Positions 1-64,000 of a DNA stretch of 64,000 bases are shown here, piece by piece; the stretch's first letter is position 1, and each line of letters opens with the position of its first letter. Under the pieces are notes generated by a model. That model worked only from the letters and a program-made list of their open reading frames with translations, had not been told where the DNA came from and did no database searches. The DNA comes from Acidobacteriaceae bacterium (GTDB lineage Bacteria; Acidobacteriota; Terriglobia; Terriglobales; Acidobacteriaceae). A program made the translations under genes and the position numbers. The DNA lies in contig PMYL01000012.1 in the NCBI GenBank assembly GCA_003170825.1, positions 20,694 to 84,693 of the forward strand, in the 5' to 3' direction.

Positions 1-324
1 CAGCTTTTCAACTCCAGCGAGAAGCGCTTGGCGAGACTCCTCCTGCTGATGGCCGAATTCGGCGAGCCGGGGGAACCGGAGCCCTTCATTCCTCCCATCA
101 CGCAGGAAACTCTGGCAGAGATGATCGGCACCACCCGGTCCCGCGTCAGCTTCTTCATGAATCGCTTTCGCAAGCTCGGCCTTATCGAATACAACGGCCG
201 CATCCGGGTCCATAGGTCGCTGCTCAACGTGGTTCTGCACGATCAATTCACCGAGCATAACCCCGAGAGACCTCCTGGTTCGGCTACTCCACGTATTCGA
301 TCGAAGGCGGCCGCGAGGGTCTAG
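1..324 (+). CDS. Crp/Fnr-family transcriptional regulator, C-terminal part (5' end outside window)
   Basis: The frame is open from base 1 to the stop at 322-324, so the gene begins before the window and only about 107 codons are visible. The visible part matches the C-terminal winged helix-turn-helix of Crp/Fnr regulators: the segment TQETLAEMIGTTRSRVS is the typical recognition-helix region, followed by FRKLGLIEYNGRIRVH, which looks like the beta wing. The N-terminal cyclic-nucleotide-like sensor domain, if present, is not in the window, so neither the effector nor the targets can be read. The tail after the HTH is basic and Pro-rich. The next gene, efp, starts about 200 bases later and appears to have its own promoter. 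Confidence 0.85.
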   Translation, partial: QLFNSSEKRLARLLLLMAEFGEPGEPEPFIPPITQETLAEMIGTTRSRVSFFMNRFRKLGLIEYNGRIRVHRSLLNVVLHDQFTEHNPERPPGSATPRIRSKAAARV

Positions 325-431
325 TGTGGGCGGCGAAGGCGCAACATGCCCATAAGGGAATGAAACTCCTTTTCGTAGCTGGGCGCCCCAGGGCCTTCCG
401 CAGCGGCGGACCGCGGCGGAGAAACCTGGGA

Positions 432-461
432 TTCAAGCAAGACCCGCCCCCACGCTACAAT
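432..461 (+). promoter_or_regulatory. Candidate sigma70-type promoter of efp
   Basis: TTCAAG at 432-437 and TACAAT at 456-461 are separated by 18 bases and lie about 70 bases upstream of the efp start codon. The -10 element matches the consensus at five of six positions, the -35 at fewer. Called by eye only. Confidence 0.35.
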
Positions 462-528
462 CGAAGATGGGCCAAGGCCAATCTTTTTTGCGCACTGAGC
501 GCAACTCGAGCAAGGAGCTTCAAACTTT

Positions 529-1089
529 ATGGCGATTCCCGCCACGCAAATGCGTCCCGGCATGATCATCAAGCACAACGACCAGCTCCACCTGGTCTTC
601 AAGGTGGAGCACCGCACCCCCGGCAACCTGCGCGCCTTCATCCAGGCCAAGCTGCGCAACCTCAGGACCGGAGCCATGTTCGAGCACCGCTTCCGCTCCG
701 CCGACGCCATTGAAAAGGTGGTCGTGGACGAGGTTTCCATGGACTTTCTCTACGCCGACGGCGACGACTACTACTTCATGAACCCCGTGGACTATGAGCA
801 GACCGTGCTCAAGGGCTCCACGCTGGGCGATGCAATCGAGTACCTGGTGCCCAACCTGCAGATCAAGGTGAGCTACCACGACGGCCAGGCCGTGGGCATC
901 GACCTGCCCGCGGCGGTCGAGCTCACCGTCGTCGAGACCGAGCCCGGACTCAAGTCGGCCACCGCCAGTAGCGTCACCAAGGCCGCCAGGACGGAAACCG
1001 GCCTCGTCGTCCAGGTTCCGGCCTTCATCAACGAAGGCGAAAAAATCCGCGTCGATACCAGCGAGGGGGCGTATCTGAGCCGCGCGTAA
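529..1089 (+). CDS. efp: Translation elongation factor P (EF-P)
   Basis: EF-P of 186 residues, the usual family length, with a KOW-like N-terminal domain (about 1-65) and two OB-fold domains. It binds the ribosome between the P and E sites and relieves stalling at polyproline. The start is ATG with an AGGAG about 11 bases upstream. The domain I loop reads TPGNLRAF, so the residue at the position of the modified Lys34 of the E. coli protein is Asn33. Lysine (beta-lysylated or 5-aminopentanol-modified) and arginine (rhamnosylated) are the well-studied tip residues. Asn suggests an unmodified or differently handled tip. No modification gene (epmA, epmB or earP) is seen in the window. Confidence 0.95.
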   Translation: MAIPATQMRPGMIIKHNDQLHLVFKVEHRTPGNLRAFIQAKLRNLRTGAMFEHRFRSADAIEKVVVDEVSMDFLYADGDDYYFMNPVDYEQTVLKGSTLGDAIEYLVPNLQIKVSYHDGQAVGIDLPAAVELTVVETEPGLKSATASSVTKAARTETGLVVQVPAFINEGEKIRVDTSEGAYLSRA

Positions 1090-1289
1090 AGACTTCGCTT
1101 CTGAAAAGGAACGCCGCAATCCAGCGATCACGCTTTAAGCCTTGCCCTAGACAGTATCGCAACAGGTCCGTCAACTTTTGAGGGATCGCCGGTGCCGATT
1201 TGATATTTATCCTCTCGCGGCGCCATAGGCTCGGGCCGCCGGAGATTCAGGGCCCGACTATGATAAATTCAATAAGAAAGACCACTCTC

Positions 1290-1381
1290 GGAGAGGTGGC
1301 AGAGCCCGGTTGAATGCACCTGACTCGAAATCAGGCATACTCGTAAGGGTATCGGGGGTTCGAATCCCTCCCTCTCCGCCA
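1290..1381 (+). tRNA. tRNA-Ser (anticodon CGA)
   Basis: Long-variable-arm (class II) tRNA with a seven-base acceptor stem, GGAGAGG pairing with CCTCTCC, a G discriminator and an encoded CCA at 1379-1381. The anticodon loop is CTCGAAA between the stem halves CCTGA and TCAGG, giving anticodon CGA (reads UCG). The T-arm contains GGTTCGAATCC. An AlpA-like pseudogene follows about 100 bases downstream, so the tRNA may have served as an integration site. Confidence 0.97.
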
Positions 1382-1487
1382 TAGACTAAGCTTGCGACAA
1401 AAAGAAAGCTCCCGTGAGACACCTAAATTGGCGCATCTTCCCTTCTTATGCGTTGGGAGGCTCCTGGTAAAAGTCGCTTATTGAGCT

Positions 1488-1679
1488 TCAAATTCCCCGG
1501 CTGATCTTTATCTGGTGGGCGATCCAATCTTCCACCTCTGTTTCTATCCAACCGACGGCCCTAGCTCCAAGCGAAACTGGTTTTGGGAATTATCCCTTAG
1601 CGATCCGTAGGTACACGGTGCTACGTGATAGGCCGGTCCGATCCAACACCATTGGAAGTCTCAGAATCTTGCTGGGCAT
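1488..1679 (-). pseudogene. AlpA-family phage-type regulator/excisionase, broken by one in-frame stop
   Basis: Reading the minus strand from ATG at 1679-1677 gives MPSKILRLPMVLDRTGLSRS, then TVYLRIAKG, a TAA stop at 1592-1590, and on in the same frame FPKPVSLGARAVGWIETEVE, then DWIAHQIKISRGI and TGA at 1490-1488. Together these form one continuous AlpA-type DNA-binding domain: HTH, then the FPKPVSLGxRAVGW wing. Such proteins activate excision or integrase genes of prophages and genomic islands. The only lesion seen is the stop at codon 30, which normally would be a residue such as Glu, Gln or Thr. No integrase or phage gene is visible nearby. Its place just 3' of tRNA-Ser fits a mostly erased integrated element. 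A sequencing error at that codon cannot be excluded. Confidence 0.75.
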
Positions 1680-1813
1680 CTTGCGCTCCAAAGAGACGTA
1701 ATGAGGTCACCCCTCACAAAGCGGCTCGACCCCGTGCAACATTCAACTCCGAAATATATGTTGTCTTATGCCTGAATCTGAACTAACTCATGATGCACGA
1801 AAACTCAAGAGCC

Positions 1814-3643
1814 TCAGAACCCCGGCTCCGGCAGCTTCACCAGCCGTGCTTCCAGCAGCGCTTCGATGGTTCCCAGCGCTGCCAGCACCGTGTCGGACAC
1901 AGGCGCGTCCACCTGCACCACGGCCAGCGCCATCACCGGCTTTACGCCGGAGCGATCGCGCCCCAGAGCGAAGTTGGCGATATTCACGCCGTGCTCGCCC
2001 AGAATCGTGCCGATCCTGCCGATCACGCCCGGCACGTCCAGGTTGCGGCAGACCAGCAGGTTGCCCTCCAGCGGCGTCTCGATGTCGATGCCGTCGAACT
2101 CCAGCAGCCGCGGCTGTTCGCCGTGAATCACCGTTGCGCTGGCGTGGCTCGAGCCCGCAGTCGTGTGCAGCTCCACCGTCAACACGCTGGCCGCTCCCCC
2201 GCGATGGCTCTCCTGCTTTTCCTCGTGGATGCGGATGCCGCGCTCCCCGGCCACCGCCGCCGCGTTGATGCGGTTTACGTTCTCCGAGCCCTGCAGGAGC
2301 CCTTCGATGGCCGCGTTGCGCACCAGCTCCGTCTTCGCCTCGGCCAGTGTGCCGCCATAAACCAGATCGATCGCCTCGATGCCGCTCTTGCCCGCCTGCG
2401 CCAAAAACGAGCCTAGCCGCCCAGCCAGGTCGATGTAGGGCGCCAGCACCACGTACTCCTCATGGCTCAGCGAAGGCAGGTTCACCGCATTCTGCACCAC
2501 GCCAAGTTTCAGGTAATCGCGAACCTGACGCGCAATCTGAATCCCCACCGCCTCCTGCGCCTCGCCCGTCGAGCCGGCGATGTGCGGGGTCAGAATCACG
2601 TTGTCCAGCTCCGCATACGGCGTGTTCTTCGCCGGCTCTACGGCGAAGACGTCCAGCGCCGCGCCCGCCACCTGTCCGCTCTTGAGCGCTTCCACCAGGG
2701 CCGCATCGTCGATCAGCTCGCCGCGCGCGCAGTTGACGATGCGCACGCCCTTCTTCATCGCCGCCAGCGTCTTGGCGTTGATCACCCCAGTCGTCTGCGG
2801 CGTCAGCCCCACGTGCAGCGAGATGTAATCCGACCCGGCAATCAGCTCCTCCAGAGTCACCAGCTTGATGCCGGCCTCGCGCGCCACCGCGGCCGAGACA
2901 AACGGATCGCTGCCGATGATCTCCAGGCCAAAGCCCTTGGCCCGCTTGGCCACTTCCAGGCCAATCCGCCCCAGCCCCAGGATGCCCAGCGTCTTGCCGC
3001 GCAACTCCATGCCTTGCAGACTCTTCTTCTCCCACTTGCCCGCGTGCATGGTCGTATTCGCCGCAGGCAGTTTCCGGGCCAGCGCCAGCATCAGCCCGAT
3101 GGTCAGCTCGGCCACCGCCACCGCGTTCGCGCCAGGCGTATTCATCACCACAATGCCCCGCCGCGTCGCCGCTGCGGCGTCGATGTTGTCCACGCCCACG
3201 CCTGCCCGGCCAATCACCCGCAGTTTGGGCGCATGCGCCATCAGCGCGTCGTCCGCCTGCACGGCGCTTCGCACCACCAGCGCGTCTGCATCGGCCAAAG
3301 CCGCCGGCAGCCCGTCCGGCAACTGGTCGTGCGTCAGAACTTCCCACCCCGGCTCGGCCGCAAACACGGCCAGCGTAGCCGGAGAAACCTTCTCTGCCAG
3401 AACGATCTTCATCTTCTCCCCTTTGCCCTTCTGCCCAGCTTCATACTCGTCAAAGCGGATGCCGTGCTGCTCGCACAGAATCTCGAACATCCGCACCACC
3501 GCGCCATGCGGCTTGCCCTCGCCCCGCTCGTACTTGGTCAGCGAGTTGGCATGAACCCCCAGCCGCTCGGCCATCTCGTATTGAAAGAGGTCAAGCTGCT
3601 TGCGTGCGATCAGCAGCTTTTCCCCAAAACTCAATTCGGCCAT
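1814..3643 (-). CDS. serA: D-3-phosphoglycerate dehydrogenase with N-terminal XRE-type HTH domain
   Basis: Residues 78-609 are a long-form SerA: Rossmann motif GLGRIG at 223-228, catalytic Arg307 in NCARGELIDD, Glu336, His354 in LTPHIAGSTGE, an intervening domain and a C-terminal ACT domain. It oxidises 3-phosphoglycerate to 3-phosphohydroxypyruvate, the first step of serine synthesis; ACT domains often sense serine. Residues 5-62 form an XRE-like helix-turn-helix (QYEMAERLGVHANSLTKYER), which SerA proteins normally lack. The upstream ATG has AGGAG eight bases away, supporting the fused start. The canonical SerA start, MKIVLAEK at residue 78, is preceded by AAAGGGGAGAAG, so a shorter product from internal initiation is possible. 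The gene follows an aminotransferase gene on the same strand. Confidence 0.93.
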   Translation of the reverse strand: MAELSFGEKLLIARKQLDLFQYEMAERLGVHANSLTKYERGEGKPHGAVVRMFEILCEQHGIRFDEYEAGQKGKGEKMKIVLAEKVSPATLAVFAAEPGWEVLTHDQLPDGLPAALADADALVVRSAVQADDALMAHAPKLRVIGRAGVGVDNIDAAAATRRGIVVMNTPGANAVAVAELTIGLMLALARKLPAANTTMHAGKWEKKSLQGMELRGKTLGILGLGRIGLEVAKRAKGFGLEIIGSDPFVSAAVAREAGIKLVTLEELIAGSDYISLHVGLTPQTTGVINAKTLAAMKKGVRIVNCARGELIDDAALVEALKSGQVAGAALDVFAVEPAKNTPYAELDNVILTPHIAGSTGEAQEAVGIQIARQVRDYLKLGVVQNAVNLPSLSHEEYVVLAPYIDLAGRLGSFLAQAGKSGIEAIDLVYGGTLAEAKTELVRNAAIEGLLQGSENVNRINAAAVAGERGIRIHEEKQESHRGGAASVLTVELHTTAGSSHASATVIHGEQPRLLEFDGIDIETPLEGNLLVCRNLDVPGVIGRIGTILGEHGVNIANFALGRDRSGVKPVMALAVVQVDAPVSDTVLAALGTIEALLEARLVKLPEPGF

Positions 3644-3654
3644 GAAAACAGCTC

Positions 3655-3697
3655 CTAGCTTCTAGCCTCTAGCTTCTAGCTTCTAGCTACTAGCTAA
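3655..3697. repeat. TAGAAGC-type heptamer repeat, left arm of an inverted repeat
   Basis: Tandem copies of CTAGCTT/CTAGCCT units. The arm is the reverse complement, nearly in full, of 3788-3822 about 90 bases away. In the serA leader RNA the two arms could pair into a stem of roughly 34 base pairs. Related units recur at 34505 and 43059. Confidence 0.8.
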
Positions 3698-3787
3698 AGA
3701 ACAGAGGCCCCCAACTGTCAGTCTTCGTGCTTTCCGTTCCTTGGGAACCTTCGCAACATATACAAACACCTAGAGTCCCCACAGACA

Positions 3788-3822
3788 AGCTAGTAGCTAG
3801 AAGCTAGAGGCTAGCAGCTAGC
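3788..3822. repeat. TAGAAGC-type heptamer repeat, right arm of the inverted repeat
   Basis: Units of GCTAGAAGCTAGAGGCTAGC type, complementary to the arm at 3655-3697. The arm overlaps the last codons of the upstream aminotransferase gene; its TAG stop lies inside the repeat unit AGCTAG. Confidence 0.8.
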
Positions 3823-4996
3823 TTTTCGAAGTCGCATCCGCATACACCTGCTGCGCCGCGGCCACCGCCTGCCCATAAACCACCGGCAGACCCAGCGTGT
3901 CCTTGGCAATGTGTTCCATCGCCCCCAGCAGCGCCACGGTATCCAGATAGTCGAAGAACCCCAAGTGCGCCACGCGGAAGATCTTGCCCTGCATCTCCCC
4001 CTGGCCGTTGGCGGTCACCAAGGCGAAACGGACTTTAAGCGCCTTCACCACGTCGCCCGAGTTCATCCCCTCCGGCACCGCCACCGCCGTAGCCGCCGCC
4101 GCCGGCGAGGTGGGCGCAAACAGCGTGAACCCCAGCGCCACGAGGCCCGCCCGCGTAGCCGCCGCGTTCACCTGCGCGTTGTCAACCAGCGCGATGCGGC
4201 CTTTTTCCAGGTCCCCGCCCGCCTGCCCGGCAATGTAGTCCAGCGCCGCACCCAGCCCGGCAACCAGCGCCACCGCCGGCGTATACGCGCTCTCGCCCTT
4301 CACGGCGTTCTTGCGCTCCTTGCGCAGGTCGAAGTAGTAGCGCGGATTCTTCGCCGTCTCCATCGCCGCCCACGCCTTCTCGCTCACGCTCAGGTAGGCC
4401 AGCCCCGGCGGAATCATCACCGCCTTCTGCGACCCGCCGATCAGCACGTCGATTCCCCACCCGTCCACGTCGAAGTGCGTGGTCCCCAGGCCGGTGATTC
4501 CATCCACCACCAGCAGCGCCTCGCTCCCGGCCTCTTTAATCAGCTTGGCAACTGCCTCCACGTCGTGGCGCACCGTGGTCGAGGTCTCCGTGGCCTGCAT
4601 GTAAACGGCCTTGGTGTCCGCCTTCAGCGCCGCCTTCACTTCGGCCAGGTCGAAAGTTTGTCCATAGGGCGCCTTCACCAGGTCCACCTGGCAGCCGAAC
4701 GCCTTGGTCAGGTCCGCCCAGCGCTCGCCGAACTTGCCGGCCGTAAGCACCAGCACGCGGTCGCCCGGAGAGGTCAGATTCGAGACCGAAGCCTCCATCG
4801 CTCCCGTCCCGGAAGACGACAGCAGCAGCACGTCGTTTTGCGTGCCCACAAAGACCTTCAACTGGGCAAGCACTTTGAGAAATAGTGCGCGAAACTCCGG
4901 CGTGCGGTGGTGAATGTCCGCCGCCGCCATGGCAAACTGAGCCGCCGGCAACAGCGGCGTCGGGCCGGGTGTGAACAAGCGCGTCTTGCGAATCAT
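3818..4996 (-). CDS. Class V aminotransferase (alanine/serine-glyoxylate type, possible phosphoserine aminotransferase substitute)
   Basis: A PLP-dependent fold-type I aminotransferase of 392 residues. MIRKTRLFTPGPTPLLP is the typical N-terminus; SSSGTGAMEA binds the PLP phosphate, VVDGITGLG carries the PLP-ring Asp, and the Schiff-base lysine is K191 in GGSQKAVMIPPG. I chose ATG at 4996 because CGAGGAAAACC precedes it; an in-frame TTG at 5053 would add 19 residues with no family match. The gene lies directly upstream of serA on the same strand. In several archaea and bacteria a class V enzyme of this type next to serA transaminates phosphohydroxypyruvate or uses serine/alanine with glyoxylate, so a role in serine synthesis is likely here (inference). 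The stop codon sits in a repeat. Confidence 0.9.
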   Translation of the reverse strand: MIRKTRLFTPGPTPLLPAAQFAMAAADIHHRTPEFRALFLKVLAQLKVFVGTQNDVLLLSSSGTGAMEASVSNLTSPGDRVLVLTAGKFGERWADLTKAFGCQVDLVKAPYGQTFDLAEVKAALKADTKAVYMQATETSTTVRHDVEAVAKLIKEAGSEALLVVDGITGLGTTHFDVDGWGIDVLIGGSQKAVMIPPGLAYLSVSEKAWAAMETAKNPRYYFDLRKERKNAVKGESAYTPAVALVAGLGAALDYIAGQAGGDLEKGRIALVDNAQVNAAATRAGLVALGFTLFAPTSPAAAATAVAVPEGMNSGDVVKALKVRFALVTANGQGEMQGKIFRVAHLGFFDYLDTVALLGAMEHIAKDTLGLPVVYGQAVAAAQQVYADATSKS

Positions 4997-5177
4997 GGTT
5001 TTCCTCGTTTCAGGCCGGTTGCGGAGGTAGAACCAGAATTCCGTCCGGCTCAATCAACCACAGAATACACTTTCTTGTGGTTTATGTGAATTTTATTTTT
5101 GTGGAAATCTTTTTTGCGCGGCCCCAAATGGGCACAATTTCCGCTCCTGTGAAACCATCAGAGGCGCAGCTATACCC

Positions 5178-5206
5178 TTGACGGCATATCACTTAAGAGG
5201 TATAAA
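5178..5206 (+). promoter_or_regulatory. Strong sigma70-type promoter for the XRE gene at 5227
   Basis: TTGACG at 5178-5183 and TATAAA at 5201-5206 are separated by exactly 17 bases. Transcription would begin only about 15 bases before the ATG, giving a very short leader that still contains AAGAGAG. Confidence 0.65.
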
Positions 5207-5226
5207 AACAGTAAGAGAGCGAAACC

Positions 5227-5571
5227 ATGGCCACAAAATGGAGAGATATTCGTCGAACCTTCCCACCTGAGGTCGAGGAACGCATACGAAGGGATGTAGA
5301 AGCTGCCGCGGGCGTGATGACTCTCTGCAAGCTCCGGGAGGCGCGAGATTTTACTCAAGTCAGCCTTGCCAGAATATTGCAGGTCAATCAGGGCGCCGTC
5401 TCCCGCCTGGAGAAGCGCACGGATATATACGTTTCGACCCTGCGGAGTTACATTCAGGCCATGGGCGGGCAACTCCAGGTCAAAGCAATCTTCCCCGAAG
5501 GCGAGGTGCAGATCGAGCAGTTTGAGAGTATGGCGGAGTCCGAGGACTCTCTGGTAACAACGCACCCCTAG
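5227..5571 (+). CDS. XRE-family transcriptional regulator, HigA-like
   Basis: A 114-residue protein with a central Cro/C1-type helix-turn-helix (about residues 34-75; FTQVSLARILQVNQGAVSRL) and a short C-terminal extension (GGQLQVKAIFPEGEVQI) common in HigA-like antitoxins and stand-alone XRE regulators. ATG follows AAGAGAG and a near-consensus promoter. The usual RelE/HigB-type toxin is not found on either side: the upstream 130 bases are too short and the next gene is a YqeY protein. It is therefore best read as an orphan antitoxin-like repressor, probably autoregulated at the overlapping promoter (inference). Confidence 0.85.
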   Translation: MATKWRDIRRTFPPEVEERIRRDVEAAAGVMTLCKLREARDFTQVSLARILQVNQGAVSRLEKRTDIYVSTLRSYIQAMGGQLQVKAIFPEGEVQIEQFESMAESEDSLVTTHP

Positions 5572-5607
5572 CCGAACCGCTAACTTGATCACGCGAAAGG
5601 AACACCC

Positions 5608-6090
5608 ATGACTGACGCAGGCGCACTGGAAACCCTCATCACCCAACAGATCGTCACCGCCATGAAGGCCCACGATCAGGTCCGCACCGGCACGCTGCGC
5701 CTCATCAAGAACGCGCTCAAAAATAAATCCATAGAGAAGCGCGACGCGCTCACCCCCGCCGAGGAGCAGCAGGCCCTGGCCACCATGATCAAGCAGCGCC
5801 GCGACTCCATCGAGCAGTTCACCAAGGGCAACCGCCCCGAACTGGCCGCCATTGAAGCCGCCGAGATCGCCGTCATCGAGGAGTTTCTCCCCAAAGCCCT
5901 CGACGAAGCCGCCCTCAGCGCCCTGGTCACCGAAGCCATCGCCGAGGTCGCCGCCGCATCCGGCAAAGCGCCTACCCCCAAAGAAATCGGCGTCGTCATC
6001 AAAGCCGTCCAGGCCAAGCTCCAGGCCGCCAGCCTCCGCGCCGAAGGCCGCGTGGTCAGCGAGTTGGTAAAAAGAGAACTGGCCGGTTAG
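5608..6090 (+). CDS. GatB/YqeY domain-containing protein
   Basis: A 160-residue protein matching the YqeY family over its full length: an N-terminal helical part (TLRLIKNALKNKSIEKR), the middle motif MIKQRRDSIEQF, then EIAVIEEFLPKALDE and a C-terminal PTPKEIGVVIKAVQAKL region. YqeY resembles the tRNA-binding tail domain of the amidotransferase subunit GatB, but its cellular role is not settled. A GAAAGGAAC ribosome-binding site lies before the ATG. It stands alone on the plus strand, followed by the convergent C39-type gene pair, with only a few bases between its stop and the end of that pair. Confidence 0.9.
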   Translation: MTDAGALETLITQQIVTAMKAHDQVRTGTLRLIKNALKNKSIEKRDALTPAEEQQALATMIKQRRDSIEQFTKGNRPELAAIEAAEIAVIEEFLPKALDEAALSALVTEAIAEVAAASGKAPTPKEIGVVIKAVQAKLQAASLRAEGRVVSELVKRELAG

Positions 6091-6097
6091 AACCGTG

Positions 6098-6526
6098 CTA
6101 CCCCGGACCCGCCGGCAGCAAAGAGTTCCACAGCTTTCCCTCGCAATCGACGTAGACGCGCCCCGATTCGCATGTCAGTTCCCAGAGCGGATAGAAGGGT
6201 GAGCGGGTGGCGCGCGAAGGCGCCCACACCAGTCTGGCTTCCAAAAGTTGCTCGCAGCCTGCCAGTTCAGTTGCCTTCGCTTGCTCTAGTAGCCAGGCAC
6301 CTTCGACACGTTCAAGTTGGGCAGACGACGTGATAGCCCCGTCCAGCGCATCGACCGCGATGATCGTTCCCTCAGAGCCCTGCTTGCCAAAGAGGATGAG
6401 AAAGTAGGGGTTCCCCTCGTCGAGGCGTTCGACCAGATGGGCAGCAACGGCGGTGGCGCCTCTTTCGTGCACCACCGCCATTGCGAACGCCTCAGCTTGT
6501 ACTGCCGTGATCCGAGGATGCGCCAT
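6098..6526 (-). CDS. Unknown protein sharing the C-terminal domain of the adjacent C39-type peptidase
   Basis: A 142-residue protein starting at ATG 6526, four bases after the stop of the upstream C39-type gene, so the two are almost certainly cotranscribed. I recognise no named family, but it aligns by eye with the last 150 residues of its neighbour: YFLILFGKQGSEGTIIAVDA against YIVPVGVSGRVPLAVAIDA, and SPFYPLWELTCESGRVYVD against SPFYPFHLFTVGSERIYVR, ending in KLWNSL against AIFNQL. It thus looks like a stand-alone copy of that accessory domain. There is no signal peptide or membrane segment. A role as partner, substrate carrier or inhibitor of the peptidase is possible but only inferred. 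Confidence 0.7.
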   Translation of the reverse strand: MAHPRITAVQAEAFAMAVVHERGATAVAAHLVERLDEGNPYFLILFGKQGSEGTIIAVDALDGAITSSAQLERVEGAWLLEQAKATELAGCEQLLEARLVWAPSRATRSPFYPLWELTCESGRVYVDCEGKLWNSLLPAGPG

Positions 6527-6530
6527 GCAC

Positions 6531-7772
6531 CTATATTCCGCGGTCTGTGTCGTGCAACTGGTTGAAGATGGCCCCATCGCTCCGAACGTAGATTCGCTCG
6601 CTGCCGACGGTGAAGAGATGGAACGGGTAGAACGGCGAGAGCGATTCCTTGCATGGTTTCCAAACCAGCGTTGGAAATTGGCAGACTGCCTCCGGTCTGA
6701 TCGGTATGCGGCCCTCCCCATTGGGAAGCTCCACGATGGAGCCGAGGATGGATTTTGCAACGTCCTTGTTGGACCTGAGCGTGAACAGGTTGCCCTCGAG
6801 CCCGGTGTGAACCGCCGACTGAAGGTATAGGCCGTTCTTTGCATCGATCGCCACAGCCAGCGGAACGCGTCCACTCACACCAACCGGGACAATGTAGTAG
6901 AACGTGTCCGGCAAATCGAGCCTCTGAACGAGGACGGGTTCTCCAAACTTCGCCCGCTTCAGTATCCGGCTGTAATGTTCCCGCTCCGCGAGGCCATAGG
7001 CATTCAAACCCTCTTCTGCGCGCCGCGCGGCCTGCTCGCCGTGCAGGAGCCGCCCCTTGTATTCCAGTGCTTCGAGGAGCGGCCGCGACCGGACACCGCG
7101 TCCCGACGGCGGCGCCGACGGGTCCGCAACGGCTACGAACTTGCTGCCCCAGTAGCCGCTGGGAATGCCGGTCATGTACGTATTCTGCCAGGCCGTATAG
7201 CTAATGTTCTCGTTCACGATGCCGCGATCGCCGCCAGTTCCGCAGCCGTCGGTACCGTCCGTGTGCGGCGGCGGCGGCGCCAGGGCCGGGTTGCTGGCGC
7301 TCGGCGTCGGCGGCCACGGGTTATTCACATCGAATGAGTCGATGGTGTAACTCGTGTCGTTGATGTTGGCCGGCGCCGCACTGGCGGAGTAGCCGCGCAC
7401 AACGATCCAATGCTGCGAGCCATAAACCATCGCTATCGGAGCTGCCTGGTAGTAGTGAATCGTCCACACGATCTTGCGCGAGATCGCGTCCTCGGTGTCC
7501 AACGCAAACAGCACGAAATCGTAGTATCCATAGTGCGGCGGTCCTGCCGGCGCCGGCGGCTCGAGGGTGTGCATTGTCCATTGCAGGCCGTCGGGCGCCG
7601 TGTACCAGCCGGCCTCGGCCGTGCTATGGCTGTGGTTGTCGTTGTAGAGCGTGTTTTGATCGAGCAAGCCCGCGCCGAGCGAGTCAAGCACCATTTGCGC
7701 GCAGGCCGCGCCGCAGTAGTAGTCCGTATCCTGCTGGTGATACGAAACCGTCAGATTCTCTGTTGTCGGCAT
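6531..7772 (-). CDS. C39-like papain-fold cysteine peptidase domain protein
   Basis: A 413-residue protein from ATG 7772, preceded by AAGAGGAGACTC; an in-frame start at 7880 would add 36 residues. Residues 10-155 look like a C39_2-type papain fold: Cys20 in QQDTDYYCGAACAQMVLDSL, His121 in GSQHWIVVRGY and the third polar residue around SFDVNNPW (148-153). In bacteriocin exporters C39 domains cut GG leader peptides, but no transporter or leader peptide is visible here and no signal peptide is seen. Residues about 250-413 form a second domain that recurs alone in the next gene. A Pro-rich linker (PPTPSASNPALAPPPPHTDG) follows the peptidase domain. Substrate unknown. Confidence 0.75.
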   Translation of the reverse strand: MPTTENLTVSYHQQDTDYYCGAACAQMVLDSLGAGLLDQNTLYNDNHSHSTAEAGWYTAPDGLQWTMHTLEPPAPAGPPHYGYYDFVLFALDTEDAISRKIVWTIHYYQAAPIAMVYGSQHWIVVRGYSASAAPANINDTSYTIDSFDVNNPWPPTPSASNPALAPPPPHTDGTDGCGTGGDRGIVNENISYTAWQNTYMTGIPSGYWGSKFVAVADPSAPPSGRGVRSRPLLEALEYKGRLLHGEQAARRAEEGLNAYGLAEREHYSRILKRAKFGEPVLVQRLDLPDTFYYIVPVGVSGRVPLAVAIDAKNGLYLQSAVHTGLEGNLFTLRSNKDVAKSILGSIVELPNGEGRIPIRPEAVCQFPTLVWKPCKESLSPFYPFHLFTVGSERIYVRSDGAIFNQLHDTDRGI

Positions 7773-8621
7773 TATTGAGTCTCCTCTTGGGGGTTTGAGG
7801 TGAGATGGAATGAAAAGCCGGTCGATCGAGGTCGGTTTCGACTGGCCGGTCCAATTTGCCAGGGCGATCTCCGCTTTCATTGCTTTTTTAGAGCCGATTC
7901 CCTATGCAAGCAGCCCGTTCGCGGTCGGGATCGAGAGGCATTCTGGAGATGGCCAGATCATGTTCTCTTCCGTTGACCATGGCCCTTGGTCTTGAGCTGG
8001 CAAATCCAGATGCGCCCAGCTTGGCCACGCCTCCATGGCTGCCACTTGGGTAGTGCTGCTTGTCGCCGCGCCGTTTCTTTCCAAAGCGTTCCTTGAAGGT
8101 AGCGCAGATCGAGAACAATCTGCAGGGAGCATTTCAATCGTGCAATTCCCTTTCAAGCGCAACTGCATCGTTGCTGGTGTGCTTCCGGACAACGTGGAGA
8201 AGTCCATCACCAGACCTTCCCCATGAATTGTAGAACGGGATCGGACGCGATTTTCCTTCCTGCCGGGAATGCCCAGCCCGATCTTAACAGCATTTCCACT
8301 TCTGCTACTTACAGCAACCGGGTAGCCGAGTGGCTTTTTCCTTATTGATCCGGCCCAAAAGGATTGCACCACAACAATGCTGTCATCCTGAGCAGAGCGC
8401 AGCGAAGTCGAAGGACCTGCGGTTGCTCATGCTTAACGCGAACTTTTCGCGCTTTCTTGAGGCCCAAGGTCAGAATTCCTGCTCTTTTGTCGCCCGGCAA
8501 GTCGACCTTGTTGCAATCTGAGAATCACCCTTTTGTGGGCCTGCAGGTGTACAGATTTCGCTCGGGCCTGTTCCTCGGAACGGTCCCGGATTTTCGGATG
8601 TTTGCCTGCCTGCAATGAAGC
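7773..8621. other. Long intergenic region without a supportable gene
   Basis: About 850 bases between the C39-type gene and the cytochrome c gene. Several overlapping frames are open (the longest is minus strand 7902-8372), but they compete with each other, show no family signature, no good ribosome-binding site and irregular codon use. The region may be a decayed gene. One dispersed repeat copy lies at 8378-8424. Confidence 0.5.
8378..8424 (+). repeat. Dispersed extragenic repeat, family 1, copy A
   Basis: Begins TGCTGTCATCCTGAGC and ends AGTCGAAGGACCTGCGG. The same two flanks occur at 26178-26268 and 51934-51989 in opposite orientation with different centres. In this copy the centre is short and has no strong hairpin. 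Confidence 0.8.
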
Positions 8622-9092
8622 CTAGTTGCTCGGTTTGTCCGCTGCGGCCGGCTGGCCCTTCGACAGTCCGCGAATGTAAATAATGAGGTTCCACACATCG
8701 TCGTTCTTTGCGCGGCCCATATCGTCGGCAGGCATCTTGCCCTTGCCCTTGCGAATCGCGTCGAACAGTTCCTGGTCGGACTTGGTGGCCAACGCCTTCG
8801 GATCGGTCCAATCCAGGAGCGTCAGTTGCATGTCCTTGGCCAGATCGGTCTTGCCGTTTCCGTTGTCCCCATGGCAAATCGCGCAATCGCGCGCATAGAG
8901 TTTCTTCGCTTTCTCCTGCAACGCGGGAGTCGGTTTCACGGGATTCGTGGAAGCAGGGGCAGCGGGCGCCGGCGCGGCCTCCTGCGCCATGCGCCCCGCG
9001 GCGAGCGCAGGAGCGAGTGTAGGCGCGGGCGTGGACGCAGCCGCAATCTCAAAAAGAATCACAGCGGAAAGAACCAGAAAGGGCTTCAACAT
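8622..9092 (-). CDS. Periplasmic class I cytochrome c
   Basis: A 156-residue protein with an N-terminal hydrophobic export segment (MLKPFLVLSAVILFEIAAAS), an Ala/Pro-rich linker to about residue 55, and one haem-binding motif CAICH in ARDCAICHGDNGNGKTDLAK. The likely distal ligand is the Met in GKGKMPADDM, and the C-terminal helix is DDVWNLIIYIRGL. This is the typical mono-haem electron carrier layout; partners cannot be read from the context. It is a single gene, separated from dapA by about 90 bases, with no oxidase or dehydrogenase genes around it. Confidence 0.9.
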   Translation of the reverse strand: MLKPFLVLSAVILFEIAAASTPAPTLAPALAAGRMAQEAAPAPAAPASTNPVKPTPALQEKAKKLYARDCAICHGDNGNGKTDLAKDMQLTLLDWTDPKALATKSDQELFDAIRKGKGKMPADDMGRAKNDDVWNLIIYIRGLSKGQPAAADKPSN

Positions 9093-9185
9093 GGCTGCCT
9101 CCCCGGTTGCAGGCGCCGGGCATAGGCGCCGTGCAGCCGATTGGATTTCTGGCCCGAATTATAAGCCATACTGACGGACTTGCGC

Positions 9186-10112
9186 TCAGAACACTTCCGA
9201 AATGCCTTCCGGCGCGGGGATCTGTTTGAGCAGGCCGAGTTCGCCGGCCAGGCGTTCGAGTCTGGCGCGGGTGGCGGCTGTGGGCGGCACCAGCGGCAGG
9301 CGGACGCGATCTGTGCAGCGGCCCATCAGGTTGAGCACGGTCTTGACGGGACAGGGATTGGAGTCCCAGAAGTTGGCCTCGATCAGCCGCGCGTACCTGC
9401 GCTCCAGTTCGCGGGCCTCGGCCCAGCTGTTGGCGAGGGCGGCGCGGATCATGCGGCCCATCTCTGCCGGGATTTCGTTGGCGGCTACGCTGATCAGTCC
9501 ATGCGCGCCGATGCCGATCGAAGCCAGGGCCATGTTGTCGTCGCCGCTGAAGATCTTGAATCCTCGCGGCAGGCTGTGAACCAGTTCGGCAATCTGGGGC
9601 AGCTTGCCGCTGGATTCCTTGATGGCCTGGATGTTCGGCGCCGCCTCGGCCAGCCGCACCACGGTCTCGGGATCGAGGTTCACCCCCGTGCGTCCGGGGA
9701 TGTTGTAGAGCGCCACCGGCAGCGGGTTAACCGCCCTGGCCAGGGCCAGAAAATGCTGGAACTGCCCCTCCTGCGAGGGCTTGTTGTAGTAGGGATTGGC
9801 TGAAAGCACGGCGCTCACGCCGCGCACCTGGCGCAGCAGCCCGGCGTGCCGCACCAGCGTCCGGGTCGAGTTGTGGGTGCAGCCGGCCCACACCGGCACC
9901 CGCCCCGCCGCCGCCTCGGCCACAAGGCAAACCGCCAGCAGCCACTCCTCTTCATCCAGCGTGGCCGCCTCGCCCGTCGACCCGCAGGCCACCAAAAAGT
10001 CGATCCCCGAGTCGATCTGCCAGTTCACCAGCGCAATCAGCGCCGCTTCATCGATCGACCCGTCCGCCCGGAAGGGCGTAACGATAGCTGTGCCGCAACC
10101 TGTAGTTTCCAT
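9186..10112 (-). CDS. dapA: 4-hydroxy-tetrahydrodipicolinate synthase
   Basis: DapA condenses pyruvate and aspartate semialdehyde at the branch point to lysine and diaminopimelate. The 308-residue product shows the TIM-barrel landmarks: GSTGEA near residues 44-49, ANPYYNKPS at 105-113, Tyr136 in YNIPGRTG and the Schiff-base Lys165 in AIKESSG. The length fits the family. It is on the same strand as asd-lysC-dapB but separated from them by a membrane-protein gene and a PAP2 gene, so it is probably transcribed separately. Start is ATG at 10112. Confidence 0.95.
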   Translation of the reverse strand: METTGCGTAIVTPFRADGSIDEAALIALVNWQIDSGIDFLVACGSTGEAATLDEEEWLLAVCLVAEAAAGRVPVWAGCTHNSTRTLVRHAGLLRQVRGVSAVLSANPYYNKPSQEGQFQHFLALARAVNPLPVALYNIPGRTGVNLDPETVVRLAEAAPNIQAIKESSGKLPQIAELVHSLPRGFKIFSGDDNMALASIGIGAHGLISVAANEIPAEMGRMIRAALANSWAEARELERRYARLIEANFWDSNPCPVKTVLNLMGRCTDRVRLPLVPPTAATRARLERLAGELGLLKQIPAPEGISEVF

Positions 10113-10334
10113 AATAAAAAAGTGTATAACGAACGGGCGGTGTCGGACCGCTTGGCGGACGAAATCCCAGGCCTAAAAAGCGAGCCTGGGCACCCGGCGC
10201 CCGGGCCTCTGCCCCTGAAACGAATGCAAAAAAGATTGCGTGCCGGGCATTCGGGGGGTATATTCTCTGGTGGCCGAGAAAGCAAAATGGTAATTCCGGC
10301 CTGATACAAACTCTTGGTTCGCATGGAGGGCAAC

Positions 10335-10757
10335 ATGCCGACGCGCACGATTTTTCTTAGCAGGCTGATCGGACTGTACTGCATACTCGCCGTACCATCC
10401 CTGCTCCTTCACAGACAAGCGACCGTGGATGCGATAGCAGGACTTCTTCACAACTCATCCATGATATTGGTGCTTGGTGTGATCACGCTGGCCGCTGGGT
10501 TGGCGATGATTCTTGCGCACAATATCTGGAGGGGTGGAGCGCTGGTTGTGGTCGTCACCCTTGTGGGTTGGTTAGTGCTGATCAAGGCCCTGCTCTTCCT
10601 GTTCCTGCCGCTCGGGGCGGAAGCGGAATGCATCCTGAGAGGGCTGCGCCATCCACAGCTTTTCTACGTGTGCATGATTCCTTCACTCGTTCTCGGCATT
10701 TACCTCACCTATGGCGGATTCTCATCTAAATCCCGTTCGCGAAGAGACGCATCCTAA
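10335..10757 (+). CDS. Small hypothetical membrane protein
   Basis: A 140-residue protein with four likely transmembrane helices: IFLSRLIGLYCILAVPSLLL, then MILVLGVITLAAGLAMILA, then ALVVVVTLVGWLVLIKALLF and FYVCMIPSLVLGIYLTYGG. I chose ATG 10335 because GGAGGGCAAC precedes it; upstream ATG and TTG codons at 10323 and 10314 are in frame. It has a short basic tail (SKSRSRRD). No family recognised. It is divergent from dapA and faces the PAP2 gene end to end. Confidence 0.65.
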   Translation: MPTRTIFLSRLIGLYCILAVPSLLLHRQATVDAIAGLLHNSSMILVLGVITLAAGLAMILAHNIWRGGALVVVVTLVGWLVLIKALLFLFLPLGAEAECILRGLRHPQLFYVCMIPSLVLGIYLTYGGFSSKSRSRRDAS

Positions 10758-10873
10758 CCGGACAGTTGGGTAGCGATCCCGCGAAGTGAAGATTGTTGTG
10801 GGTCTGGAGGGAGAAGCCGGCTCAGACGGCATAGAAGAGGCGGCGGCGCAGGGAGTCGCCGGCTTCCTTAGAG

Positions 10874-11845
10874 TCAGTTCGCTCCTATCGGCATACTTTT
10901 GGCCAATCCTATTCTTGTAAACAGCAGGGGCGCAAGAAAGATGCTCACGATTCCCGCGGCGGTAAAGCGGACGTACTGCAACATAGACCCGAGCATGGCG
11001 AACTTGCCGGGGATCATACCGAAGGCCATATCAAGAAACAGCAACGCGCCTATCACCATGGCGATGGAAAGGAGATAGCGCAGCGTTTTGGCGGCGGCGT
11101 TCGAGCTGCGGGGATCGAAGTTCACCATTCTCAGCTCCAGCGGACGGGCAATGACGATGCCGGTCAGGAATCCGGCGGAGACTAAAGCCTCCCGCGGCTG
11201 GCCGTCGATGCGCCAGCCATTGACGGCAATGGTGAGCAGCCAGAGAGCCAGGCTCGCTGCAACCGCGATTCCAATCTGCTGGGTGTAAGAGAGCCGGCTC
11301 CATGCGGCGCAGATGGCTTCGGCGTATCTTATCCAGAGCAGGGCGACAGAGAGCCCGATCGCCCAGCCGATGAGAACGTCCTCGGCATAATGCACACCGA
11401 GATAAGGCCGCGACACACCTATAAGAACGATGGCCATGACTGCAATGACTCTGACGTAGCGGTTCCCGGCGCACGCATAGAGATAGGAATAGAACGCGGA
11501 CGACGCCATGGCGTGGCCGGAGGGGGTTGAATACTCCGTGGCAAGCGCCGCGGCGCTCTGCGGCGATACGACCCACTTGCTGAGATAGGTTCCTTCGCGG
11601 ATGAAAGGGCGGGGATTTTTGACGATGAGCTTCAATACGCCGTTGAGCGACGAGGCCAGCAGCACCAATACCGAAAGCCGGATAGCCAACTGCTTGTTCC
11701 AGGCAACATAGATCAGCGTGGCGACGAGGATGTAACCGCCGAAATCGCCGAAGAAGGTGGCGGCATGAAAGAACCTGGTGAGAAAGACAGTTCTGTGGTC
11801 GGCCAGGAACTGCATGAGAGCCATATTGAACGGCAGCGGAGACAT
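10874..11845 (-). CDS. PAP2-family membrane phosphatase
   Basis: A 323-residue multi-pass membrane protein with the three phosphatase signatures of the PAP2 superfamily: KLIVKNPRP (KX6RP type), PSGHAMASS and SRPYLGVHYAED (SRX5HX3D). Such enzymes dephosphorylate lipid phosphates such as phosphatidic acid or undecaprenyl diphosphate at the periplasmic face. Start taken at ATG 11845 (MSPLPFNMALMQFL) with AGAGGG upstream; the frame remains open for 66 further codons, overlapping dapB's end, but that extension has no family match. The C-terminal half holds extra hydrophobic helices. It follows dapB on the same strand. Confidence 0.88.
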   Translation of the reverse strand: MSPLPFNMALMQFLADHRTVFLTRFFHAATFFGDFGGYILVATLIYVAWNKQLAIRLSVLVLLASSLNGVLKLIVKNPRPFIREGTYLSKWVVSPQSAAALATEYSTPSGHAMASSAFYSYLYACAGNRYVRVIAVMAIVLIGVSRPYLGVHYAEDVLIGWAIGLSVALLWIRYAEAICAAWSRLSYTQQIGIAVAASLALWLLTIAVNGWRIDGQPREALVSAGFLTGIVIARPLELRMVNFDPRSSNAAAKTLRYLLSIAMVIGALLFLDMAFGMIPGKFAMLGSMLQYVRFTAAGIVSIFLAPLLFTRIGLAKSMPIGAN

Positions 11846-11985
11846 GCTCTTACCCTCTTGCAAAGTGTATGCGCGGTGAAGCAGCGGGATGGGAACGAGC
11901 GCATGGCGCGGCCGGCCGCACAGGATCGATTGGCGAAGAAGACCCGCGCATCGAAAGCCCCACGCTCTCTTCCATTGGGAACCCC

Positions 11986-12660
11986 CTACAACTGGTCGAA
12001 GATTTCGCGGAAGTCCCATACGCCGGATTTTTGGGCTAACCACTCGGCGGCGCGGACGGCGCCGAGGGCTAAGCAGCGGCGGCTTTGGACGTCGTGCTTA
12101 AGCTCGAGAATGTCGTCTGGGCCGGAGGCGGTGACGATGTGCTCGCCTTTGGCGTCGCCTACGCGGTGGGATGTGATTTCCACCTTGGTTCCGGGCTGCG
12201 CTGCTTCGACGATCTGCCGGAGGGTAATGGCGGTGCCGGAGGGGGCGTCGAGCTTGGAGACGTGGTGGGTCTCAGAGATGGAGAAGGTATAGCCGTCGAG
12301 TTTGGCCAGTTCGGCGGTGAGGCGGAAGAGCTTTTGCACACCGATGGAGAAGTTGGTTCCGTAGAGCAGCGCGCCGCGCTTTTGCGCTTTGGACTTGATT
12401 TCTTCAAGATGGGCGTACCAGCCGGTGGTTCCCACCACGATGCGGCCGCCCAGCGCCAGCACGGCGCGCATGTTCTCTACCGCGGCCTCGGGGGCGGTGA
12501 AGTCGATGACCGCGTCCACGCCGGCCAGGGTGGAGGCGGTGAGGGCGGAGGCGTGTTCATTTTCTGTAATGTCGAGCGCGCGGACGTCGTGGCCGCGTTC
12601 ACGGGCCACCTCGGCGACGAGGCTTCCGGTTTTTCCCCTGCCTAGAACTAGAAACAGCAT
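11986..12660 (-). CDS. dapB: 4-hydroxy-tetrahydrodipicolinate reductase
   Basis: DapB reduces the DapA product toward diaminopimelate. The 224-residue protein has an N-terminal Rossmann fold, FLVLGRGKTGSLVAE, and the catalytic/substrate motif SETHHVSKLDAPSGTA near its middle. It is shorter than the roughly 270 residues of the E. coli enzyme and its nucleotide motif is GRGKTG rather than GxxGRMG, a variant found in compact DapB proteins. Gene order asd-lysC-dapB with a spacing of about 31 bases from lysC suggests one transcription unit for aspartate-to-lysine flow. Confidence 0.93.
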   Translation of the reverse strand: MLFLVLGRGKTGSLVAEVARERGHDVRALDITENEHASALTASTLAGVDAVIDFTAPEAAVENMRAVLALGGRIVVGTTGWYAHLEEIKSKAQKRGALLYGTNFSIGVQKLFRLTAELAKLDGYTFSISETHHVSKLDAPSGTAITLRQIVEAAQPGTKVEITSHRVGDAKGEHIVTASGPDDILELKHDVQSRRCLALGAVRAAEWLAQKSGVWDFREIFDQL

Positions 12661-12691
12661 GATGACCTCTTTTATAGCTGCTGGAAGCTGT

Positions 12692-14098
12692 CTAAACTTT
12701 GCGGGCCTCGACGTCGAAGATCGCGGGGTCGGGGTCCTTGAAGAAGGCCGCGTGCAGCGAGCGCACGGCCTCGTCGGCGTCGTCCTCGTCGATCATGAAA
12801 CTCATGTTAATCTCGCTGGCGCCCTGCGAGATCATCCTCACATTGATGTGGCGGATGGCGCTGAATACCTGCGCCGCCATGCCGCTCTGCCCGCGAATGT
12901 CTTCGCCCACCATGCACACCAGCGCCTTGCGGCCCTCGTATTTCACGTCGGCCAGCTTGCTCAGATCGGCGGCGATGGCGGGGAGCTTTTCGTTCGAGTC
13001 CACAGTGAGCGAGACCGAGACCTCGCTGGTCGAAACCATGTCCACCGCGCACTGATGCTTGTCGAAGATGGCGAATATCTCGCTCATATAGCCGTGGGTC
13101 ATCAACATGCGGCTGGCCACCACGTCGATGATGCTCAGCTTCTTTTTGACGGCGATGGACTTGAAGGGGCTCTTGCAGTGAGGCGCCAGGGAGGTGATGC
13201 GCGTGCCCTCGCAAGCGGCGTTGCGGCTATTGAGCACCAGCACCGGGATGTTCTTTTTTACGGCCGGCAGGATGGTGGCCGGATGCAGCACCTTGGCGCC
13301 GAAGTAGGCCAGTTCGGCCGCTTCCTCAAAGCTGATGACCTTCACGCGCAGGGCATCGGGGCAGACGCGGGGATCGGTGGTCATAATGCCGTCCACGTCG
13401 GTCCAGATCTCGATGGCCTCGGCCGAGAGCGCGCCGCCCACCAGGGCGCCGGTGAAGTCCGAGCCGCCGCGGCCGATGGTGGTGGTGATGCCGGCCTCAT
13501 TCGATGCGATGAAGCCGCCCATCACCGGCACCTTGCCCAGGCTGGTGAGAGGGAGCAGCTTTTCCTGGGCGCGTTTGTCGATCACGGCGTCCAGCGGGAC
13601 CGCTCTCTGGAATTGCGAGTCGGTGACGATGATCTCGCGGGCGTCCACGTGGACGGCGTCGATGCCGCGCTCACGGAAGGCCGCGGCGACGATGCGGCTG
13701 GAGATGCGCTCGCCATAACTGACGATCAGGTCGGAGATGCGCGGGGTGAGTTCGAGAATGGCCGCCAGGCCGCGGAGTATCTCGTCCAGCGAGTCGAATT
13801 TCTGGTCGATCAACTCAATCAACGCGGCGGAGTCGGCGGAGTTCTCGATCAGCGCGGCGGCGGTGTCGCGGTGGCGCGAGCGCAGACGCGTGCTGATGGC
13901 CATGGCGCCGGTGCGGTCCCCTTGCGCGGCAGCCGCGGCGGCGCGCAGCAATTGATCGGTAACCTTGGCCATGGCGCTGACGACCACCACGGGCTGCTTG
14001 CCCAGAGCCACGCGTCCGGCCACGATTGCCGCGGTACGGCCGATGGCAGCCGGGTCCTCGACCGACGTGCCGCCAAACTTCATCACCACCAGGCTCAT
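12692..14098 (-). CDS. lysC: Aspartate kinase
   Basis: Aspartokinase phosphorylates aspartate, the first step of the aspartate family pathway. From ATG 14098 the 468-residue product starts MSLVVMKFGGTSVED, with the canonical KFGGTS ATP/aspartate motif at the very N-terminus; the 18 codons upstream (to 14152) are not conserved. The middle part contains the kinase domain (GRGGSDFTGALVG), and the C-terminal 150 residues hold two ACT domains (VSLTVDSNEKL and RMISQGASEINMSFMI), the usual site of lysine or threonine feedback. It sits between asd and dapB with about 31 bases on each side. Confidence 0.95.
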   Translation of the reverse strand: MSLVVMKFGGTSVEDPAAIGRTAAIVAGRVALGKQPVVVVSAMAKVTDQLLRAAAAAAQGDRTGAMAISTRLRSRHRDTAAALIENSADSAALIELIDQKFDSLDEILRGLAAILELTPRISDLIVSYGERISSRIVAAAFRERGIDAVHVDAREIIVTDSQFQRAVPLDAVIDKRAQEKLLPLTSLGKVPVMGGFIASNEAGITTTIGRGGSDFTGALVGGALSAEAIEIWTDVDGIMTTDPRVCPDALRVKVISFEEAAELAYFGAKVLHPATILPAVKKNIPVLVLNSRNAACEGTRITSLAPHCKSPFKSIAVKKKLSIIDVVASRMLMTHGYMSEIFAIFDKHQCAVDMVSTSEVSVSLTVDSNEKLPAIAADLSKLADVKYEGRKALVCMVGEDIRGQSGMAAQVFSAIRHINVRMISQGASEINMSFMIDEDDADEAVRSLHAAFFKDPDPAIFDVEARKV

Positions 14099-14129
14099 GC
14101 GAATCTTCCCATTGTTCCTTGCCAGTGCT

Positions 14130-15206
14130 TCAAGCGCGTGCGGCAACCTCAACCACAGGTTCCAATTTGCCCAGACTTGCCAGCAGTTCGGCGTTCAGGA
14201 TGGCGGCTCCGGCCGCTCCGCGAATCGTGTTGTGCGAGAGCACGGTAAACTTCCAGTCGAGCAGGCCGCAGGGGCGCAGCCGGCCCACGGTCACCGCCAT
14301 TCCATTGCCGCGATTACGGTCGAGGCGGGGCTGGGGGCGATCGTCCTGCGGCGCCCACTCGATGGGCTGATCGGGGGCGGTCGGCAGTCCCTGTCCGGCC
14401 AGCGGACGGAACTCCGCCCATGCGGCCAGAATCTCTTCGCGCGTAGCCGTCTTTGCCAGCTTGATGCTGACGCTCTCGGTGTGGCCGTCCTCCACCGCAA
14501 CGCGGTTGCACTGGGCGCTGATGCGCGCCGCGAGAGGCGTCACCGCGTGGCCTTCGAGCTTGCCCAGCAGCTTGAGGGTCTCGGCCTCCATCTTCTCTTC
14601 TTCGTTGCCGATGTAGGGCACGACATTGTCCAGAATATCCATCGACGCCACGCCGGGGTAGCCCGCTCCCGACACCGCCTGCATGGTGGTGACGAAGATC
14701 TGCTCGATGCCGAAGCGCTCCTCGATGGGCTTGAGGGCCATGACCAGGCCGATGGTGGAGCAGTTGGGGTTGGTGACCATGTAGCCGCCCGACTGCCGGC
14801 GCGAGGGCTGCTCCTCGATCAGGTGCAGGTGGTCGGCGTTGATCTCGGGGATAACCAGCGGCACGTTGGGGGCCATGCGGTAGGCGCTGGAATTCGAGAC
14901 CACCGCGCAGCCGGCGGCGGCAAAGCGCGGCTCTAACTCGCGCGCAATGGCGGCGTCGAGAGCGGCGAAGATGATTTTGGGCGCGCCCTCGGGATCGGCC
15001 GGCGCAACGGTCATTTTGGCGATGCGCTCGGGCAGCGGCGTGTCGAGACGCCACTTTGCGGCCTCGCCGTAGGGCTTGCCGCTGGAGCGGTCGCTGGCCG
15101 CCAGCCAGGCGATCTCGAACCACGGATGGCGCTCAAGAATCTGAATGAAGCGTTGGCCGACCATTCCGGTCGCGCCCAGGATGCCGATTGGATATTTGGT
15201 TTTCAT
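14130..15206 (-). CDS. asd: Aspartate-semialdehyde dehydrogenase (archaeal/fungal-type)
   Basis: Converts aspartyl phosphate to aspartate semialdehyde, the step after LysC. The 358-residue product begins MKTKYPIGILGATGMVGQRF (NADP-binding), has SNSSAYRM before the active site and Cys149 in TNPNCSTIGL. The SNSSAYRM form and the insert VTTMQAVSGAGYPGVASMDI resemble the archaeal/fungal branch rather than the E. coli branch (recognition by eye). It is the first gene of asd-lysC-dapB on the minus strand. Confidence 0.94.
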   Translation of the reverse strand: MKTKYPIGILGATGMVGQRFIQILERHPWFEIAWLAASDRSSGKPYGEAAKWRLDTPLPERIAKMTVAPADPEGAPKIIFAALDAAIARELEPRFAAAGCAVVSNSSAYRMAPNVPLVIPEINADHLHLIEEQPSRRQSGGYMVTNPNCSTIGLVMALKPIEERFGIEQIFVTTMQAVSGAGYPGVASMDILDNVVPYIGNEEEKMEAETLKLLGKLEGHAVTPLAARISAQCNRVAVEDGHTESVSIKLAKTATREEILAAWAEFRPLAGQGLPTAPDQPIEWAPQDDRPQPRLDRNRGNGMAVTVGRLRPCGLLDWKFTVLSHNTIRGAAGAAILNAELLASLGKLEPVVEVAARA

Positions 15207-15213
15207 GGCCTAT

Positions 15214-15325
15214 AGCATTTCTCGAACTGCTGCTGAATGATCCACCTCAGCCAAGTGGATTTTTCCTCAAGAAAAAATCCGCCTTTCACGGCACTTCGCG
15301 ACTCATCGTGAATTCGAGAAATGCT
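15214..15325. repeat. 112-bp element bounded by a perfect 13-bp inverted repeat
   Basis: AGCATTTCTCGAA at 15214-15226 is the reverse complement of 15313-15325. Inside it, GGATTTTT (15257-15264) pairs with AAAAATCC (15273-15280). It lies between asd and the J-domain gene, both on the minus strand, and could be a small non-autonomous element or a transcript-end structure. Confidence 0.6.
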
Positions 15326-15493
15326 CTGAACACTCCAGTGTACAGGAGGATGGGTGCGGCCCAGCAAATTGCCTGCGGGCGGGCACGGGTCAGCTTCCGA
15401 GTAGCCGGCGGCTCACCAGGTGGCGGCCGCTTCTGCGGTTGAGAGGGCAAACGCGATCCATCACGCCTTATCATCCCCATTTGCGCCGGTCCC

Positions 15494-16126
15494 CTAGGAT
15501 GCGCCATTCCCCGCAGGCACAATGATAGGCGCATGGGGAGAGGTCGAGGCCTTTCTCGCCTCTACTCCACCAGTGGCGAAGGGTCCCGCACCACTGGTCA
15601 GCAATTTATTCAGAGTCGGGATATTCGCGCGTTGCGTTTCCACGAAGTCCACGCCCTCCGCCGTTAGTGTGAAAGCTGAGTTGTCCGCTCGGGTGATGTA
15701 CCCTTTCTTTTGCAGATACCACAACGTGAATTCCAGATACTCGCGAGGAAACCCCATGCGCCCCTCGACCTCCATAAGTGAAACATCCGGGGTGGAAGGG
15801 CTTGTGCGGCGCCGAAAATATAGCAGCGCCAGCACCGCCAACCGCCGGTTCAACTCGCCCTCTATGTTATCCATAAAATCAATCGAAGAGGATAAGGGGT
15901 CAGCCTGGGGCGCCTCCTTTATGCTACCCGAATCGTATTCAGCGCGGCTCGCTGGATTGGACAATACGTCATAGGCTTGCTTCAACAGGAAGAACTTATC
16001 GGCATCGCCGGTCTCCGGGTTGTCCGGGTGAAGGCGGGCCGCCAGGAATCGATAAACGCGGTGGATTGTGTCGGGCTCTGCATTGGGGCTGATTTGGAGA
16101 AATTCGTAGTAATTCGAAACTTCCAT
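15494..16126 (-). CDS. J-domain protein with C-terminal winged-helix-like region
   Basis: Residues 5-70 are a DnaJ domain: YYEFLQISPNAEPDTI, the HPD motif at 33-35, and FFLLKQAYDVLSNPASRAEY. J-domains recruit and stimulate DnaK/Hsp70 through HPD. There is no Gly/Phe region or zinc-finger domain, so this is not DnaJ itself. After an acidic linker, residues about 115-180 (MGFPREYLEFTLWYLQKKGY, then ITRADNSAFTLTAEGVDFVE) read like a winged-helix fold, suggesting a DNA- or protein-binding adaptor. The C-terminus is disordered. It stands alone, upstream of an IS remnant region. Confidence 0.82.
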   Translation of the reverse strand: MEVSNYYEFLQISPNAEPDTIHRVYRFLAARLHPDNPETGDADKFFLLKQAYDVLSNPASRAEYDSGSIKEAPQADPLSSSIDFMDNIEGELNRRLAVLALLYFRRRTSPSTPDVSLMEVEGRMGFPREYLEFTLWYLQKKGYITRADNSAFTLTAEGVDFVETQRANIPTLNKLLTSGAGPFATGGVEARKASTSPHAPIIVPAGNGAS

Positions 16127-16212
16127 TATGGCTCCTGGAGATACGCATCTCTCTCTAAAATCTGAATTTTCATTATAGTCTCTTCGGAGAGACGCTTCTC
16201 TCTCTCAGAACC

Positions 16213-16402
16213 TGTCTTAAAACTACCTGATGAACCATCGAAGGAATATGCGCGGAGCAGCGGATTCCGTAACTTAACGGCATGTATCCGAGCGATTTGA
16301 CGCTTGAGCAGTGGGCAAGACTGGAACCTTTGCCGAAGGAGCCGCGCGGGGACCGTCGCGCCGGAGGCCGTCCTCGCAAGTATGAGTTGCGGCGGGTGGC
16401 GG
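16213..16402 (+). mobile_element. Truncated IS5-family element: left end and transposase N-terminus
   Basis: From ATG 16282 the frame encodes MYPSDLTLEQWARLEPLPKE and then GGRPRKYELRRV, the standard N-terminus of IS5-group transposases (DUF4096 region). Similarity ends around base 16402 and no DDE domain follows. The 70 bases upstream, starting near CAGAACCTGTCTTAAAAC, look like the element's left end. No matching right end is visible, so only the first few percent of the element remains. Confidence 0.75.
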
Positions 16403-16910
16403 CTCAACTTGCCGGGCCTGGGTGGGCGTCGCGGGGCGGGACAGGAAAGCCCGAAAAGACGCGGTGGCGGATCAGTTTCCGAGTCGCCGGCCAACCGGGC
16501 GTTGGCTGTTAAACGCCGAATTGGACTCAACATCTCGGTGAGCGCAATGCCCTGTTTGCGTCAAGTGAGACTCAGATTCCGGATTGCCCGTGATCCACGG
16601 GCGCTCAAATCTGCCAGAAGGAATAGGCCTCAACTCAGATAAATACCCAAGCAGGCAGCGGGCTTCGGCCACAACGCTCATTTCGGCCGTAACCGATCAC
16701 TGGTAAGAGTGACGTGCATCACTGCGGACCACTGTTTGCCGAGATGTAGACTAATTCGGGTTTTTGAGGGGGGAAACTACCTGTGGGAAGCAGGAGGGAA
16801 GGCTTCGTGAGGGCGAGAACAAGGCTGAGACTTCCGGTTGCAGCGGGCGGCGGAGGCGAAGGAATTGCCGTGCATGGAAGGCGCGGTCGCGCGCGCGGAG
16901 GCAATGGGAT
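16403..16910. other. Region after the IS remnant, upstream of the CoA-transferase operon
   Basis: About 500 bases without a supportable gene. The frame of the CoA-transferase stays open back to 16764 but that extension has no family match. A Crp-like site lies at 16709-16722. Confidence 0.5.
16709..16722. promoter_or_regulatory. Candidate Crp/Fnr-type operator GTGA-N6-TCAC
   Basis: GTGACGTGCATCAC matches the core half-sites of Crp-type operators exactly (GTGA, six bases, TCAC). It lies about 190 bases before the first gene of the 2-oxoacid oxidoreductase operon. A Crp/Fnr regulator gene ends at base 324, but a link is only a guess. Confidence 0.4.
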
Positions 16911-18236
16911 ATGAATTGGCGCGAAGAGTACAAGAAAAAGTGCATGGATGCAGCGCAGGCGCTGGAGGCGGTGCGCTCCGGCTCGCGCGTATGGATCCAG
17001 TCGGGGTGCGGCACGCCTTCGCCGCTGGTGGACGCGCTGGTGGCGCGGGCTCCCGAGGTGCGCGATGTGGAGATCGTTCACATGATGACGCTGGGGAGCG
17101 CGGACTATACTAAGCCGGAGTACGAAGGGCATTTTCGTCATCGCGGATTGTTTCTGGGAGCGAACGTGCGCGAAGCGGTGGCCGCCGGACGCGCCGACTA
17201 CACGCCGATCTTCCTGAGCGAGATTGAAGGCCTGTTTGTGAGCGGCGCTCTGCCGCTGGATGTGGTGCTGATGCAGGTTTCGCCGCCGGATGCGCACGGA
17301 TTCGTGAGCCTGGGAACGACGGTGGACTGCACGCTGACCGCGGCGCGCTGCGCCGGGGCGGTGATTGCCGAAGTGAATGAGCGGATGCCGCGCACGCATG
17401 GAGACACGTCCATCCATGTGAGCCGGATTTCCGCGATTGTGGAGACATCGCGGCCGCTGCTGGAACTCTGCGCGGAGCCTCCCTCGGAACTGCACCTCCG
17501 CGTGGCGCGCAATGTGGCCTCGCTGATTCCGGATGGAGCCACGCTGCAGACGGGGATTGGCGGGATTTCGGATGCCGTGCTGACGTGCCTGGAAGACAAA
17601 CGGGACCTGGGAATCCATACCGAAATGTGCTCGGACGGCGTGATCGAGCTGATGGAATCGGGCGTCGTGAATGGCGAGCGCAAGTCGCTGCATCGGGGCA
17701 AGGCAGTGGTTACGTTTGTGCTCGGAACGCGGCGGCTGTTCGATTTCATCCATGAGAACGCGAGCTTCGAGTTCCGGCCGATTTGCTACGCTTGCGATCC
17801 GTTTGTGGTGGCGCAGAACGACAGAATGGTGGCCATCAACTCGGCGCTGCAGGTGGACCTGACGGGGCAGGTGTGCGCCGACTCGCTGGGGACCAAGCCT
17901 TACAGCGGGTTTGGCGGGCAACTGGATTTCATTCGCGGAGCGGCCCGCTCGAAGGGCGGCGTGCCGATCATTGCGTTGCCGTCGACGGCGCTGGGCGGCG
18001 GTGTGTCGCGGATTGTGCCGGTGCTGGAGCCGGGCGCGGGCGTGGTGACGTCGCGCGCGGATGTGCATTATGTGGTGACCGAACACGGAATCGCGTACCT
18101 GCATGGGAAGACGCTGCGCGAACGCGCCGAGGCGTTGATTGCGATTGCCGATCCCCGGTTTCAGGGGGAGCTGGAGGATTTCGCGGTGCGCTCGCACTAC
18201 CTGGAGCGCAAAGCGGCAACGGCCGTGTATGCATGA
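16911..18236 (+). CDS. Acetyl-CoA hydrolase/CoA-transferase family protein
   Basis: A 441-residue class I CoA-transferase related to 4-hydroxybutyrate and butyryl-CoA:acetate CoA-transferases. The catalytic glutamate is Glu238 in [11 protein letters not shown], and the C-terminal half carries [18 protein letters not shown], which binds CoA. It moves CoA between acyl-CoA and a free acid. The ATG at 16911 follows GGAGGCAATGGGAT. It is the first of six plus-strand genes that overlap or nearly overlap, followed by a ferredoxin-like subunit 31 bases later. In this setting it could exchange CoA between branched acyl-CoA and acetate, either releasing or activating branched-chain acids (inference). 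Confidence 0.9.
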
Positions 18237-18267
18237 GGGGTGGCCACACGCCGGAGAGGAGAGCGGG

Positions 18268-18570
18268 ATGAGGGATGCGGAGAAGCGGGACCGAGGCTTG
18301 CTGCGGGTGGATGTTGACGAGTGCAAGGGCTGCGGGCTGTGTGTGGAAGCGTGTCCGCCGAAGGTGATCGGCATGAGCGAGCGGTTGAATCACTACGGTT
18401 ATCGCACGGCAACCTATGCGGGCGCGGGCTGCACGGGGTGCGGAATCTGCTTTATGGTGTGTCCCGAGCCGGGGGCGATTACGGTTTTGAGAATCGTGCA
18501 TCGCAACGCCGATGAAGGACACGGCGTCGAACCAGCCATTGTGGGAGCGAGCGAATGCGCAAGCAACTGA
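18268..18570 (+). CDS. 2-oxoacid:ferredoxin oxidoreductase, ferredoxin-like delta subunit
   Basis: A 100-residue 2x[4Fe-4S] ferredoxin. The two cluster motifs are [13 protein letters not shown] and [15 protein letters not shown]. It begins [10 protein letters not shown] at ATG 18268 after GGAGAGGAGAGCGGG; longer in-frame starts are not conserved. The C-terminal 25 residues overlap the start of the alpha-subunit gene by 16 bases, implying translational coupling. In KOR/VOR-type complexes this subunit relays electrons from the thiamine site to soluble ferredoxin. Confidence 0.92.
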
Positions 18571-19649
18571 TGAAGGGAAACGAAGCGATTGTGAGGAGCG
18601 CGATCCTCTCCGGATGCCGCGCGTTCTATGGGTATCCCATTACGCCGGCCAGCGAGATCACCGAGACGGCGGCGCTCTATATGCCGCGGGCCGGCGGAGT
18701 GTTCTTGCAGGCCGAGAGCGAGGTCGCGGCCATCAACATGCTCTACGGCGCTGCGTCGGCGGGTGTGCGGGCGATGACGTCGTCGAGCGGACCGGGGATC
18801 AGCCTGATGCAGGAAGGCATCAGCTACATGGCGGGCGCGGAGCTGCCCTGCGTGATCGCGGACATCACACGCGGCGGGCCGGGATTGGGGAACATTGCCG
18901 CCGAGCAGGGCGACTATCACCAGGTGGTGAAGGGCGGCGGCCACGGAAACTATCGGACCATCGTGCTGGCGCCGCATTCGGTGCAGGAGATGGCGGACTT
19001 GACGGCGCTGGCCTTCGAGCTGGCAGACCGCTATCGCAACCCGGTGGTGTTGCTGGCCGATGGATTCATCGGGCAGATGATGGAGCCGGTCGAGTTCCCG
19101 CAGACGGCCATCGCGCCGCGGCAGCCCGAGTATGCCGTGACGGGAACGGAGGAGACGCGCGGCAATCTGGTTACCTCGCTGCATCTCGACATCGATGATC
19201 TGGAGGCGCATCAGGGCCATCTGGAAGCGAAGTATCGCCGCGCCGAGAAGTGCGAGGTGCGCGCCGAAGAGTGGCGCACGGACGATGCGGAGATTGTGCT
19301 CACCGGTTATGGAATTATGGGCCGGATTCTGAAGGCCGTGGCGGCGGAGGCGCGCGCCGGCGGGCTCAAGGTCGGTGTGCTGCGCCCGATCACTCTGTAC
19401 CCATTTCCGAAATTGCATTTCAAGCGGCTGGCCGAGAGAGCGCGCGTCTTCGTGGTGGTTGAAATGAGCAACGGCCAAATGCTGGAAGACGTTCGGCTGG
19501 CGCTCAACGGCGTCCGGCCTGTGGAGTTCCTGAGCCGCGTGGGCGGCAATGTGCCGTCGCACGAAGAGGTGCTCGGATTTGTGCGCGAGCAGGCGCGGCG
19601 AACCCTGCCGGCCAGGGAGCCGGAAGAGGAGCGAATGGCAAATGTCTAG
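18555..19649 (+). CDS. 2-oxoacid:ferredoxin oxidoreductase, alpha subunit (VorB/KorA-like)
   Basis: A 364-residue alpha subunit starting [20 protein letters not shown]. The hallmark [12 protein letters not shown] occurs near residue 26, followed by [16 protein letters not shown] and the [12 protein letters not shown] motif, all characteristic of domain I of 2-oxoacid oxidoreductases. It binds the oxoacid substrate together with the thiamine-binding beta subunit. A 2-oxoisovalerate (VOR) preference is inferred from the branched-chain aminotransferase in the same operon; 2-oxoglutarate is an alternative that sequence alone does not exclude. Confidence 0.93.
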
Positions 19650-21117
19650 CGAGATGGCTTCTGAATACGCGGTGTCGCACGGCAAGGCGAAGGCGTTCTA
19701 CGAGCGCTATGAGCGCAAGGAAGAGCTGCAGCATCAGACGCACTTTTGCCCAGGCTGCGGGCACGGCCAGGTGCACAAGATGCTGGCCAAGGCCATCGAT
19801 GAACTGGGCATCCAGAACAGGACGATTCTGGTCGGCCCGGTAGGCTGCGGGGTGTTTACCTACAACTACTTCGACGTGGGCAATATATCGGCCGCGCATG
19901 GGCGGGCGCCGGCGGTAGCCACGGGGGTCAAGCGGAGCAGGCCGGAGAGCATCGTGATCGGCTACCAGGGCGATGGGGATTTGGCGGCTATCGGATCGGC
20001 GGAGATTCTGCATGCGGCCAATCGTGGCGAGAATATCACGGTGATCTTCGTCAACAACGCCATCTACAGCATGACGGGAGGACAGTCGGCGCCGACAACG
20101 CTGCTGGGGCAGAAGACTACGACGACCCCGGACGGACGGCACACGGCCACCGAAGGGTATCCGCTGCACGTGAGCGAATTGCTGGCCACGCTGGAGGCTC
20201 CGGTCTACATCGAGCGCGTGGGCCTGGGAGACAACAAGCAGATTGCGCAGGCAACGCGCGCGGTACGGCGTACCGTGGAAAACCAGGTGCGCGGGCTGGG
20301 CTTCTCGATGGTGGAGGTGCTGTCGCCGTGCCCGACGATCTTCAAGATGACTCCGGTGGAGGCGCAGCGCTGGGTGCGCGATGTGATGGAGAAGACCTTT
20401 CCGCTGGGGGTGTTCCGCGATCGCACCAAGGATGCGCAACCACGGCAATTGCCTGAGGCGGGGCCGGCGCTCGAAGAGATTCCGCGGATTCTTGGCGTTG
20501 ACATCGAGGGTTTGCCTGAAGGCAACGCGCACGCCATGGAACATGCGGCAGAAGAGTTGGACCTTCGCGTGCGGGTGGCGGGCTTTGGCGGGCAGGGAGT
20601 CTTGTTGCTGGGTGAAGTGCTGGCGGAGGCAGGACTGGACGCCGGGCTGGAGGTGTCGTGGCTGCCGTCCTACGGGCCGGAGATCCGGTCGGGCACTTCA
20701 AACTGCCATGTGCGTCTGGCGCGGCAGCCGATCGATTCGCCGCTGGTGACGCAGCCTACCGTGCTGGTGGCGATGAATGAGCCATCGCTCAGGAAGTTCC
20801 ATTCGAGCGTGCGTCCGGGTGGATGGATTCTTTACAACGGGGAGACTTTTCCGTCCGATTGCGGGCGGGAAGATGTGCATGTGCTGGCGCATTCATTCAC
20901 GCGCGTGGCCGATGAGCTGGGCGATGCGCGCGCGGGCAACATGGTGATGCTGGGCGCGCTGCTGGAGATCACGGCGGTGTTGCCTGAGGCAAGCATCGAC
21001 GCTGCGCTGCGGCGGCTGGTCAAGAGTCCGAAATGGGTGGCGCTGGACGAGCGCGCGCTGGCGCGCGGGCGAGAGTTGTACAGAGAATCGCTGCAAGAGG
21101 TGGGCCATGAAAGCTGA
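19642..21117 (+). CDS. 2-oxoacid:ferredoxin oxidoreductase, fused beta and gamma subunits
   Basis: A 491-residue fusion. Residues about 30-270 are the thiamine-diphosphate beta subunit: FCPGCGHG at 35-42, VGPVGCG, and GDGD at 110-113 with the Mg-binding [11 protein letters not shown]. Residues about 305-491 are the gamma subunit, starting [20 protein letters not shown] (GFGGQGV at 314-320) and [13 protein letters not shown]. Beta and gamma are usually separate genes. The ATG at 19642 overlaps the alpha gene by eight bases, with GAGGAG upstream. The complex oxidises a 2-oxoacid to acyl-CoA and CO2 with reduction of ferredoxin, or runs in reverse. Confidence 0.93.
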
Positions 21118-22069
21118 AGCCGATCCGAACCTGATTGTGTATTTCGGAGGGCAGTATATGCCGCTCGGCGAGGCGCGCGTGGGGATCCTGACCCATGCCC
21201 TGCATTACGGGACGGGAGTGTTTGAGGGGATTCGCGCGCACTGGGATGAGGCCCAACAGGAGCTGTTTGTGCTGCGCCCCCTGGAGCACTATGAGCGCTG
21301 GAAGCAGAACTGCGGCATTCTGCGGATTGTCGTTCCGCCGTCGGCGGAGGAGTTGTGCGAGATCACTCTGGAATTGATGCGGAGGAATGCCTTTCGGACC
21401 GATGTGTATGTCCGGCCGCTGGCTTATAAGAGCGCGGAGCGAGTCGGGGTAAGCACCGACGATCAGGATGCCTTTGCGGTGATCGCGCTGCCCTTTGGCG
21501 ATTACCTGCACGCCGACAAGGGACTGCATGCGGGCGTGAGCTCATGGCGGCGGATCGAGGACAATGCGATTCCGGCGCGGGCCAAGATTTGCGGAGCATA
21601 CGTGAACAGCGCGCTGGCCAGCGACGAGGCGCGGCATTGCGGATTCGACGAGGCAATTCTGCTGAACGAGAGCGGTCATGTTGCCGAGGGCGCCACGTGC
21701 AACATCTTCATGGCGCGCAAGGGGAAGCTGATCACGCCTGCGGTGACGGAGAACGCGCTGGAGGGAATCACGCGCGACTCGGTGATGGAACTTGCGCAGC
21801 GGGAACTCGGCCTGCAGGTTGTGGAACGGGCGATTGACCGCAGCGAATTGTACGTATGCGACGAGTTGTTCTTCACTGGGACAGCGGTGGGCATTGCGCC
21901 GGTGGTGCGCGTCGATCATCGGCCGGTGAAAGATGGGGCGATCGGCGCTATTACGCGCGGGGTGCAACAGTTGTACTTCGATGCGGCGCGGGGACACATG
22001 CAGACTTACTTGAAGTGGCTGTTGCCGGTCTACCGATCGCGAAACACACGAGAGCAGGACGCGATTTAG
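21107..22069 (+). CDS. ilvE: Branched-chain amino acid aminotransferase
   Basis: A 320-residue fold-type IV PLP aminotransferase. Landmarks are LHYGTGVFEGIRA (near 32-44), the Schiff-base Lys160 in RAKICGAYVNSALA, the E-loop FDEAILLNESGHVAEGATCN and TGTAVGIAPV near the C-terminus. It interconverts Val, Leu and Ile with their 2-oxoacids using glutamate/2-oxoglutarate. The start overlaps the oxidoreductase fusion by 11 bases, so it is translated from the same message. That links it to the oxidoreductase as supplier (catabolic) or consumer (synthetic) of branched 2-oxoacids. Confidence 0.94.
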   Translation: MKAEADPNLIVYFGGQYMPLGEARVGILTHALHYGTGVFEGIRAHWDEAQQELFVLRPLEHYERWKQNCGILRIVVPPSAEELCEITLELMRRNAFRTDVYVRPLAYKSAERVGVSTDDQDAFAVIALPFGDYLHADKGLHAGVSSWRRIEDNAIPARAKICGAYVNSALASDEARHCGFDEAILLNESGHVAEGATCNIFMARKGKLITPAVTENALEGITRDSVMELAQRELGLQVVERAIDRSELYVCDELFFTGTAVGIAPVVRVDHRPVKDGAIGAITRGVQQLYFDAARGHMQTYLKWLLPVYRSRNTREQDAI

Positions 22070-22149
22070 CCCACGGAGATGAATGTGGGTTGAGCGGATG
22101 ACGATGTGCAATGCGCGCGGTGGGCTGGTTCGGCAAAGGAGGAAAGACG

Positions 22150-23409
22150 ATGCTCACGACAAAACTTGCAGATAACGCCTATGACGTTGCGCTGGAGAAT
22201 TTCGATGCGGCAGCGGACGCATTGCAGCTCGACAACGATACGCGGGAGATGATCAAGTATCCCGAACGCGTGCTGACGGTGACAGTGCCGGTGCGCTTGG
22301 ACGACGGGCATATTCACCGCTTTGAGGGCTACCGCGTGCAACACAGCATGGTGCGCGGGCCCGCCAAGGGCGGCATCCGCTACCACCCGCAGGTAACGCT
22401 GGATGAAGTGAAGGCGCTGGCCACATGGATGACATGGAAGTGCGCGGTGGTGAATATTCCGTTTGGCGGCGCCAAGGGCGGAATTACGTGCGATCCGAAG
22501 CGCATGTCTCCAGGCGAACTGCAGCGCATGACGCGGCGCTACACGAGCGCGATTCTTCCCTTGATTGGGCCGGAGCAAGACATACCCGCGCCGGACGTGT
22601 ACACGAATCCGCAAACCATGGCGTGGATTATGGACACCTATAGCATGACCAAGGGGTATCCTATTCCCGGCGTGGTGACAGGAAAGCCGATCAGCCTGGG
22701 CGGATCGCTGGGGCGCAACGAAGCAACCGGCCGCGGCGTGTTCTACACCATCCAGAGCGCGTGCGAGCACCTGCGGCGGCCGTTGAAGGGCGCCACAATA
22801 GCGGTACAGGGCTTTGGGAACGCCGGTTCGATTGCGGCGCAACTGCTGCATGAGGCGGGAGCGAAAGTCATCGCGGTGAGCGATTCGACCGGCTGCGTTT
22901 ACAACCGGAACGGATTGAATATTCCGGAGCTGATTCTTCTGAAGGCCCTCAGCGGGCATGTGGAAGGATTTCCGGAAAGCGAGGCAATCAGTCCAGCCGA
23001 GTTGCTGGCCTTGAAGTGCGACATCCTGGTGCCCGCGGCGCTGGAGAACGCGATCCACGCGGAGAATGCATCCGCGGTGCGTGCGACGATGATTGCCGAA
23101 GCAGCGAACGGACCTCTGACCCCGGCGGCAGACAGGATTCTGGAAAGCAAGGGAGTATTCGTGATTCCGGATATCCTGTGCAATGCCGGCGGAGTGACGG
23201 TCTCGTACTTCGAGTGGGTGCAGGATGAGCAGCACTTGTTCTGGGAGGCGCAGGATGTCTACAACCGCCTGGAACACGTGATGAAGACTGCTTTCCGGGA
23301 TGTGCTGAAGATCCATCTGGAAAAGAAGGTTCCGATGCGCATTGCCGCGAACATGCTCGGCATTGGGCGCGTGGCTGAGGCTGTGCAGCTCCGGGGCATC
23401 TATCCATAG
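22150..23409 (+). CDS. Glu/Leu/Phe/Val dehydrogenase (glutamate dehydrogenase)
   Basis: A 419-residue amino acid dehydrogenase. RGPAKGGIRYHP (69-80) and WKCAVVNIPFGGAKGGI contain the substrate and catalytic lysines (K97, K109); GFGNAGSIAAQLLHEAGAKV is the dinucleotide-binding fold. Length and motifs fit hexameric glutamate dehydrogenases. ATG 22150 has a near-perfect AGGAGG nine bases upstream. As last gene of the operon it would regenerate 2-oxoglutarate from glutamate formed by IlvE, releasing ammonium, or supply glutamate in the opposite direction. A direct role as branched-chain amino acid dehydrogenase is less likely but not excluded by eye. Confidence 0.92.
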   Translation: MLTTKLADNAYDVALENFDAAADALQLDNDTREMIKYPERVLTVTVPVRLDDGHIHRFEGYRVQHSMVRGPAKGGIRYHPQVTLDEVKALATWMTWKCAVVNIPFGGAKGGITCDPKRMSPGELQRMTRRYTSAILPLIGPEQDIPAPDVYTNPQTMAWIMDTYSMTKGYPIPGVVTGKPISLGGSLGRNEATGRGVFYTIQSACEHLRRPLKGATIAVQGFGNAGSIAAQLLHEAGAKVIAVSDSTGCVYNRNGLNIPELILLKALSGHVEGFPESEAISPAELLALKCDILVPAALENAIHAENASAVRATMIAEAANGPLTPAADRILESKGVFVIPDILCNAGGVTVSYFEWVQDEQHLFWEAQDVYNRLEHVMKTAFRDVLKIHLEKKVPMRIAANMLGIGRVAEAVQLRGIYP

Positions 23410-23425
23410 ATGGCGGCGAGATTAT

Positions 23426-23484
23426 AGCAATTCCCGCTTCGGAGTTCACAGGGACTTAATCTCCTTCGGCATAGCGGGATTGCT
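23426..23484 (+). terminator. Stem-loop behind the glutamate dehydrogenase gene
   Basis: AGCAATTCCCGCT (23426-23438) pairs with AGCGGGATTGCT (23473-23484) with one bulged base, 16 bases after the gdh stop. There is no T-run, so it may stabilise or end the operon transcript in a Rho-assisted way. Its outer sequence TATAGCAATTCCCG resembles TATAGCATTTCTCG at 15211. Confidence 0.4.
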
Positions 23485-23601
23485 GTCCGCAGCTATCGCT
23501 TTCACTTTTTTGCCGGCGATCGCTCGATGAGGGCGTCCGGGACTTAGGACAGAACATCCCACACCTTCCCTGGCCCTATCAAGCGGGAAACTGACTTTAC
23601 G

Positions 23602-23711
23602 GCAAAACCAGAGATACTGTGTTCTGTTGAGATTATTTCAAGGTCGCCGCTCCCTCATGGCCGCGTCGACTTGAGTGTTGCGGCTTTGGGATACATCATC
23701 TCTGGTTTTGC
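23602..23711. repeat. 110-bp element bounded by a perfect 14-bp inverted repeat
   Basis: GCAAAACCAGAGAT at 23602-23615 is the exact reverse complement of 23698-23711. The centre has no open reading frame. The size and terminal repeats resemble a miniature mobile element, but no target-site duplication was recognised. Confidence 0.55.
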
Positions 23712-23785
23712 GATAGCGCCTTGCGCGCGCTTCCCCTGACTGGGTATCTTTGTGAGCAGATTGAGCAATTCCCGGAAAGACATTC

Positions 23786-25228
23786 ATGGACGTTCTAAAA
23801 CAGCTTTTCGAGCAGCATTACCGGTTGCCGGCCGAAGACGTGCGACCGCTTCAGGGGCAACTCGGCGGCTCGGGGCGCGCCATCGTCCGGCTAGCCGGCG
23901 GGAATTTGAGCGCCATCGGCATTCTGTATCCCATACGGGAGGAGAATGTCGCTTTTCTTGAGTTCTCCAGGCATTTTCGCCGCCACGGGCTGGCGGTGCC
24001 GGAGATTTATGCGGAGGATTTGAGTCAGGGCGCCTACCTTGAAGAAGACCTGGGCGACACGACACTCTTCGAATTTCTCGGCGGAAACCGTGCCGGCGAG
24101 GTCATCGCTCCGCAGGCGATTGAAGCGTATCGCAAAGTGGTGGCCGTGTTGCCGCGTTTTCAGGTGGAGGCAGGCCGCGATCTGAATTACAAGGTCTGCT
24201 ATCCGCGCGGCCGCTTCGATCGCCAGTCCATCGCCTGGGACCTGAACTATTTCAAGTATTATTTTCTGCGGCTGGCCGGCGTACCCTTCAACGAACAGGC
24301 GCTGGAGCATGATTTCACCCGCTTGACGAAGTTTCTGCTGGGCGCCAACCATGATTATTTTCTCTATCGGGATTTCCAATCGCGCAATGTCATGCTGCGC
24401 GACGGGCAGCCGTTCTTTCTGGACTACCAGGGCGGCCGCAAAGGCGCGCTGCAATACGACATCGCGTCTCTCCTCTACGATGGCAAGGCCGATCTGCCGC
24501 CGAAGTTGCGCCAGGAGTTGCTCGACTACTATCTCGACTGCCTTGGGAGTTTCATCGACTTCAAGCGCGAAGCGTTCATGGAGCACTATTACGCGTACGT
24601 TTACGTGCGCATCCTGCAGGCCCTGGGAGCCTATGGTTTCAGAGGGTTTTACGAGCGCAAGGCGCATTTTCTGCAGAGCGTGCCGTACGCGCTGAAGAAT
24701 CTGCGCTGGCTGGCGCAAGCCGTCAAGCTGCCTATCGCCCTGCCGGCGCTGATGGACGCCCTCCAGGCCATGTCGGCCTCGGAGAAACTGCAAGGTCTGG
24801 CTTCTTCCGCAGAGGGGTTGACCGTGCGGATTTTCAGTTTCAGCTTCCACCGGCCAATGCCCACCGATGAGGCCGGGCACGGCGGCGGATTTGTCTTCGA
24901 TGCGCGGAGCCTGCCGAATCCTGGGCGGGAAGAACAATTCAAGACGTTGACTGGCAAGGACGCGACGGTAATCGAGTATTTGAATCGCGAGGCAAGCGTG
25001 CACCAGTATCTTGCCAACGTTCTGTCGCTGGTGGATGCGAGCGTGAGCGAATACCGGCGGCGGGGCTTCAAGAACCTCATGGTGTCGTTCGGCTGCACCG
25101 GCGGCCAGCACCGCTCGGTGTATCTGGCGGAGCAACTGGCGAAGCATCTGCGCGGCACGAGCGGGGTGGAAGTGGCCGTCCGGCATATCGAGCTGGAAAA
25201 AACCGATCCGGAAAAGATGGACAAATGA
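23786..25228 (+). CDS. Amino-sugar kinase (AmgK-like APH fold) fused to RapZ C-terminal domain
   Basis: A 480-residue two-domain protein. Residues 1-330 are an aminoglycoside-phosphotransferase-like kinase close in layout to AmgK: the catalytic loop is YRDFQSRN (194-201) and the metal-binding site is LDYQGGRKG (212-220). AmgK phosphorylates the anomeric OH of MurNAc/GlcNAc in wall recycling. Residues 345-472 match the C-terminal domain of RapZ: VRIFSFSFHRPMPT, FVFDARSLPNPG, LTGKDATV and the signature GCTGGQHRS (436-444). RapZ's N-terminal P-loop domain is absent. In E. coli that C-terminal domain binds glucosamine-6-phosphate and the sRNA GlmZ. The stop overlaps the next start by four bases (ATGA), tying it to a MurU-like enzyme. 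Confidence 0.88.
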   Translation: MDVLKQLFEQHYRLPAEDVRPLQGQLGGSGRAIVRLAGGNLSAIGILYPIREENVAFLEFSRHFRRHGLAVPEIYAEDLSQGAYLEEDLGDTTLFEFLGGNRAGEVIAPQAIEAYRKVVAVLPRFQVEAGRDLNYKVCYPRGRFDRQSIAWDLNYFKYYFLRLAGVPFNEQALEHDFTRLTKFLLGANHDYFLYRDFQSRNVMLRDGQPFFLDYQGGRKGALQYDIASLLYDGKADLPPKLRQELLDYYLDCLGSFIDFKREAFMEHYYAYVYVRILQALGAYGFRGFYERKAHFLQSVPYALKNLRWLAQAVKLPIALPALMDALQAMSASEKLQGLASSAEGLTVRIFSFSFHRPMPTDEAGHGGGFVFDARSLPNPGREEQFKTLTGKDATVIEYLNREASVHQYLANVLSLVDASVSEYRRRGFKNLMVSFGCTGGQHRSVYLAEQLAKHLRGTSGVEVAVRHIELEKTDPEKMDK

Positions 25229-25992
25229 AGGCGATGATTCTGGCCGCTGGCCTCGGCACGCGTCTTCGGCCGCTCACTAACGACCGGCCGAAGGCGCTGG
25301 TGGAGGTTGCCGGGCGCACGCTGCTGGAGATCGCGCTCTGCCGCTTGCGCGCCTTTGGCGTGCGCGAGGTGATTGTCAACGCGCATCATTACGCAGAGAT
25401 GATTGTCGATTACTTGAAGGCCAACGATAACTTCGACATGCGGATTGATGTCTCTCGCGAGGAGGTGCTGCTGGACACGGGCGGCGGCTTGAAGAAGGCC
25501 GCGCATTTCTTTCTTGATTCCAGCGGGAGCTTGCAAGAGCCATTTATTTTGCACAACGTCGATGTCATCAGCATGATCGATCTGGGGCGTATGATGCGGT
25601 TTCACACGGAACAGGACGCGCTGGCCACGCTGGCTGTTCAAGACCGGGAGAGTTCACGCTATCTGCTCTTCGACGAGAAGGGCCAACTCTGCGGCCGTCG
25701 CACCGGACGCGCCGCGAAGGCAGAACTTGAACCGGCTGAATTAGTGCGGAGTGCCGCAGAGACGCATGCGCTGGCCTTTTGCGGCATCCACGTCCTCTCT
25801 CCCCAAATCTTCGCGAAGATGAGAGACGAAGGCGCTTTTTCCATCATCGACACTTATATGCATCTCGCCGCCCAGGGAGAAAAGATCGTCGCCTTTCGCG
25901 CGGATGAATGTTCTTGGCGCGATCTCGGCCGGCCGGAGAGCATCCTGCAAGCCGCCCAGGACATGGGCAGCGGAAAGTACTCCGAAAGTTGA
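25225..25992 (+). CDS. MurU-like sugar-1-phosphate nucleotidyltransferase
   Basis: A 255-residue NTP transferase. It starts MKAMILAAGLGTRLRPLTND, the nucleotide-binding loop with the catalytic GxGTRLRPLT pattern, followed by PKALVEVAGRTLLE and VIVNAHHYAEMI. The short length without a left-handed helix domain matches MurU/RmlA-like enzymes. With the overlapping kinase gene it forms the expected two-step salvage: sugar to sugar-1-phosphate to UDP- or NDP-sugar, as AmgK-MurU do for MurNAc in Pseudomonas, bypassing fosfomycin-sensitive MurA. The actual sugar and nucleotide are inferred from context. Confidence 0.88.
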   Translation: MKAMILAAGLGTRLRPLTNDRPKALVEVAGRTLLEIALCRLRAFGVREVIVNAHHYAEMIVDYLKANDNFDMRIDVSREEVLLDTGGGLKKAAHFFLDSSGSLQEPFILHNVDVISMIDLGRMMRFHTEQDALATLAVQDRESSRYLLFDEKGQLCGRRTGRAAKAELEPAELVRSAAETHALAFCGIHVLSPQIFAKMRDEGAFSIIDTYMHLAAQGEKIVAFRADECSWRDLGRPESILQAAQDMGSGKYSES

Positions 25993-26299
25993 CGCAGCAG
26001 TGCCGTCCTAAGTTGAGAACTGTGCAAGCAGCCTGGGTCGAGATTTGTGGCCGGGGTAGGAGAGCGGGCGAAGGGCGGACCGCCTGCCGATTGGAGAGAA
26101 TGGCGCTGGAAGGATATTGCCAGCGCCTTCCGGAATCTAGGGTGGTGAGTCTGAAATTTGTCGCAATTTGAGAACCCAAACCACAGGTCCCCTTCGGCTA
26201 CGCTCGGGGCAGGCTTTCGACTGTGTTGGGCGCAAAAAACGCGCCCAACTCCGCTCAGGATGACAGCATTTTTATAGAAAGAACTTTTGACTCAGGACA
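25993..26299. other. Intergenic region with a hairpin and a dispersed repeat
   Basis: No gene is supported. GGCGCTGG (26102-26109) pairs with CCAGCGCC (26120-26127), a possible transcript-end hairpin without a T-run. Family 1 repeat copy B fills 26178-26268. Confidence 0.55.
26178..26268 (-). repeat. Dispersed extragenic repeat, family 1, copy B
   Basis: Minus-strand copy with flanks TGCTGTCATCCTGAGCGGAG and CCTGTGGTTT. Its centre contains the hairpin TTGGGCGC (26226-26233) with GCGCCCAA (26241-26248). Located between two convergent genes. Confidence 0.8.
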
Positions 26300-28324
26300 C
26301 TAGGGCCGCTTCGATCCTAACCGCTGATCCATTCCCTTGATGAGGGAATGCTGGAACCGAGGCTCGACCGTTTGCGCCAGCAGGAGCGCCTTCCGGTAAT
26401 AAGGGAGCGCTTCCTGCGGACGGCCGCTGGCGTCCAGCGCCTTGCCCAAGGTGGCGTTGACGTTAGCCGAATCGGGCGCCAGGGCCTCGGCTTGCTGTGC
26501 CTCCGCAAGGGCTTCCGCAACTTTGTTCTGCGCCAGCAGCAGGCCCGCTTTTTGCCCATGGCTCAGAGCGGCGGCGAGGGGAATGTCGAAGCGCCCATCA
26601 TAGACGAAGACGCCGTAGTCGATGACCGCCGCGGGCTTGAGCTGCTTGAACTGTTCGTACGGATTCAACGGGCCAGGGCCGAATTCGAAGCCGGACAGGA
26701 CGCCGGCGCTCATGAGAACCGGGCCATCGATCACGGGCGGCACATCGTGCGGACCATCGAAATAGAGCGAATCGGCGGTAATCAGCGGCTGGCAGGGAAT
26801 GCCGTAATAGCTGTAGTCCGCAACACCTTCGCCGAAGTAGGCAAACCAGCAGTCTTTGATGCCGTGCGCGTCCAGGTAGCTCTTCACGGACTTCAGTTGC
26901 TGGCCCCAATCGGAGCTGGAATCGCTGAGCAGATCGTGGACGGCCGAAGGGCCTCCAGCCGCCTCGTTCGCATAGGCGATGTAGGCCGGGAAGGCGCGCA
27001 CCACCGAGACGGCCTGAAACAACAGGAGCACGACGATCGCGTAGAGCCAGCGGCGATCCCTCTGGATGAGCCTCCATGCTGCTCCGGCAATCAAAACGGA
27101 GAGAAAGACATAAATGGGAAGGACGTGCCGGACACCGATGTTCATGCCTGCCGCCATGGCGAAGGCCATATAGATTGCCGCCGGTACTGCCAAGTACACA
27201 ACTTCGCGCCGGGCGCGGAGCCTGCGCGTAGCGATCGCCCACATGGTGATTCCGAAGAGGATCAGGAACGTGAGGGTGGACTTGATGACCATGGCGATGG
27301 GGAAATAAAACCAGACCGGATGCGGGTAGATGGTTCCAAGCAGGAAGCTGGTAAACGCCTTTGACTGAAAAAGGACGTGGGCGAAGCCGTAGATGTAGGA
27401 CTCGGGAAGCAGGTGCAGCCTGGCTGCGGCAGCGAGCACGTCTCTTTCGGCAGGACTTGGAACGCGACTTAGCTGCGCGGCAAAAGACGGATTAAGGCGC
27501 AGTCCGTCTTCCCGCGCGGCGTAGCGGAAGCCGTAAGACGCCCACAGGACGCCAACGGAGAGAACTACGATGGCGACGAGCGCCGCCACGAAGCGAAGAG
27601 AGCGCTTTCCAAGGCCAGCGGCGGCTTCCTGGCGTGGAGGAGCTTCGAGCCAAAAGACTTCAGCGATGGCCAGCAAAAACAACATGGGAAAGAGCAGGAC
27701 GGTGCTGTGCTTTGAAGCCAGCGCCAGCCCGGCCACCAGACCGACAAGCGCCAGCCGGCATTTGGATGGCGACTTTACATACCGGTAGAACGCATAGATC
27801 GAGCAAAACATGAAGCAGGCTCCGCCAGCGTCGGTCGTCAGCAGCGCCGAATGAGCGAGCAGCGTCGGATCGAAGGCGATGAGCCCGAGAGCGATGAGCC
27901 CAGCACCGGCGCCGAACATTTCCCGAGCGGCCAGGAAGACGATCAGGGCCAACAAGATGGTGATCGCAGAGGTTGCGAGGCGAACGCGGAACAGGATCGT
28001 GTCGGCGTCATTGCTGAACAGAAATTCCCGGCCTCCAACCGCCTCCTCAAGCCGGTAAGGGCGGTTCTGGAGGGGAGGCATTCTCAACTGCATATTCAGC
28101 AGCGGAAGGGCGCCGAGAAACTTGATCAGCGGCGGGTGCTCGGGGTTGAGCCCGAAGTCGCCATGCTTCGCCTGCATGTATGCGGAGTAAACATGATCCG
28201 GTTCGTCCCAGGTGGCGGAATTCAATCGCGCCATCAGGGCGAACTGCAGAAAGATGACTGAAAGCAAAGCTATGACGGCGCCGGCAAGGGCGAAGCGGCG
28301 GAATCTCGTATCAGGTCTGTTCAT
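26300..28324 (-). CDS. Membrane glycosyltransferase (GT39/PMT-like, ArnT fold) with C-terminal TPRs
   Basis: A 674-residue protein with about ten transmembrane helices up to residue 420. The first periplasmic loop contains NSATWDEPDHVYSAYMQA, the acidic pair expected for the catalytic and lipid-donor site of GT-C enzymes, and NPEHPPLIKFLGALPLL is the family's conserved loop. These enzymes move a sugar from a polyprenyl phosphate to protein or lipid outside the membrane. After a periplasmic domain with DSSSDWGQQLKSVKSYL, residues 590-660 hold two TPR-like repeats (EALAEAQQAEALAPDSANVN, ATLGKALDASGRPQEALPYY). Acceptor unknown. It is a single gene, convergent with the MurU-like gene. Confidence 0.85.
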   Translation of the reverse strand: MNRPDTRFRRFALAGAVIALLSVIFLQFALMARLNSATWDEPDHVYSAYMQAKHGDFGLNPEHPPLIKFLGALPLLNMQLRMPPLQNRPYRLEEAVGGREFLFSNDADTILFRVRLATSAITILLALIVFLAAREMFGAGAGLIALGLIAFDPTLLAHSALLTTDAGGACFMFCSIYAFYRYVKSPSKCRLALVGLVAGLALASKHSTVLLFPMLFLLAIAEVFWLEAPPRQEAAAGLGKRSLRFVAALVAIVVLSVGVLWASYGFRYAAREDGLRLNPSFAAQLSRVPSPAERDVLAAAARLHLLPESYIYGFAHVLFQSKAFTSFLLGTIYPHPVWFYFPIAMVIKSTLTFLILFGITMWAIATRRLRARREVVYLAVPAAIYMAFAMAAGMNIGVRHVLPIYVFLSVLIAGAAWRLIQRDRRWLYAIVVLLLFQAVSVVRAFPAYIAYANEAAGGPSAVHDLLSDSSSDWGQQLKSVKSYLDAHGIKDCWFAYFGEGVADYSYYGIPCQPLITADSLYFDGPHDVPPVIDGPVLMSAGVLSGFEFGPGPLNPYEQFKQLKPAAVIDYGVFVYDGRFDIPLAAALSHGQKAGLLLAQNKVAEALAEAQQAEALAPDSANVNATLGKALDASGRPQEALPYYRKALLLAQTVEPRFQHSLIKGMDQRLGSKRP

Positions 28325-28682
28325 GGACAGGATTGACTCGTAACAAGAGAACCAACAATTATCTCATCAGCAGCAAAGCAGGCGGTCAAATCTTTTGTTT
28401 GTCTTGCAGTTCAGAGCTAGTTGACCGTCCCGGGCGGATTTAGAAGCGATCCCGTCCTCTGATTTAGCGGTTATAGCTCCAGTTTGCGCCGCTGGGCAAA
28501 GCAACCGCGGGTCCTTCGACTGTTCCTTCGCAACATTCAGCGTCAGGGCCGCTCAGGTTGAAAGCTTTTCGGTTGTACACTCGTTTTGGGCCGGATCCAA
28601 TGGCGCAATGGACGCCTTCAACAGCAAAGGCCGCTCCCGATGGGAACGGCCTTTGTCGTTGGGTGAACCAAGGTGAAAAAGA
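28325..28682. other. Intergenic region with a repeat fragment and a bidirectional terminator
   Basis: No gene is supported. A partial family 1 repeat (AACCGCGGGTCCTTCGACTG, from 28503) lies here and a strong hairpin at 28626-28654 precedes the end of the radical SAM gene. Confidence 0.55.
28626..28654 (-). terminator. Hairpin terminator behind the radical SAM gene
   Basis: AAAGGCCGCTCCC (28626-28638) pairs with GGGAACGGCCTTT (28642-28654) over 13 positions with one mismatch and a three-base loop. It is 29 bases beyond the minus-strand stop at 28683. The flanking T and A runs are short on either strand. Confidence 0.65.
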
Positions 28683-30785
<2,103 letters not shown>

Positions 30786-31222
30786 GGTGTTGCGGTCTCC
30801 TCGAAGAAATTGGTGGCCTGCGGCGGTCTCTCGCCTGGCTCAGACTCGCGGTTCCCGGCGTGAATCCGGAGCCTGACAGTGCAGCACTAGGGTAACCGGG
30901 GGCCCCGGTCAACCCAAACCCGGAGCAGCGAACGGCGGAATCTCCCCCTGAATGGTCAAAAGAGGACACCGAACGGCGTCATCTCAAAGCTGCATCCGGG
31001 GCTGCGTTGGAGCCGGGTGCACCCTCCAAAGGGGCCACTTCAAGGCAGCATTCCTCCTGAACAGCCATTGATCCCCCGGAACAACGCGAGGTCTCGGAAA
31101 AACCTTGCCACAAGCCGACTTGCATTAAGACTTCTCGGTACCGATCTCCACCTCCGTAACCTGCGCGAACATCGCCGCGTCCAGCTTCCGATGCGCCTCC
31201 ACCAGCCGACAGGACGGGCGCT
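30786..31222. other. Intergenic region, nothing recognised
   Basis: About 437 bases between the radical SAM gene start and the end of a minus-strand hypothetical gene. Open frames here are short or shadow the hypothetical gene. The promoter of the radical SAM gene should lie near 30786-30850, but no clear element was seen. Confidence 0.5.
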
Positions 31223-31810
31223 CTACAGATTCGTGGTCAACGAAGGCAAGTCTATGTCGTATTTGATTTCTGGCTCGAACGCGCCTTCGCCGCCCACCTT
31301 GAAATCGACCGTGGTCCAGCAATTCGCTCCACTGACTGACTGGTATTCAAGCCGGAGGGAAACAGTTCTGTTCGCTCCACCGACTGACTGGCATCCAGGT
31401 TGAAGGGGGCCGACTGGGCGGAGGGGGAGGTTATGGCTATTGTCGAATTGAAAACTAATGGCCTGCTCCACCAAAAGATTGCCCACTCTCTGTCTGAATC
31501 CACCCCTGTATACCCCGAAGATCGCTATAGCAGGGCCGGTGCCCTCATTCTTGAGCGTGAGTGTTGCAATGTTATGACCGTAAACTCCGCCGGTACCGGT
31601 AACGATGGGCCGGGAGGATGCATATACTTGTGTCCGCATGAGTTCTGTTTGTTTCAAGCTCAATTGCGCCATTCTCACGGACGCCTTCGCTTGCTCTTCG
31701 GAAGATTTCGCCTGTTCCGTGGCTGCCTTAAGTTGCCTTGTCGATAAGAACAGCGCGATAGCAAGTCCCAGCACCGACGCAGCCTGAACTACCACTTCAA
31801 ACGTATGCAT
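31223..31810 (-). CDS. Hypothetical membrane-anchored protein
   Basis: A 195-residue protein with an N-terminal transmembrane helix (VVVQAASVLGLAIALFLST), then a coiled-coil stretch (QLKAATEQAKSSEEQAKASV) and a beta-rich C-terminal part (RPIVTGTGGVYGHNIATLTL and KNEGTGPAIAIFGVYRGGF). The Asn-x-Gly-x-Gly-x-Ala turn followed by strands recalls small Ig-like domains. No named family recognised. The gene at 33678, on the other side of the methyltransferase-nuclease, has the same plan (helix, charged stem, NQGNAAAVNII strand). No clear ribosome-binding site precedes the ATG. Codon use is less GC-biased than in core genes. Confidence 0.65.
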   Translation of the reverse strand: MHTFEVVVQAASVLGLAIALFLSTRQLKAATEQAKSSEEQAKASVRMAQLSLKQTELMRTQVYASSRPIVTGTGGVYGHNIATLTLKNEGTGPAIAIFGVYRGGFRQRVGNLLVEQAISFQFDNSHNLPLRPVGPLQPGCQSVGGANRTVSLRLEYQSVSGANCWTTVDFKVGGEGAFEPEIKYDIDLPSLTTNL

Positions 31811-31931
31811 GTTGAAAGTCTATATCCCGTCTTCCCCTCCGTGTCTGCTGTTTCGCTCACCACGGCCCGGCAGGAGCGGTAGGCCGGGGTTTCAACCCCG
31901 GCATTACCGGCGCCCATAAAAGGAAAAAATG

Positions 31932-31966
31932 GAGCATCCGTCCGGGCATTGACCGGACGGATGCTC
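31932..31966 (-). terminator. Rho-independent terminator on the minus strand
   Basis: A perfect 14-bp stem, GAGCATCCGTCCGG (31932-31945) with CCGGACGGATGCTC (31953-31966), followed on the minus strand by CATTTTTTCCT. It separates the hypothetical gene at 31223 from the methyltransferase, which run in opposite directions, and would block antisense reading. A second palindrome, GCCGGGGTTTCAACCCCGGC, lies at 31883-31902. Confidence 0.6.
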
Positions 31967-32012
31967 TCCTGACGCCCAACCCGAACAAACACACCGCCCC
32001 GCCCTCGCCTCT

Positions 32013-33677
32013 GTGCTACTCTCTACCCAAACCGTGACCGCGCCCAAAAACAAGCTCTATTACGGAGACAACCTCGAAGTCCTCAAGATGTATGTCAAGG
32101 ACGAGTCGGTGGACCTCGTCTATCTCGACCCGCCCTTCAACTCCCGCCAGGATTATAACGTCCTCTTCGCCGAGAAGGACGGCTCCCAGTCTAGCTCCCA
32201 GATTCACGCCTTTGAAGACACCTGGGAGTGGAACACCGAGTCCATGCGCGCCTACGAGCAGATCGTCGAGCAGGGAGGCCGCGTCGCCGACGCCCTGCGC
32301 GCCTTCAAAACCTTTCTCTTCAACACCGACATGATGGCCTATCTCGCCATGATGGCCCCGCGCCTCGTCGAACTTCGCCGCGTCCTCAAGGAAACCGGCT
32401 CCATCTACCTCCACTGCGACCCCACCGCCAGCCATTACCTCAAGATTTTGATGGACGCAGTATTCGGGCCGCAGTTCTTTCGCAACGAGATTATTTGGAA
32501 GAGATCGCACGCGCACAGCGATGCCAAGCAGGGCGCTCAGCACTTCGGAAGGATCACAGACACGCTGCTGTTCTACTCCAGAGGCACAAGGACGATCTGG
32601 AATCCCCTGTACACGCCCTACGATGAGAAATATATGGAGCGAGATTATCGAAGGATCGATGAAAACGGAAGGCGATACAGAATCGGGGATCTGTCAGGGC
32701 CGGGGGGTGCAGCGAAGGGAAATCCAAGATACGAGGTCATGGGAGTAACAAGATATTGGCGATATTCAAAAGAAAAGATGGATCAGCTCATCGCGGAAGG
32801 TCGAGTTATTCAAACTCGCCCTGGCGCTGTGCCGCAATACAAGCGATACCTAGATGAAATGCCAGGTGTTGGAGTGCAGAATCTCTGGGACGACCTGCCT
32901 CCAATCAACAATCGTTCGAATGAAATGCTTGGCTACGCAACTCAAAAACCAGAAGCCCTTCTCGAACGCATCCTCAATGCCAGTTCCAACGAAGGTGACC
33001 TCGTCCTCGACCCCTTCTGCGGATGCGGCACCACCGTCCAGGTCGCACAGCGCCTCAACCGCCGCTGGATCGGCATCGACATCACCCACCTCGCCATCGG
33101 CCTCATCAAGAAGCGCCTCTCCGACGCCTTCGGCGCGGAGATCAAATCCACCTACGACGTAATCGGCGAACCCACGGACTACGCCGGCGCAGCCGAGTTA
33201 GCCGCAGAGGACAAATACCAGTTCCAGTGGTGGGCGCTGGGCCAGGTGGGAGCCCGCCCCGCCGATCAGAAGAAGGGAGCCGACCGCGGCATCGACGGCC
33301 GTCTCTACTTCCACGACGACGACTCAGGCCAGTCCAAACAAATCATCTTCTCGGTCAAAGCGGGCGGCGTCACCGTCTCGCAAATTCGCGACCTGGCCGG
33401 CGTACTCGGCCGCGAGAAGGCGCAGATCGGCGTCTTTCTTTCCTTTGACGAGCCCACCAAACCCATGCTCCGCGAGGCAGCCGAAGCCGGCCTGTACAAA
33501 TCAACCGACGGCACCACCTATCCACGCCTGCAAATCCTCACCATCCAGCAGATTCTCGACGGCAAGCAGCCCGACTATCCTCTTCACCGCCGCGACGCCA
33601 CCTTCAAGAAGGCCCCCCGCAGCCGCCCCGCCGCAGCAGAGAATCTCCCCCTCCCCCTTCTCCCCGGAGAGAACTGA
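32013..33677 (+). CDS. Single-chain DNA methyltransferase-restriction endonuclease
   Basis: A 554-residue protein. DPPF at 39-42 comes before DPFCGCGTT (333-341), the beta-class order of amino-methyltransferases that modify adenine N6 or cytosine N4. Residues about 150-310 lie where the target recognition domain of this class sits. Residues 405-500 look like a PD-(D/E)xK nuclease: QKKGADRGIDGRLYF, then QIIFSVKAGGVTVSQIRDLA. Cutting and modification are thus on one chain. The 5' and 3' parts use C-ending codons, but 32455-32990 is richer in A/T with AGA, AGG, CGA and ATA codons. The GTG start at 32013 has no clear ribosome-binding site; GTG 32034 is an alternative. Confidence 0.88.
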   Translation: MLLSTQTVTAPKNKLYYGDNLEVLKMYVKDESVDLVYLDPPFNSRQDYNVLFAEKDGSQSSSQIHAFEDTWEWNTESMRAYEQIVEQGGRVADALRAFKTFLFNTDMMAYLAMMAPRLVELRRVLKETGSIYLHCDPTASHYLKILMDAVFGPQFFRNEIIWKRSHAHSDAKQGAQHFGRITDTLLFYSRGTRTIWNPLYTPYDEKYMERDYRRIDENGRRYRIGDLSGPGGAAKGNPRYEVMGVTRYWRYSKEKMDQLIAEGRVIQTRPGAVPQYKRYLDEMPGVGVQNLWDDLPPINNRSNEMLGYATQKPEALLERILNASSNEGDLVLDPFCGCGTTVQVAQRLNRRWIGIDITHLAIGLIKKRLSDAFGAEIKSTYDVIGEPTDYAGAAELAAEDKYQFQWWALGQVGARPADQKKGADRGIDGRLYFHDDDSGQSKQIIFSVKAGGVTVSQIRDLAGVLGREKAQIGVFLSFDEPTKPMLREAAEAGLYKSTDGTTYPRLQILTIQQILDGKQPDYPLHRRDATFKKAPRSRPAAAENLPLPLLPGEN

Positions 33678-34223
33678 GTGCATTTGGCCATGACACGCTC
33701 GCTATATTCGCTCCTGAACAACGGAATTCATGACCCGGCCTGGGCACAGGCATATTCGAGTTTCCTTCTCGTTGGTTTGACTCTCATCACCCTTGCAGTT
33801 CTTTGCGTGTACGCATGGGACACACATAAGCTGGCAAAGTCGAGCATTGAGCAAGTCAAAAACGCGCAGATGCCGTTCTTGGCGCTAGTAAAGATCAAAA
33901 GGGACAACCCTCCTGCACCTATGCAACTCAGAGCATTTGTTCCACCCACCTCCTTGGCGTGGGCTGTTCAGAATCAGGGCAATGCAGCAGCCGTGAACAT
34001 CATAGTTAAGTGCAATATTGATGACGAGGCGGCGAAGGAGTCAAGTGTGTTCTCAGAAGGACTGAACCCAATAGCCGTAGGAGCATGGACATTTGTATCC
34101 GTGTACCCGGTTGCGCACATCACGAACTGTACCATCGAGTACAGCTCGCTTGACGGACGAAAGTTCCGCACAGATATCTCGACAGTCGACGATGAGCACC
34201 ACTTGGAATTCCATCGCCTCTGA
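33678..34223 (+). CDS. Hypothetical membrane-anchored protein, downstream of the methyltransferase-nuclease
   Basis: A 181-residue protein with one N-terminal transmembrane helix (SSFLLVGLTLITLAVLCVYA), a short charged stem and a beta-rich remainder (LAWAVQNQGNAAAVNIIVKC, TNCTIEYSSLDGRKFRTDI). The GTG at 33678 follows the methyltransferase stop directly and has GGAGAGAACTGA before it; an ATG at 33690 is the alternative. Its lower GC and layout resemble the hypothetical protein at 31223-31810. No family recognised. Cotranscription with the methyltransferase-nuclease makes an accessory role conceivable, but nothing in the sequence shows it. Confidence 0.7.
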   Translation: MHLAMTRSLYSLLNNGIHDPAWAQAYSSFLLVGLTLITLAVLCVYAWDTHKLAKSSIEQVKNAQMPFLALVKIKRDNPPAPMQLRAFVPPTSLAWAVQNQGNAAAVNIIVKCNIDDEAAKESSVFSEGLNPIAVGAWTFVSVYPVAHITNCTIEYSSLDGRKFRTDISTVDDEHHLEFHRL

Positions 34224-34276
34224 GTCCCTGTGCACCGCCGGGAGGCGGGGCCCACCCTTGCCAAACCATAAAGTGA

Positions 34277-34323
34277 GGGTGCCCTATCCTTCGCCTTTTT
34301 CCCGGCGAAGGATGGGAAACCAC
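34277..34323 (+). repeat. Dispersed repeat, family 2, copy A, with central hairpin
   Basis: GGGTGCCCTATCCTTCGCC, a T-rich loop, then GGCGAAGGATGGGAAACCAC. The stem ATCCTTCGCC (34286-34295) with GGCGAAGGAT (34304-34313) is perfect. Related copies with different stem sequence are at 56435 and 56539. Confidence 0.75.
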
Positions 34324-34504
34324 GAGCTCACCCCCGCCGCCTTTCCAAGCCGATCCCACAACTGCTGCACACGGAAACGGCCCCCGTCCTGCCACCCTCG
34401 CCCCTCCCTTTTGCATAGAATTACCCTCCCTTGGCGCACAATCGTTCCATAGTTTCCTTCACAGCCGGTGCAGGCCGCAACGAATGCAGCCAGGGGTAGG
34501 AACT

Positions 34505-34532
34505 GGAAGCTAGAAGCTAAAAGCTGAAAGCT
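34505..34532 (+). repeat. TAGAAGC-type heptamer repeat
   Basis: GGAAGCTAGAAGCTAAAAGC followed by TGAAAGCT: about four degenerate units of the same sequence found at 3655-3822 and 43059-43074. Confidence 0.7.
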
Positions 34533-34680
34533 CCGTCAAAACGCCCCTAACCCCTTTGCCATCAAGATTCTGCAAAGAACTCCAGCAGAATCAAGAATTT
34601 AGAACGAAGCCCTCCCTGCGTCCCATTGAAAACAAGGAACTTCCTTACAGAGACGGGGTGGGGGTAGGGAGAGTACCGAA

Positions 34681-35148
34681 ATGTGTAACGAATGTCGCCA
34701 CATCATGCCGAACGGCCGCAAATGCCTTGCGCCCGCCCTCCGCGGCAAGCCCTATTGCTACTTCCACACCCGCCTCCACCGCTTCGCCGCGGCCCCGCCC
34801 CGTGCCCCGGACGAGCCCCTCAAGCTCCCCATCATGGAAGACCGCGGCGCCATCCAGCTCGCCCTCGCCCAGATTCTCGACGCCCTGGGCTCCTCGCAGC
34901 TCGACCCGCGCCGCGCCGGCCTCTTTCTCTACGCCCTCCAGATCGCCTCCCAAAATGTCGACCGCAATGTGGACATCGTCCCCATCACAGCGGTGCACTC
35001 CATCACCCGCACCTCCGGCGGCGATGAGCTGGGCCCGAAAACCCCCACCTGCCCGTATCCGTTCGAATGCGCCACCTGCGACGTTGCTGACGGCTGCCCG
35101 GACTACGAGCTCGAGGAAGACGACGAAGAAGAAGACGAGGAAAACTGA
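34681..35148 (+). CDS. Hypothetical Cys-rich protein with acidic tail
   Basis: A 155-residue protein. The N-terminus MCNECRHIMPNGRKCLAPAL followed by RGKPYCYFHTRLHRF places Cys2, Cys5, Cys15, Cys26 and His29 in a likely zinc-binding knuckle. The middle (IQLALAQILDALGSSQLDPR) is helical. A second Cys group, CPYPFECATCDVADGC, and a tail of Glu/Asp (EEDDEEEDEE) close it. I do not recognise a named family; the RGKPYC-x2-H pattern is familiar from small uncharacterised acidobacterial proteins. No ribosome-binding site is clear (AGAGTACCGAA). The opposite-strand open frame is a shadow: the Cys/His spacing and codon pattern favour this one. Confidence 0.7.
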   Translation: MCNECRHIMPNGRKCLAPALRGKPYCYFHTRLHRFAAAPPRAPDEPLKLPIMEDRGAIQLALAQILDALGSSQLDPRRAGLFLYALQIASQNVDRNVDIVPITAVHSITRTSGGDELGPKTPTCPYPFECATCDVADGCPDYELEEDDEEEDEEN

Positions 35149-35262
35149 GCTTGTCCCGGCCGTCCCGGTACAGTAATCCGTGATGAGCTGAGGCTCAAAC
35201 AGCCCTTCCTGGCGCCGATCGCGGGACAAATCTTCTGAGAATTCGCGGCTCAGGCCCCCGCC

Positions 35263-35382
35263 TCACGGCGACCCCGTTGCGGGGGTCCTGTCTACCTGAT
35301 TGATGATCCGCTGGATGACCACGATCAGGACGTGGATGTGGCGGGCCACGCCGCGCAGGAATTCGGTTCCCGTATTGACCAT
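35263..35382 (-). CDS. Possible small protein of 39 residues
   Basis: The minus-strand ATG at 35382 is preceded by AAAGGTGCCGC, a weak ribosome-binding site. The product reads MVNTGTEFLRGVARHIHVLI, then VVIQRIINQVDRTPATGSP, with an amphipathic or weakly membrane-binding helix in the middle and the C/G-ending codons usual in this genome. It fills most of the 335-base gap between two plus-strand genes. No family is recognised, and a chance open frame cannot be excluded. Confidence 0.3.
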   Translation of the reverse strand: MVNTGTEFLRGVARHIHVLIVVIQRIINQVDRTPATGSP

Positions 35383-35483
35383 TGCGGCACCTTTGGGTCT
35401 TCCGCCCATTGACGCGCCGCGCCGCGCCCCACAAACTTAGAGTGGCGTTACTTGCCAGAAGTTACTGGCCGGAGGCTACTCCC

Positions 35484-35726
35484 ATGGGCACTTATCCCCC
35501 TTACGGTCCCGGTGCGGGCGGCGTGGGCCGCCGCATCGAAGAGGCCATCGAACTGATCGAAATGGAGTTGCGCCACGCCGCCGCCTACGTGAACGACGCC
35601 GTGATCCCGCAGGTCCGCAGCGAGTCGATCTCCGCCATGCGCAAGGCGGCCGATGCGCTGCGCAATTTCGCCGATCGCCTGGACAAGCCGCCCCAACCGC
35701 CCCCGCCCAAGGACCCGCGCTCCTGA
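35484..35726 (+). CDS. Hypothetical small helical protein
   Basis: An 80-residue protein from ATG 35484, which has GGAGGCTACTCCC upstream; the frame is open further 5' but without a family match. It has a Gly/Pro-rich N-terminus (MGTYPPYGPGAGGVGRRIEE), two helical stretches (EEAIELIEMELRHAAAYVND and RSESISAMRKAADALRNFAD) and a Pro-rich tail. No family recognised. The stop overlaps the start of rlpA (TGATG), so the two are translationally coupled; a role in the envelope alongside RlpA is a guess. Confidence 0.65.
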   Translation: MGTYPPYGPGAGGVGRRIEEAIELIEMELRHAAAYVNDAVIPQVRSESISAMRKAADALRNFADRLDKPPQPPPPKDPRS

Positions 35727-36520
35727 TGTCCGGCGCTCTCCAAAATGCCCGGCGCTCGGCCGCCTGGGCAGGGTTGGCTCTGATCCTGCTGGCTGCCTCC
35801 GGCTGCGGGCATCGCACCACTGTGGCCCAGCTACCCGCGCCCCAGGCCGCTCCGCCCGCGCCTCAAACGTATCCCTCTGCGCCCCAGGCCACGCCGCCCG
35901 CGCGCATTCCCATCACGCCGGTCCCGCGGGGCGGAGTCAGCGACGAAGACCTCGACTTTATCAACACCCACAGGCCCATCCTGACCGAGGAGGGCATGGC
36001 CACCTGGTACACCGCGCCCTACAAAGGACGCCAGGCGGCCAACGGCCAAGTCTTCAGCGACCGCGCCCTGACCGCCGCGCACCGCACCCTGCCCATGGGT
36101 TCGCTCATCGTGGTCACCAACCTCAGTACCGGCCAGTCCAGCGCCATGCGCATCACCGATCGCGGACCCTTTGCGGACGGCAAGATCATCGATCTCACCA
36201 TCGCCTCCGCCAAAGCCACGGGCATCTACCGGGTTGGCTCGGCCCGCGTCCGTCTGGACGTCTACCGGACCCCCAAACCCATCGAAACGGGTGGCCGCTG
36301 GTGCGTGCAGATCGGCGCTTTCCATAGCGAACACCAGGCCATCAAGCTCAAGGAACAGCTCCTGCGCAAGTACCCCAGCTCCAATGTGATCGAGTTTCCC
36401 GGAGAAGACAGCTACTGGGTCCGCATCCGCCCCCAGGGCGACAACCGCGAGCAGGCCGAATTCATCGCCAGCAAACTGCGCCCCGCCGAGGGCGAAGCGT
36501 TTTTGACACGGCTGGACTGA
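35726..36520 (+). CDS. rlpA: RlpA-like septal lytic transglycosylase/lipoprotein with SPOR domain
   Basis: A 264-residue protein. Its lipoprotein-type signal is LALILLAASGCGHRTTV with the lipid-bearing Cys at the LAASGC box. After a Pro-rich linker, residues about 88-187 form the double-psi beta-barrel: MATWYTAPYKGRQAANGQVF, RTLPMGSLIVVTNL and RITDRGPFADGKIIDLT (catalytic-type Asp in DRGPF). The last 70 residues (GRWCVQIGAFHSEHQAIKLK) are a SPOR domain that binds peptidoglycan stripped of stem peptides at division sites. Enzymatic activity is shown for some family members, such as the Pseudomonas protein, but not all. Confidence 0.93.
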   Translation: MSGALQNARRSAAWAGLALILLAASGCGHRTTVAQLPAPQAAPPAPQTYPSAPQATPPARIPITPVPRGGVSDEDLDFINTHRPILTEEGMATWYTAPYKGRQAANGQVFSDRALTAAHRTLPMGSLIVVTNLSTGQSSAMRITDRGPFADGKIIDLTIASAKATGIYRVGSARVRLDVYRTPKPIETGGRWCVQIGAFHSEHQAIKLKEQLLRKYPSSNVIEFPGEDSYWVRIRPQGDNREQAEFIASKLRPAEGEAFLTRLD

Positions 36521-36616
36521 GACCGAAAAAGAGGTGATGTATGATTTTGGCTGGTCGTGATACCATTTCTGCACAATCGGAAGAAGCCTCCCTCAAGTTT
36601 TGAAAGCGGACCGACG

Positions 36617-37003
36617 ATGAAAGAGTTGGAGTACAAGCTCCAAAGTCAGAAATTGGATGCAAGGTTAAGACTCGGCCTTGCTCTGATCAAATACGCGACA
36701 TTGTCCTTTTGCGCTTGGATGCTGGTTCCCGCTATGGAGGCCTTCGCCGGAAAGACTACACTGGCGAGTTTTGGCGTTTACCTGTTTGCCGATCTTAAAG
36801 CAAATACGGTCTTTAGCCATGTCGTAATGGGAATTCTTGGTCTCGGGGGTGCCGGTTATGGTCTGCGGGAGAGGTCGCTGAAGCGAAAAGAGATCAAGAG
36901 GCTGGGAAACCGCGTGGTAGAAGTTGAGAAGAGGTTGGATCCAAATCGCACTTCGAGCGGTCTAACAATTGACGGCAGGAGCCGTCCCGAGGATGAGCCA
37001 TGA
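36617..37003 (+). CDS. Hypothetical membrane protein, first of a pair
   Basis: A 128-residue product from ATG 36617 (MKELEYKLQSQKLDARLRLG), chosen over GTG 36557; neither has a strong ribosome-binding site. Two transmembrane helices (YATLSFCAWMLVPAMEAFAG and FSHVVMGILGLGGAGYGLRE) enclose a short loop, followed by a basic, coiled C-terminal tail (KEIKRLGNRVVEVEKRLDPN). The layout, with two helices and a trailing coiled coil, recurs in small uncharacterised bacterial proteins. Its stop overlaps the next start by four bases, implying a joint function. Confidence 0.6.
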   Translation: MKELEYKLQSQKLDARLRLGLALIKYATLSFCAWMLVPAMEAFAGKTTLASFGVYLFADLKANTVFSHVVMGILGLGGAGYGLRERSLKRKEIKRLGNRVVEVEKRLDPNRTSSGLTIDGRSRPEDEP

Positions 37004-37641
37004 ACCCTGTAATCTACGAACAAATCATGTCGTTATTGGGGCTGATTGCTCTTTGGGTGTTCTGGTATTACTTGTGGAAGCCGCAGCGCATCGACATTTT
37101 TCGTCAAAAGCTGTTTGTCCTGAGGAGCGATTTGTTTGATCTGGCCGCGAATGGCGCGGTTCCGTTCGATCATCCTGCCTACACGCAATTGAGGCTTCTG
37201 ATCAACGGGCTGATCCGGTTTGCTCATAGAGCTTCGCTTCCCACCCTGATCATCGCGGTGGCACAGTCGAGCACCGCCGCATCCGGCGCATTGGCGGCAT
37301 GGAGGAAAGATGTTCAAAAGCTTCCCGGAGACGAGCGGAATCAGCTTCTAGCTGTCCACTCCGCCGTTTCGGAGGCCTTTGCGAAACACCTGATTGGTGG
37401 ATCGTTCCTGCTTTCCGCCTATGTTGTGCTGCGGGTCTCCTATGCATTCGCAAAGGCCTTTTTCCTCCTGTTCATAGGGAAAAGGAATATTCGCAGCTTC
37501 ACCGTCTCCCGGGTACGCAGCAAGGTGGACAACGAAACGAACCAGGTGGCCAAGCCAGGTGCGGACGTGATTGAAGCCCACGTACTCAATGAGGAGCAGC
37601 GCAGAACAGGCATGAAGATGCAGCATGCCTATGCACACTGA
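37000..37641 (+). CDS. Hypothetical membrane protein, second of a pair
   Basis: A 213-residue protein whose ATG overlaps the previous stop (ATGA). The N-terminal helix is IMSLLGLIALWVFWYYLW, and a second hydrophobic stretch is SFLLSAYVVLRVSYAFAKAF. Between them lie about 110 mostly helical, basic residues (DIFRQKLFVLRSDLFDLAAN). The C-terminus is hydrophilic. No family recognised; composition is less GC-rich than the neighbours. It is convergent with the TldD-like gene at 37668. Confidence 0.6.
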   Translation: MNPVIYEQIMSLLGLIALWVFWYYLWKPQRIDIFRQKLFVLRSDLFDLAANGAVPFDHPAYTQLRLLINGLIRFAHRASLPTLIIAVAQSSTAASGALAAWRKDVQKLPGDERNQLLAVHSAVSEAFAKHLIGGSFLLSAYVVLRVSYAFAKAFFLLFIGKRNIRSFTVSRVRSKVDNETNQVAKPGADVIEAHVLNEEQRRTGMKMQHAYAH

Positions 37642-37667
37642 TCGGATGGGAAGGTAATCATCCGCCG

Positions 37668-39335
37668 CTACTCCGGCGGCGGATAAAACGGCAGCTTCTC
37701 ATTCTTCTCATTGGCGCGGCGGATGGTCACGTCATCCAACAGCAGTGCGGGCGCCAGCACCGTCTGCGGCACGTCGCCAAAGTAGTTGGCCACAAACAGT
37801 TGCTTGCCCGCGGCCTCCACGCTGGAGCGCAGCGCGCGCTGGTCCAGGTCGTCCAGCGCGGCTCCGCGCACCAGTTCGCGCTTGCCGTCCAGACCTACGC
37901 GGTAGAGCAGCCGCGGCGTCAGCTCCCCGCCCAGCGTCTGCACAAAATAGACGCTCTTCAGCCCGCGATCGTGCCCGAAGTCCACCAGCTTGCGGTTCAG
38001 TTCGTCGTCCGTCAGCCCATCCTTCGCCGTCACCTGCAGCACGCCGATCGCCGGCCTGGGTCCTCCGGCAACTGCGGCGCGTCCATGCCCGTTCGACTCT
38101 GGAAAATCCTTCACCGGCTCGCGTCCGATCAGGTAACCCTCCAGCCGTCCCGCGGTCACCAGCTTCACCGCCTGCGCCGGCACGCCCTCGTCGTCCACGT
38201 CATACGCGCCCACCAAGCCCTTGCCGGCATAGCTCTTCAAGCCGGGATCGTCGACCACATCCAGAAACTCCGGCAGCACCCGGGCATGGTAGCTCGAGGC
38301 AAACGGCCCATTGGTGCGCGCCTCGGTGCCCAGCTTGGGCCGCGTAGCCGTCACCCCGCTCGCCACCAGCGCGCGCAGCGTATCGGCCCCCGCGTCGGAA
38401 CTCAACAGCACCGGCCCGTGATACTCCTCCTCCACCACCGGCGCTTTCCGCAAATCTGTGAGCGAGGCAATCAGCTCGACCGCATGTTTCTCGAAGACCT
38501 CCGGCCCGTTCAGGTCCTTGAGCGAGACGCCAACAGAGGCATAGGACCGGTCCAGCCTCATCCCATCGGCCGCCTGCGTGCCCACCCCAAAGGCCTCCTG
38601 ATAATCGGCCGCCGACTTGCGCACGATGGTCCCCTCGCTCGTCACCAGCCAGGTGGTAGTCACCCGCGCGTGAAACTCCGCCGTCGAGTACTCCACGTCG
38701 TGCTGGCTCGTGTTCACGGATGCATTCGTCCGGTAGAGCCCGCTGTCCTTCGCCACGCGTTCCACCCAGGCAGCTTCGTCCACCTTTAACGTCAGTGGGT
38801 CCTCGAGCACGATCACCGGTTTCTCTTGGCTGAAGTCGTCTGCCTGCGGCGGCGTTTGCACCTGCTTCAGCGCCGCCTGCTTCACCGCATAAGCCGCAAG
38901 CGCGGCCTTGTATGCCTGGTCTGTTGCCGCCCACAGCGCCGACCGCACCGCAATTGGATCGTCGTCCAACGCCGCCAGTTGCAGCGCGCCGTCCCCGCGT
39001 CCCCCGGAGCTGTCAGTCTTGTAGCCGCCCACCCGCACCGTCACCCGCGCCACGCGATCGTGGCCGTGTTCGGAGCCCTCGCTGGCCCCAAACTCCGCCT
39101 TGGTCTCGTAGTTATCCACGTCCTCAATCCGGTATTGGATAAAAAACGGCTTCTCAAAGTCCTTCAATTGCAGTTGGCTCTTGCTCCGGTCCAACTCTTC
39201 GAGCATCGCCTTCAGCAAAGGATCTTTCTCGGCGTCGGCGCGGGTCTGCTGCGCGGTACCTAAAGACGGCGCACATAGGCAGGCAGCAAGAAGTCCAGCT
39301 CTCGCAAGCATTGCAATCGGACGAATCGAGTTCAT
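37668..39335 (-). CDS. Secreted TldD/PmbA-like protein lacking the HExxxH motif
   Basis: A 555-residue protein from ATG 39335 (GAGGTGCA upstream), with a signal peptide (MLARAGLLAACLCAPSLGTA). It aligns by eye with the next gene upstream throughout: DKDPLLKAMLEELDRSKSQL-like N-terminus, a metal region, and the C-terminal VELIRGAALDDLDQRALRS-like part. Where its neighbour has the metal-binding HEVLGHRLEG, this protein has DAGADTLRALVASG, so zinc ligands seem lost. TldD and PmbA/TldE act as a heterodimer in which only one partner has the metal site, so this could be the TldE-like partner. Substrate unknown. Confidence 0.8.
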   Translation of the reverse strand: MNSIRPIAMLARAGLLAACLCAPSLGTAQQTRADAEKDPLLKAMLEELDRSKSQLQLKDFEKPFFIQYRIEDVDNYETKAEFGASEGSEHGHDRVARVTVRVGGYKTDSSGGRGDGALQLAALDDDPIAVRSALWAATDQAYKAALAAYAVKQAALKQVQTPPQADDFSQEKPVIVLEDPLTLKVDEAAWVERVAKDSGLYRTNASVNTSQHDVEYSTAEFHARVTTTWLVTSEGTIVRKSAADYQEAFGVGTQAADGMRLDRSYASVGVSLKDLNGPEVFEKHAVELIASLTDLRKAPVVEEEYHGPVLLSSDAGADTLRALVASGVTATRPKLGTEARTNGPFASSYHARVLPEFLDVVDDPGLKSYAGKGLVGAYDVDDEGVPAQAVKLVTAGRLEGYLIGREPVKDFPESNGHGRAAVAGGPRPAIGVLQVTAKDGLTDDELNRKLVDFGHDRGLKSVYFVQTLGGELTPRLLYRVGLDGKRELVRGAALDDLDQRALRSSVEAAGKQLFVANYFGDVPQTVLAPALLLDDVTIRRANEKNEKLPFYPPPE

Positions 39336-39360
39336 TGCACCTCTTTTTTCTGACAACTGA

Positions 39361-41151
39361 CTACTGTTTCGCGCCCGGAATCGGCAGAATCGGCGGCCTG
39401 GCCGTGCCCTGCTGCACGCGCTGCGTCTCCATCTCGCTCAGCAGCATGGCCGGAGCCACCGCGCTCACCGGAATCGTGCCCGACTCCGCGCCACACTCGC
39501 CGTTGAAGACCTCGCTCTTGTCGCCCGTGGCCAGAACCCGCTTCAACGCGGCCTGTGGCGTGCCCACAATGCTCACGCCCCGCACCAACTCATCCGGCCG
39601 CCCGTCCACATACACTCGCCAAACCACGAGAGGAATCTCCTGAAAGGCCTGCGGCGTACGCCGCGTGGTTTCGGCATTGCCCGAAGAGATGTCCTCAAAG
39701 TAGAGCCCGTACGGCTTGCCCTGCTTCTTCGCCTCCTCGATCAACTGCTTGCGCAGCTCGCTCTCCGGCTCAGTCCTGGTCGAGGTCACAATCAGGTTGC
39801 CCTGCCGTCCGGTAGGCACCTTGCCGGTCTGCGCCCGCCCGTGGCCGTTCGAAGTCGCAAAGCTGGCGATCGGCAGCCGCGACATCAGGAAAGTCTTCAG
39901 CACCCCATCCTGGATCAGATCGACGCGCCGCGCCTTCTGCCCCTCATCGTCGTACTCGTAGCTGCCGCTCAGCCAGGTCTTGCCGAACGTGGTCACGGTC
40001 GGATCGTCCGCCACCGACAGAAACGTCGGCAAGACCTCCTTGCCTACTTCTTTGGTAAACGTCTGCCCTTCTTCGTCGCCGCGCTGCCGCTGGCCCTCCA
40101 GCCGGTGTCCCAGCACTTCATGGAAGAACACCGCCGCGGCCCGTCCCGACAGAATCGCCGGCCCGTCGAAGGGCTCGGTCAGCGGAGCCTTGCGCAGCGC
40201 CTCCAGGCTCTTGCCCAGCTCCCGCATCGCCGCTTCCAGCTCTGCCTGCGCGGGCAGGTCCTCAATCGTCTCGGCCTCGAAGGTCTGCGCACGGAACAGG
40301 TCCATCCCGTCGTCGGCGCGCGTCACGGCAAACACCACCAGCCGCGCCTGCAGGTGCGGCGTCACCACCCGCGAACCCTCTGACGATGCAAAGTAGTCGG
40401 TCTCGTTCAGCACCGAGAGCATCACCACGTTCTGGTAAACGTCCGGGTAGTCGCGGAATATCTTCGAGAGCGCCCTGACCCGCTGCTCCCACTTGGCCCT
40501 GTCCACCACCACCGGCGGAGCCGGCTTGCCCAGGTACGTCTGCGGCGCCTCTTCACTGAAATCCGGAGACGTGTCCTCTTCCTTGGCCCGCACCTCGGCC
40601 TCGGTCTTCACCCGCAGGTAGTTGTCCAGCGCCGTGCCGTAGCCTGTGTTGGTCGCCAGCCACAGCGTTCGCTTCAGCGCCTCCCGGTCGTCGCCCAACG
40701 GCAGTTGCAAACTGTTCACCGCCGTGCTGCGATGCGTCCCGTGCGTGTTGTCCAGCTTGGGGTCGCCCAGCCGCACCTGCACGTCGGCCACGCGGATGTG
40801 GTTGGCAGAGCTGTCCACCAGCGCCCCAAACTGCGCCCGAATCGCCACCGCGCTCGCATCGCTCACAGAGTAACTCAGGAAGTAAGGGGGCAACTGCTTG
40901 TCAGATTCTTGTTTGCCGGGGCCCTGCTTGCCGAGCGACGTAAACGCGCGATGCAGCTCCGTCGTCATGGAGTCCAGCAGCACCGGGGTCCCCGGCGACG
41001 GGTCTTTGTCGCTGGGGTGGAGAACGGGCGTAGCTTGTTGCGCGCCGCCTGCCGCGGGCAAGGCCAAACCCAAAACGGCAGCGGCAAAGGCCGCGCAGAA
41101 GCCGATTCTCCGGGCGGTCCGCCTCTTGGCGGCGTAAAAAACATCTGGCAT
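39361..41151 (-). CDS. Secreted TldD-like metallopeptidase
   Basis: A 596-residue protein from ATG 41151, with an Arg-rich N-region and hydrophobic signal segment (GFCAAFAAAVLGLALPAAGG). The TldD hallmark HEVLGHRLEGQRQRGDEEGQ supplies the HExxxH zinc ligands. The distal Cys region near GECGAESGTIPVSAV is also typical. In cytoplasmic TldD/TldE the complex trims peptides such as microcin B17 and CcdA; an exported pair is a different setting, so the substrate is unknown. The in-frame start at 41178 is an alternative. It ends 25 bases before the HExxxH-less paralogue starts, suggesting one operon. Confidence 0.87.
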   Translation of the reverse strand: MPDVFYAAKRRTARRIGFCAAFAAAVLGLALPAAGGAQQATPVLHPSDKDPSPGTPVLLDSMTTELHRAFTSLGKQGPGKQESDKQLPPYFLSYSVSDASAVAIRAQFGALVDSSANHIRVADVQVRLGDPKLDNTHGTHRSTAVNSLQLPLGDDREALKRTLWLATNTGYGTALDNYLRVKTEAEVRAKEEDTSPDFSEEAPQTYLGKPAPPVVVDRAKWEQRVRALSKIFRDYPDVYQNVVMLSVLNETDYFASSEGSRVVTPHLQARLVVFAVTRADDGMDLFRAQTFEAETIEDLPAQAELEAAMRELGKSLEALRKAPLTEPFDGPAILSGRAAAVFFHEVLGHRLEGQRQRGDEEGQTFTKEVGKEVLPTFLSVADDPTVTTFGKTWLSGSYEYDDEGQKARRVDLIQDGVLKTFLMSRLPIASFATSNGHGRAQTGKVPTGRQGNLIVTSTRTEPESELRKQLIEEAKKQGKPYGLYFEDISSGNAETTRRTPQAFQEIPLVVWRVYVDGRPDELVRGVSIVGTPQAALKRVLATGDKSEVFNGECGAESGTIPVSAVAPAMLLSEMETQRVQQGTARPPILPIPGAKQ

Positions 41152-41226
41152 AGACTGGGAAAAATCGTGTAAAAGCATCTGTAAGCCCGATTGTCTCAGA
41201 GTCGCCCACCGCCGAGGAAACATCGC

Positions 41227-42591
41227 ATGACTTTTGCACCCCGCTGCCTATTCGCATTCTGCTTCGCCGTCCTGCTCACTGGCTTGGTCCCGCTTCCTTG
41301 CGCCGCTCAGCCGGCCGCCGCCCAGTCCGCTCCGGGGCCAGTTGCCGCCCAGCCGGCCGCCGCACCGGCCAACCCGCAGCAGGCCTACTCCCTGCCGCCC
41401 GACAAGCTGGCAAAGGCCATCGCCCTCAGCCGCATCCGCAACATTCTGGACATTGCCGGCTCGCTCTGGGGCCTGGTCTTTCTCTGGCTGCTGCTCGCCA
41501 CCCGCGCAGCCGCCGGCTTGGCTGCCTGGGCTGAGCGCCTCTTGCGGCGCCGCTGGATGCAGGGGCTGCTCTTCTTCGCCGTCTTCCTGGTCATCACCAC
41601 CCTGGCCAGCATCCCTTTCGATATCGCCGGCCACCACTTCGAACGCAGCTACGGCATCAGCGTGCAGGGCTGGGGCAGTTGGCTTGGCGACTTGTCCAAG
41701 GCCCTGGGGCTCTCCCTGCTCTTCGTGGCCCCCATCCTGCTGCTCTTCAACTGGATCGTCCGCCGCTGGCCGCGCCGCTACTGGCTGGGCATCTGGGTCG
41801 CCACTCTCCCCCTCCTGGTGCTTACGATTTTTGTCTCCCCGCTGCTTGCACCCATCTTCAACAAGTTCGAACCCCTCGTCAAAGATCATCCCGCTCTTGT
41901 AGCCGATCTCGAAAAGGTCGTCGCCCGCACCGGAACCAACATTCCGCCCGACCGCATGTTTCTCATGAAGGCCAGCCTCAAGACCAACGGCCTGAATGCC
42001 TACGTCAGCGGCATCGGCGCCACCAAGCGCATCGTCGTGTGGGATACCACCGCTGGCCGCATTCCCGACGACGAAGTCCTCTTCATCTTCGGCCACGAAA
42101 GCGGCCACTACGTTCTCCATCACATTCCCAAGATGCTCGCCGGCATGGCCGTCGCCCTGTTTTTCGTCTTCTGGGCCTGCGCCGGGTTTGCCGCCTGGCT
42201 GGCGCGCCGCTTCAGCGCTCGCTGGCTGCTCAAAAATGAGCAAGCCGAAACCGCTCCGCTCTCCACTCGCGCCGGCTTCGTCGTACTGCTTTTCGCCATC
42301 TCGGTCGTCAGTTTCCTGCTCACGCCGGCCAGCAACGCCTTCAGCCGCCACTTCGAGCACGAAGCCGACGTCTACGGCCAGGAAGCCGTTCACGGCATCG
42401 TCGCCGACCCGCAGAAAACCGCCGTTGCCGCCTTCAACGCCCTCGGCGAAGCTTGGCTTGAAGATCCCAACCCCAGTCCCTTCATCGAGTTCTGGGAGTA
42501 CAACCACCCCTCCACGCAAACCCGCGCCAACTTCGCCACCCACTACGACCCCTGGGTGAATGGCGGGCGGGGAAGGTTCTTCGATAAATAG
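41227..42591 (+). CDS. M48-family membrane metalloprotease (Ste24/CAAX protease-like)
   Basis: A 454-residue protein from ATG 41227, preceded by GAGGAAACATCGC. It has a signal-like N-terminus, an Ala/Pro-rich stretch and several transmembrane helices (IAGSLWGLVFLWLLLATRA, LLFFAVFLVITTLASIPF, LSLLFVAPILLLFNWIV). The zinc site is HESGH at 290-294, with the third ligand Glu379 in HEADVYG. NAYVSGIGATKRIVVWD is the conserved stretch of the M48 fold. Bacterial members resemble eukaryotic Ste24 and HtpX and are linked to envelope protein quality control. It is divergent from the TldD-like gene, sharing a 75-base promoter region. Confidence 0.9.
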   Translation: MTFAPRCLFAFCFAVLLTGLVPLPCAAQPAAAQSAPGPVAAQPAAAPANPQQAYSLPPDKLAKAIALSRIRNILDIAGSLWGLVFLWLLLATRAAAGLAAWAERLLRRRWMQGLLFFAVFLVITTLASIPFDIAGHHFERSYGISVQGWGSWLGDLSKALGLSLLFVAPILLLFNWIVRRWPRRYWLGIWVATLPLLVLTIFVSPLLAPIFNKFEPLVKDHPALVADLEKVVARTGTNIPPDRMFLMKASLKTNGLNAYVSGIGATKRIVVWDTTAGRIPDDEVLFIFGHESGHYVLHHIPKMLAGMAVALFFVFWACAGFAAWLARRFSARWLLKNEQAETAPLSTRAGFVVLLFAISVVSFLLTPASNAFSRHFEHEADVYGQEAVHGIVADPQKTAVAAFNALGEAWLEDPNPSPFIEFWEYNHPSTQTRANFATHYDPWVNGGRGRFFDK

Positions 42592-42686
42592 GGGCCAGCC
42601 GGATTTCATCCCGCGCAATCGTCCCTTTTCCTCATGCTCCCCAGGTCGTACACTAGGGTTTCGCTTATTGGAGGAGCGGACCCGCC

Positions 42687-43067
42687 ATGCCCTACCCCAC
42701 AAACTACCGCTACACCCGCGAACATGAATGGATCTCGCCGGAAGGCGCCATCGGCATCACCGACTACGCGCAGAAATCCCTCGGTGACATCGTCTATGTG
42801 GACGTGCCCAAGGTGGGCGACCCGGTCACCGCGGGCGCAACCTTCGGCTCCGTCGAGAGCGTCAAGGCCGTCAGCGACCTCTTCTCGCCCGTCACCGGCA
42901 CGGTCACCGCCGTCAACGAAGACCTGAAGTCCTCGCCCGACAAGATCAACGAAGCGCCTCACGACGCCTGGATCATCAAGGTCAAGCTCGCCGATCCCGC
43001 CCAACTCGATGTCCTGCTCGACGCCACTGCCTACGAGGCATTTATCTCGGAAGAAACCGGAAGCTAG
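42687..43067 (+). CDS. gcvH: Glycine cleavage system H protein
   Basis: The lipoyl-carrier protein of the glycine cleavage system, 126 residues. Lipoylation occurs on Lys60 in FGSVESVKAVSD. It shuttles the methylamine group between the P, T and L proteins. TREHEWISPEGAIGITDYAQ is the typical N-terminus. It is followed directly by gcvPA and gcvPB; gcvT is not in the window. The last codon and stop (AGC TAG) fall inside a TAGAAGC-type repeat. GGAGGAGCGG lies 12 or more bases upstream. Confidence 0.96.
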   Translation: MPYPTNYRYTREHEWISPEGAIGITDYAQKSLGDIVYVDVPKVGDPVTAGATFGSVESVKAVSDLFSPVTGTVTAVNEDLKSSPDKINEAPHDAWIIKVKLADPAQLDVLLDATAYEAFISEETGS

Positions 43068-43074
43068 AAGCTAA
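43059..43074 (+). repeat. TAGAAGC-type heptamer repeat at the gcvH stop codon
   Basis: GGAAGCTAGAAGCTAA spans the stop of gcvH and the spacer to gcvPA. The same unit forms the stop of the aminotransferase gene at 3818. Confidence 0.6.
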
Positions 43075-43076
43075 TC

Positions 43077-44435
43077 ATGCGCTACCTGCCCAAATCGCCC
43101 GCCGAACGCCGGCAAATGCTCGCCGAAATCGGCGCCGCCTCCATTGACGACCTCTTTGCCGTCATTCCCGCCGAAAATCGCCTCGACCGCGATCTCGACG
43201 TCCCCCGCCAGCAGGCCGAGAGCGAGATCATCGACTACTTCCGCGCGGCCGGCCGGAAGAACGCCACCAACTACGCCAGCTTCCTCGGCGCCGGCGCTTA
43301 TCGCCACTACCGTCCGGTGATCATCGACTCCCTTGTCCAGCGCGGCGAATTCCTCACCAGTTACACGCCCTACCAGGCCGAAATAACTCAGGGCACGCTG
43401 CAAGCGATCTTCGAGTTTCAGACCATGATCGCCGAGCTGACCGGAATGGACGTGGCCAACGCCAGCATGTACGACGGCTCGACCGGCGCGGCAGAGGCGG
43501 TGATGATGGCCGTCCGCGTCACCGGCCGCCACAAGGCCGTCGTGGCCTCGACCGTTCATCCCGAGTACCGAGAAGTGCTGGCCACATACGCCAAACATCA
43601 GGGCCTTCCCACGACCTTGGTTGGGTATGACCGCGAAACCGGCCGCGTCGATCTCGCCGCCCTGGAAGCTGCCATCACCCAGGAGACCGCCGCCGTTCTC
43701 GTGCAAAGCCCCAACTTCTTCGGCATCATCGAGGACATTCCCGCCATCGCGGCCATCGCCCACGCCAAAGGCGCGCTGCTCATCGTTTCTATAGCGGAAG
43801 CAGTTTCCCTCGGCGTCGTTCGTCCGCCGGTTGAGGCGGACATCGTCAGCCTGGAGGCGCAATCCTTCGGCGTGGCCCTCAGCTATGGCGGCCCCTTCTG
43901 TGGAGTCATCGCGGCCAGGGAGCAGTTTCTGCGCCAGATGCCCGGCCGCCTGGTCGGCCAAACCACCGACAGCACCGGCTACCGCGGCTTTGTCCTCACC
44001 CTCTCCACCCGCGAGCAGCACATCCGCCGCGAGAAGGCCACCTCCAACATCTGCACCAATCAAGCATTAGTCGCGCTGATGGCCACCATCTTCCTCAGCG
44101 TCTATGGCAAGGAGGGAATCCGCGAACTGGCCGAGCACAACTTGGCCAAAGCCGCCTATGCCGCCCAAATGCTTGCCGCCCAGCCCGGCGCAAAGCTCCT
44201 TTTCACCGGCGCGCCCCGCTTCCATGAATTTGTTTTGCAGACCGAAGAAGCCCCGGCGCAATGGAGCCAGCGCCTCCTCGATGAAAAGATCGTCGGCGGC
44301 ATTGACTTGAGCCGTTGGTATCCGGAACTGCGCAACGCCACGCTCTGGTGCGCAACCGAAATCGTCACCCGCGAACAGATCGATACGGCAGCCAAAGTAC
44401 TGTCCGCCGGGCCGGCGAGGGCTTCGGCCAGGTGA
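43077..44435 (+). CDS. gcvPA: Glycine dehydrogenase (decarboxylating), subunit 1
   Basis: The N-terminal half of P protein as a separate 452-residue subunit. It starts [39 protein letters not shown] and [20 protein letters not shown] are highly conserved blocks of this subunit, and [20 protein letters not shown] lies further down. It forms a heterotetramer with GcvPB and decarboxylates glycine with transfer to GcvH. It starts 9 bases after gcvH. A small membrane-protein gene separates it from gcvPB, which is unusual. Confidence 0.96.
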
Positions 44436-44483
44436 TCGTGGTTGGCATGGTCTGGTTTCGCATTCGCGAATGGAGGTGTGCCG

Positions 44484-44789
44484 ATGTTCGACCGCTTTAG
44501 ATCCGCAATGCGCAATAGGCAGCGCCTGAAATGGGAAAAGAAGCGAAAGCAAGGCAAGCGATCCTTCATAGTTTACCGGGGAGTGCTGAGGTGGGGCGGC
44601 ATCATGTTTATCCTGACCACTATCACGAATGTCTTTGTTCGCCACAACAAACTGGATTGGCTTCCTGTAGTTAGCTTGATGATAGGTTGCTTGGTGTTCG
44701 GATATGTTTGGGCACGGTGTACATGGTACGTGAACGAAAGGCGCTTCCATGGTGCGACGAAGCAACCACTCTCAATCATTAGGAAATAG
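44484..44789 (+). CDS. Small hypothetical membrane protein inserted between gcvPA and gcvPB
   Basis: A 101-residue protein from ATG 44484 with GGAGGTG just upstream. It starts with a very basic stretch (RSAMRNRQRLKWEKKRKQGK), followed by two likely transmembrane segments (GGIMFILTTITNVFV and PVVSLMIGCLVFGYVW) and a basic tail. Its base composition is clearly more A/T-rich than both flanking gcv genes, suggesting separate origin. No family recognised. Nothing ties it functionally to glycine cleavage except position. Confidence 0.65.
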   Translation: MFDRFRSAMRNRQRLKWEKKRKQGKRSFIVYRGVLRWGGIMFILTTITNVFVRHNKLDWLPVVSLMIGCLVFGYVWARCTWYVNERRFHGATKQPLSIIRK

Positions 44790-44828
44790 CTCTAACAGGC
44801 TCAAAGAGTTTGCAGCGAGGCATGAAAA

Positions 44829-46343
44829 ATGGTAACTTCCACTGAAAATCCCAGCCCACAAACCCTGGGCAAAGTTCGCCCCCACCAGACGCAGAACGAG
44901 GCTCTGCTCTTCGAGAAGTCCTCGCCCGGCAAGCGCGCCTACAAGCTGCCCCCGCTCGACGTACCTGCGGTCGATCCGGCAGCCCTGCTCGGCGCAGCGC
45001 ATCGCACCACGCCCGGCGAACTCCCCGAGTTGAGCGAGATAGAGATCATTCGCCACTTCACGCGGCTCTCCACCTGGAACTACGCCATCGACCTCGGCAT
45101 GTACCCGCTCGGCTCCTGCACGATGAAATACAACCCTCGCGTCAACGAGCTGGTGGCCCGCATCGAAGGCCTCGCCGAGGCCCATCCCTACCGGCCCGAC
45201 GCACTGGCGCAAGGCATCCTCGAAGTCATCGACCTGCTCCAGCGCTGCCTGCTCGAAATTACCGGCATGGACGCGATCACGCTCCAGCCGGCGGCCGGCG
45301 CGCACGGCGAATTTACGGGAATTTTGTTAGTCCGCGCATGGCACGAGTCGCAGGGCAACCCTCGCCGCAAGGTCCTCATTCCCGACTCCGCCCACGGCAC
45401 CAACCCGGCCACAGCCGCCATCTGCGGCTACACGGTCGAGAACCTCAAGTCCAACGCCGAAGGCGGCATCGATCTCGAAGCCCTCACGCGGCAGGTCGAC
45501 GAAGAAACCGCCGCGCTGATGCTTACTAACCCCTCGACGATTGGAGTCTTTGAGAGCCAGATCGCCAGGATCGCCGAAATCCTCCACGCCAAGGGCGCGC
45601 TGCTTTACATGGACGGCGCCAACATGAACGCCCTGGTCGGCAAAGCCCGCCCCGGCGACTTCGGCGTAGACGTGATGCACCTCAACCTGCACAAAACCTT
45701 CTCGACGCCCCACGGCGGCGGCGGCCCCGGGTCCGGGCCGGTAGCCTGCAAGGCGTATCTTGAGCCCTTCCTCCCGATCCCAGTCCTGGTCCAAAATGAG
45801 GACGGTGCGAAGCACTGGAATTACGACCGCCCCCAATCCGTAGGCCGCGTCCGCGCCTTCTATGGCAATACCGGCATGTTCATCCGCGCGCTGGCCTACA
45901 TCCTGGCCAACGGCCCCGACGGCCTGCGCCAGACCACCGAAGACGCCGTTCTTAACGCAAACTACATCCGCAAGAAGCTCGAAGACCTCTACGAGTTGCC
46001 GTACAAAACGGCCTCGATGCACGAAGTCGTCTTCAGCGACAAGCGCCAGGCGGCCAAAGGGGTTAAGACCGGCGACATCGCCAAGCGCCTCATCGACTAC
46101 GGCTTCCACCCCTACACGGTCAGCTTCCCCATGATCGTCCACGGCGCCCTGATGATCGAGCCCACGGAGAGCGAATCTCTTGAGGAACTCGACCTGTTCA
46201 TCGCCGCCATGCGCTCCATCGCCAAAGAAGTGGAAGAGACCCCGGAGCTGGTAAAAACCGCGCCGCACTCGACGCGCGTCTCACGGCTCGACGAAGTGCA
46301 GGCAGCAAGAAAGCCCATCCTGCGCTGGCGACCGGCAGAGTAG
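44829..46343 (+). CDS. gcvPB: Glycine dehydrogenase (decarboxylating), subunit 2
   Basis: The PLP-carrying half of P protein, 504 residues. The PLP lysine is Lys289 in HLNLHKTFSTPHGGGGPGSG, the most conserved stretch of the enzyme. STWNYAIDLGMYPLGSCTMK and LQPAAGAHGEF are further subunit-2 landmarks. About 20 residues precede the usual start of homology. It works with GcvPA and GcvH. About 390 bases separate it from gcvPA, occupied by the small membrane-protein gene. Confidence 0.96.
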   Translation: MVTSTENPSPQTLGKVRPHQTQNEALLFEKSSPGKRAYKLPPLDVPAVDPAALLGAAHRTTPGELPELSEIEIIRHFTRLSTWNYAIDLGMYPLGSCTMKYNPRVNELVARIEGLAEAHPYRPDALAQGILEVIDLLQRCLLEITGMDAITLQPAAGAHGEFTGILLVRAWHESQGNPRRKVLIPDSAHGTNPATAAICGYTVENLKSNAEGGIDLEALTRQVDEETAALMLTNPSTIGVFESQIARIAEILHAKGALLYMDGANMNALVGKARPGDFGVDVMHLNLHKTFSTPHGGGGPGSGPVACKAYLEPFLPIPVLVQNEDGAKHWNYDRPQSVGRVRAFYGNTGMFIRALAYILANGPDGLRQTTEDAVLNANYIRKKLEDLYELPYKTASMHEVVFSDKRQAAKGVKTGDIAKRLIDYGFHPYTVSFPMIVHGALMIEPTESESLEELDLFIAAMRSIAKEVEETPELVKTAPHSTRVSRLDEVQAARKPILRWRPAE

Positions 46344-46460
46344 CCTGGCATTTACGCTCAGGCTTGCTCGCCCCAGCCCAACCACGGGACGCGTTTTCCA
46401 CGACTGCATCGAAATCTTCACAACGGCGATCAGCCCGCTCTCGGCCTAGACTCTTTTGAT

Positions 46461-47846
46461 ATGGCCACCATCCCCGATCTGACGCTGGACGCCGGCTTGC
46501 CCGCGAATGTCGACGCCGAAAAGACCATCCTCGGCGCGATCCTGCTCGACAATACGGCCCACGCAGAGGCGGCCGAGAAGCTCGGATCGGACGACTTCTC
46601 CCTCGACTCCCATCGCCGTATCTTCTTGCGCATGAGCGGGTTGATGGACTCCCAGCGCGCAGTGGACATCGTCACCCTGGCCAACGAACTGGCCCGCTAC
46701 AAGGAGGTCGAAGCGGTGGGCGGCGTAGCCTACCTGGCCTCGCTCACCGAGGGTTTGCCCCGCCGTCCGGTCATCGAGGAGTACATCCGGATCGTCAAGG
46801 ACAAGAGCCTGCTGCGCAAGCTCATGGGCATCTGCTCGATGGCCATCGCCCGCGCCGCCGACCAGAGCGAGACGGCCCTCGAAGTCCTCGGCGCCGCCGA
46901 ATCGCAACTGATGGAGGTCACCGAGAAAGGCCTCACCCACGGCTTCCAGTCGCTCGACCAGATCGTCCAGCACTCCTTCGGAACCATCGACAACCTCTAC
47001 AAACAAAGCCGCGAAGTCACTGGCCTGGCCACCGATTTCACTGACTTTGACCGCCTGACCAGCGGCCTCCAGAAGGGCGAGTTGATTATCATCGCCGCCC
47101 GCCCCTCGATGGGCAAAACGGCCCTGGCCATCAACATCGCCCAGAACGCCGCCATCAACCACAACGCCATTGTGGCCGTCTTCAGCCTGGAAATGAGCAA
47201 GGAGGCGCTTCTGCGCCGCATGTTGGCCTCGCAGGCCTGGGTGGACCAGCAGAAGCTGCAGAAAGGCTTCCTGGGCCGGGAGGACCACGACAAATTGCAG
47301 AATGCATTGGGCCAATTGGTCGATTCGCGCATCTTCATCGACGATTCAGCAGGCATCTCTCTGGCTGAGATGCGCGCCAAGGCGCGGCGGCTCAAGCAGA
47401 ACGCCGGGGGCCTTGATCTGGTCGTGGTGGATTACCTCCAACTGATGTCCGCCACGGTGCCCTCGTCCGGCCGCAAGAACTATGAGAATCGCACCCAGGA
47501 GGTCTCGGCCATCTCCCGCGGCCTGAAGGCGCTGTCCAAGGAACTGGACGTGCCGGTTTTGGCCCTGTCGCAGCTCTCCCGCGCCGGCGTGCAGCGCAAG
47601 GACGACCATCGCCCCCTGCTCAGCGACCTGCGCGAGTCCGGCACTATCGAGCAGGACGCCGACGTGGTGGCCTTCATCCACCGCGAGTCCTACTACAAAC
47701 ACGACGAGGATATGAGCGAGGCCGATAAGGCCAAATCGGAGATCATCGTGGCCAAGCAGCGCAACGGCCCTACCGACACCGTTTATCTGAACTTTATTGG
47801 CAAGTTCACCCGCTTCGACAATCCGGATCAGGGCCACGCGGCCTAG
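46461..47846 (+). CDS. dnaB: Replicative DNA helicase DnaB
   Basis: A 461-residue hexameric helicase. The N-terminal domain (PANVDAEKTILGAILLDN) is followed by a linker and the RecA-like core: Walker A RPSMGKTA (about 214-221), FSLEMSKEALLRRM, Walker B DLVVVDYLQLMS, then AISRGLKALSKELDVPVLAL and QLSRAGVQRKDDHRPLLSDL with the arginine finger region. It unwinds DNA at the fork with DnaG and the polymerase. The gene is alone, 117 bases after gcvPB, and convergent with a repressor-like gene 21 bases downstream. Confidence 0.96.
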   Translation: MATIPDLTLDAGLPANVDAEKTILGAILLDNTAHAEAAEKLGSDDFSLDSHRRIFLRMSGLMDSQRAVDIVTLANELARYKEVEAVGGVAYLASLTEGLPRRPVIEEYIRIVKDKSLLRKLMGICSMAIARAADQSETALEVLGAAESQLMEVTEKGLTHGFQSLDQIVQHSFGTIDNLYKQSREVTGLATDFTDFDRLTSGLQKGELIIIAARPSMGKTALAINIAQNAAINHNAIVAVFSLEMSKEALLRRMLASQAWVDQQKLQKGFLGREDHDKLQNALGQLVDSRIFIDDSAGISLAEMRAKARRLKQNAGGLDLVVVDYLQLMSATVPSSGRKNYENRTQEVSAISRGLKALSKELDVPVLALSQLSRAGVQRKDDHRPLLSDLRESGTIEQDADVVAFIHRESYYKHDEDMSEADKAKSEIIVAKQRNGPTDTVYLNFIGKFTRFDNPDQGHAA

Positions 47847-47867
47847 GCTCACGGGGCTCATTCAGAA

Positions 47868-48572
47868 TCACGGCTCGTTCAGAATCAGCGCGATGCGGCC
47901 TGCAATCAGGTCGCCGGGCGACTTGCCGGGATCGACCTCGATCAGGTCTACGGGGAAGGCGATGTTGTGCGGCCGCAACACCAGCCGATTGGACAGGAAA
48001 TCCACATACCGCAGGGTCAGGTGCGAGCCGTGCCGGATGGCGTAAAGGTTGGGCCGGTCCGGGCGGTAGGGCATCAGCGAATTGTAGTGGCGATCGATAA
48101 GCGCGATGGCGTCGGGCAGCACCAGCGGCTCCATCGGCAAGGCGTCGGCCGCCGGAATGCGCACCGCGACAAACCGTTGCCAGGCGCGGCGGTGATTGGA
48201 AACGCGCGTGCGGATCGTCTGCAGGACGCCGGCGGGCAAATGGAGCATGGATTGAACCGCGGAGGGACGGATGTACGGCTCAAAGAGCGCCGCGGCGTGA
48301 GAGACGACCGGGATCATGCTGCTTTCCCCGTCGGCCGGCAGCGCCGCGGCCTGATGCATTGCGGGCAGAAGGTCGGCAGCCGTCAGGTGCTGGGCGGCAA
48401 GCACGCGATCCATGGCCTCCAACGAAAGCTGGCGCCGGTTGTGGAGGAAATTGGAGAGATGGGACTGGCCCAAACCGGTTTGACGAGCCAATAAAGAGAC
48501 GCTGACAGTCCCCCGCTGTATCCTGCGCAGCAGTTCCAAGCGGAGGCGCTCGTGCATCTGGGTAAAATTCAT
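47868..48572 (-). CDS. XRE-type repressor with S24-like C-terminal domain
   Basis: A 234-residue protein from ATG 48572 (MNFTQMHERLRLELLRRI). Residues 15-65 carry a helix-turn-helix, SVSLLARQTGLGQSHLSNFL with HNRRQLSLEAMDRVL. Residues 145-234 (IALIDRHYNSLMPYRPDRPN, GSHLTLRYVDFLSNRLVLRP) read like the C-terminal fold of phage CI/LexA-type repressors, though I see no clear Ala-Gly cleavage site or Ser-Lys pair, so it may be a non-cleaved oligomerisation domain. The gene is divergent from a zinc-ribbon and sigma-region-4 pair. No strong ribosome-binding site is seen. Confidence 0.72.
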   Translation of the reverse strand: MNFTQMHERLRLELLRRIQRGTVSVSLLARQTGLGQSHLSNFLHNRRQLSLEAMDRVLAAQHLTAADLLPAMHQAAALPADGESSMIPVVSHAAALFEPYIRPSAVQSMLHLPAGVLQTIRTRVSNHRRAWQRFVAVRIPAADALPMEPLVLPDAIALIDRHYNSLMPYRPDRPNLYAIRHGSHLTLRYVDFLSNRLVLRPHNIAFPVDLIEVDPGKSPGDLIAGRIALILNEP

Positions 48573-49103
48573 TTGTGGAAAATCCGCCACCAGCAATAGG
48601 GACGAACGGTCTCCGGTTTCTCCTGGAAAAGCTATCAGGCTGATTGGCCTACATTTTCAGCGCTTGTTCAGAGATTGGAAAGCGGTGGGATAGAAAACTG
48701 CCGGGGGACGTTGACGCAAGAGAGACATATTTATAGATTTGCCTTACTAATCTCGCACTGGTTTGTGGGAATCTTTTGGGAAACGTTTCATTGCCGCAAG
48801 GCTGAGCGGGGGCGGAATTCTGCCCTCTTCAGCGGCCAATGAACAATTGCCTGAGGAATCCGGACCTGTTCGGTTATCCCATCTCCGCCCCAAGGCGCTC
48901 AGCAGAGGCGCCTGGGGCAGGCCAGTCAAGGAAATTCCAGGATCTGCGCGCTATGAGCATGACAAAAAACGAGGGAACACAGGCGGCAATCCCCCATCAG
49001 GACACGAGAAACCTGAGTTGCCGTGCCTGGTTCTCTTCACCCCGCGGAAAAACAATAAAAACGCAAAGCCGTCGGGAGAAGACGCGAACACGGAGAAGCA
49101 GTC
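48573..49103. other. Divergent regulatory gap between the repressor and the zinc-ribbon pair
   Basis: About 530 bases with no convincing gene; two overlapping plus-strand frames (48763 and 48839) lack family features. TTGACG at 48711 with TATAGA at 48732, 15 bases apart, may be a promoter reading toward the zinc-ribbon gene. Confidence 0.45.
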
Positions 49104-49313
49104 ATGGAATTGCGCGTTCAATTGAAAGTTTGCGAGGGGTGCGGCTGTCTTTGGTACCGCGCCCAGACCCAGGAGAGTGTGTACTGCCTGGGGTGTGAGA
49201 CAAAACTGAAGGACTTTCCATCGCCGGAGAGCCGGAAGCGGCGTGGGCGTCCATGCCGCAAGCCGCTCACCAGGGTTTGGGCAGTGGCTGATGCAACGGG
49301 AGGCGCGCAATGA
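49104..49313 (+). CDS. Small zinc-ribbon protein
   Basis: A 69-residue protein. VCEGCGCLWYRAQTQESVYC and then LGC place two CxxC pairs in a compact zinc ribbon at residues 9-31, followed by a basic tail (SRKRRGRPCRKPLTR) that could bind nucleic acid. ATG 49104 has GGAGAAGCAGTC upstream. Its stop overlaps the next start by four bases (ATGA), so it belongs with the sigma-like protein that follows. I recognise the ribbon but no named family. Confidence 0.75.
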   Translation: MELRVQLKVCEGCGCLWYRAQTQESVYCLGCETKLKDFPSPESRKRRGRPCRKPLTRVWAVADATGGAQ

Positions 49314-49825
49314 GCGCAGCACTCCAGTTGCCAATGGTTTGGGGAGCAAGCAGTTCACAGGGAGCATGGCAGGAAACCCGGAGGACAGGGGAACAAAAAT
49401 CGGCGGCGCGGCCTGACGTCAAGCCGCCCGCAAAAGCGCCGGCCGCGGAGCCGGTGGTCAGCCTGGCCTTCTACAGGAAGCATACGGAGAGCATGTTGCG
49501 GCGTTATCTGTATGCCTCGATGCAGGTGGGCAGGGCGCCCTCGATCCTGGGCGATCCGATCGCGCGGGGGTGGGCCTCCAGCAGGCCGGTCCGCACCTTC
49601 GAGGACGCGGTGATCTTCGTCCTCGACGTGGAAACGTGTCTGAACCAGCTTGGATCGCTGGACCGCCAGATGCTGAGCCGGATCGTGCTTCAGGAGTACA
49701 CGCAGGCTGAAGCGGCCACCTTGCTGGGGATGAGCGTGCGAACCATCTCCTACAAATTCCCGCAGGCCCTGGACCGGCTGACGGAGAAGCTGCTGGAGAG
49801 CGGGCTGCTGGTGTTACCGCACTGA
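49310..49825 (+). CDS. Sigma-70 region 4-like regulator
   Basis: A 171-residue protein whose C-terminal 65 residues form a sigma region 4-type helix-turn-helix: LDRQMLSRIVLQEYTQAEAA, then TLLGMSVRTISYKFPQALDR. There is no region 2, so it is not a complete sigma factor; the layout is nearer to phage RinA/ArpU-like or sigma-related activators. The N-terminal 60 residues are disordered. It is coupled to the zinc-ribbon gene and sits opposite a phage-type repressor gene, the pattern of a switch (inference). Confidence 0.72.
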   Translation: MSAALQLPMVWGASSSQGAWQETRRTGEQKSAARPDVKPPAKAPAAEPVVSLAFYRKHTESMLRRYLYASMQVGRAPSILGDPIARGWASSRPVRTFEDAVIFVLDVETCLNQLGSLDRQMLSRIVLQEYTQAEAATLLGMSVRTISYKFPQALDRLTEKLLESGLLVLPH

Positions 49826-50075
49826 TACAAAACAGGCAACAAGCCAACCGGCAAAGGGGAGCGCACACTGGCGCTCTCCTTTGTCGATTGCGCCTATTCT
49901 GAGAATGCTTTCAATCTTGCGCGGCCGCTCGCGGGGCCGTTGCTCCACGATGATCCTCTCGCCAGAGAAGTACGCGGGATACGGCGGCGTTCTCTGGTAT
50001 CGTGGACGGGTTGAAGCCGATCTGTGGCAGAGCGAATACCACACCGGCAAATTCCCCTCAAGAGGAACCGATCCA

Positions 50076-51155
50076 ATGAATCCATTGCCCCGTCACGTTG
50101 TCTTGCTTTTTCTGCTGGCCTCGGCTGCGCTGGCCGCGCAGCAACCCCCTCCGCAGCCCACCACCGCGGCGGAAGCTCCCAATCGCGACACCAGCTACAT
50201 CGACGCCCAGGGCACGGCGCACGTGACGCGGGTGGTTCCGGTGCCGGCCGATCTCAGCACTCAGGCGCAACTGGTGCTGGGCCGCGCCGAGCCGGACCAG
50301 GGTCTGCCGGAGCCGCTGGCCCTGCGCCGCAGCCGGACCGACGCCTGGGCGGCGCGCGCCGCAGCTGCCTGGACCCGGCTCTGCCCCAACCAGCTTGTCG
50401 AGGACAAGATCGCCGGAGTTCCGGTGCGCATCGTCACGCCCGAGGGATTGCCTGAATCCAATCGCGACAAGGTTCTGCTGGACCTGCATGGCGGCGGCTT
50501 CGACTCCGATTCCGGCTCCTATACCGAGTCGATTCCCATCGCCGGTTACACCAAAATCAAGGTTGTGGCCGTGCTCTACCGGCTGGCGCCCGAGCATCCC
50601 TTCCCCGCCGCCGTGGACGACTCGGTGGCCGTCTATAAAGAGCTGCTCAAGACCTACAAGCCGGAGCACATCGTCATCTACGGGACCTCCGCCGGGGCCA
50701 TCCTGACCGCCGAAGTGGCCGTCAGGCTGAAGCAACTGGGCCTGCCTCTGCCGGCGGCGTTGGGCATCTTCAGCGGCATGGGCGACTTTGCGCGCGACGG
50801 CGACTCGATCGCACTCTATGCGCTACGCGGCTTCTCCGGCCACCTTGACCCGCCGCGGCCCGGCCCGCACGATCCCGAATACATGACCACCACCGATCCC
50901 AGGGACCCAGTGCTCTCGCCCATCTACGCCGACCTGCACGGCCTGCCGCCCACTCTGTTTGTCACCAGCACCCGCGATCTGTTGCTGAGCGGCACCGCGA
51001 ACCTGCACCGCGCCTGCCTAAACGCGGGCGTGGATGCGCGGCTGGTGGTCTTCGACGCGCTGCCGCATGGCTTCTGGTATGACCCGCTGCTGCCGGAAGC
51101 GTTGGAGGCCAACCACATGATGGCGGACTTTTTTGTCAAGCAGTTGGGCAAGTAA
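50076..51155 (+). CDS. Exported alpha/beta hydrolase (hormone-sensitive-lipase type)
   Basis: A 359-residue protein with a signal peptide (MNPLPRHVVLLFLLASAALA, cleavage near AAQQ). The HGGG oxyanion motif is at 138-141, the nucleophile Ser205 in GTSAG (203-207), and the acid and base are probably Asp306 in STRDLLLSG and His336 in ALPHGFWYD. The HGGG motif followed by YRLAPEHPFPAAVDD marks the HSL/esterase branch, which cleaves short-chain esters. ATG 50076 has AAGAGGAACCGATCC upstream; the frame stays open to 49881 without family match. It is a single gene, convergent with an AhpD-like gene. Confidence 0.88.
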   Translation: MNPLPRHVVLLFLLASAALAAQQPPPQPTTAAEAPNRDTSYIDAQGTAHVTRVVPVPADLSTQAQLVLGRAEPDQGLPEPLALRRSRTDAWAARAAAAWTRLCPNQLVEDKIAGVPVRIVTPEGLPESNRDKVLLDLHGGGFDSDSGSYTESIPIAGYTKIKVVAVLYRLAPEHPFPAAVDDSVAVYKELLKTYKPEHIVIYGTSAGAILTAEVAVRLKQLGLPLPAALGIFSGMGDFARDGDSIALYALRGFSGHLDPPRPGPHDPEYMTTTDPRDPVLSPIYADLHGLPPTLFVTSTRDLLLSGTANLHRACLNAGVDARLVVFDALPHGFWYDPLLPEALEANHMMADFFVKQLGK

Positions 51156-51176
51156 GAGCCGGGAGGCAATCAGCCC

Positions 51177-51734
51177 TCAGCTCGCCTCCGGCAGCGGGGT
51201 CACCGGAACCTGCAAGGCGGAGTTGATGCGCGGGAAGAACTCGAAGGCCGCGGCCACGGCGGTGAGCTCGACGATCTCCGGCAGACTGAAGTGCTCACTC
51301 ACTTGGGCGAAGGCCGCGTCGTCGATGTCGTTGCCCGACCCATGCAGCAAACCGGCGTAGCGGAAGCCGGCTTTCTCTTTTCCCGTGAACGGGCCGGTCT
51401 CGAAGCCGTCCAGGCTGGCCACCTGCTCCGGCGTGGCGCCGCGCAGCACGGCAAGGCGGCTGTGCGCGCTTACGCAGTACTCGCAGCGGTTGAGCGCGGC
51501 CACTTGGGTCGCTATCAACTCTTTGTACCAGCCGGTCAGCGCGCCCTCCGCCATCAGTGGCTTCAGCATGGCGGCAACGCCCAACACCAGAGGCGGCACG
51601 TTGGAGAGCGCCTTGAACATGTTGGGAACGACGCCGCGTTCGGCGTAGAGCTTGTCGTACAGGTCGGCGACCGCGGGTGGAACCTGGTCGCGCTCCACCA
51701 GCGGAACCCGCGCCTCAAAAGATGCAGCGGTCAT
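51177..51734 (-). CDS. Carboxymuconolactone decarboxylase/AhpD-family protein
   Basis: A 185-residue protein of the AhpD superfamily related to peroxidase-type YurZ/PqqCD neighbours. The redox CxxC is in LNRCEYCVSAHSRLAVLRGA, with His two residues after the second Cys as in alkylhydroperoxidase AhpD. VPPAVADLYDKLYAERGVVP and VPNMFKALSN are the N-terminal signature of these proteins. ATG 51734 follows TTCGGAGGTTTT; the longer frame to 52019 runs through a dispersed repeat and is not coding. No partner reductase gene is nearby. Confidence 0.88.
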   Translation of the reverse strand: MTAASFEARVPLVERDQVPPAVADLYDKLYAERGVVPNMFKALSNVPPLVLGVAAMLKPLMAEGALTGWYKELIATQVAALNRCEYCVSAHSRLAVLRGATPEQVASLDGFETGPFTGKEKAGFRYAGLLHGSGNDIDDAAFAQVSEHFSLPEIVELTAVAAAFEFFPRINSALQVPVTPLPEAS

Positions 51735-51933
51735 AAAACCTCCGAAAGGCGTACCCGCCAGTGTAAATCCAAGGGGCCGCTCGCCTCTTTCCCAAAGCTG
51801 AACCCTCTGAAAAAACGGGAATCTCGAACCCGGAAACCGCGCCTTGCGAAAGCTTTCCGATTGAGAGCCCGCAAGAAAGGTTCTAGCTTCCAAGTTGTCG
51901 ATCTGGAAGGTTCGGTCCAGTGCGGAGAAGCAC

Positions 51934-51989
51934 AACCGCAGGTCCTTCGACTGCGGTCGCCGCGGCGACCTCCGCTCAGGATGACAGCA
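51934..51989 (-). repeat. Dispersed extragenic repeat, family 1, copy C
   Basis: Minus-strand copy between divergent genes, with flanks TGCTGTCATCCTGAGCGGAG and AGTCGAAGGACCTGCGGTT. The centre is a perfect 16-base palindrome, GGTCGCCGCGGCGACC (51955-51970). Confidence 0.8.
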
Positions 51990-52039
51990 TCTGTGGGAGA
52001 GATTTGGCATTGCGGGCAAGAGAGACGAGTTCCGCGAAG

Positions 52040-54184
52040 ATGTTGACCGGCCGGTTGACCGAGGTGGCGCTCGGCTACCAGCGGATGCTGGACGAGAACC
52101 CGCGCCAGCCGGAGGCGCTGGTGGGCATCAGCCTGGTGGCGCTGGCCAGCCGACAGCCCGAAGCAGCGGTCAAGATGGCCACCGCCGCGGTGGCAGCGGC
52201 GCCGGAGATGGTTTCCGCATGGGTCGCGCTGGGCCAGGCGCTGAAGGCCGCCGGCCGGAGCGAGGAGTCTGAGCGCGCATACCTCCACGCCATCCGCCTG
52301 GACGGGATGAATTCGTTGGCCCGGATGGGGCTGGGCGAGTTGAAGATCGCTACCGGCCGTCCAGAAGAGGCTGTACAGGAATTTGAGCTAGCCCTCAAGC
52401 GGCAGCCGGCGCTGGCGCCTGCCCACCTGGGCCTGGGCAATGCGCTGGCCGGGATGGGGCGGAATGAGGAGGCGCTGGAGCGCTACGAGCAGGCGCTTGC
52501 GCTCAAGACCCGGCTGCCAGAGGCCGAGTTTGCCGCCGGGTTTGTGCTGGCGCGGCTGGGAAGGCTGAAGGAGGCCGAAGCCCGCTACCGGCGCGCGCTG
52601 GTGCTGCGGCCGGACTTTGCCGCGGCCTGGATGAATTTAGGCAGCCTGCTGCGTGAGCAGGGGCGCGAGGTCTTCGCCGAGGCCGCATTGCAGCGGGCCG
52701 TCGAGTTGCGCCCGGATCTTGTCGCGGGTTGGATCAACCTGGCGATTCTGGAGCGGGAACGCCGCCGGCCGGCCGAGGCGGAGGCGCACCTGCGCAAGGC
52801 CTTTGCCCTGAATCCAGCCCAAGTGGAGACGCTGGTGGCCTGGTGCCAGTTCCGCGCTGCTGAGCGCGACCAGGCCGGCGCGTGGCAGTGGCTGCGTTGG
52901 GCCCTGGCGCGCGATCCGGACCACGCAGAGGCCGTGAATATGCACGGCATCCTGCTGCACAACGACGGCCGCTATGCCGAGGCGGTCGAGGTCTTCGAGC
53001 GGGCCGAGGCGCTGGGCAACCAGGCCTCGGCCTCCAACCGCGGCAACTCCCTGCTGGATATGGACCGAATGGACGAGGCCTTGAGGGCGCACGAGGCGGC
53101 GGTGGAGCGCGATCCGACTCACCCTGGCGCCAAGTATAACCTTGCCCTGACCCGGCTGCGGCTGGGCGACTGGGAGCGCGGCTGGCCGGGGTACGAGGCG
53201 CGCTGGCGCTTCCGCGAGGTTCACCGCAGCCCCAGGGTCTTCCGCCAGCCCAGGTGGCGGGGCGAGCCGCTCGACGGACGCCGGATTCTTCTCCACGCCG
53301 AGCAGGGGCTGGGCGACACCATCCAATTCTGCCGCTACGCGACCCTGGTGGCGGCGCGCGGCGGCGTGCCTATTCTGCAGGTGCAGGAGCCGATGGAGCG
53401 GCTGATGCGTTCGCTGCCCGCGATACGCGCCGGCCACGCGGAGACAGCGCTGCTCGGCGCCCGCCGCGGCGGGCCGCCGGAGTTCGATCTGGAATGCCCG
53501 CTGCTAAGCCTGCCGGCTGTCTTCGGAACCACGGTGGAGACGGTTCCCTGGCCCGGCGCTTATCTGGGCGCCGACCCGCAGCTTGCGTTTGAGAAGCGGA
53601 TGCAATTTCCAGACGTCCGGCCCAACCCGCATCCCGCCGAGCGGCCTCTGCGCGTGGGCCTTGCCTGGGCCGGCAACCCCCGCTACAAGGCGGACCGCCT
53701 GCGATCCATGGAGCTGAAAACCCTGCTGCCCCTGTTGCGCGCGCCGGGCATGACCTGGATCTCGCTGCAAAAAGGCGCGGGCGCGGAGCAATTAGCCGAC
53801 CTACCCGGCGATGTTTTTGTCTGGGACGGCTCCAGCCGCGAACGGGACCTTGCCGAGACGGCCGCACTTATGGCGACGCTCGATCTGGTCGTCTCCACGG
53901 ATACCTGCATCGCTCACCTGGCCGGCGCCATGGGGAAGCCGGTATGGATTCTGCTGCCCCATCTGAGCGACTGGCGCTGGATGCAGCGGATCGAGACCAC
54001 TCCCTGGTATCCCACGGCCCGGCTGTTGCGCCAGCGGACGCCGGGCGACTGGACCGGAGTGCTGGACCGGGTGACGCGGGAGTTGAATGGGCTCCGCCAG
54101 GCGCGTTTGAGGCCGACACAAATGAGGCTGACGGCCAAACCGGCGAAGCTGGACTCCCATCCTTCCCGGCTCATCCCAGCGTAA
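52040..54184 (+). CDS. TPR protein with C-terminal GT9-like glycosyltransferase domain
   Basis: A 714-residue protein. Residues 1-400 are about eleven tetratricopeptide repeats (for example LVALASRQPEAAVKMATAAV and AHLGLGNALAGMGRNEEALE). Residues 420-690 resemble the family 9 glycosyltransferase (heptosyltransferase-like) domain: LLHAEQGLGDTIQFCRYATL, VGLAWAGNPRYKADRLRSME and DLVVSTDTCIAHLAGAMGKP. Such TPR-transferases act on proteins or envelope glycans, the repeats binding the acceptor. ATG 52040 is the first after the family 1 repeat; a TTG start about 30 bases upstream is possible. No signal peptide is seen. Substrate unknown. Confidence 0.85.
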   Translation: MLTGRLTEVALGYQRMLDENPRQPEALVGISLVALASRQPEAAVKMATAAVAAAPEMVSAWVALGQALKAAGRSEESERAYLHAIRLDGMNSLARMGLGELKIATGRPEEAVQEFELALKRQPALAPAHLGLGNALAGMGRNEEALERYEQALALKTRLPEAEFAAGFVLARLGRLKEAEARYRRALVLRPDFAAAWMNLGSLLREQGREVFAEAALQRAVELRPDLVAGWINLAILERERRRPAEAEAHLRKAFALNPAQVETLVAWCQFRAAERDQAGAWQWLRWALARDPDHAEAVNMHGILLHNDGRYAEAVEVFERAEALGNQASASNRGNSLLDMDRMDEALRAHEAAVERDPTHPGAKYNLALTRLRLGDWERGWPGYEARWRFREVHRSPRVFRQPRWRGEPLDGRRILLHAEQGLGDTIQFCRYATLVAARGGVPILQVQEPMERLMRSLPAIRAGHAETALLGARRGGPPEFDLECPLLSLPAVFGTTVETVPWPGAYLGADPQLAFEKRMQFPDVRPNPHPAERPLRVGLAWAGNPRYKADRLRSMELKTLLPLLRAPGMTWISLQKGAGAEQLADLPGDVFVWDGSSRERDLAETAALMATLDLVVSTDTCIAHLAGAMGKPVWILLPHLSDWRWMQRIETTPWYPTARLLRQRTPGDWTGVLDRVTRELNGLRQARLRPTQMRLTAKPAKLDSHPSRLIPA

Positions 54185-54221
54185 ATTCCAAAACAAATTC
54201 AAAAAAGAGCAAAAATAGTTC

Positions 54222-54250
54222 TTGACTTCCTATACTCTATATAATAGAGT
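54222..54250 (+). promoter_or_regulatory. Promoter with overlapping dyad operator
   Basis: TTGACT (54222-54227) and TAGAGT (54245-54250) are 17 bases apart. ACTCTAT-ATA-ATAGAGT at 54234-54250 is a perfect 7-bp dyad covering the -10 region, a likely operator for the winged-helix regulator two genes downstream. Confidence 0.5.
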
Positions 54251-54305
54251 TCTCCTTGTTGGAGATTACTCTGACAACTTTCCGGAATCTCACAGGAGAA
54301 TCGCA

Positions 54306-54914
54306 ATGACAGCAAACGCTGAAGAGCTGGAACTGAAAGACAGGCTCAGCCTGATTGAATCCATGATCGCCGAGGGCCGGCGCACCACCCAAAGCTATGG
54401 CTGGACCTTCGTCCTGTGGGGCGTGGCCTATTATGTCGCCATCGCATGGTCGAGCTTGTGCCATTACGGCCTGGCCTGGCCCATCACCATGATCAGCGCT
54501 TGCGTGCTGATGGGGCTCATCGTCTGGCTCAAACAAAGCAAGTGTGGCTACAAGCCAGAAACCACCAAAAGCCGCGCCATCTGGGCCACCTGGATTTCCA
54601 TGGCGATTTCCATGTTCGTTCTCCTGGATGCTATCGGCTTCAGCGGCAGGATGACGGACTGGCGCATCTTCGCGGCAGTAGCTTCGACTTTGATTGCCAC
54701 GGCCAACGCTGCCTCTAGCATGATTCTCAAGTGGAAGCTGCAATTTGCCTGCGCGGTGGTCTGGTGGGTAGCAGCGGTCGTCTCCTGCTTTGGCACAGTC
54801 AACCAAAGCTCGATTGCGTTTCTCGCCGCCATCTTCCTCTGCCAGATTGTCTTCGGAATCTACTTGATGATCCGCGAATCGATTGCGCGCAAACAGGAGG
54901 CGACCCATGCCTGA
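54306..54914 (+). CDS. Hypothetical membrane protein, partner of a winged-helix regulator
   Basis: A 202-residue protein from ATG 54306, preceded by AGGAGAATCGC. After a hydrophilic N-terminus (ELKDRLSLIESMIAEGRRTT), five or six transmembrane helices follow, including SYGWTFVLWGVAYYVAIAWS, PITMISACVLMGLIVWL and IFLCQIVFGIYLMIRESI. The family is unnamed to me, but this gene-plus-regulator pairing is familiar in Acidobacteriota. The start of the regulator overlaps its end by eight bases. Confidence 0.75.
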   Translation: MTANAEELELKDRLSLIESMIAEGRRTTQSYGWTFVLWGVAYYVAIAWSSLCHYGLAWPITMISACVLMGLIVWLKQSKCGYKPETTKSRAIWATWISMAISMFVLLDAIGFSGRMTDWRIFAAVASTLIATANAASSMILKWKLQFACAVVWWVAAVVSCFGTVNQSSIAFLAAIFLCQIVFGIYLMIRESIARKQEATHA

Positions 54915-55209
54915 GCTGCCGGAGCTGAATCCTGTGATTCACGGGAAGCTGCGCCTGGCCCTGCTCTCGCTGCTGGTTGGAGTGGAAGAGGCGGAGTTTA
55001 CCTGGTTGCGCTCGAAGACCGGCTCGACGGACGGCAACCTGGGCGCGCAACTCGCCAAACTCGAAGAAGCCGGCTACGTAGCGGTCGAGAAGAAGTTTGT
55101 CCAGCGCAAGCCACAGACCCTCTACCGCATGACCGAAGCCGGACGTCAGGCGCTGACCGAATACGTCCTGGCCTTAAAACAACTGCTTGGCGGGGCTATC
55201 GGCGACTAG
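54907..55209 (+). CDS. Winged-helix DNA-binding protein (MarR/PF13601-like)
   Basis: A 100-residue protein composed almost only of a winged helix: IHGKLRLALLSLLVGVEEAE, then FTWLRSKTGSTDGNLGAQLA (recognition region) and the wing QRKPQTLYRMTEAGRQALTE. It resembles the small stand-alone winged-helix regulators with no sensor domain. It overlaps the membrane-protein gene, and the dyad at 54234-54250 is a plausible autoregulatory site. Convergent with tgt, only about ten bases apart. Confidence 0.86.
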   Translation: MPELPELNPVIHGKLRLALLSLLVGVEEAEFTWLRSKTGSTDGNLGAQLAKLEEAGYVAVEKKFVQRKPQTLYRMTEAGRQALTEYVLALKQLLGGAIGD

Positions 55210-55219
55210 GTGAGAGCCT

Positions 55220-56338
55220 TCAGCCTTCGGGGTGGAGGCTCTTCCGCACACGCTCCATGATCCCCAGGTAGTAAGCCAGGTTGTGGATGGTGTTCAGCGT
55301 TCCCGACAGCGCCTCGCCGGACTGCATCAGGTGGCGCAGGTAGGCCCGCGAGTAGCGTTGGCAGACGGGGCAGTTGCAAGCCGGATCGGGTGGGCCTTGA
55401 TCCTCGGCGTAGCGCTTGCCTTTGATGTTCAGCCGCCCCTCGCTGGTGAAGAGCAGCCCGTGGCGCGCCGCGCGGGTGGGCAGCACGCAATCCATCATGT
55501 CCACCCCCATGCGCGCATACTGCTCGATCTCGTCCGGGTAGCCGACGCCCATCACGTAGCGGGGCTTGCCGGAGGGCAACAGCGGCAGCACCTCGGCGAT
55601 CATCTCCATGGTCAGCTCGCGCGGCTCGCCCACACTGAGGCCGCCGATGGCGTAGCCCCCAAAACCCGATCCGGTTTGGTCCATCTCCACCAGCCGCTCC
55701 GCGCTTTCGCGGCGAAGATCGCGGTACATCCCGCCCTGCACGATGCCGAAGAGGCTCTGCGTCCGCCCGCCCAGTTCATCGCTCCACACTACCTCGTCGC
55801 GGTGCGCGGTGAAGTGATCCAGCGACCGCCGCGCCCAGGCCATCGTGAGCCGCAGGCTCTCTTCGGCGCGGTTGCGGCCGGCGGGGTACTCCGTGCACTC
55901 GTCGAAGGCCATGCAAATGTCCGCGCCCAGCGCGATCTGCACGTCCATGGAGTGCTCGGGGGTAAAGAAATGGCTGCTGCCGTCCAGATGCGACCGGAAG
56001 CGCACGCCCTCGTCGGTCACCTTACGCAACTGGCTCAAGCTGAATACCTGAAAGCCGCCGGAGTCGGTGAGCAGAGCGCGCGGCCAACTGATGAAGCGGT
56101 GCAGCCCGCCCATGCGGCGGATGGCCTCGTGGCCCGGCCGCAGGTACAGGTGATAGGTGTTGCCGAGAATGATCTCCGCGCCGAGGCCTTCGAGCACGTC
56201 CTGCGCCACGGCTTTGACCATGCCGGCCGTGCCCACTGGCATGAAGACCGGCGTCTCGACCGTCCGGTGAGGCAGATGCATCCGCCCCCGCCGCCCGCCG
56301 GCTTCGGCTGTTGCGATTACGTTGAAGTCGAGGCCCAC
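55220..56338 (-). CDS. tgt: Queuine/preQ1 tRNA-ribosyltransferase
   Basis: Tgt replaces guanine 34 with the queuosine precursor in tRNAs for Asp, Asn, His and Tyr. The 372-residue protein has the acid-base Asp92 in LLTDSGGFQVFSLSQLRK, the nucleophile Asp in GVDMMDCVLPTRAARHG, and the zinc ligands in CNCPVCQRYSRAYLRHL. The length fits the bacterial family. Start ATG 56338 (MGLDFNVIATAEAGGRRGRM). It lies between the winged-helix gene and folK, with a cluster of family 2 repeats at its upstream side. Confidence 0.96.
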   Translation of the reverse strand: MGLDFNVIATAEAGGRRGRMHLPHRTVETPVFMPVGTAGMVKAVAQDVLEGLGAEIILGNTYHLYLRPGHEAIRRMGGLHRFISWPRALLTDSGGFQVFSLSQLRKVTDEGVRFRSHLDGSSHFFTPEHSMDVQIALGADICMAFDECTEYPAGRNRAEESLRLTMAWARRSLDHFTAHRDEVVWSDELGGRTQSLFGIVQGGMYRDLRRESAERLVEMDQTGSGFGGYAIGGLSVGEPRELTMEMIAEVLPLLPSGKPRYVMGVGYPDEIEQYARMGVDMMDCVLPTRAARHGLLFTSEGRLNIKGKRYAEDQGPPDPACNCPVCQRYSRAYLRHLMQSGEALSGTLNTIHNLAYYLGIMERVRKSLHPEG

Positions 56339-56384
56339 CAGACGATTCTACCGGGGCGAGCGCAGCGGACTATCGGCTGGAAGT

Positions 56385-56577
56385 GGGGTCGAGTGCCCCC
56401 AGGTCTACCACCCCGTAGACCAGGACCCGTCTATGGGGACCCCGGTCTCGCTTTTGAGACGTGGGAAACCACCCAGGCATCGCTTTGAACCCGGACCACT
56501 GCATCGGACTCGCTATTATTGGAGCCTTCGAGCAAGCCGGGTGCCCCAGGTCTCGCCTTTGAGATCTGGGAAACCAC
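56385..56577. repeat. Dispersed repeat family 2: two or three copies running into the folK 3' end
   Basis: Copies at 56435-56472 (GGGGACCCCGGTCTCGCTTT to GGGAAACCAC) and 56539-56577 (GGGTGCCCCAGGTCTCGCCT to GGGAAACCAC), plus a related fragment at 56385-56425. Both carry a short hairpin in the middle. They code for the folK tail, whose repeated peptide SKARPG marks the copies. Confidence 0.7.
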
Positions 56578-57030
56578 CAATTGCGCTACGGTCTCCCCGC
56601 GACCAGGAACGAGAATTTCCGCCGCAATCTCGTTGAGAGGGATTAAGACAAACACCCGCTCAGCCAGCCGGGGGTGGGGAATCTCCAGCCCCGGCTCGCT
56701 GATTTCCATATCTCCCAAGAGCAGAATGTCCAGGTCCAGCATGCGCGGCCCGTTCACGAACCCCGCCGCCCGCTCCCGCCCAAACTCCTGCTCAATGGCC
56801 AGCAACCCATCGAGCAGTTCCCTTGGCTCCAGCTCCGTCTCCAACGCCACCACCGCGTTCACAAACCGCGGCTGCGCCGCAAACCCCACCGGCGCAGTCG
56901 AGTAAAGCGAAGACCGGCAAACCACCCGCCCCAGCGATTCCAGCCGCAGCGCCGCTGCCGTCAGAGTAGCCTCCGGCGCTCCGGCCCAGCTAGCCAGGTT
57001 CCCCCCCATTCCGATGTAGGCCGTCCGCAT
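56431..57030 (-). CDS. folK: 2-amino-4-hydroxy-6-hydroxymethyldihydropteridine pyrophosphokinase, with a repeat-derived tail
   Basis: HPPK transfers pyrophosphate to the pterin in folate synthesis. From ATG 57030 the product begins MRTAYIGMGGNLASWAGAPE; FVNAVVALETELEPRELLDG, the pyrophosphate site EQEFGRERA and NGPRMLDLDILLLGD follow, ending normally near GRGETVAQL. The last 45 residues (SKARPGAPGLLEGSNN, then SKARPGSP) come from two family 2 repeat copies, so the native stop was probably lost or displaced. The frame is open upstream to 57153 without family match. Confidence 0.9.
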   Translation of the reverse strand: MRTAYIGMGGNLASWAGAPEATLTAAALRLESLGRVVCRSSLYSTAPVGFAAQPRFVNAVVALETELEPRELLDGLLAIEQEFGRERAAGFVNGPRMLDLDILLLGDMEISEPGLEIPHPRLAERVFVLIPLNEIAAEILVPGRGETVAQLVVSQISKARPGAPGLLEGSNNSESDAVVRVQSDAWVVSHVSKARPGSP

Positions 57031-57077
57031 AATCTCCAGACTAACGCAGAGACCAAAGCACGAACGCCCGCAGGCGG

Positions 57078-57485
57078 CTACTCCACCGGCGCTGCCAAAA
57101 AATACACGTAGATCAGCAGCGCCACACCGATGAGACCGGGAATCAGGCCGCACAGGGCGATCTTGGGACCAGACAGAGCCCCAAGGAAGATCACCAGTGC
57201 AAGGCCCACACCGGTAAGCACCAGGCCGCCAACCTTCATGCCTTCGCGGTCCTTGATCCGCTTGAGCCGCTCATCTTCCCGCAACAGCTCAATGGCCGCC
57301 TTAGCCCCTTCGCCCGAAGCCTCGGTGATCCGCCGCAGGGTTTCCGACTTGTAAAAGGCCTCGCGCTCCTTTTGCCGGTTGCCGAACCAAACGGCGAAGG
57401 TGACAAACGTAAACACCGACAGGATGGCGATTATCGGAATCAACATGCCGAAAATCGGAATCAAAACACCAGCCTTATCTTCCAT
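57078..57485 (-). CDS. Small membrane protein (DUF6249-like layout)
   Basis: A 135-residue protein from ATG 57485, with AGGAGGAAGAG directly before it. N-terminal helix (VLIPIFGMLIPIIAILSVF and TFVTFAVWFGN), then a charged, helical stretch (RQKEREAFYKSETLRRITEA, ELLREDERLKRIKD), then two more helices (GGLVLTGVGLALVIFLGAL and LCGLIPGLIGVALLIYVYFL). The order helix-charged stretch-two helices fits the DUF6249 type as I remember it. It is divergent from the ECF sigma gene 156 bases away, a common pairing. Confidence 0.72.
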   Translation of the reverse strand: MEDKAGVLIPIFGMLIPIIAILSVFTFVTFAVWFGNRQKEREAFYKSETLRRITEASGEGAKAAIELLREDERLKRIKDREGMKVGGLVLTGVGLALVIFLGALSGPKIALCGLIPGLIGVALLIYVYFLAAPVE

Positions 57486-57641
57486 CTCTTCCTCCTTGCC
57501 GGGGAATCTCCCCATGCGCTTGGTAGGACAGGCAGCCTGCGAATCCGGTTGCATAATTTCAGGAATCGAGTGTCCTGCGAGAAAATGCAACCAGAGCGGG
57601 AGAGAGCCGGTCCTACCTGTTGCGGAGGAGCGCAGTTCGGA

Positions 57642-58250
57642 ATGAATGCCACAATCAGCGCCGATGCCGACCTGGCCGATGTTGACCGCGTGCTGGCTGG
57701 TGACGTGCGGGCCTTCGAGGGCATCGTCCGCCGCTGGCAGGGGCCGCTGATCAACCTGGCCTGGCGCTATTGCCGCGATCGCGGACGCGCCGAGGAGATG
57801 GCCCAGGAGGCCTTTCTGCGCGCATGGCGCGGGTTGAGTCACTGGCGGCGCGAGTCCAGCTTTTCCACCTGGCTGTTTGCGCTGGCCGCCAACGTCTATC
57901 GCTCCGAGTTGAAGCGATTTCCCACGGAGACTCTTCCTCTGGAGGCTGCACCAGAGCCTGCCTGCTTCGCTACACAGCACAGCGAGCTGGCCGCGCAGTT
58001 GAGCCACGATGCTGTTCATCGCGCCGTACTGGCCCTGCCCCTGCGCTACCGCGAGCCTGTCATTCTGTTCTACTTTCATGAGATGGATGTGGCCACGGCT
58101 GCGGCGACCATGGGCCTGCCCCAAGGAACCCTGAAAGCCCGCCTCTCCCGCGCGCGGGCTTTGTTGCGACAGCGTTTCCCGCGCCTCGAAACCGAGTACG
58201 CCGCAATGGAAGTTTCCGCGCTGAAGACAGAAAAGGAGGCCGTAAATTGA
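57642..58250 (+). CDS. ECF-type RNA polymerase sigma factor
   Basis: A 202-residue extracytoplasmic-function sigma factor. Region 2 is AFEGIVRRWQGPLINLAWRY, with GRAEEMAQEAFLRAWRGLSH and SFSTWLFALAANVYRSELKR; region 4 is LPLRYREPVILFYFHEMDVA, TAAATMGLPQGTLKARLSRA. The linker between them is short. ATG 57642 is used, although the nearest GGAGGAG is about 13 bases upstream. The next gene, an anti-sigma-like membrane protein, overlaps its stop. It probably directs transcription of this operon and unlinked envelope genes (inference). Confidence 0.93.
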   Translation: MNATISADADLADVDRVLAGDVRAFEGIVRRWQGPLINLAWRYCRDRGRAEEMAQEAFLRAWRGLSHWRRESSFSTWLFALAANVYRSELKRFPTETLPLEAAPEPACFATQHSELAAQLSHDAVHRAVLALPLRYREPVILFYFHEMDVATAAATMGLPQGTLKARLSRARALLRQRFPRLETEYAAMEVSALKTEKEAVN

Positions 58251-58672
58251 ATCGAGCCAAAACAATCCGCACTGAGCAAGAGCGCGCCGGGAACCACCGT
58301 ACCGGGAGGATCGAGGCTGAGATCGACCGCATTCTGGCCAGCGAAGAGGATCTGATCCCCTCTTCGGGCTTTCTCGCCTCGGTCATGGAGCGCGTCCAGC
58401 AAGAAGCCACGGCCCCTCCGCCGATCCCGTTCCCCTGGAAGCGCGCCGTCCCCGGCATTCTGCTCGCCGCCGGAGTCTTCGGCTGGGCCGCATTCGAGCT
58501 GGTTCGCCTAGGCCTGCCCATCCTGAGCGCGCCCACGCTCACCCTGCCGCATCTCCCCGCCGCCCTCGTCGCTCCCGTCGAGCAAGCCGGCTGGGTTGCG
58601 CTGGCTCTCGGAACCTCGCTGCTCTCCTGGCTGCTGTCGCGGCGGCTGGCAGGGCGTGGCGGGCTGCTGTAA
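58247..58672 (+). CDS. Putative anti-sigma factor, TTG start
   Basis: A 141-residue protein that starts with TTG at 58247, overlapping the sigma stop (TTGA), with AGGAGG in good position before it; no ATG occurs before codon 47. The N-terminal half is a cytoplasmic, charged helical domain (RIEAEIDRILASEEDLIPSS, GFLASVMERVQQEA), the usual site of sigma binding; the C-terminal half has two hydrophobic segments (PGILLAAGVFGWAAFELVRL and GWVALALGTSLLSWLLS). No zinc anti-sigma motif (HxxxCxxC) is present. Anti-sigma function is inferred from position and layout. Confidence 0.75.
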   Translation: MNRAKTIRTEQERAGNHRTGRIEAEIDRILASEEDLIPSSGFLASVMERVQQEATAPPPIPFPWKRAVPGILLAAGVFGWAAFELVRLGLPILSAPTLTLPHLPAALVAPVEQAGWVALALGTSLLSWLLSRRLAGRGGLL

Positions 58673-58717
58673 CTTTGCAATGGTCTCAACAAGGCTTGCA
58701 CTAGCCTCGAAGTAGCT

Positions 58718-59125
58718 TTAGCCGACAGTCCAATCTTCAGTCTTGAGGCCATCGACAAGGGAAAACGCCTGGTCGTGCGTCACGAGGGTTAACCCCAGCG
58801 ACAATGCGTGCGCGGCGATCATCATATCTTCCGTGCTGAGCGGTTTGCCTTTGCGTTCCTGTTCAGCCCTTAACAGCCCATAGGCCCGAGCCGCTGCCGA
58901 ATCCCAGGCCAGACGCGTGACGCTCACGAAGAATGCCTCCGCAGCGAATCTTAGCCGCACGGCGCCGGGCTTTCGCGCCAAACCATAGAACACCTCTGCC
59001 TCGGTGATGGAGGAGATGGCTATCGCCTCAGCCGTTACAAGGTCAAACCGGGTCCGCAGCGCAGGCGCCTGCCCTTTCAGCAGATAGCTGACGATGTTCG
59101 TGTCCAACATATATTGGGGCGGCAT
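58718..59125 (-). CDS. vapC: VapC-type PIN-domain ribonuclease toxin
   Basis: A 135-residue PIN-domain nuclease. The acidic metal-binding residues are Asp8 in MLDTNIVSYLL, Glu44 in ITEAEVFYGL, Asp100 in LSTEDMMIAAHAL and Asp118 in VTHDQAF. VapC toxins cut tRNA or rRNA when their antitoxin is degraded. The ATG directly abuts the vapB stop (TAAATG), so translation is coupled. The nearest relatives would be the tRNA(fMet)-cleaving VapC group, to judge from MLDTNIVSYLLK (inference). Confidence 0.93.
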   Translation of the reverse strand: MPPQYMLDTNIVSYLLKGQAPALRTRFDLVTAEAIAISSITEAEVFYGLARKPGAVRLRFAAEAFFVSVTRLAWDSAAARAYGLLRAEQERKGKPLSTEDMMIAAHALSLGLTLVTHDQAFSLVDGLKTEDWTVG

Positions 59126-59515
59126 TTAGAAGAGATCCAGCTCTCGCGGCATATGAACTTCGCGATCCGCCATAAAATCTTCGGGAAATTTGGCCCAATC
59201 GAAGAGAAGAAACAACTCCTGCGTGGTCAACTTTCCCAGCTTGCGAACTTCGATTTCGAAATCCTCCAGGGAAAGATTGTGCGCGTCGTGGAGGTCGAGC
59301 AGTTCCTGCAAATTTTTCGCAGGGGCAGCGGGCGAAATGGACTGGGTAAGCGTCACATCTCCGCTCTTCTCATCCCTGCGGATGGCAACCTCCGTCCCCT
59401 CGAAGCGGAACTCCTTGGGGAGACGCACGGCCTGGCTGCGGCCATTCTTGAAGAGCTTGGCGGTCTTGACGGCGGGCGCGGCTTGCGGCTTGGCAGTGGA
59501 ATTTGTCGTCGCCAT
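59126..59515 (-). CDS. vapB: VapB-type antitoxin with AbrB/MazE fold
   Basis: A 129-residue antitoxin. Residues 17-55 form the swapped-hairpin AbrB domain: [20 protein letters not shown], then [18 protein letters not shown]. The C-terminal half, which would wrap around VapC, is longer than usual for VapB (about 75-90 residues in many), with several acidic helices ([20 protein letters not shown]). The N-terminal 16 residues are Ala/Thr-rich. It lies just before vapC. The inverted repeat at 59532-59558 in front of its start is the likely operator of the VapBC complex. Confidence 0.92.
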
Positions 59516-59531
59516 GGTGAGCCTCCCGGCT

Positions 59532-59558
59532 ATGGTCTATACCAAAAGTATAGACCAT
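59532..59558 (-). promoter_or_regulatory. VapBC operator: perfect 11-bp inverted repeat
   Basis: ATGGTCTATAC (59532-59542) and GTATAGACCAT (59548-59558) flank a CAAAA spacer, 17-43 bases upstream of vapB. VapB antitoxins with AbrB fold bind such palindromes and, with VapC, repress their own promoter (known of the family); binding here is inferred. Confidence 0.75.
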
Positions 59559-59580
59559 TTATAGAATATCTCTGCACAAT

Positions 59581-60642
59581 TTACTGTTTTGCCCCGAACT
59601 TTGCTCCAAAATCCCTCAGTTTGGCGAGGGTTACCGCTGCCTGGCCGGAGTCGATGGCTTCAGCGCCCAACCGGACGCCTTCCTTCAGATCGGCGGCCAG
59701 CCCGGCGGCCACGAGGGCGGCGGCGGCGTTCAGCAGCACAATGTCGCGCCGCGCGCCGGGAATGCCGGTCAGCACGTCGTAAAGCAAAGCCGCGTTGGTC
59801 TTCACATCGCCGCCGACAAATTGATCCAGCGTGACGCGGGGCAGTCCGGCCATCTCCGGCGTAATGCGCGAAGCCCTCAACGTGGGCTCGCCGCCCCCCT
59901 CCGGCTCCTCGATCCGCGCCACAATCGACTCGCCAGTCGTCGTCAGTTCGTCGATGCCGTCCGTCCCATGCACCACAAACGCCCGTTTTGCTCCCAGAGC
60001 CGCCAGCGTTCGACCCACCAGCAGCACCTTGCTCGGCGCCAGCACCCCGATCACCTGCACGCGCGCCCCCGCCGGATTGGTCAGCGGCCCGCAGAGGTTG
60101 AAGATGGTGCGAAAACCCAGCGCCCGGCGCAACGGCCCCAACGCCTTCATCGCCGGGTGATAGAGCGGCGCAAATAGGAACATGAATCCAGTCTCGCGCA
60201 GGCACTGAACAGCGAGCTCCGGCCCCAGCGCGATGGGCACTCCGAGGGCCTCGAGCACGTCTGCCGCGCCGCACAGCGAGGTGACGGCCCGGTTGCCGTG
60301 CTTGGCCACTTTGGCTCCAGCCGCCGCAGCCACCAGCGCCGCGCCCGACGAGATATTAAAGGTCAACGGCCCTCCGCCACCCGTGCCCACAATGTCCACC
60401 AGTTCGTCCCGCTCCTCGTCCGTGAGCGGCAGCGGCGTGGCGCGCTGGCGCATCACCTGGACAAAGCCGGCCAGCTCCGGCGCCAGCTCGCCCCGCGTGG
60501 CCAGCACGGTGAGCAGCGCCGCCGTCTCCACCTCCGGTACGCCGCCAGCCAGTATCTCTTCCAACACGCCGGCCGCCTGCTCCCGGGTCAGCGCCGCGCC
60601 GTCCTCGGCCAGCGGCTTCAAAAGCTCTTTCAATAAGGCCAT
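59581..60642 (-). CDS. trpD: Anthranilate phosphoribosyltransferase
   Basis: TrpD joins anthranilate to PRPP in tryptophan synthesis. From ATG 60642 (MALLKELLKPLAEDGAALTR) the protein has 353 residues. Family blocks are VDIVGTGGGGPLTFNISSGA, AKHGNRAVTSLCGAADVLEA, then LCGPLTNPAGARVQVIGVLA and the Mg/PRPP-binding GTDGIDELTTTGESIVARIE. The usual GTGGD is GTGGG (Gly90 for Asp). The frame is open to 60798 without family match. No other trp genes lie nearby, and it stands between vapBC and sucCD. Confidence 0.93.
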   Translation of the reverse strand: MALLKELLKPLAEDGAALTREQAAGVLEEILAGGVPEVETAALLTVLATRGELAPELAGFVQVMRQRATPLPLTDEERDELVDIVGTGGGGPLTFNISSGAALVAAAAGAKVAKHGNRAVTSLCGAADVLEALGVPIALGPELAVQCLRETGFMFLFAPLYHPAMKALGPLRRALGFRTIFNLCGPLTNPAGARVQVIGVLAPSKVLLVGRTLAALGAKRAFVVHGTDGIDELTTTGESIVARIEEPEGGGEPTLRASRITPEMAGLPRVTLDQFVGGDVKTNAALLYDVLTGIPGARRDIVLLNAAAALVAAGLAADLKEGVRLGAEAIDSGQAAVTLAKLRDFGAKFGAKQ

Positions 60643-60828
60643 ATCTCTTATGGTAACGGCGCGCCGCGCCCTGCCGCATTCTGAGATTGCCGCGTGCTCC
60701 CCTGTTTGCCCCTCCTTTGGCAGGCAAGATACTATTTGCTTACCGCTGGCACGGTCGCGCGGGCTCGGAATCAGACGGGCTCGGTCCCGGATCCCCAAAC
60801 ACAGCGGATGGGATGATTCCTACCGACA

Positions 60829-62010
60829 ATGAAGATCCATGAGTACCAAGCGAAGGAAATCCTGGCGAAATACGGCGTGGCCGTGCCCAGGGGCGAAGTG
60901 GCCAACACCCTCGAAGAAGCCTCGACGGTGGCCCGCAAGCTCTTTGCCGAGGGCGCAAGCGGCGTCGTGGTGAAGGCGCAGATTCACGCCGGAGGCCGCG
61001 GCAAAGGCGGCGGCGTCAAAGTGGCGCGCACCCGCGAGGACGCCGAGCTCTACGCCAAGCAGATTCTGGGCATGACGCTGGTGACCCACCAGACCGGCCC
61101 GCAAGGCCAAAAGGTGCAGCGCCTGCTCATCGAGGAGACCGCGGCCATCGACCGCGAACTCTATCTCGGCATCGTCCTCGACCGCGCTGCCGGCAGGCTG
61201 GTCTTCATGGCCTCCAAGGCCGGCGGCATGGAGATTGAAGAAGTGGCCGCCAAAGACCCCAAGGCCATCTTCAAGGAGACCATCGACCCGGCCATCGGCT
61301 TTGGCGCATGGCAGGCCCGCAAGCTGGCCTTCGCAGTGGGCCTCAAGCCCGCGCAGATCACCGCCGCCGTCGCATTCTTCCAGAGCCTCTACAAAGCCTT
61401 CATCGAGACCGACGCCTCGCTGGTCGAGATCAATCCCTTCATCACCACTAAAGACGACAAGCTCTTCGCTCTCGACGCCAAGATCACCTTCGACGACAAC
61501 GCCCTCTTCCGCCATCCGGAGATCAAAGCTCTGCGCGACACCGCCGAAGAAGACCCGCTTGAAGTGGAGGCCAGCAAGTACGCACTCAACTACATCAAGC
61601 TCGACGGCTCCATTGCCTGCATGGTCAACGGCGCTGGCCTGGCCATGGCCACCATGGACATTATTCAGTACGCCGGCGGCAGCCCCGCCAATTTTCTTGA
61701 TGTAGGCGGCAGCGCAACCCAGGAGCAGATCGAACACGCCTTCGAAATCCTTCTCTCCGACGCCAACGTCAAGGCCATCTTCATCAACATCTTCGGCGGC
61801 ATCCTCCGTGTCGACCGACTGGCCACTGGCGTTGTCGCCGCGGCGCGCAACCTCCATATCACCGTGCCCATCGTTCTGCGCCTCGAAGGCACCAACGTCG
61901 AGGAAGGCCGCAGAATCCTCGCCGAGTCGGGCCTCAACTTCCAGGTCGGCGAAACAATGAAAGAAGCAGCGGAGTTAGTTGTAACCGCGGCTGCAAGCGT
62001 GGGGGCATAA
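60829..62010 (+). CDS. sucC: Succinyl-CoA ligase, beta subunit
   Basis: The 393-residue ATP-grasp subunit of succinyl-CoA synthetase, which makes ATP or GTP from succinyl-CoA in the TCA cycle. The start [20 protein letters not shown] is typical; [20 protein letters not shown] binds nucleotide, and [20 protein letters not shown] with [19 protein letters not shown] lies in the CoA/His-contact domain. The stop and the next gene are one base apart, so sucC and sucD form one unit. The ribosome-binding site is weak (CTACCGACA). Confidence 0.97.
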
Positions 62011-62011
62011 C

Positions 62012-62887
62012 ATGGCGGTCTTAGTCGATAGGAACACCCGTTTAATTGTTCAAGGACTTACAGGCAAAGAAGGTACTTTCCACGCCATGAGCTGCGCTGA
62101 ATACGGAACCAACGTTGTCGGTGGAGTAACTCCCGGCAAGGGCGGGACCACCCACGAAGGCTGGCCGGTCTTCAACACTGTGGCGGACGCGGTAGCCGCG
62201 ACCGGCGCCAATGCCACGATGATCTTCGTTCCGCCGCCGTTTGCCGCCGACGCCATTCTCGAGGCCGAGGACGCGGGCATTCCCCTTATCGTGGCCATCA
62301 CCGAGGGCATTCCAACCCTCGATATGGTCAAGGTGTGGGCCAAGCTCAAGAACTCAAAATCACGGCTGATCGGCCCCAACTGCCCCGGCGTCATCTCGCC
62401 CGGCAACGCCAAGATCGGCATCATGCCCGGCAATATCCACAAAGAGGGATCGATCGGCATCGTCTCCCGCTCCGGCACGCTCACCTATGAGGCCGTGCAT
62501 CAGCTCACCCAGCGCGGCATCGGCCAATCGACCGCCATCGGCATCGGCGGCGACCCGATCATCGGCACCACGTACATCGATGCGCTGCGCCTCTTCAACG
62601 ACGACCCCGAAACCGAAGCCATCGTCCTGATCGGCGAGATCGGCGGCGCTGCCGAGGAAGCCGCCGCAGAGTTCGTCAAGCTCTATGTCAAGAAGCCGGT
62701 AGTCGGCTTCATCGCCGGCCAGACCGCCCCTCCCGGCCGCCGCATGGGCCACGCCGGAGCCATCATCTCCGGCGGCCAAGGCACCGCCGCCGACAAGATG
62801 AAAGCTATGACCGCGGCCGGCATTCACGTCGTCGTCTCCCCAGCCGAAATCGGCGCAACCCTGGCCCGCGTTATCGGCAAAGGCTAG
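62012..62887 (+). CDS. sucD: Succinyl-CoA ligase, alpha subunit
   Basis: The 291-residue alpha subunit with the CoA-binding Rossmann domain ([20 protein letters not shown]) and the phosphohistidine His247 in [20 protein letters not shown], which carries phosphate between the CoA site and the nucleotide site of Suc[21 protein letters not shown] and [20 protein letters not shown] are other conserved blocks. It starts one base after the sucC stop. It faces the convergent peptidase M13 gene. Confidence 0.97.
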
Positions 62888-62901
62888 CTCTTAGCTGCCT
62901 C

Positions 62902-64000
62902 CTACCACACCCGGCACGGCTTCGGGCTTACCATCGCCGCCGTCTTCCTGCAACTGAAGCTCTTCGCAAACTCCGGCAAATCTGTCAGCACCGTATTGGT
63001 CCGGTACTCGTCCGGCGCATGGGGATCGCCCTGCGCTTGCGTTCTCAACTGCTCGGGCCGCGTCTGCGTGCACCACTGCTGCGCATACGCGATCCAGAAA
63101 CGCTGATCCGGCGTATAGCCGTCGGTCTTCGCGTTCATGTCCAGGTGAGCGGTCTCGGCCTTGTCGAGCCACGCCAGCCAAGCCAGCCACAACCCGCCCA
63201 GGTCGGCCAGGTTCTCGCCCAGCGTCAGCTTGCCGTTCAGGTGAACGCCCGGCACGGCTTCAATGGCGTCATACTGCCTGACCATGCAATCGGCGCGGTC
63301 TGAGAATTTTTGTTCGTCGTCCTTGGTCCACCATTCCTTCAGGTTGCCGTCCTTGTCGAACTGCCGTCCCTGGTCGTCGAAGCCGTGGGTCAGCTCGTGC
63401 CCAATGGTCGAGCCCATGTCGCCGTAGTTGGCCGCGTCGTCCTCTTTGCCGCTGAAGAAGGGCGGCTGAAGGATGCCGGCCGGGAAGTTCACGTTGTTCA
63501 TCTGCGGATCGTAGTAGGCGTTCACGGTAGGCGGCGTCATCATCCACTCGCCCTTGTCCACCGGCTTGCCGATCTTGGCCAGGTCGCGCGCATGCTCGAA
63601 CTCCCGCGCGCGCATCTCGTTGCCCAGCGCGTCCCCGCGCACAATTTCCAGCTTCGAGTAGTCGCGCCACTTGTCCGGATAACCGATCTTGTTCATCACC
63701 GCGTGCAGCTTGTCCCTGGCCTTGGCCTTGGTCTCCGCGCTCATCCAGTCCAGCGCATCGATATCCTTGTCCATCGCCTGTTCGATGGCCAGGGTCATCT
63801 CCAGCGTGCGCTGCTTCTCGGCCGGCGGAAAATACTTGGCCACATACACCTGGCCCAGCGCCTCGCCCAACTCCAGATCCACGCGGCTGGTGCAGCGCTT
63901 CCAGCGCTCCTGCTGCTTCTCCGCGCCGTTCAGAATGTGCGAATAGAAGTTCCACGTCTCGTGGTCGAAGCTCTCAGGCAAGCTGCCGCCGGCGTAGGCG
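62902..64000 (-). CDS. Peptidase M13 (neprilysin-like metallopeptidase), C-terminal part
   Basis: The frame is open to the right edge of the window, so the N-terminal part is missing; about 366 residues are visible. The catalytic zinc motif is HELTH in GSTIGHELTHGFDDQGRQFD, the third ligand Glu in TLGENLADLGGL, and the substrate-binding NAYYDPQMNNVNFPAGILQP block precedes them. The protein ends in the family's characteristic PKPCRVW. Bacterial M13 enzymes are exported zinc oligopeptidases; the signal peptide, if present, lies outside the window. The 3' end is 14 bases from the convergent sucD. Confidence 0.94.
   Translation of the reverse strand, partial: AYAGGSLPESFDHETWNFYSHILNGAEKQQERWKRCTSRVDLELGEALGQVYVAKYFPPAEKQRTLEMTLAIEQAMDKDIDALDWMSAETKAKARDKLHAVMNKIGYPDKWRDYSKLEIVRGDALGNEMRAREFEHARDLAKIGKPVDKGEWMMTPPTVNAYYDPQMNNVNFPAGILQPPFFSGKEDDAANYGDMGSTIGHELTHGFDDQGRQFDKDGNLKEWWTKDDEQKFSDRADCMVRQYDAIEAVPGVHLNGKLTLGENLADLGGLWLAWLAWLDKAETAHLDMNAKTDGYTPDQRFWIAYAQQWCTQTRPEQLRTQAQGDPHAPDEYRTNTVLTDLPEFAKSFSCRKTAAMVSPKPCRVW

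Follow-up and report, generated by a model that had tools for sequence, protein, structure and literature searches.

Two described systems are close to the locus analysed here. The first is the salvage of MurNAc and GlcNAc by AmgK and MurU in Pseudomonas. The second is RapZ of Escherichia coli (YvcJ in Bacillus subtilis), in which a P-loop domain is joined to a C-terminal domain (RapZ_C) with a sugar-phosphate pocket. One residue of this pocket is H190, and the exchange H190A is reported to abolish GlmZ processing in E. coli (PMC9841335). We found elements of both systems in a single gene within a 64,000-nucleotide stretch of DNA from an Acidobacteriaceae bacterium (the window). Our literature search, among the matches listed, found no published description of such a kinase-RapZ_C architecture, nor of RapZ and AmgK together.

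The gene is an uninterrupted ORF on the forward strand (23786-25228) and encodes a two-domain protein of 480 aa. Pfam places an APH-type kinase domain at residues 48-250 (23927..24535, forward strand; E 2.6e-13) and the RapZ C-terminal domain, PF22740, at residues 346-470 (24821..25195, forward strand; E 6.8e-34; bit score 117, threshold 27). It finds no match to the RapZ P-loop domain (RapZ-like_N) in the protein, and the kinase sits in its place. In an AlphaFold2 model with a mean pLDDT of 90.2, the predicted kinase fold spans approximately residues 1-340 (model residues 1-341 against 3csv: Z 28.0, rmsd 3.0 over 308), and the predicted RapZ_C half resembles E. coli RapZ (5o5o: Z 20.3, rmsd 1.1 over 123). 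As this two-domain frame is found again in many genomes, it is neither a chance product nor an assembly artefact; the fusion is real and is one protein. A sequence-only reading of this DNA had described an AmgK-like kinase that carries RapZ_C but lacks the P-loop domain of RapZ, and had proposed a comparison of domain order across Acidobacteriota; its observation is hereby confirmed, with the fusion present in many genomes. Its interpretation, an amino-sugar sensor that could gate salvage or an RNA-binding regulator, is partly supported, as set out below. A canonical full-length RapZ is encoded by a separate gene elsewhere in the window's genome. PF03668 (the RapZ N-domain) was absent from all 8 fusion-bearing Bacteroidota genomes searched.

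In the kinase half, YRDFQSRN (residues 194-201, 24365..24388) and LDYQGGR (residues 212-218, 24419..24439), both on the forward strand, are what we take, from the APH motif, to be the catalytic loop and the metal-binding motif. Their residues Asp196, Asn201 and Asp213 are unchanged in 80/80 aligned fusions. This alignment (A2) comprises the window protein and 79 of 80 loci, themselves the best 80 of 508 matches gathered by kinase patterns; one locus with an interrupted frame (L105) was left out, one of the 80 (L090) is titled only 'uncultured bacterium', and a further set (A3) uses 55 of the 79 loci. The kinase thus combines the APH fold with the catalytic Asp and Asn and the metal-binding Asp that mark AmgK, and AmgK models are the best matches on the kinase side. 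Against the two NCBIfam AmgK models it scores 49.5 bits (cut-off 500) and 44.7 bits (cut-off 550), which misses the equivalog cut-off.

A second ORF (25225-25992, forward strand; 255 aa) starts inside the stop codon of the fusion gene, which bears out the four-base overlap with a MurU-like gene noted earlier. It encodes a MurU-like sugar-1-phosphate nucleotidyltransferase for which MurU is the best of 42 NCBIfam models; as its 129 bits fall short of the curated cut-off of 250, it is a distant MurU relative. The transferase lies downstream of the fusion in 79/84 loci (the best 80 of 508 plus plasmid records), overlapping it by 4 bp in 29 of them, and is missing after the fusion in 4/84 though the contig continues. 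It also follows the fusion in 18/18 other genomes of the window's phylum. Glutamate dehydrogenase was considered as a conserved neighbour and rejected: its gene immediately precedes the fusion in the window and in 6/84 loci, yet was found in 0/18 other loci of the window's phylum (some with flanks of only about 1.5 kb or shorter), and is therefore probably coincidental.

The substrates of the pair are best approached through Tannerella forsythia, which has both the fusion and the transferase and is reported to be a MurNAc auxotroph (PMC5790795). MurA had no match in T. forsythia and was matched in 19/19 other fusion-bearing genomes. For the AmgK model NF045698 the fusion is the sole match in 10/10 genomes, T. 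forsythia among these. With MurA missing, the gene pair present and the fusion as sole AmgK-model match, T. forsythia, as a single natural experiment, argues for a salvage pair that leads from MurNAc/GlcNAc to a UDP-sugar. Together with the partner gene, it suggests that the kinase half phosphorylates MurNAc/GlcNAc at C1. Other sugar kinases are reported from T. forsythia (PMC10465942), and an unrelated one could be the salvage enzyme instead. We consider it rather improbable that the pair serves another NDP-sugar, such as one of capsule or LPS. All family scores are indeed below the curated cut-offs, and mannose-1-P guanylyltransferases are among the next-best matches of the transferases. However, MurU is the top NCBIfam model in 4/4 partners scanned (from the window, T. 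forsythia, a split operon and a kinase-transferase operon without RapZ_C), AmgK models lead on the kinase side, and T. forsythia needs a route for MurNAc salvage.

In the window's phylum (Acidobacteriota) the fusion has a scattered distribution, and it recurs in Bacteroidota, where many relatives of Bacteroides from gut and mouth carry it. Among 296 genomes of a Bacteroidota sample, 27 have the fused and 9 a split form, which is a Rosetta-stone pattern. Of the 9 split genomes, 7 have kinase, stand-alone RapZ_C and transferase as consecutive genes; in the remaining two, RapZ_C lies away from the kinase, either far off on the same contig (G615) or on another contig (G524). The split genomes also include G439, G356 and G375, the last with one in-frame stop between kinase and RapZ_C that may be a sequence error. 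Kinase-transferase loci without RapZ_C also exist, so the domain is not obligatory: one Bacteroidota genome (G353) has the pair and no RapZ_C match, and the stand-alone kinases of the window's phylum have a transferase nearby in 21/24 loci, in which no RapZ_C loop was found.

The RapZ_C half of the window protein contains the phosphate loop CTGGQHRS (residues 437-444, 25094..25117, forward strand), which corresponds to C247-S254 of E. coli. Across 147/147 sequences the loop C-T-G-G-x-H-R-S is invariant at positions 247-250 and 252-254, including the pocket residues T248, G249, H252 and R253 with C247 nearby; this count is to be read with the way in which rows were picked, as the canonical, stand-alone and phylum-sample rows were found with a regular expression that holds the loop and the fusions of the window's phylum with NPGR plus HRS. 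This picking cost no examined locus for want of the loop: it took 17/17 canonical loci (plus E. coli), 7/7 stand-alone and 18/18 window-phylum fusions; in the phylum sample it took 25/28, and the other 3 carry the loop in a separate ORF. The 79 aligned fusions, having been gathered by kinase patterns, are unselected for the loop. Asp372 (E. coli D182) is invariant in the aligned copies, and R184, N188 and P189 are conserved equally well.

Other parts of the pocket have changed. The window protein reads NPGR at residues 378-381 (24917..24928, forward strand), where Gly380 corresponds to H190 and Arg381 to the aromatic residue 191 of E. coli. Position 190 is Gly in 129/129 fused or stand-alone copies, for which the NPGR picking of window-phylum fusions again applies, and His in 14/18 canonical RapZ; position 191 is basic, Arg or Lys, in 128/129. 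A five-residue insert of GNGGG type (in the window GHGGG, residues 364-368, 24875..24889, forward strand, from the alignment) is present in 104/104 fused or stand-alone rows, in 0/17 canonical RapZ of the window's phylum and not in E. coli RapZ. With the phosphate loop kept, but Gly for H190 and an insert added, RapZ_C looks, by its residues, like a module for sugar phosphates whose specificity has been altered. The claim that this is a GlcN6P-binding module is partly supported, as the phosphate loop is kept and H190 is not: given Gly at 190 and a basic residue at 191, GlcN6P cannot be assumed as the ligand. A GlcN6P sensor exactly as in E. coli RapZ is accordingly weakened as a candidate.

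The same positions bear on an RNA-binding regulator that would moonlight from the kinase as E. coli RapZ does, which we regard as very improbable. R184 is conserved in all copies, the position of R196 is mostly basic, K170 is retained in 76/79 Bacteroidota fusions (from the best 80 of 508), and the C-terminal domain of E. coli RapZ is reported to bind GlmY on its own, without the rest of the protein (PMC7073468). However, RNA contacts are partly lost: besides Gly for H190, R238 is replaced by Phe (127/129) or Trp (2/129) and K251 by Gln (121) or Arg (8), never Lys, in the 129 fused or stand-alone copies, and K170 is absent from the window protein and is His in 17/18 fusions of its phylum. Furthermore, the RNA-binding tail is placed with GlmY/GlmZ in Enterobacteriaceae in PMC7073468, and tRNA is the sole Rfam match in the window at gathering thresholds. 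The fusion is probably not an RNase adapter, and the RNA-binding role once proposed for it finds little backing. That RapZ_C serves only to dimerise or scaffold the kinase, or the kinase-transferase pair, is also unlikely, though less so. The E. coli RapZ C-terminal domain is reported to dimerise alone (PMC5737377, PMC7073468), and the genes for kinase and transferase are overlapping or adjacent; a mere scaffold would have no need of an invariant phosphate loop or of D182, R184, N188 and P189.

Cysteine-dependent (tyrosine) phosphatases have C-x5-R-[ST] as their loop signature, and RapZ_C carries such a loop. It might therefore be a sugar-phosphate phosphatase that removes the C6 phosphate of MurNAc-6P or of a hexosamine-6P and passes the dephosphorylated sugar on to the anomeric kinase to which it is fused, so that one protein would cover both the MupP and the AmgK step of Pseudomonas; we see this as possible, with perhaps half the weight of our preferred reading. 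The C-x5-R-S loop is invariant in every examined copy, as is Asp372, and a stand-alone RapZ_C within the same gene row suits an enzyme. Khan and Gorke (2020, PMC7199280) likened the RapZ pocket to the loop of tyrosine phosphatases and suggested GlcN6P hydrolysis, and Islam (2022, PMC9841335) reported C247A and C247S to be inactive, suggested a catalytic -SH, and described density in a crystal of the C-terminal domain with GlcN6P as likely a transformed product. However, RNA binding is also lost in E. coli C247S, so that Cys may be structural, and the structural matches of RapZ_C are RapZ and then, weakly, phosphofructokinase (Z about 6), a list without a phosphatase fold that excludes nothing. 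AnmK, a source of MurNAc-6P, was absent from 8/8 Bacteroidota genomes tested and a MurQ match over the cut-off from 3/8, yet the loop is kept in 79/79 aligned fusions (best 80 of 508); both are present in the window's genome. As the presence of the fusion does not follow that of AnmK and MurQ, we rejected a MurNAc-6P phosphatase as the required role of RapZ_C and retained this activity only as a rival. A broader version is more doubtful still: the fold would be an ancient C-x5-R-S hexosamine-phosphate phosphatase, whose subfamily with Gly190 and basic 191 would have joined an anomeric kinase, as subunit or fusion, among Bacteroidota and in a part of the window's phylum. The resulting two-domain enzyme would turn 6-phosphates into 1-phosphates as the supply for the MurU-like transferase, and E. 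coli RapZ would be a relative repurposed for RNA.

Our preferred reading, held with middling confidence, is a two-gene salvage operon of AmgK-MurU type whose kinase carries RapZ_C to tune it to the hexosamine-phosphate pool. The two genes would be transcribed together; the kinase half would place a C1-phosphate on MurNAc and/or GlcNAc, and the neighbouring transferase would make the UDP-sugar. The kinase would have gained a RapZ_C of the subfamily distinguished by Gly190, basic 191 and the insert, whose C-T-G-G-x-H-R-S loop would bind a phosphorylated hexosamine. The module would most likely match kinase activity to the pool of this ligand, in cis if fused and by protein contact if encoded by a separate neighbouring gene. 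The MurU-type partner and the lack of MurA in T. forsythia support the salvage pair, whereas the scores far under the curated AmgK and MurU cut-offs speak against it. The invariant kinase and loop residues, the gene order and the fused and split forms also favour this reading; against it count the kinase loci that lack RapZ_C, the two split genomes with RapZ_C elsewhere and the four loci in which no transferase follows. As H190, which E. coli needs, is absent, the ligand may not be GlcN6P. This salvage operon would be the gene pair by which MurA-less T. forsythia makes UDP-MurNAc. Fusion and gene order, seen in two phyla, set the RapZ C-terminal domain apart from RNA adaptation and connect it with one salvage kinase; the fusion also makes the pocket ligand and the cysteine chemistry testable on a two-domain enzyme.

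Compared with AmgK-MurU of Pseudomonas, the window pair shares an APH-type kinase adjoining a minimal nucleotidyltransferase, with these as the best-scoring named families, but falls far under their curated cut-offs; its kinase bears RapZ_C and its catalytic loop begins with Tyr. The loop resembles that of cysteine-dependent phosphatases, a likeness noted for RapZ in PMC7199280, while the listed matches of the fold are RapZ and, weakly, phosphofructokinase. With RapZ and YvcJ the fusion shares the C-terminal fold, the phosphate loop, D182, R184 and N188-P189, and it differs in lacking the P-loop domain, in the exchanges at 190, 191 and 238, and in the insert. Bacteroidota proteins labelled 'RNase adapter RapZ' (for example WP_237923178.1 and WP_005858754.1) come from another phylum and have the same fused architecture and gene order at about 42-43% identity over 97%; this label names only their C-terminal third and is probably a mis-annotation.

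The fusion gene (23786–25228, + strand) is an ORF of 480 residues in which Pfam places an APH kinase domain at residues 48–250 (E 2.6e-13) and a RapZ C-terminal domain, RapZ_C, at residues 346–470 (E 6.8e-34), with no match to the RapZ P-loop half. The start of the next ORF, a MurU-like nucleotidyltransferase (25225–25992, + strand), overlaps the fusion stop by 4 bases. NCBIfam matched the kinase half to AmgK models (49.5 and 44.7 bits) and the transferase to the MurU model (129 bits), all far under the curated cut-offs. The top solved-structure match of the transferase is 4y7t (E 6.8e-21), which we take to be Pseudomonas putida MurU. The whole genome contains a second RapZ gene, a canonical RapZ with its P-loop domain.

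The sequence-only reading proposed that an AmgK-like kinase is joined to RapZ_C without the P-loop domain. This fusion is real and recurs in two phyla, which rules out occurrence in a single genome; our literature search found no published description of the architecture. Among 41 relatives, the match list showed both domains in 23 of 25 same-genus genomes, including the window's own (in two pieces in G007 and G023), and in G040, from a different family of the same class, with no two-domain match in the 14 genomes of family f2 or in G039. In a phylum-wide sample (n = 297), the fusion was found in 6 of the 31 genomes of the window's family (G000, G211, G113, G124, G161 and, in two pieces, G297). 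Among the matches listed for the other 266 genomes (top E 7.3e-36), no open-frame match spanned both domains and the kinase and RapZ were matched at separate places; G145, G267 and G105 are among the few genomes where a match passes the kinase end only across stops. The distribution of the fusion in Acidobacteriota is thus patchy. The transferase lies downstream in 18 of 18 further fusion-bearing genomes of the phylum, about 2 kb off in one (L210).

In Bacteroidota, plasmid-collection records of Phocaeicola, Bacteroides, Parabacteroides and Prevotella contained full-length homologues (38–43% identity over 97–98%); the two that are annotated carry the label 'RNase adapter RapZ', each with a nucleotidyltransferase gene next. 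The best 80 of 508 loci in a named-genome scan, Bacteroidota by title except for one 'uncultured bacterium', include Tannerella forsythia ATCC 43037. In these 80 and four plasmid-record loci, a same-family transferase comes next in 79 of 84, with a 4-base overlap in 29, another overlap in 8 and a spacing of at most 30 bases in 34. The five loci without it are L046, L111, L112, L114 and L127; L127 stops 37 bases past the gene, and in the other four the contig continues beyond the fusion. Glutamate dehydrogenase is encoded immediately upstream in six Parabacteroides relatives (L045, L054, L055, L056, L070 and L078), as in the window, but was not found in 18 other Acidobacteriota loci. In the window it ends a gene row (16764–23409, + strand) of CoA-transferase-like, ferredoxin, POR alpha, fused POR beta and gamma, class-IV aminotransferase and glutamate dehydrogenase genes, probably a cluster for a branched-chain 2-oxoacid:ferredoxin oxidoreductase. 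Only a few kb away from this row, a 700-aa radical SAM protein (28683–30785, − strand) has the tetraether (GDGT/macrocyclic archaeol) synthase 7tol as its top solved relative (E 2.8e-59), and is possibly a bacterial membrane-spanning lipid enzyme.

The two halves also occur apart. When ORFs were read in 296 sampled Bacteroidota genomes, kinase and RapZ_C formed one ORF in 27 and separate ORFs in 9; one had the kinase without RapZ_C, 63 gave no more than a weak kinase match and 196 none at all. In seven of the nine split genomes (G621, G609, G554, G625, G439, G356 and G375), genes for the kinase, a stand-alone RapZ_C (about 135 aa) and the transferase stand in a row, the split in G375 being a single in-frame stop. 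RapZ_C is distant from the kinase in G615 and on a different contig in G524. In G353, the genome without RapZ_C, the kinase overlaps the transferase directly. As the parts are fused in some genomes and adjoining in others, they form a Rosetta-stone pattern linking RapZ_C with the AmgK-like kinase.

A quickly built kinase tree (94 rows, long branches flagged, weak stand-alone Bacteroidota kinases left out) placed the 18 Acidobacteriota fusions in one group (SH-aLRT 100), nested in a set (98) of otherwise purely Bacteroidota kinases. The 24 stand-alone kinases of Acidobacteriota fell on the opposite side (98). An 81-row RapZ_C tree, built on few columns, separated 63 fused or stand-alone copies from 18 canonical RapZ (99). 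These trees fit a single origin of the RapZ_C module and transfer between phyla, with Bacteroidota perhaps the donor, a direction suggested by the patchy distribution. As the transferase is nearby in 21 of the 24 stand-alone kinase loci, the kinase–transferase pairing is older than RapZ_C or independent of it.

In excerpts of two reports on Escherichia coli RapZ (PMC5737377, PMC9841335), sulphate or malonate is held by H190, T248, G249, H252 and R253, with C247 near. We aligned 147 sequences to it: 18 canonical RapZ (17 from Acidobacteriota plus E. coli), 18 Acidobacteriota fusions, 79 and 25 Bacteroidota fusions, and 7 stand-alone copies, the 79 being gathered by kinase patterns and the other rows by patterns that include loop residues (NPGR and HRS for the Acidobacteriota fusions). 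Positions 247–250 and 252–254 were invariant, as were D182, R184, N188 and P189. Position 190 is His in 14 of 18 canonical RapZ, whereas it is Gly in all 129 fused or stand-alone copies; position 191 is aromatic in 18 of 18 canonical sequences and Arg or Lys in 128 of the 129. In the same 129 copies, R238 is replaced by Phe (127) or Trp (2) and K251 by Gln (121) or Arg (8). Just ahead of the FVFD strand, 104/104 fused or stand-alone rows carry a GNGGG-type insert of five residues, which reads GHGGG in the window; 0/17 canonical ones do. K170 is replaced by His in 17 of 18 Acidobacteriota fusions, whereas Lys is found in 76 of 79 Bacteroidota fusions (from the best 80 of 508 loci). The phosphate loop is thus retained, but the specificity side has changed, and so has part of the RNA-contact set. 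Stand-alone RapZ_C genes of the Gly190 type lie away from the kinase, among other neighbours, in two Bacteroidota genomes (L176, 3935–4336, − strand; L178, 3583–3993, − strand).

The AlphaFold2 model of the fusion (80 aligned sequences) had a mean pLDDT of 90.2. Its RapZ_C half matched E. coli RapZ (Z 20.3, rmsd 1.1, 123 residues); modelled alone (mean pLDDT 89.5), RapZ_C again matched RapZ (Z 19.8, rmsd 1.7, 125 residues), with all later matches at Z ≤ 6.3. The kinase half matched 3csv (Z 28.0, rmsd 3.0, 308 residues) above N-acetylhexosamine 1-kinase (Z 19.6, rmsd 3.8, 281 residues); glucosamine kinase (Z 19.4, rmsd 3.6, 284 residues) and choline kinases scored level with the latter.

T. forsythia offers a view of the proposed salvage role. 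Excerpts of PMC5790795 describe it as without glmS, glmU, murA and murB and dependent on external MurNAc, and our profile search found no MurA match in its genome (G337). MurA was matched in 11 of 11 fusion-bearing genomes tested alongside it and in all of another 8, four of them Tannerella MAGs. The fusion is the sole match to AmgK model NF045698 in T. forsythia (weak, E 5.1e-4) and in nine of nine other genomes; it scores 66.5 bits against the other AmgK model, and the transferase that follows has MurU as its top model (141 bits). In the excerpted text of PMC7670621, an AmgK/MurU route in this species is the authors' assumption. AnmK was found in 3 of 4 Acidobacteriota genomes versus none of 8 Bacteroidota; MurQ exceeded its cut-off in 4 of 4 Acidobacteriota and 5 of 8 Bacteroidota genomes. 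In the window's genome, a MurQ match adjoins the MurA match (G000:C23:52080–55019).

What RapZ_C contributes may be sensing or catalysis. Its phosphate loop is a C-x5-R-S loop, and in the portion consulted of PMC7199280, Khan and Görke liken the RapZ pocket to that of cysteine-dependent tyrosine phosphatases and consider GlcN6P hydrolysis possible. Excerpts of Islam et al. (PMC9841335) report that C247A and C247S are inactive, suggest a catalytic -SH, and describe a crystal of the CTD with GlcN6P whose density probably shows a transformed product. It is because of the loop and these two reports that RapZ_C of the fusion might, by analogy and rather improbably, be a phosphatase. We rank first a kinase that would be gated by a hexosamine phosphate via RapZ_C, because some gene pairs do without RapZ_C and its occurrence does not follow that of known MurNAc-6P enzymes. 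Set beside known systems, the fusion and its transferase are a putative AmgK–MurU-type variant with a diverged RapZ_C module, whose function we infer.
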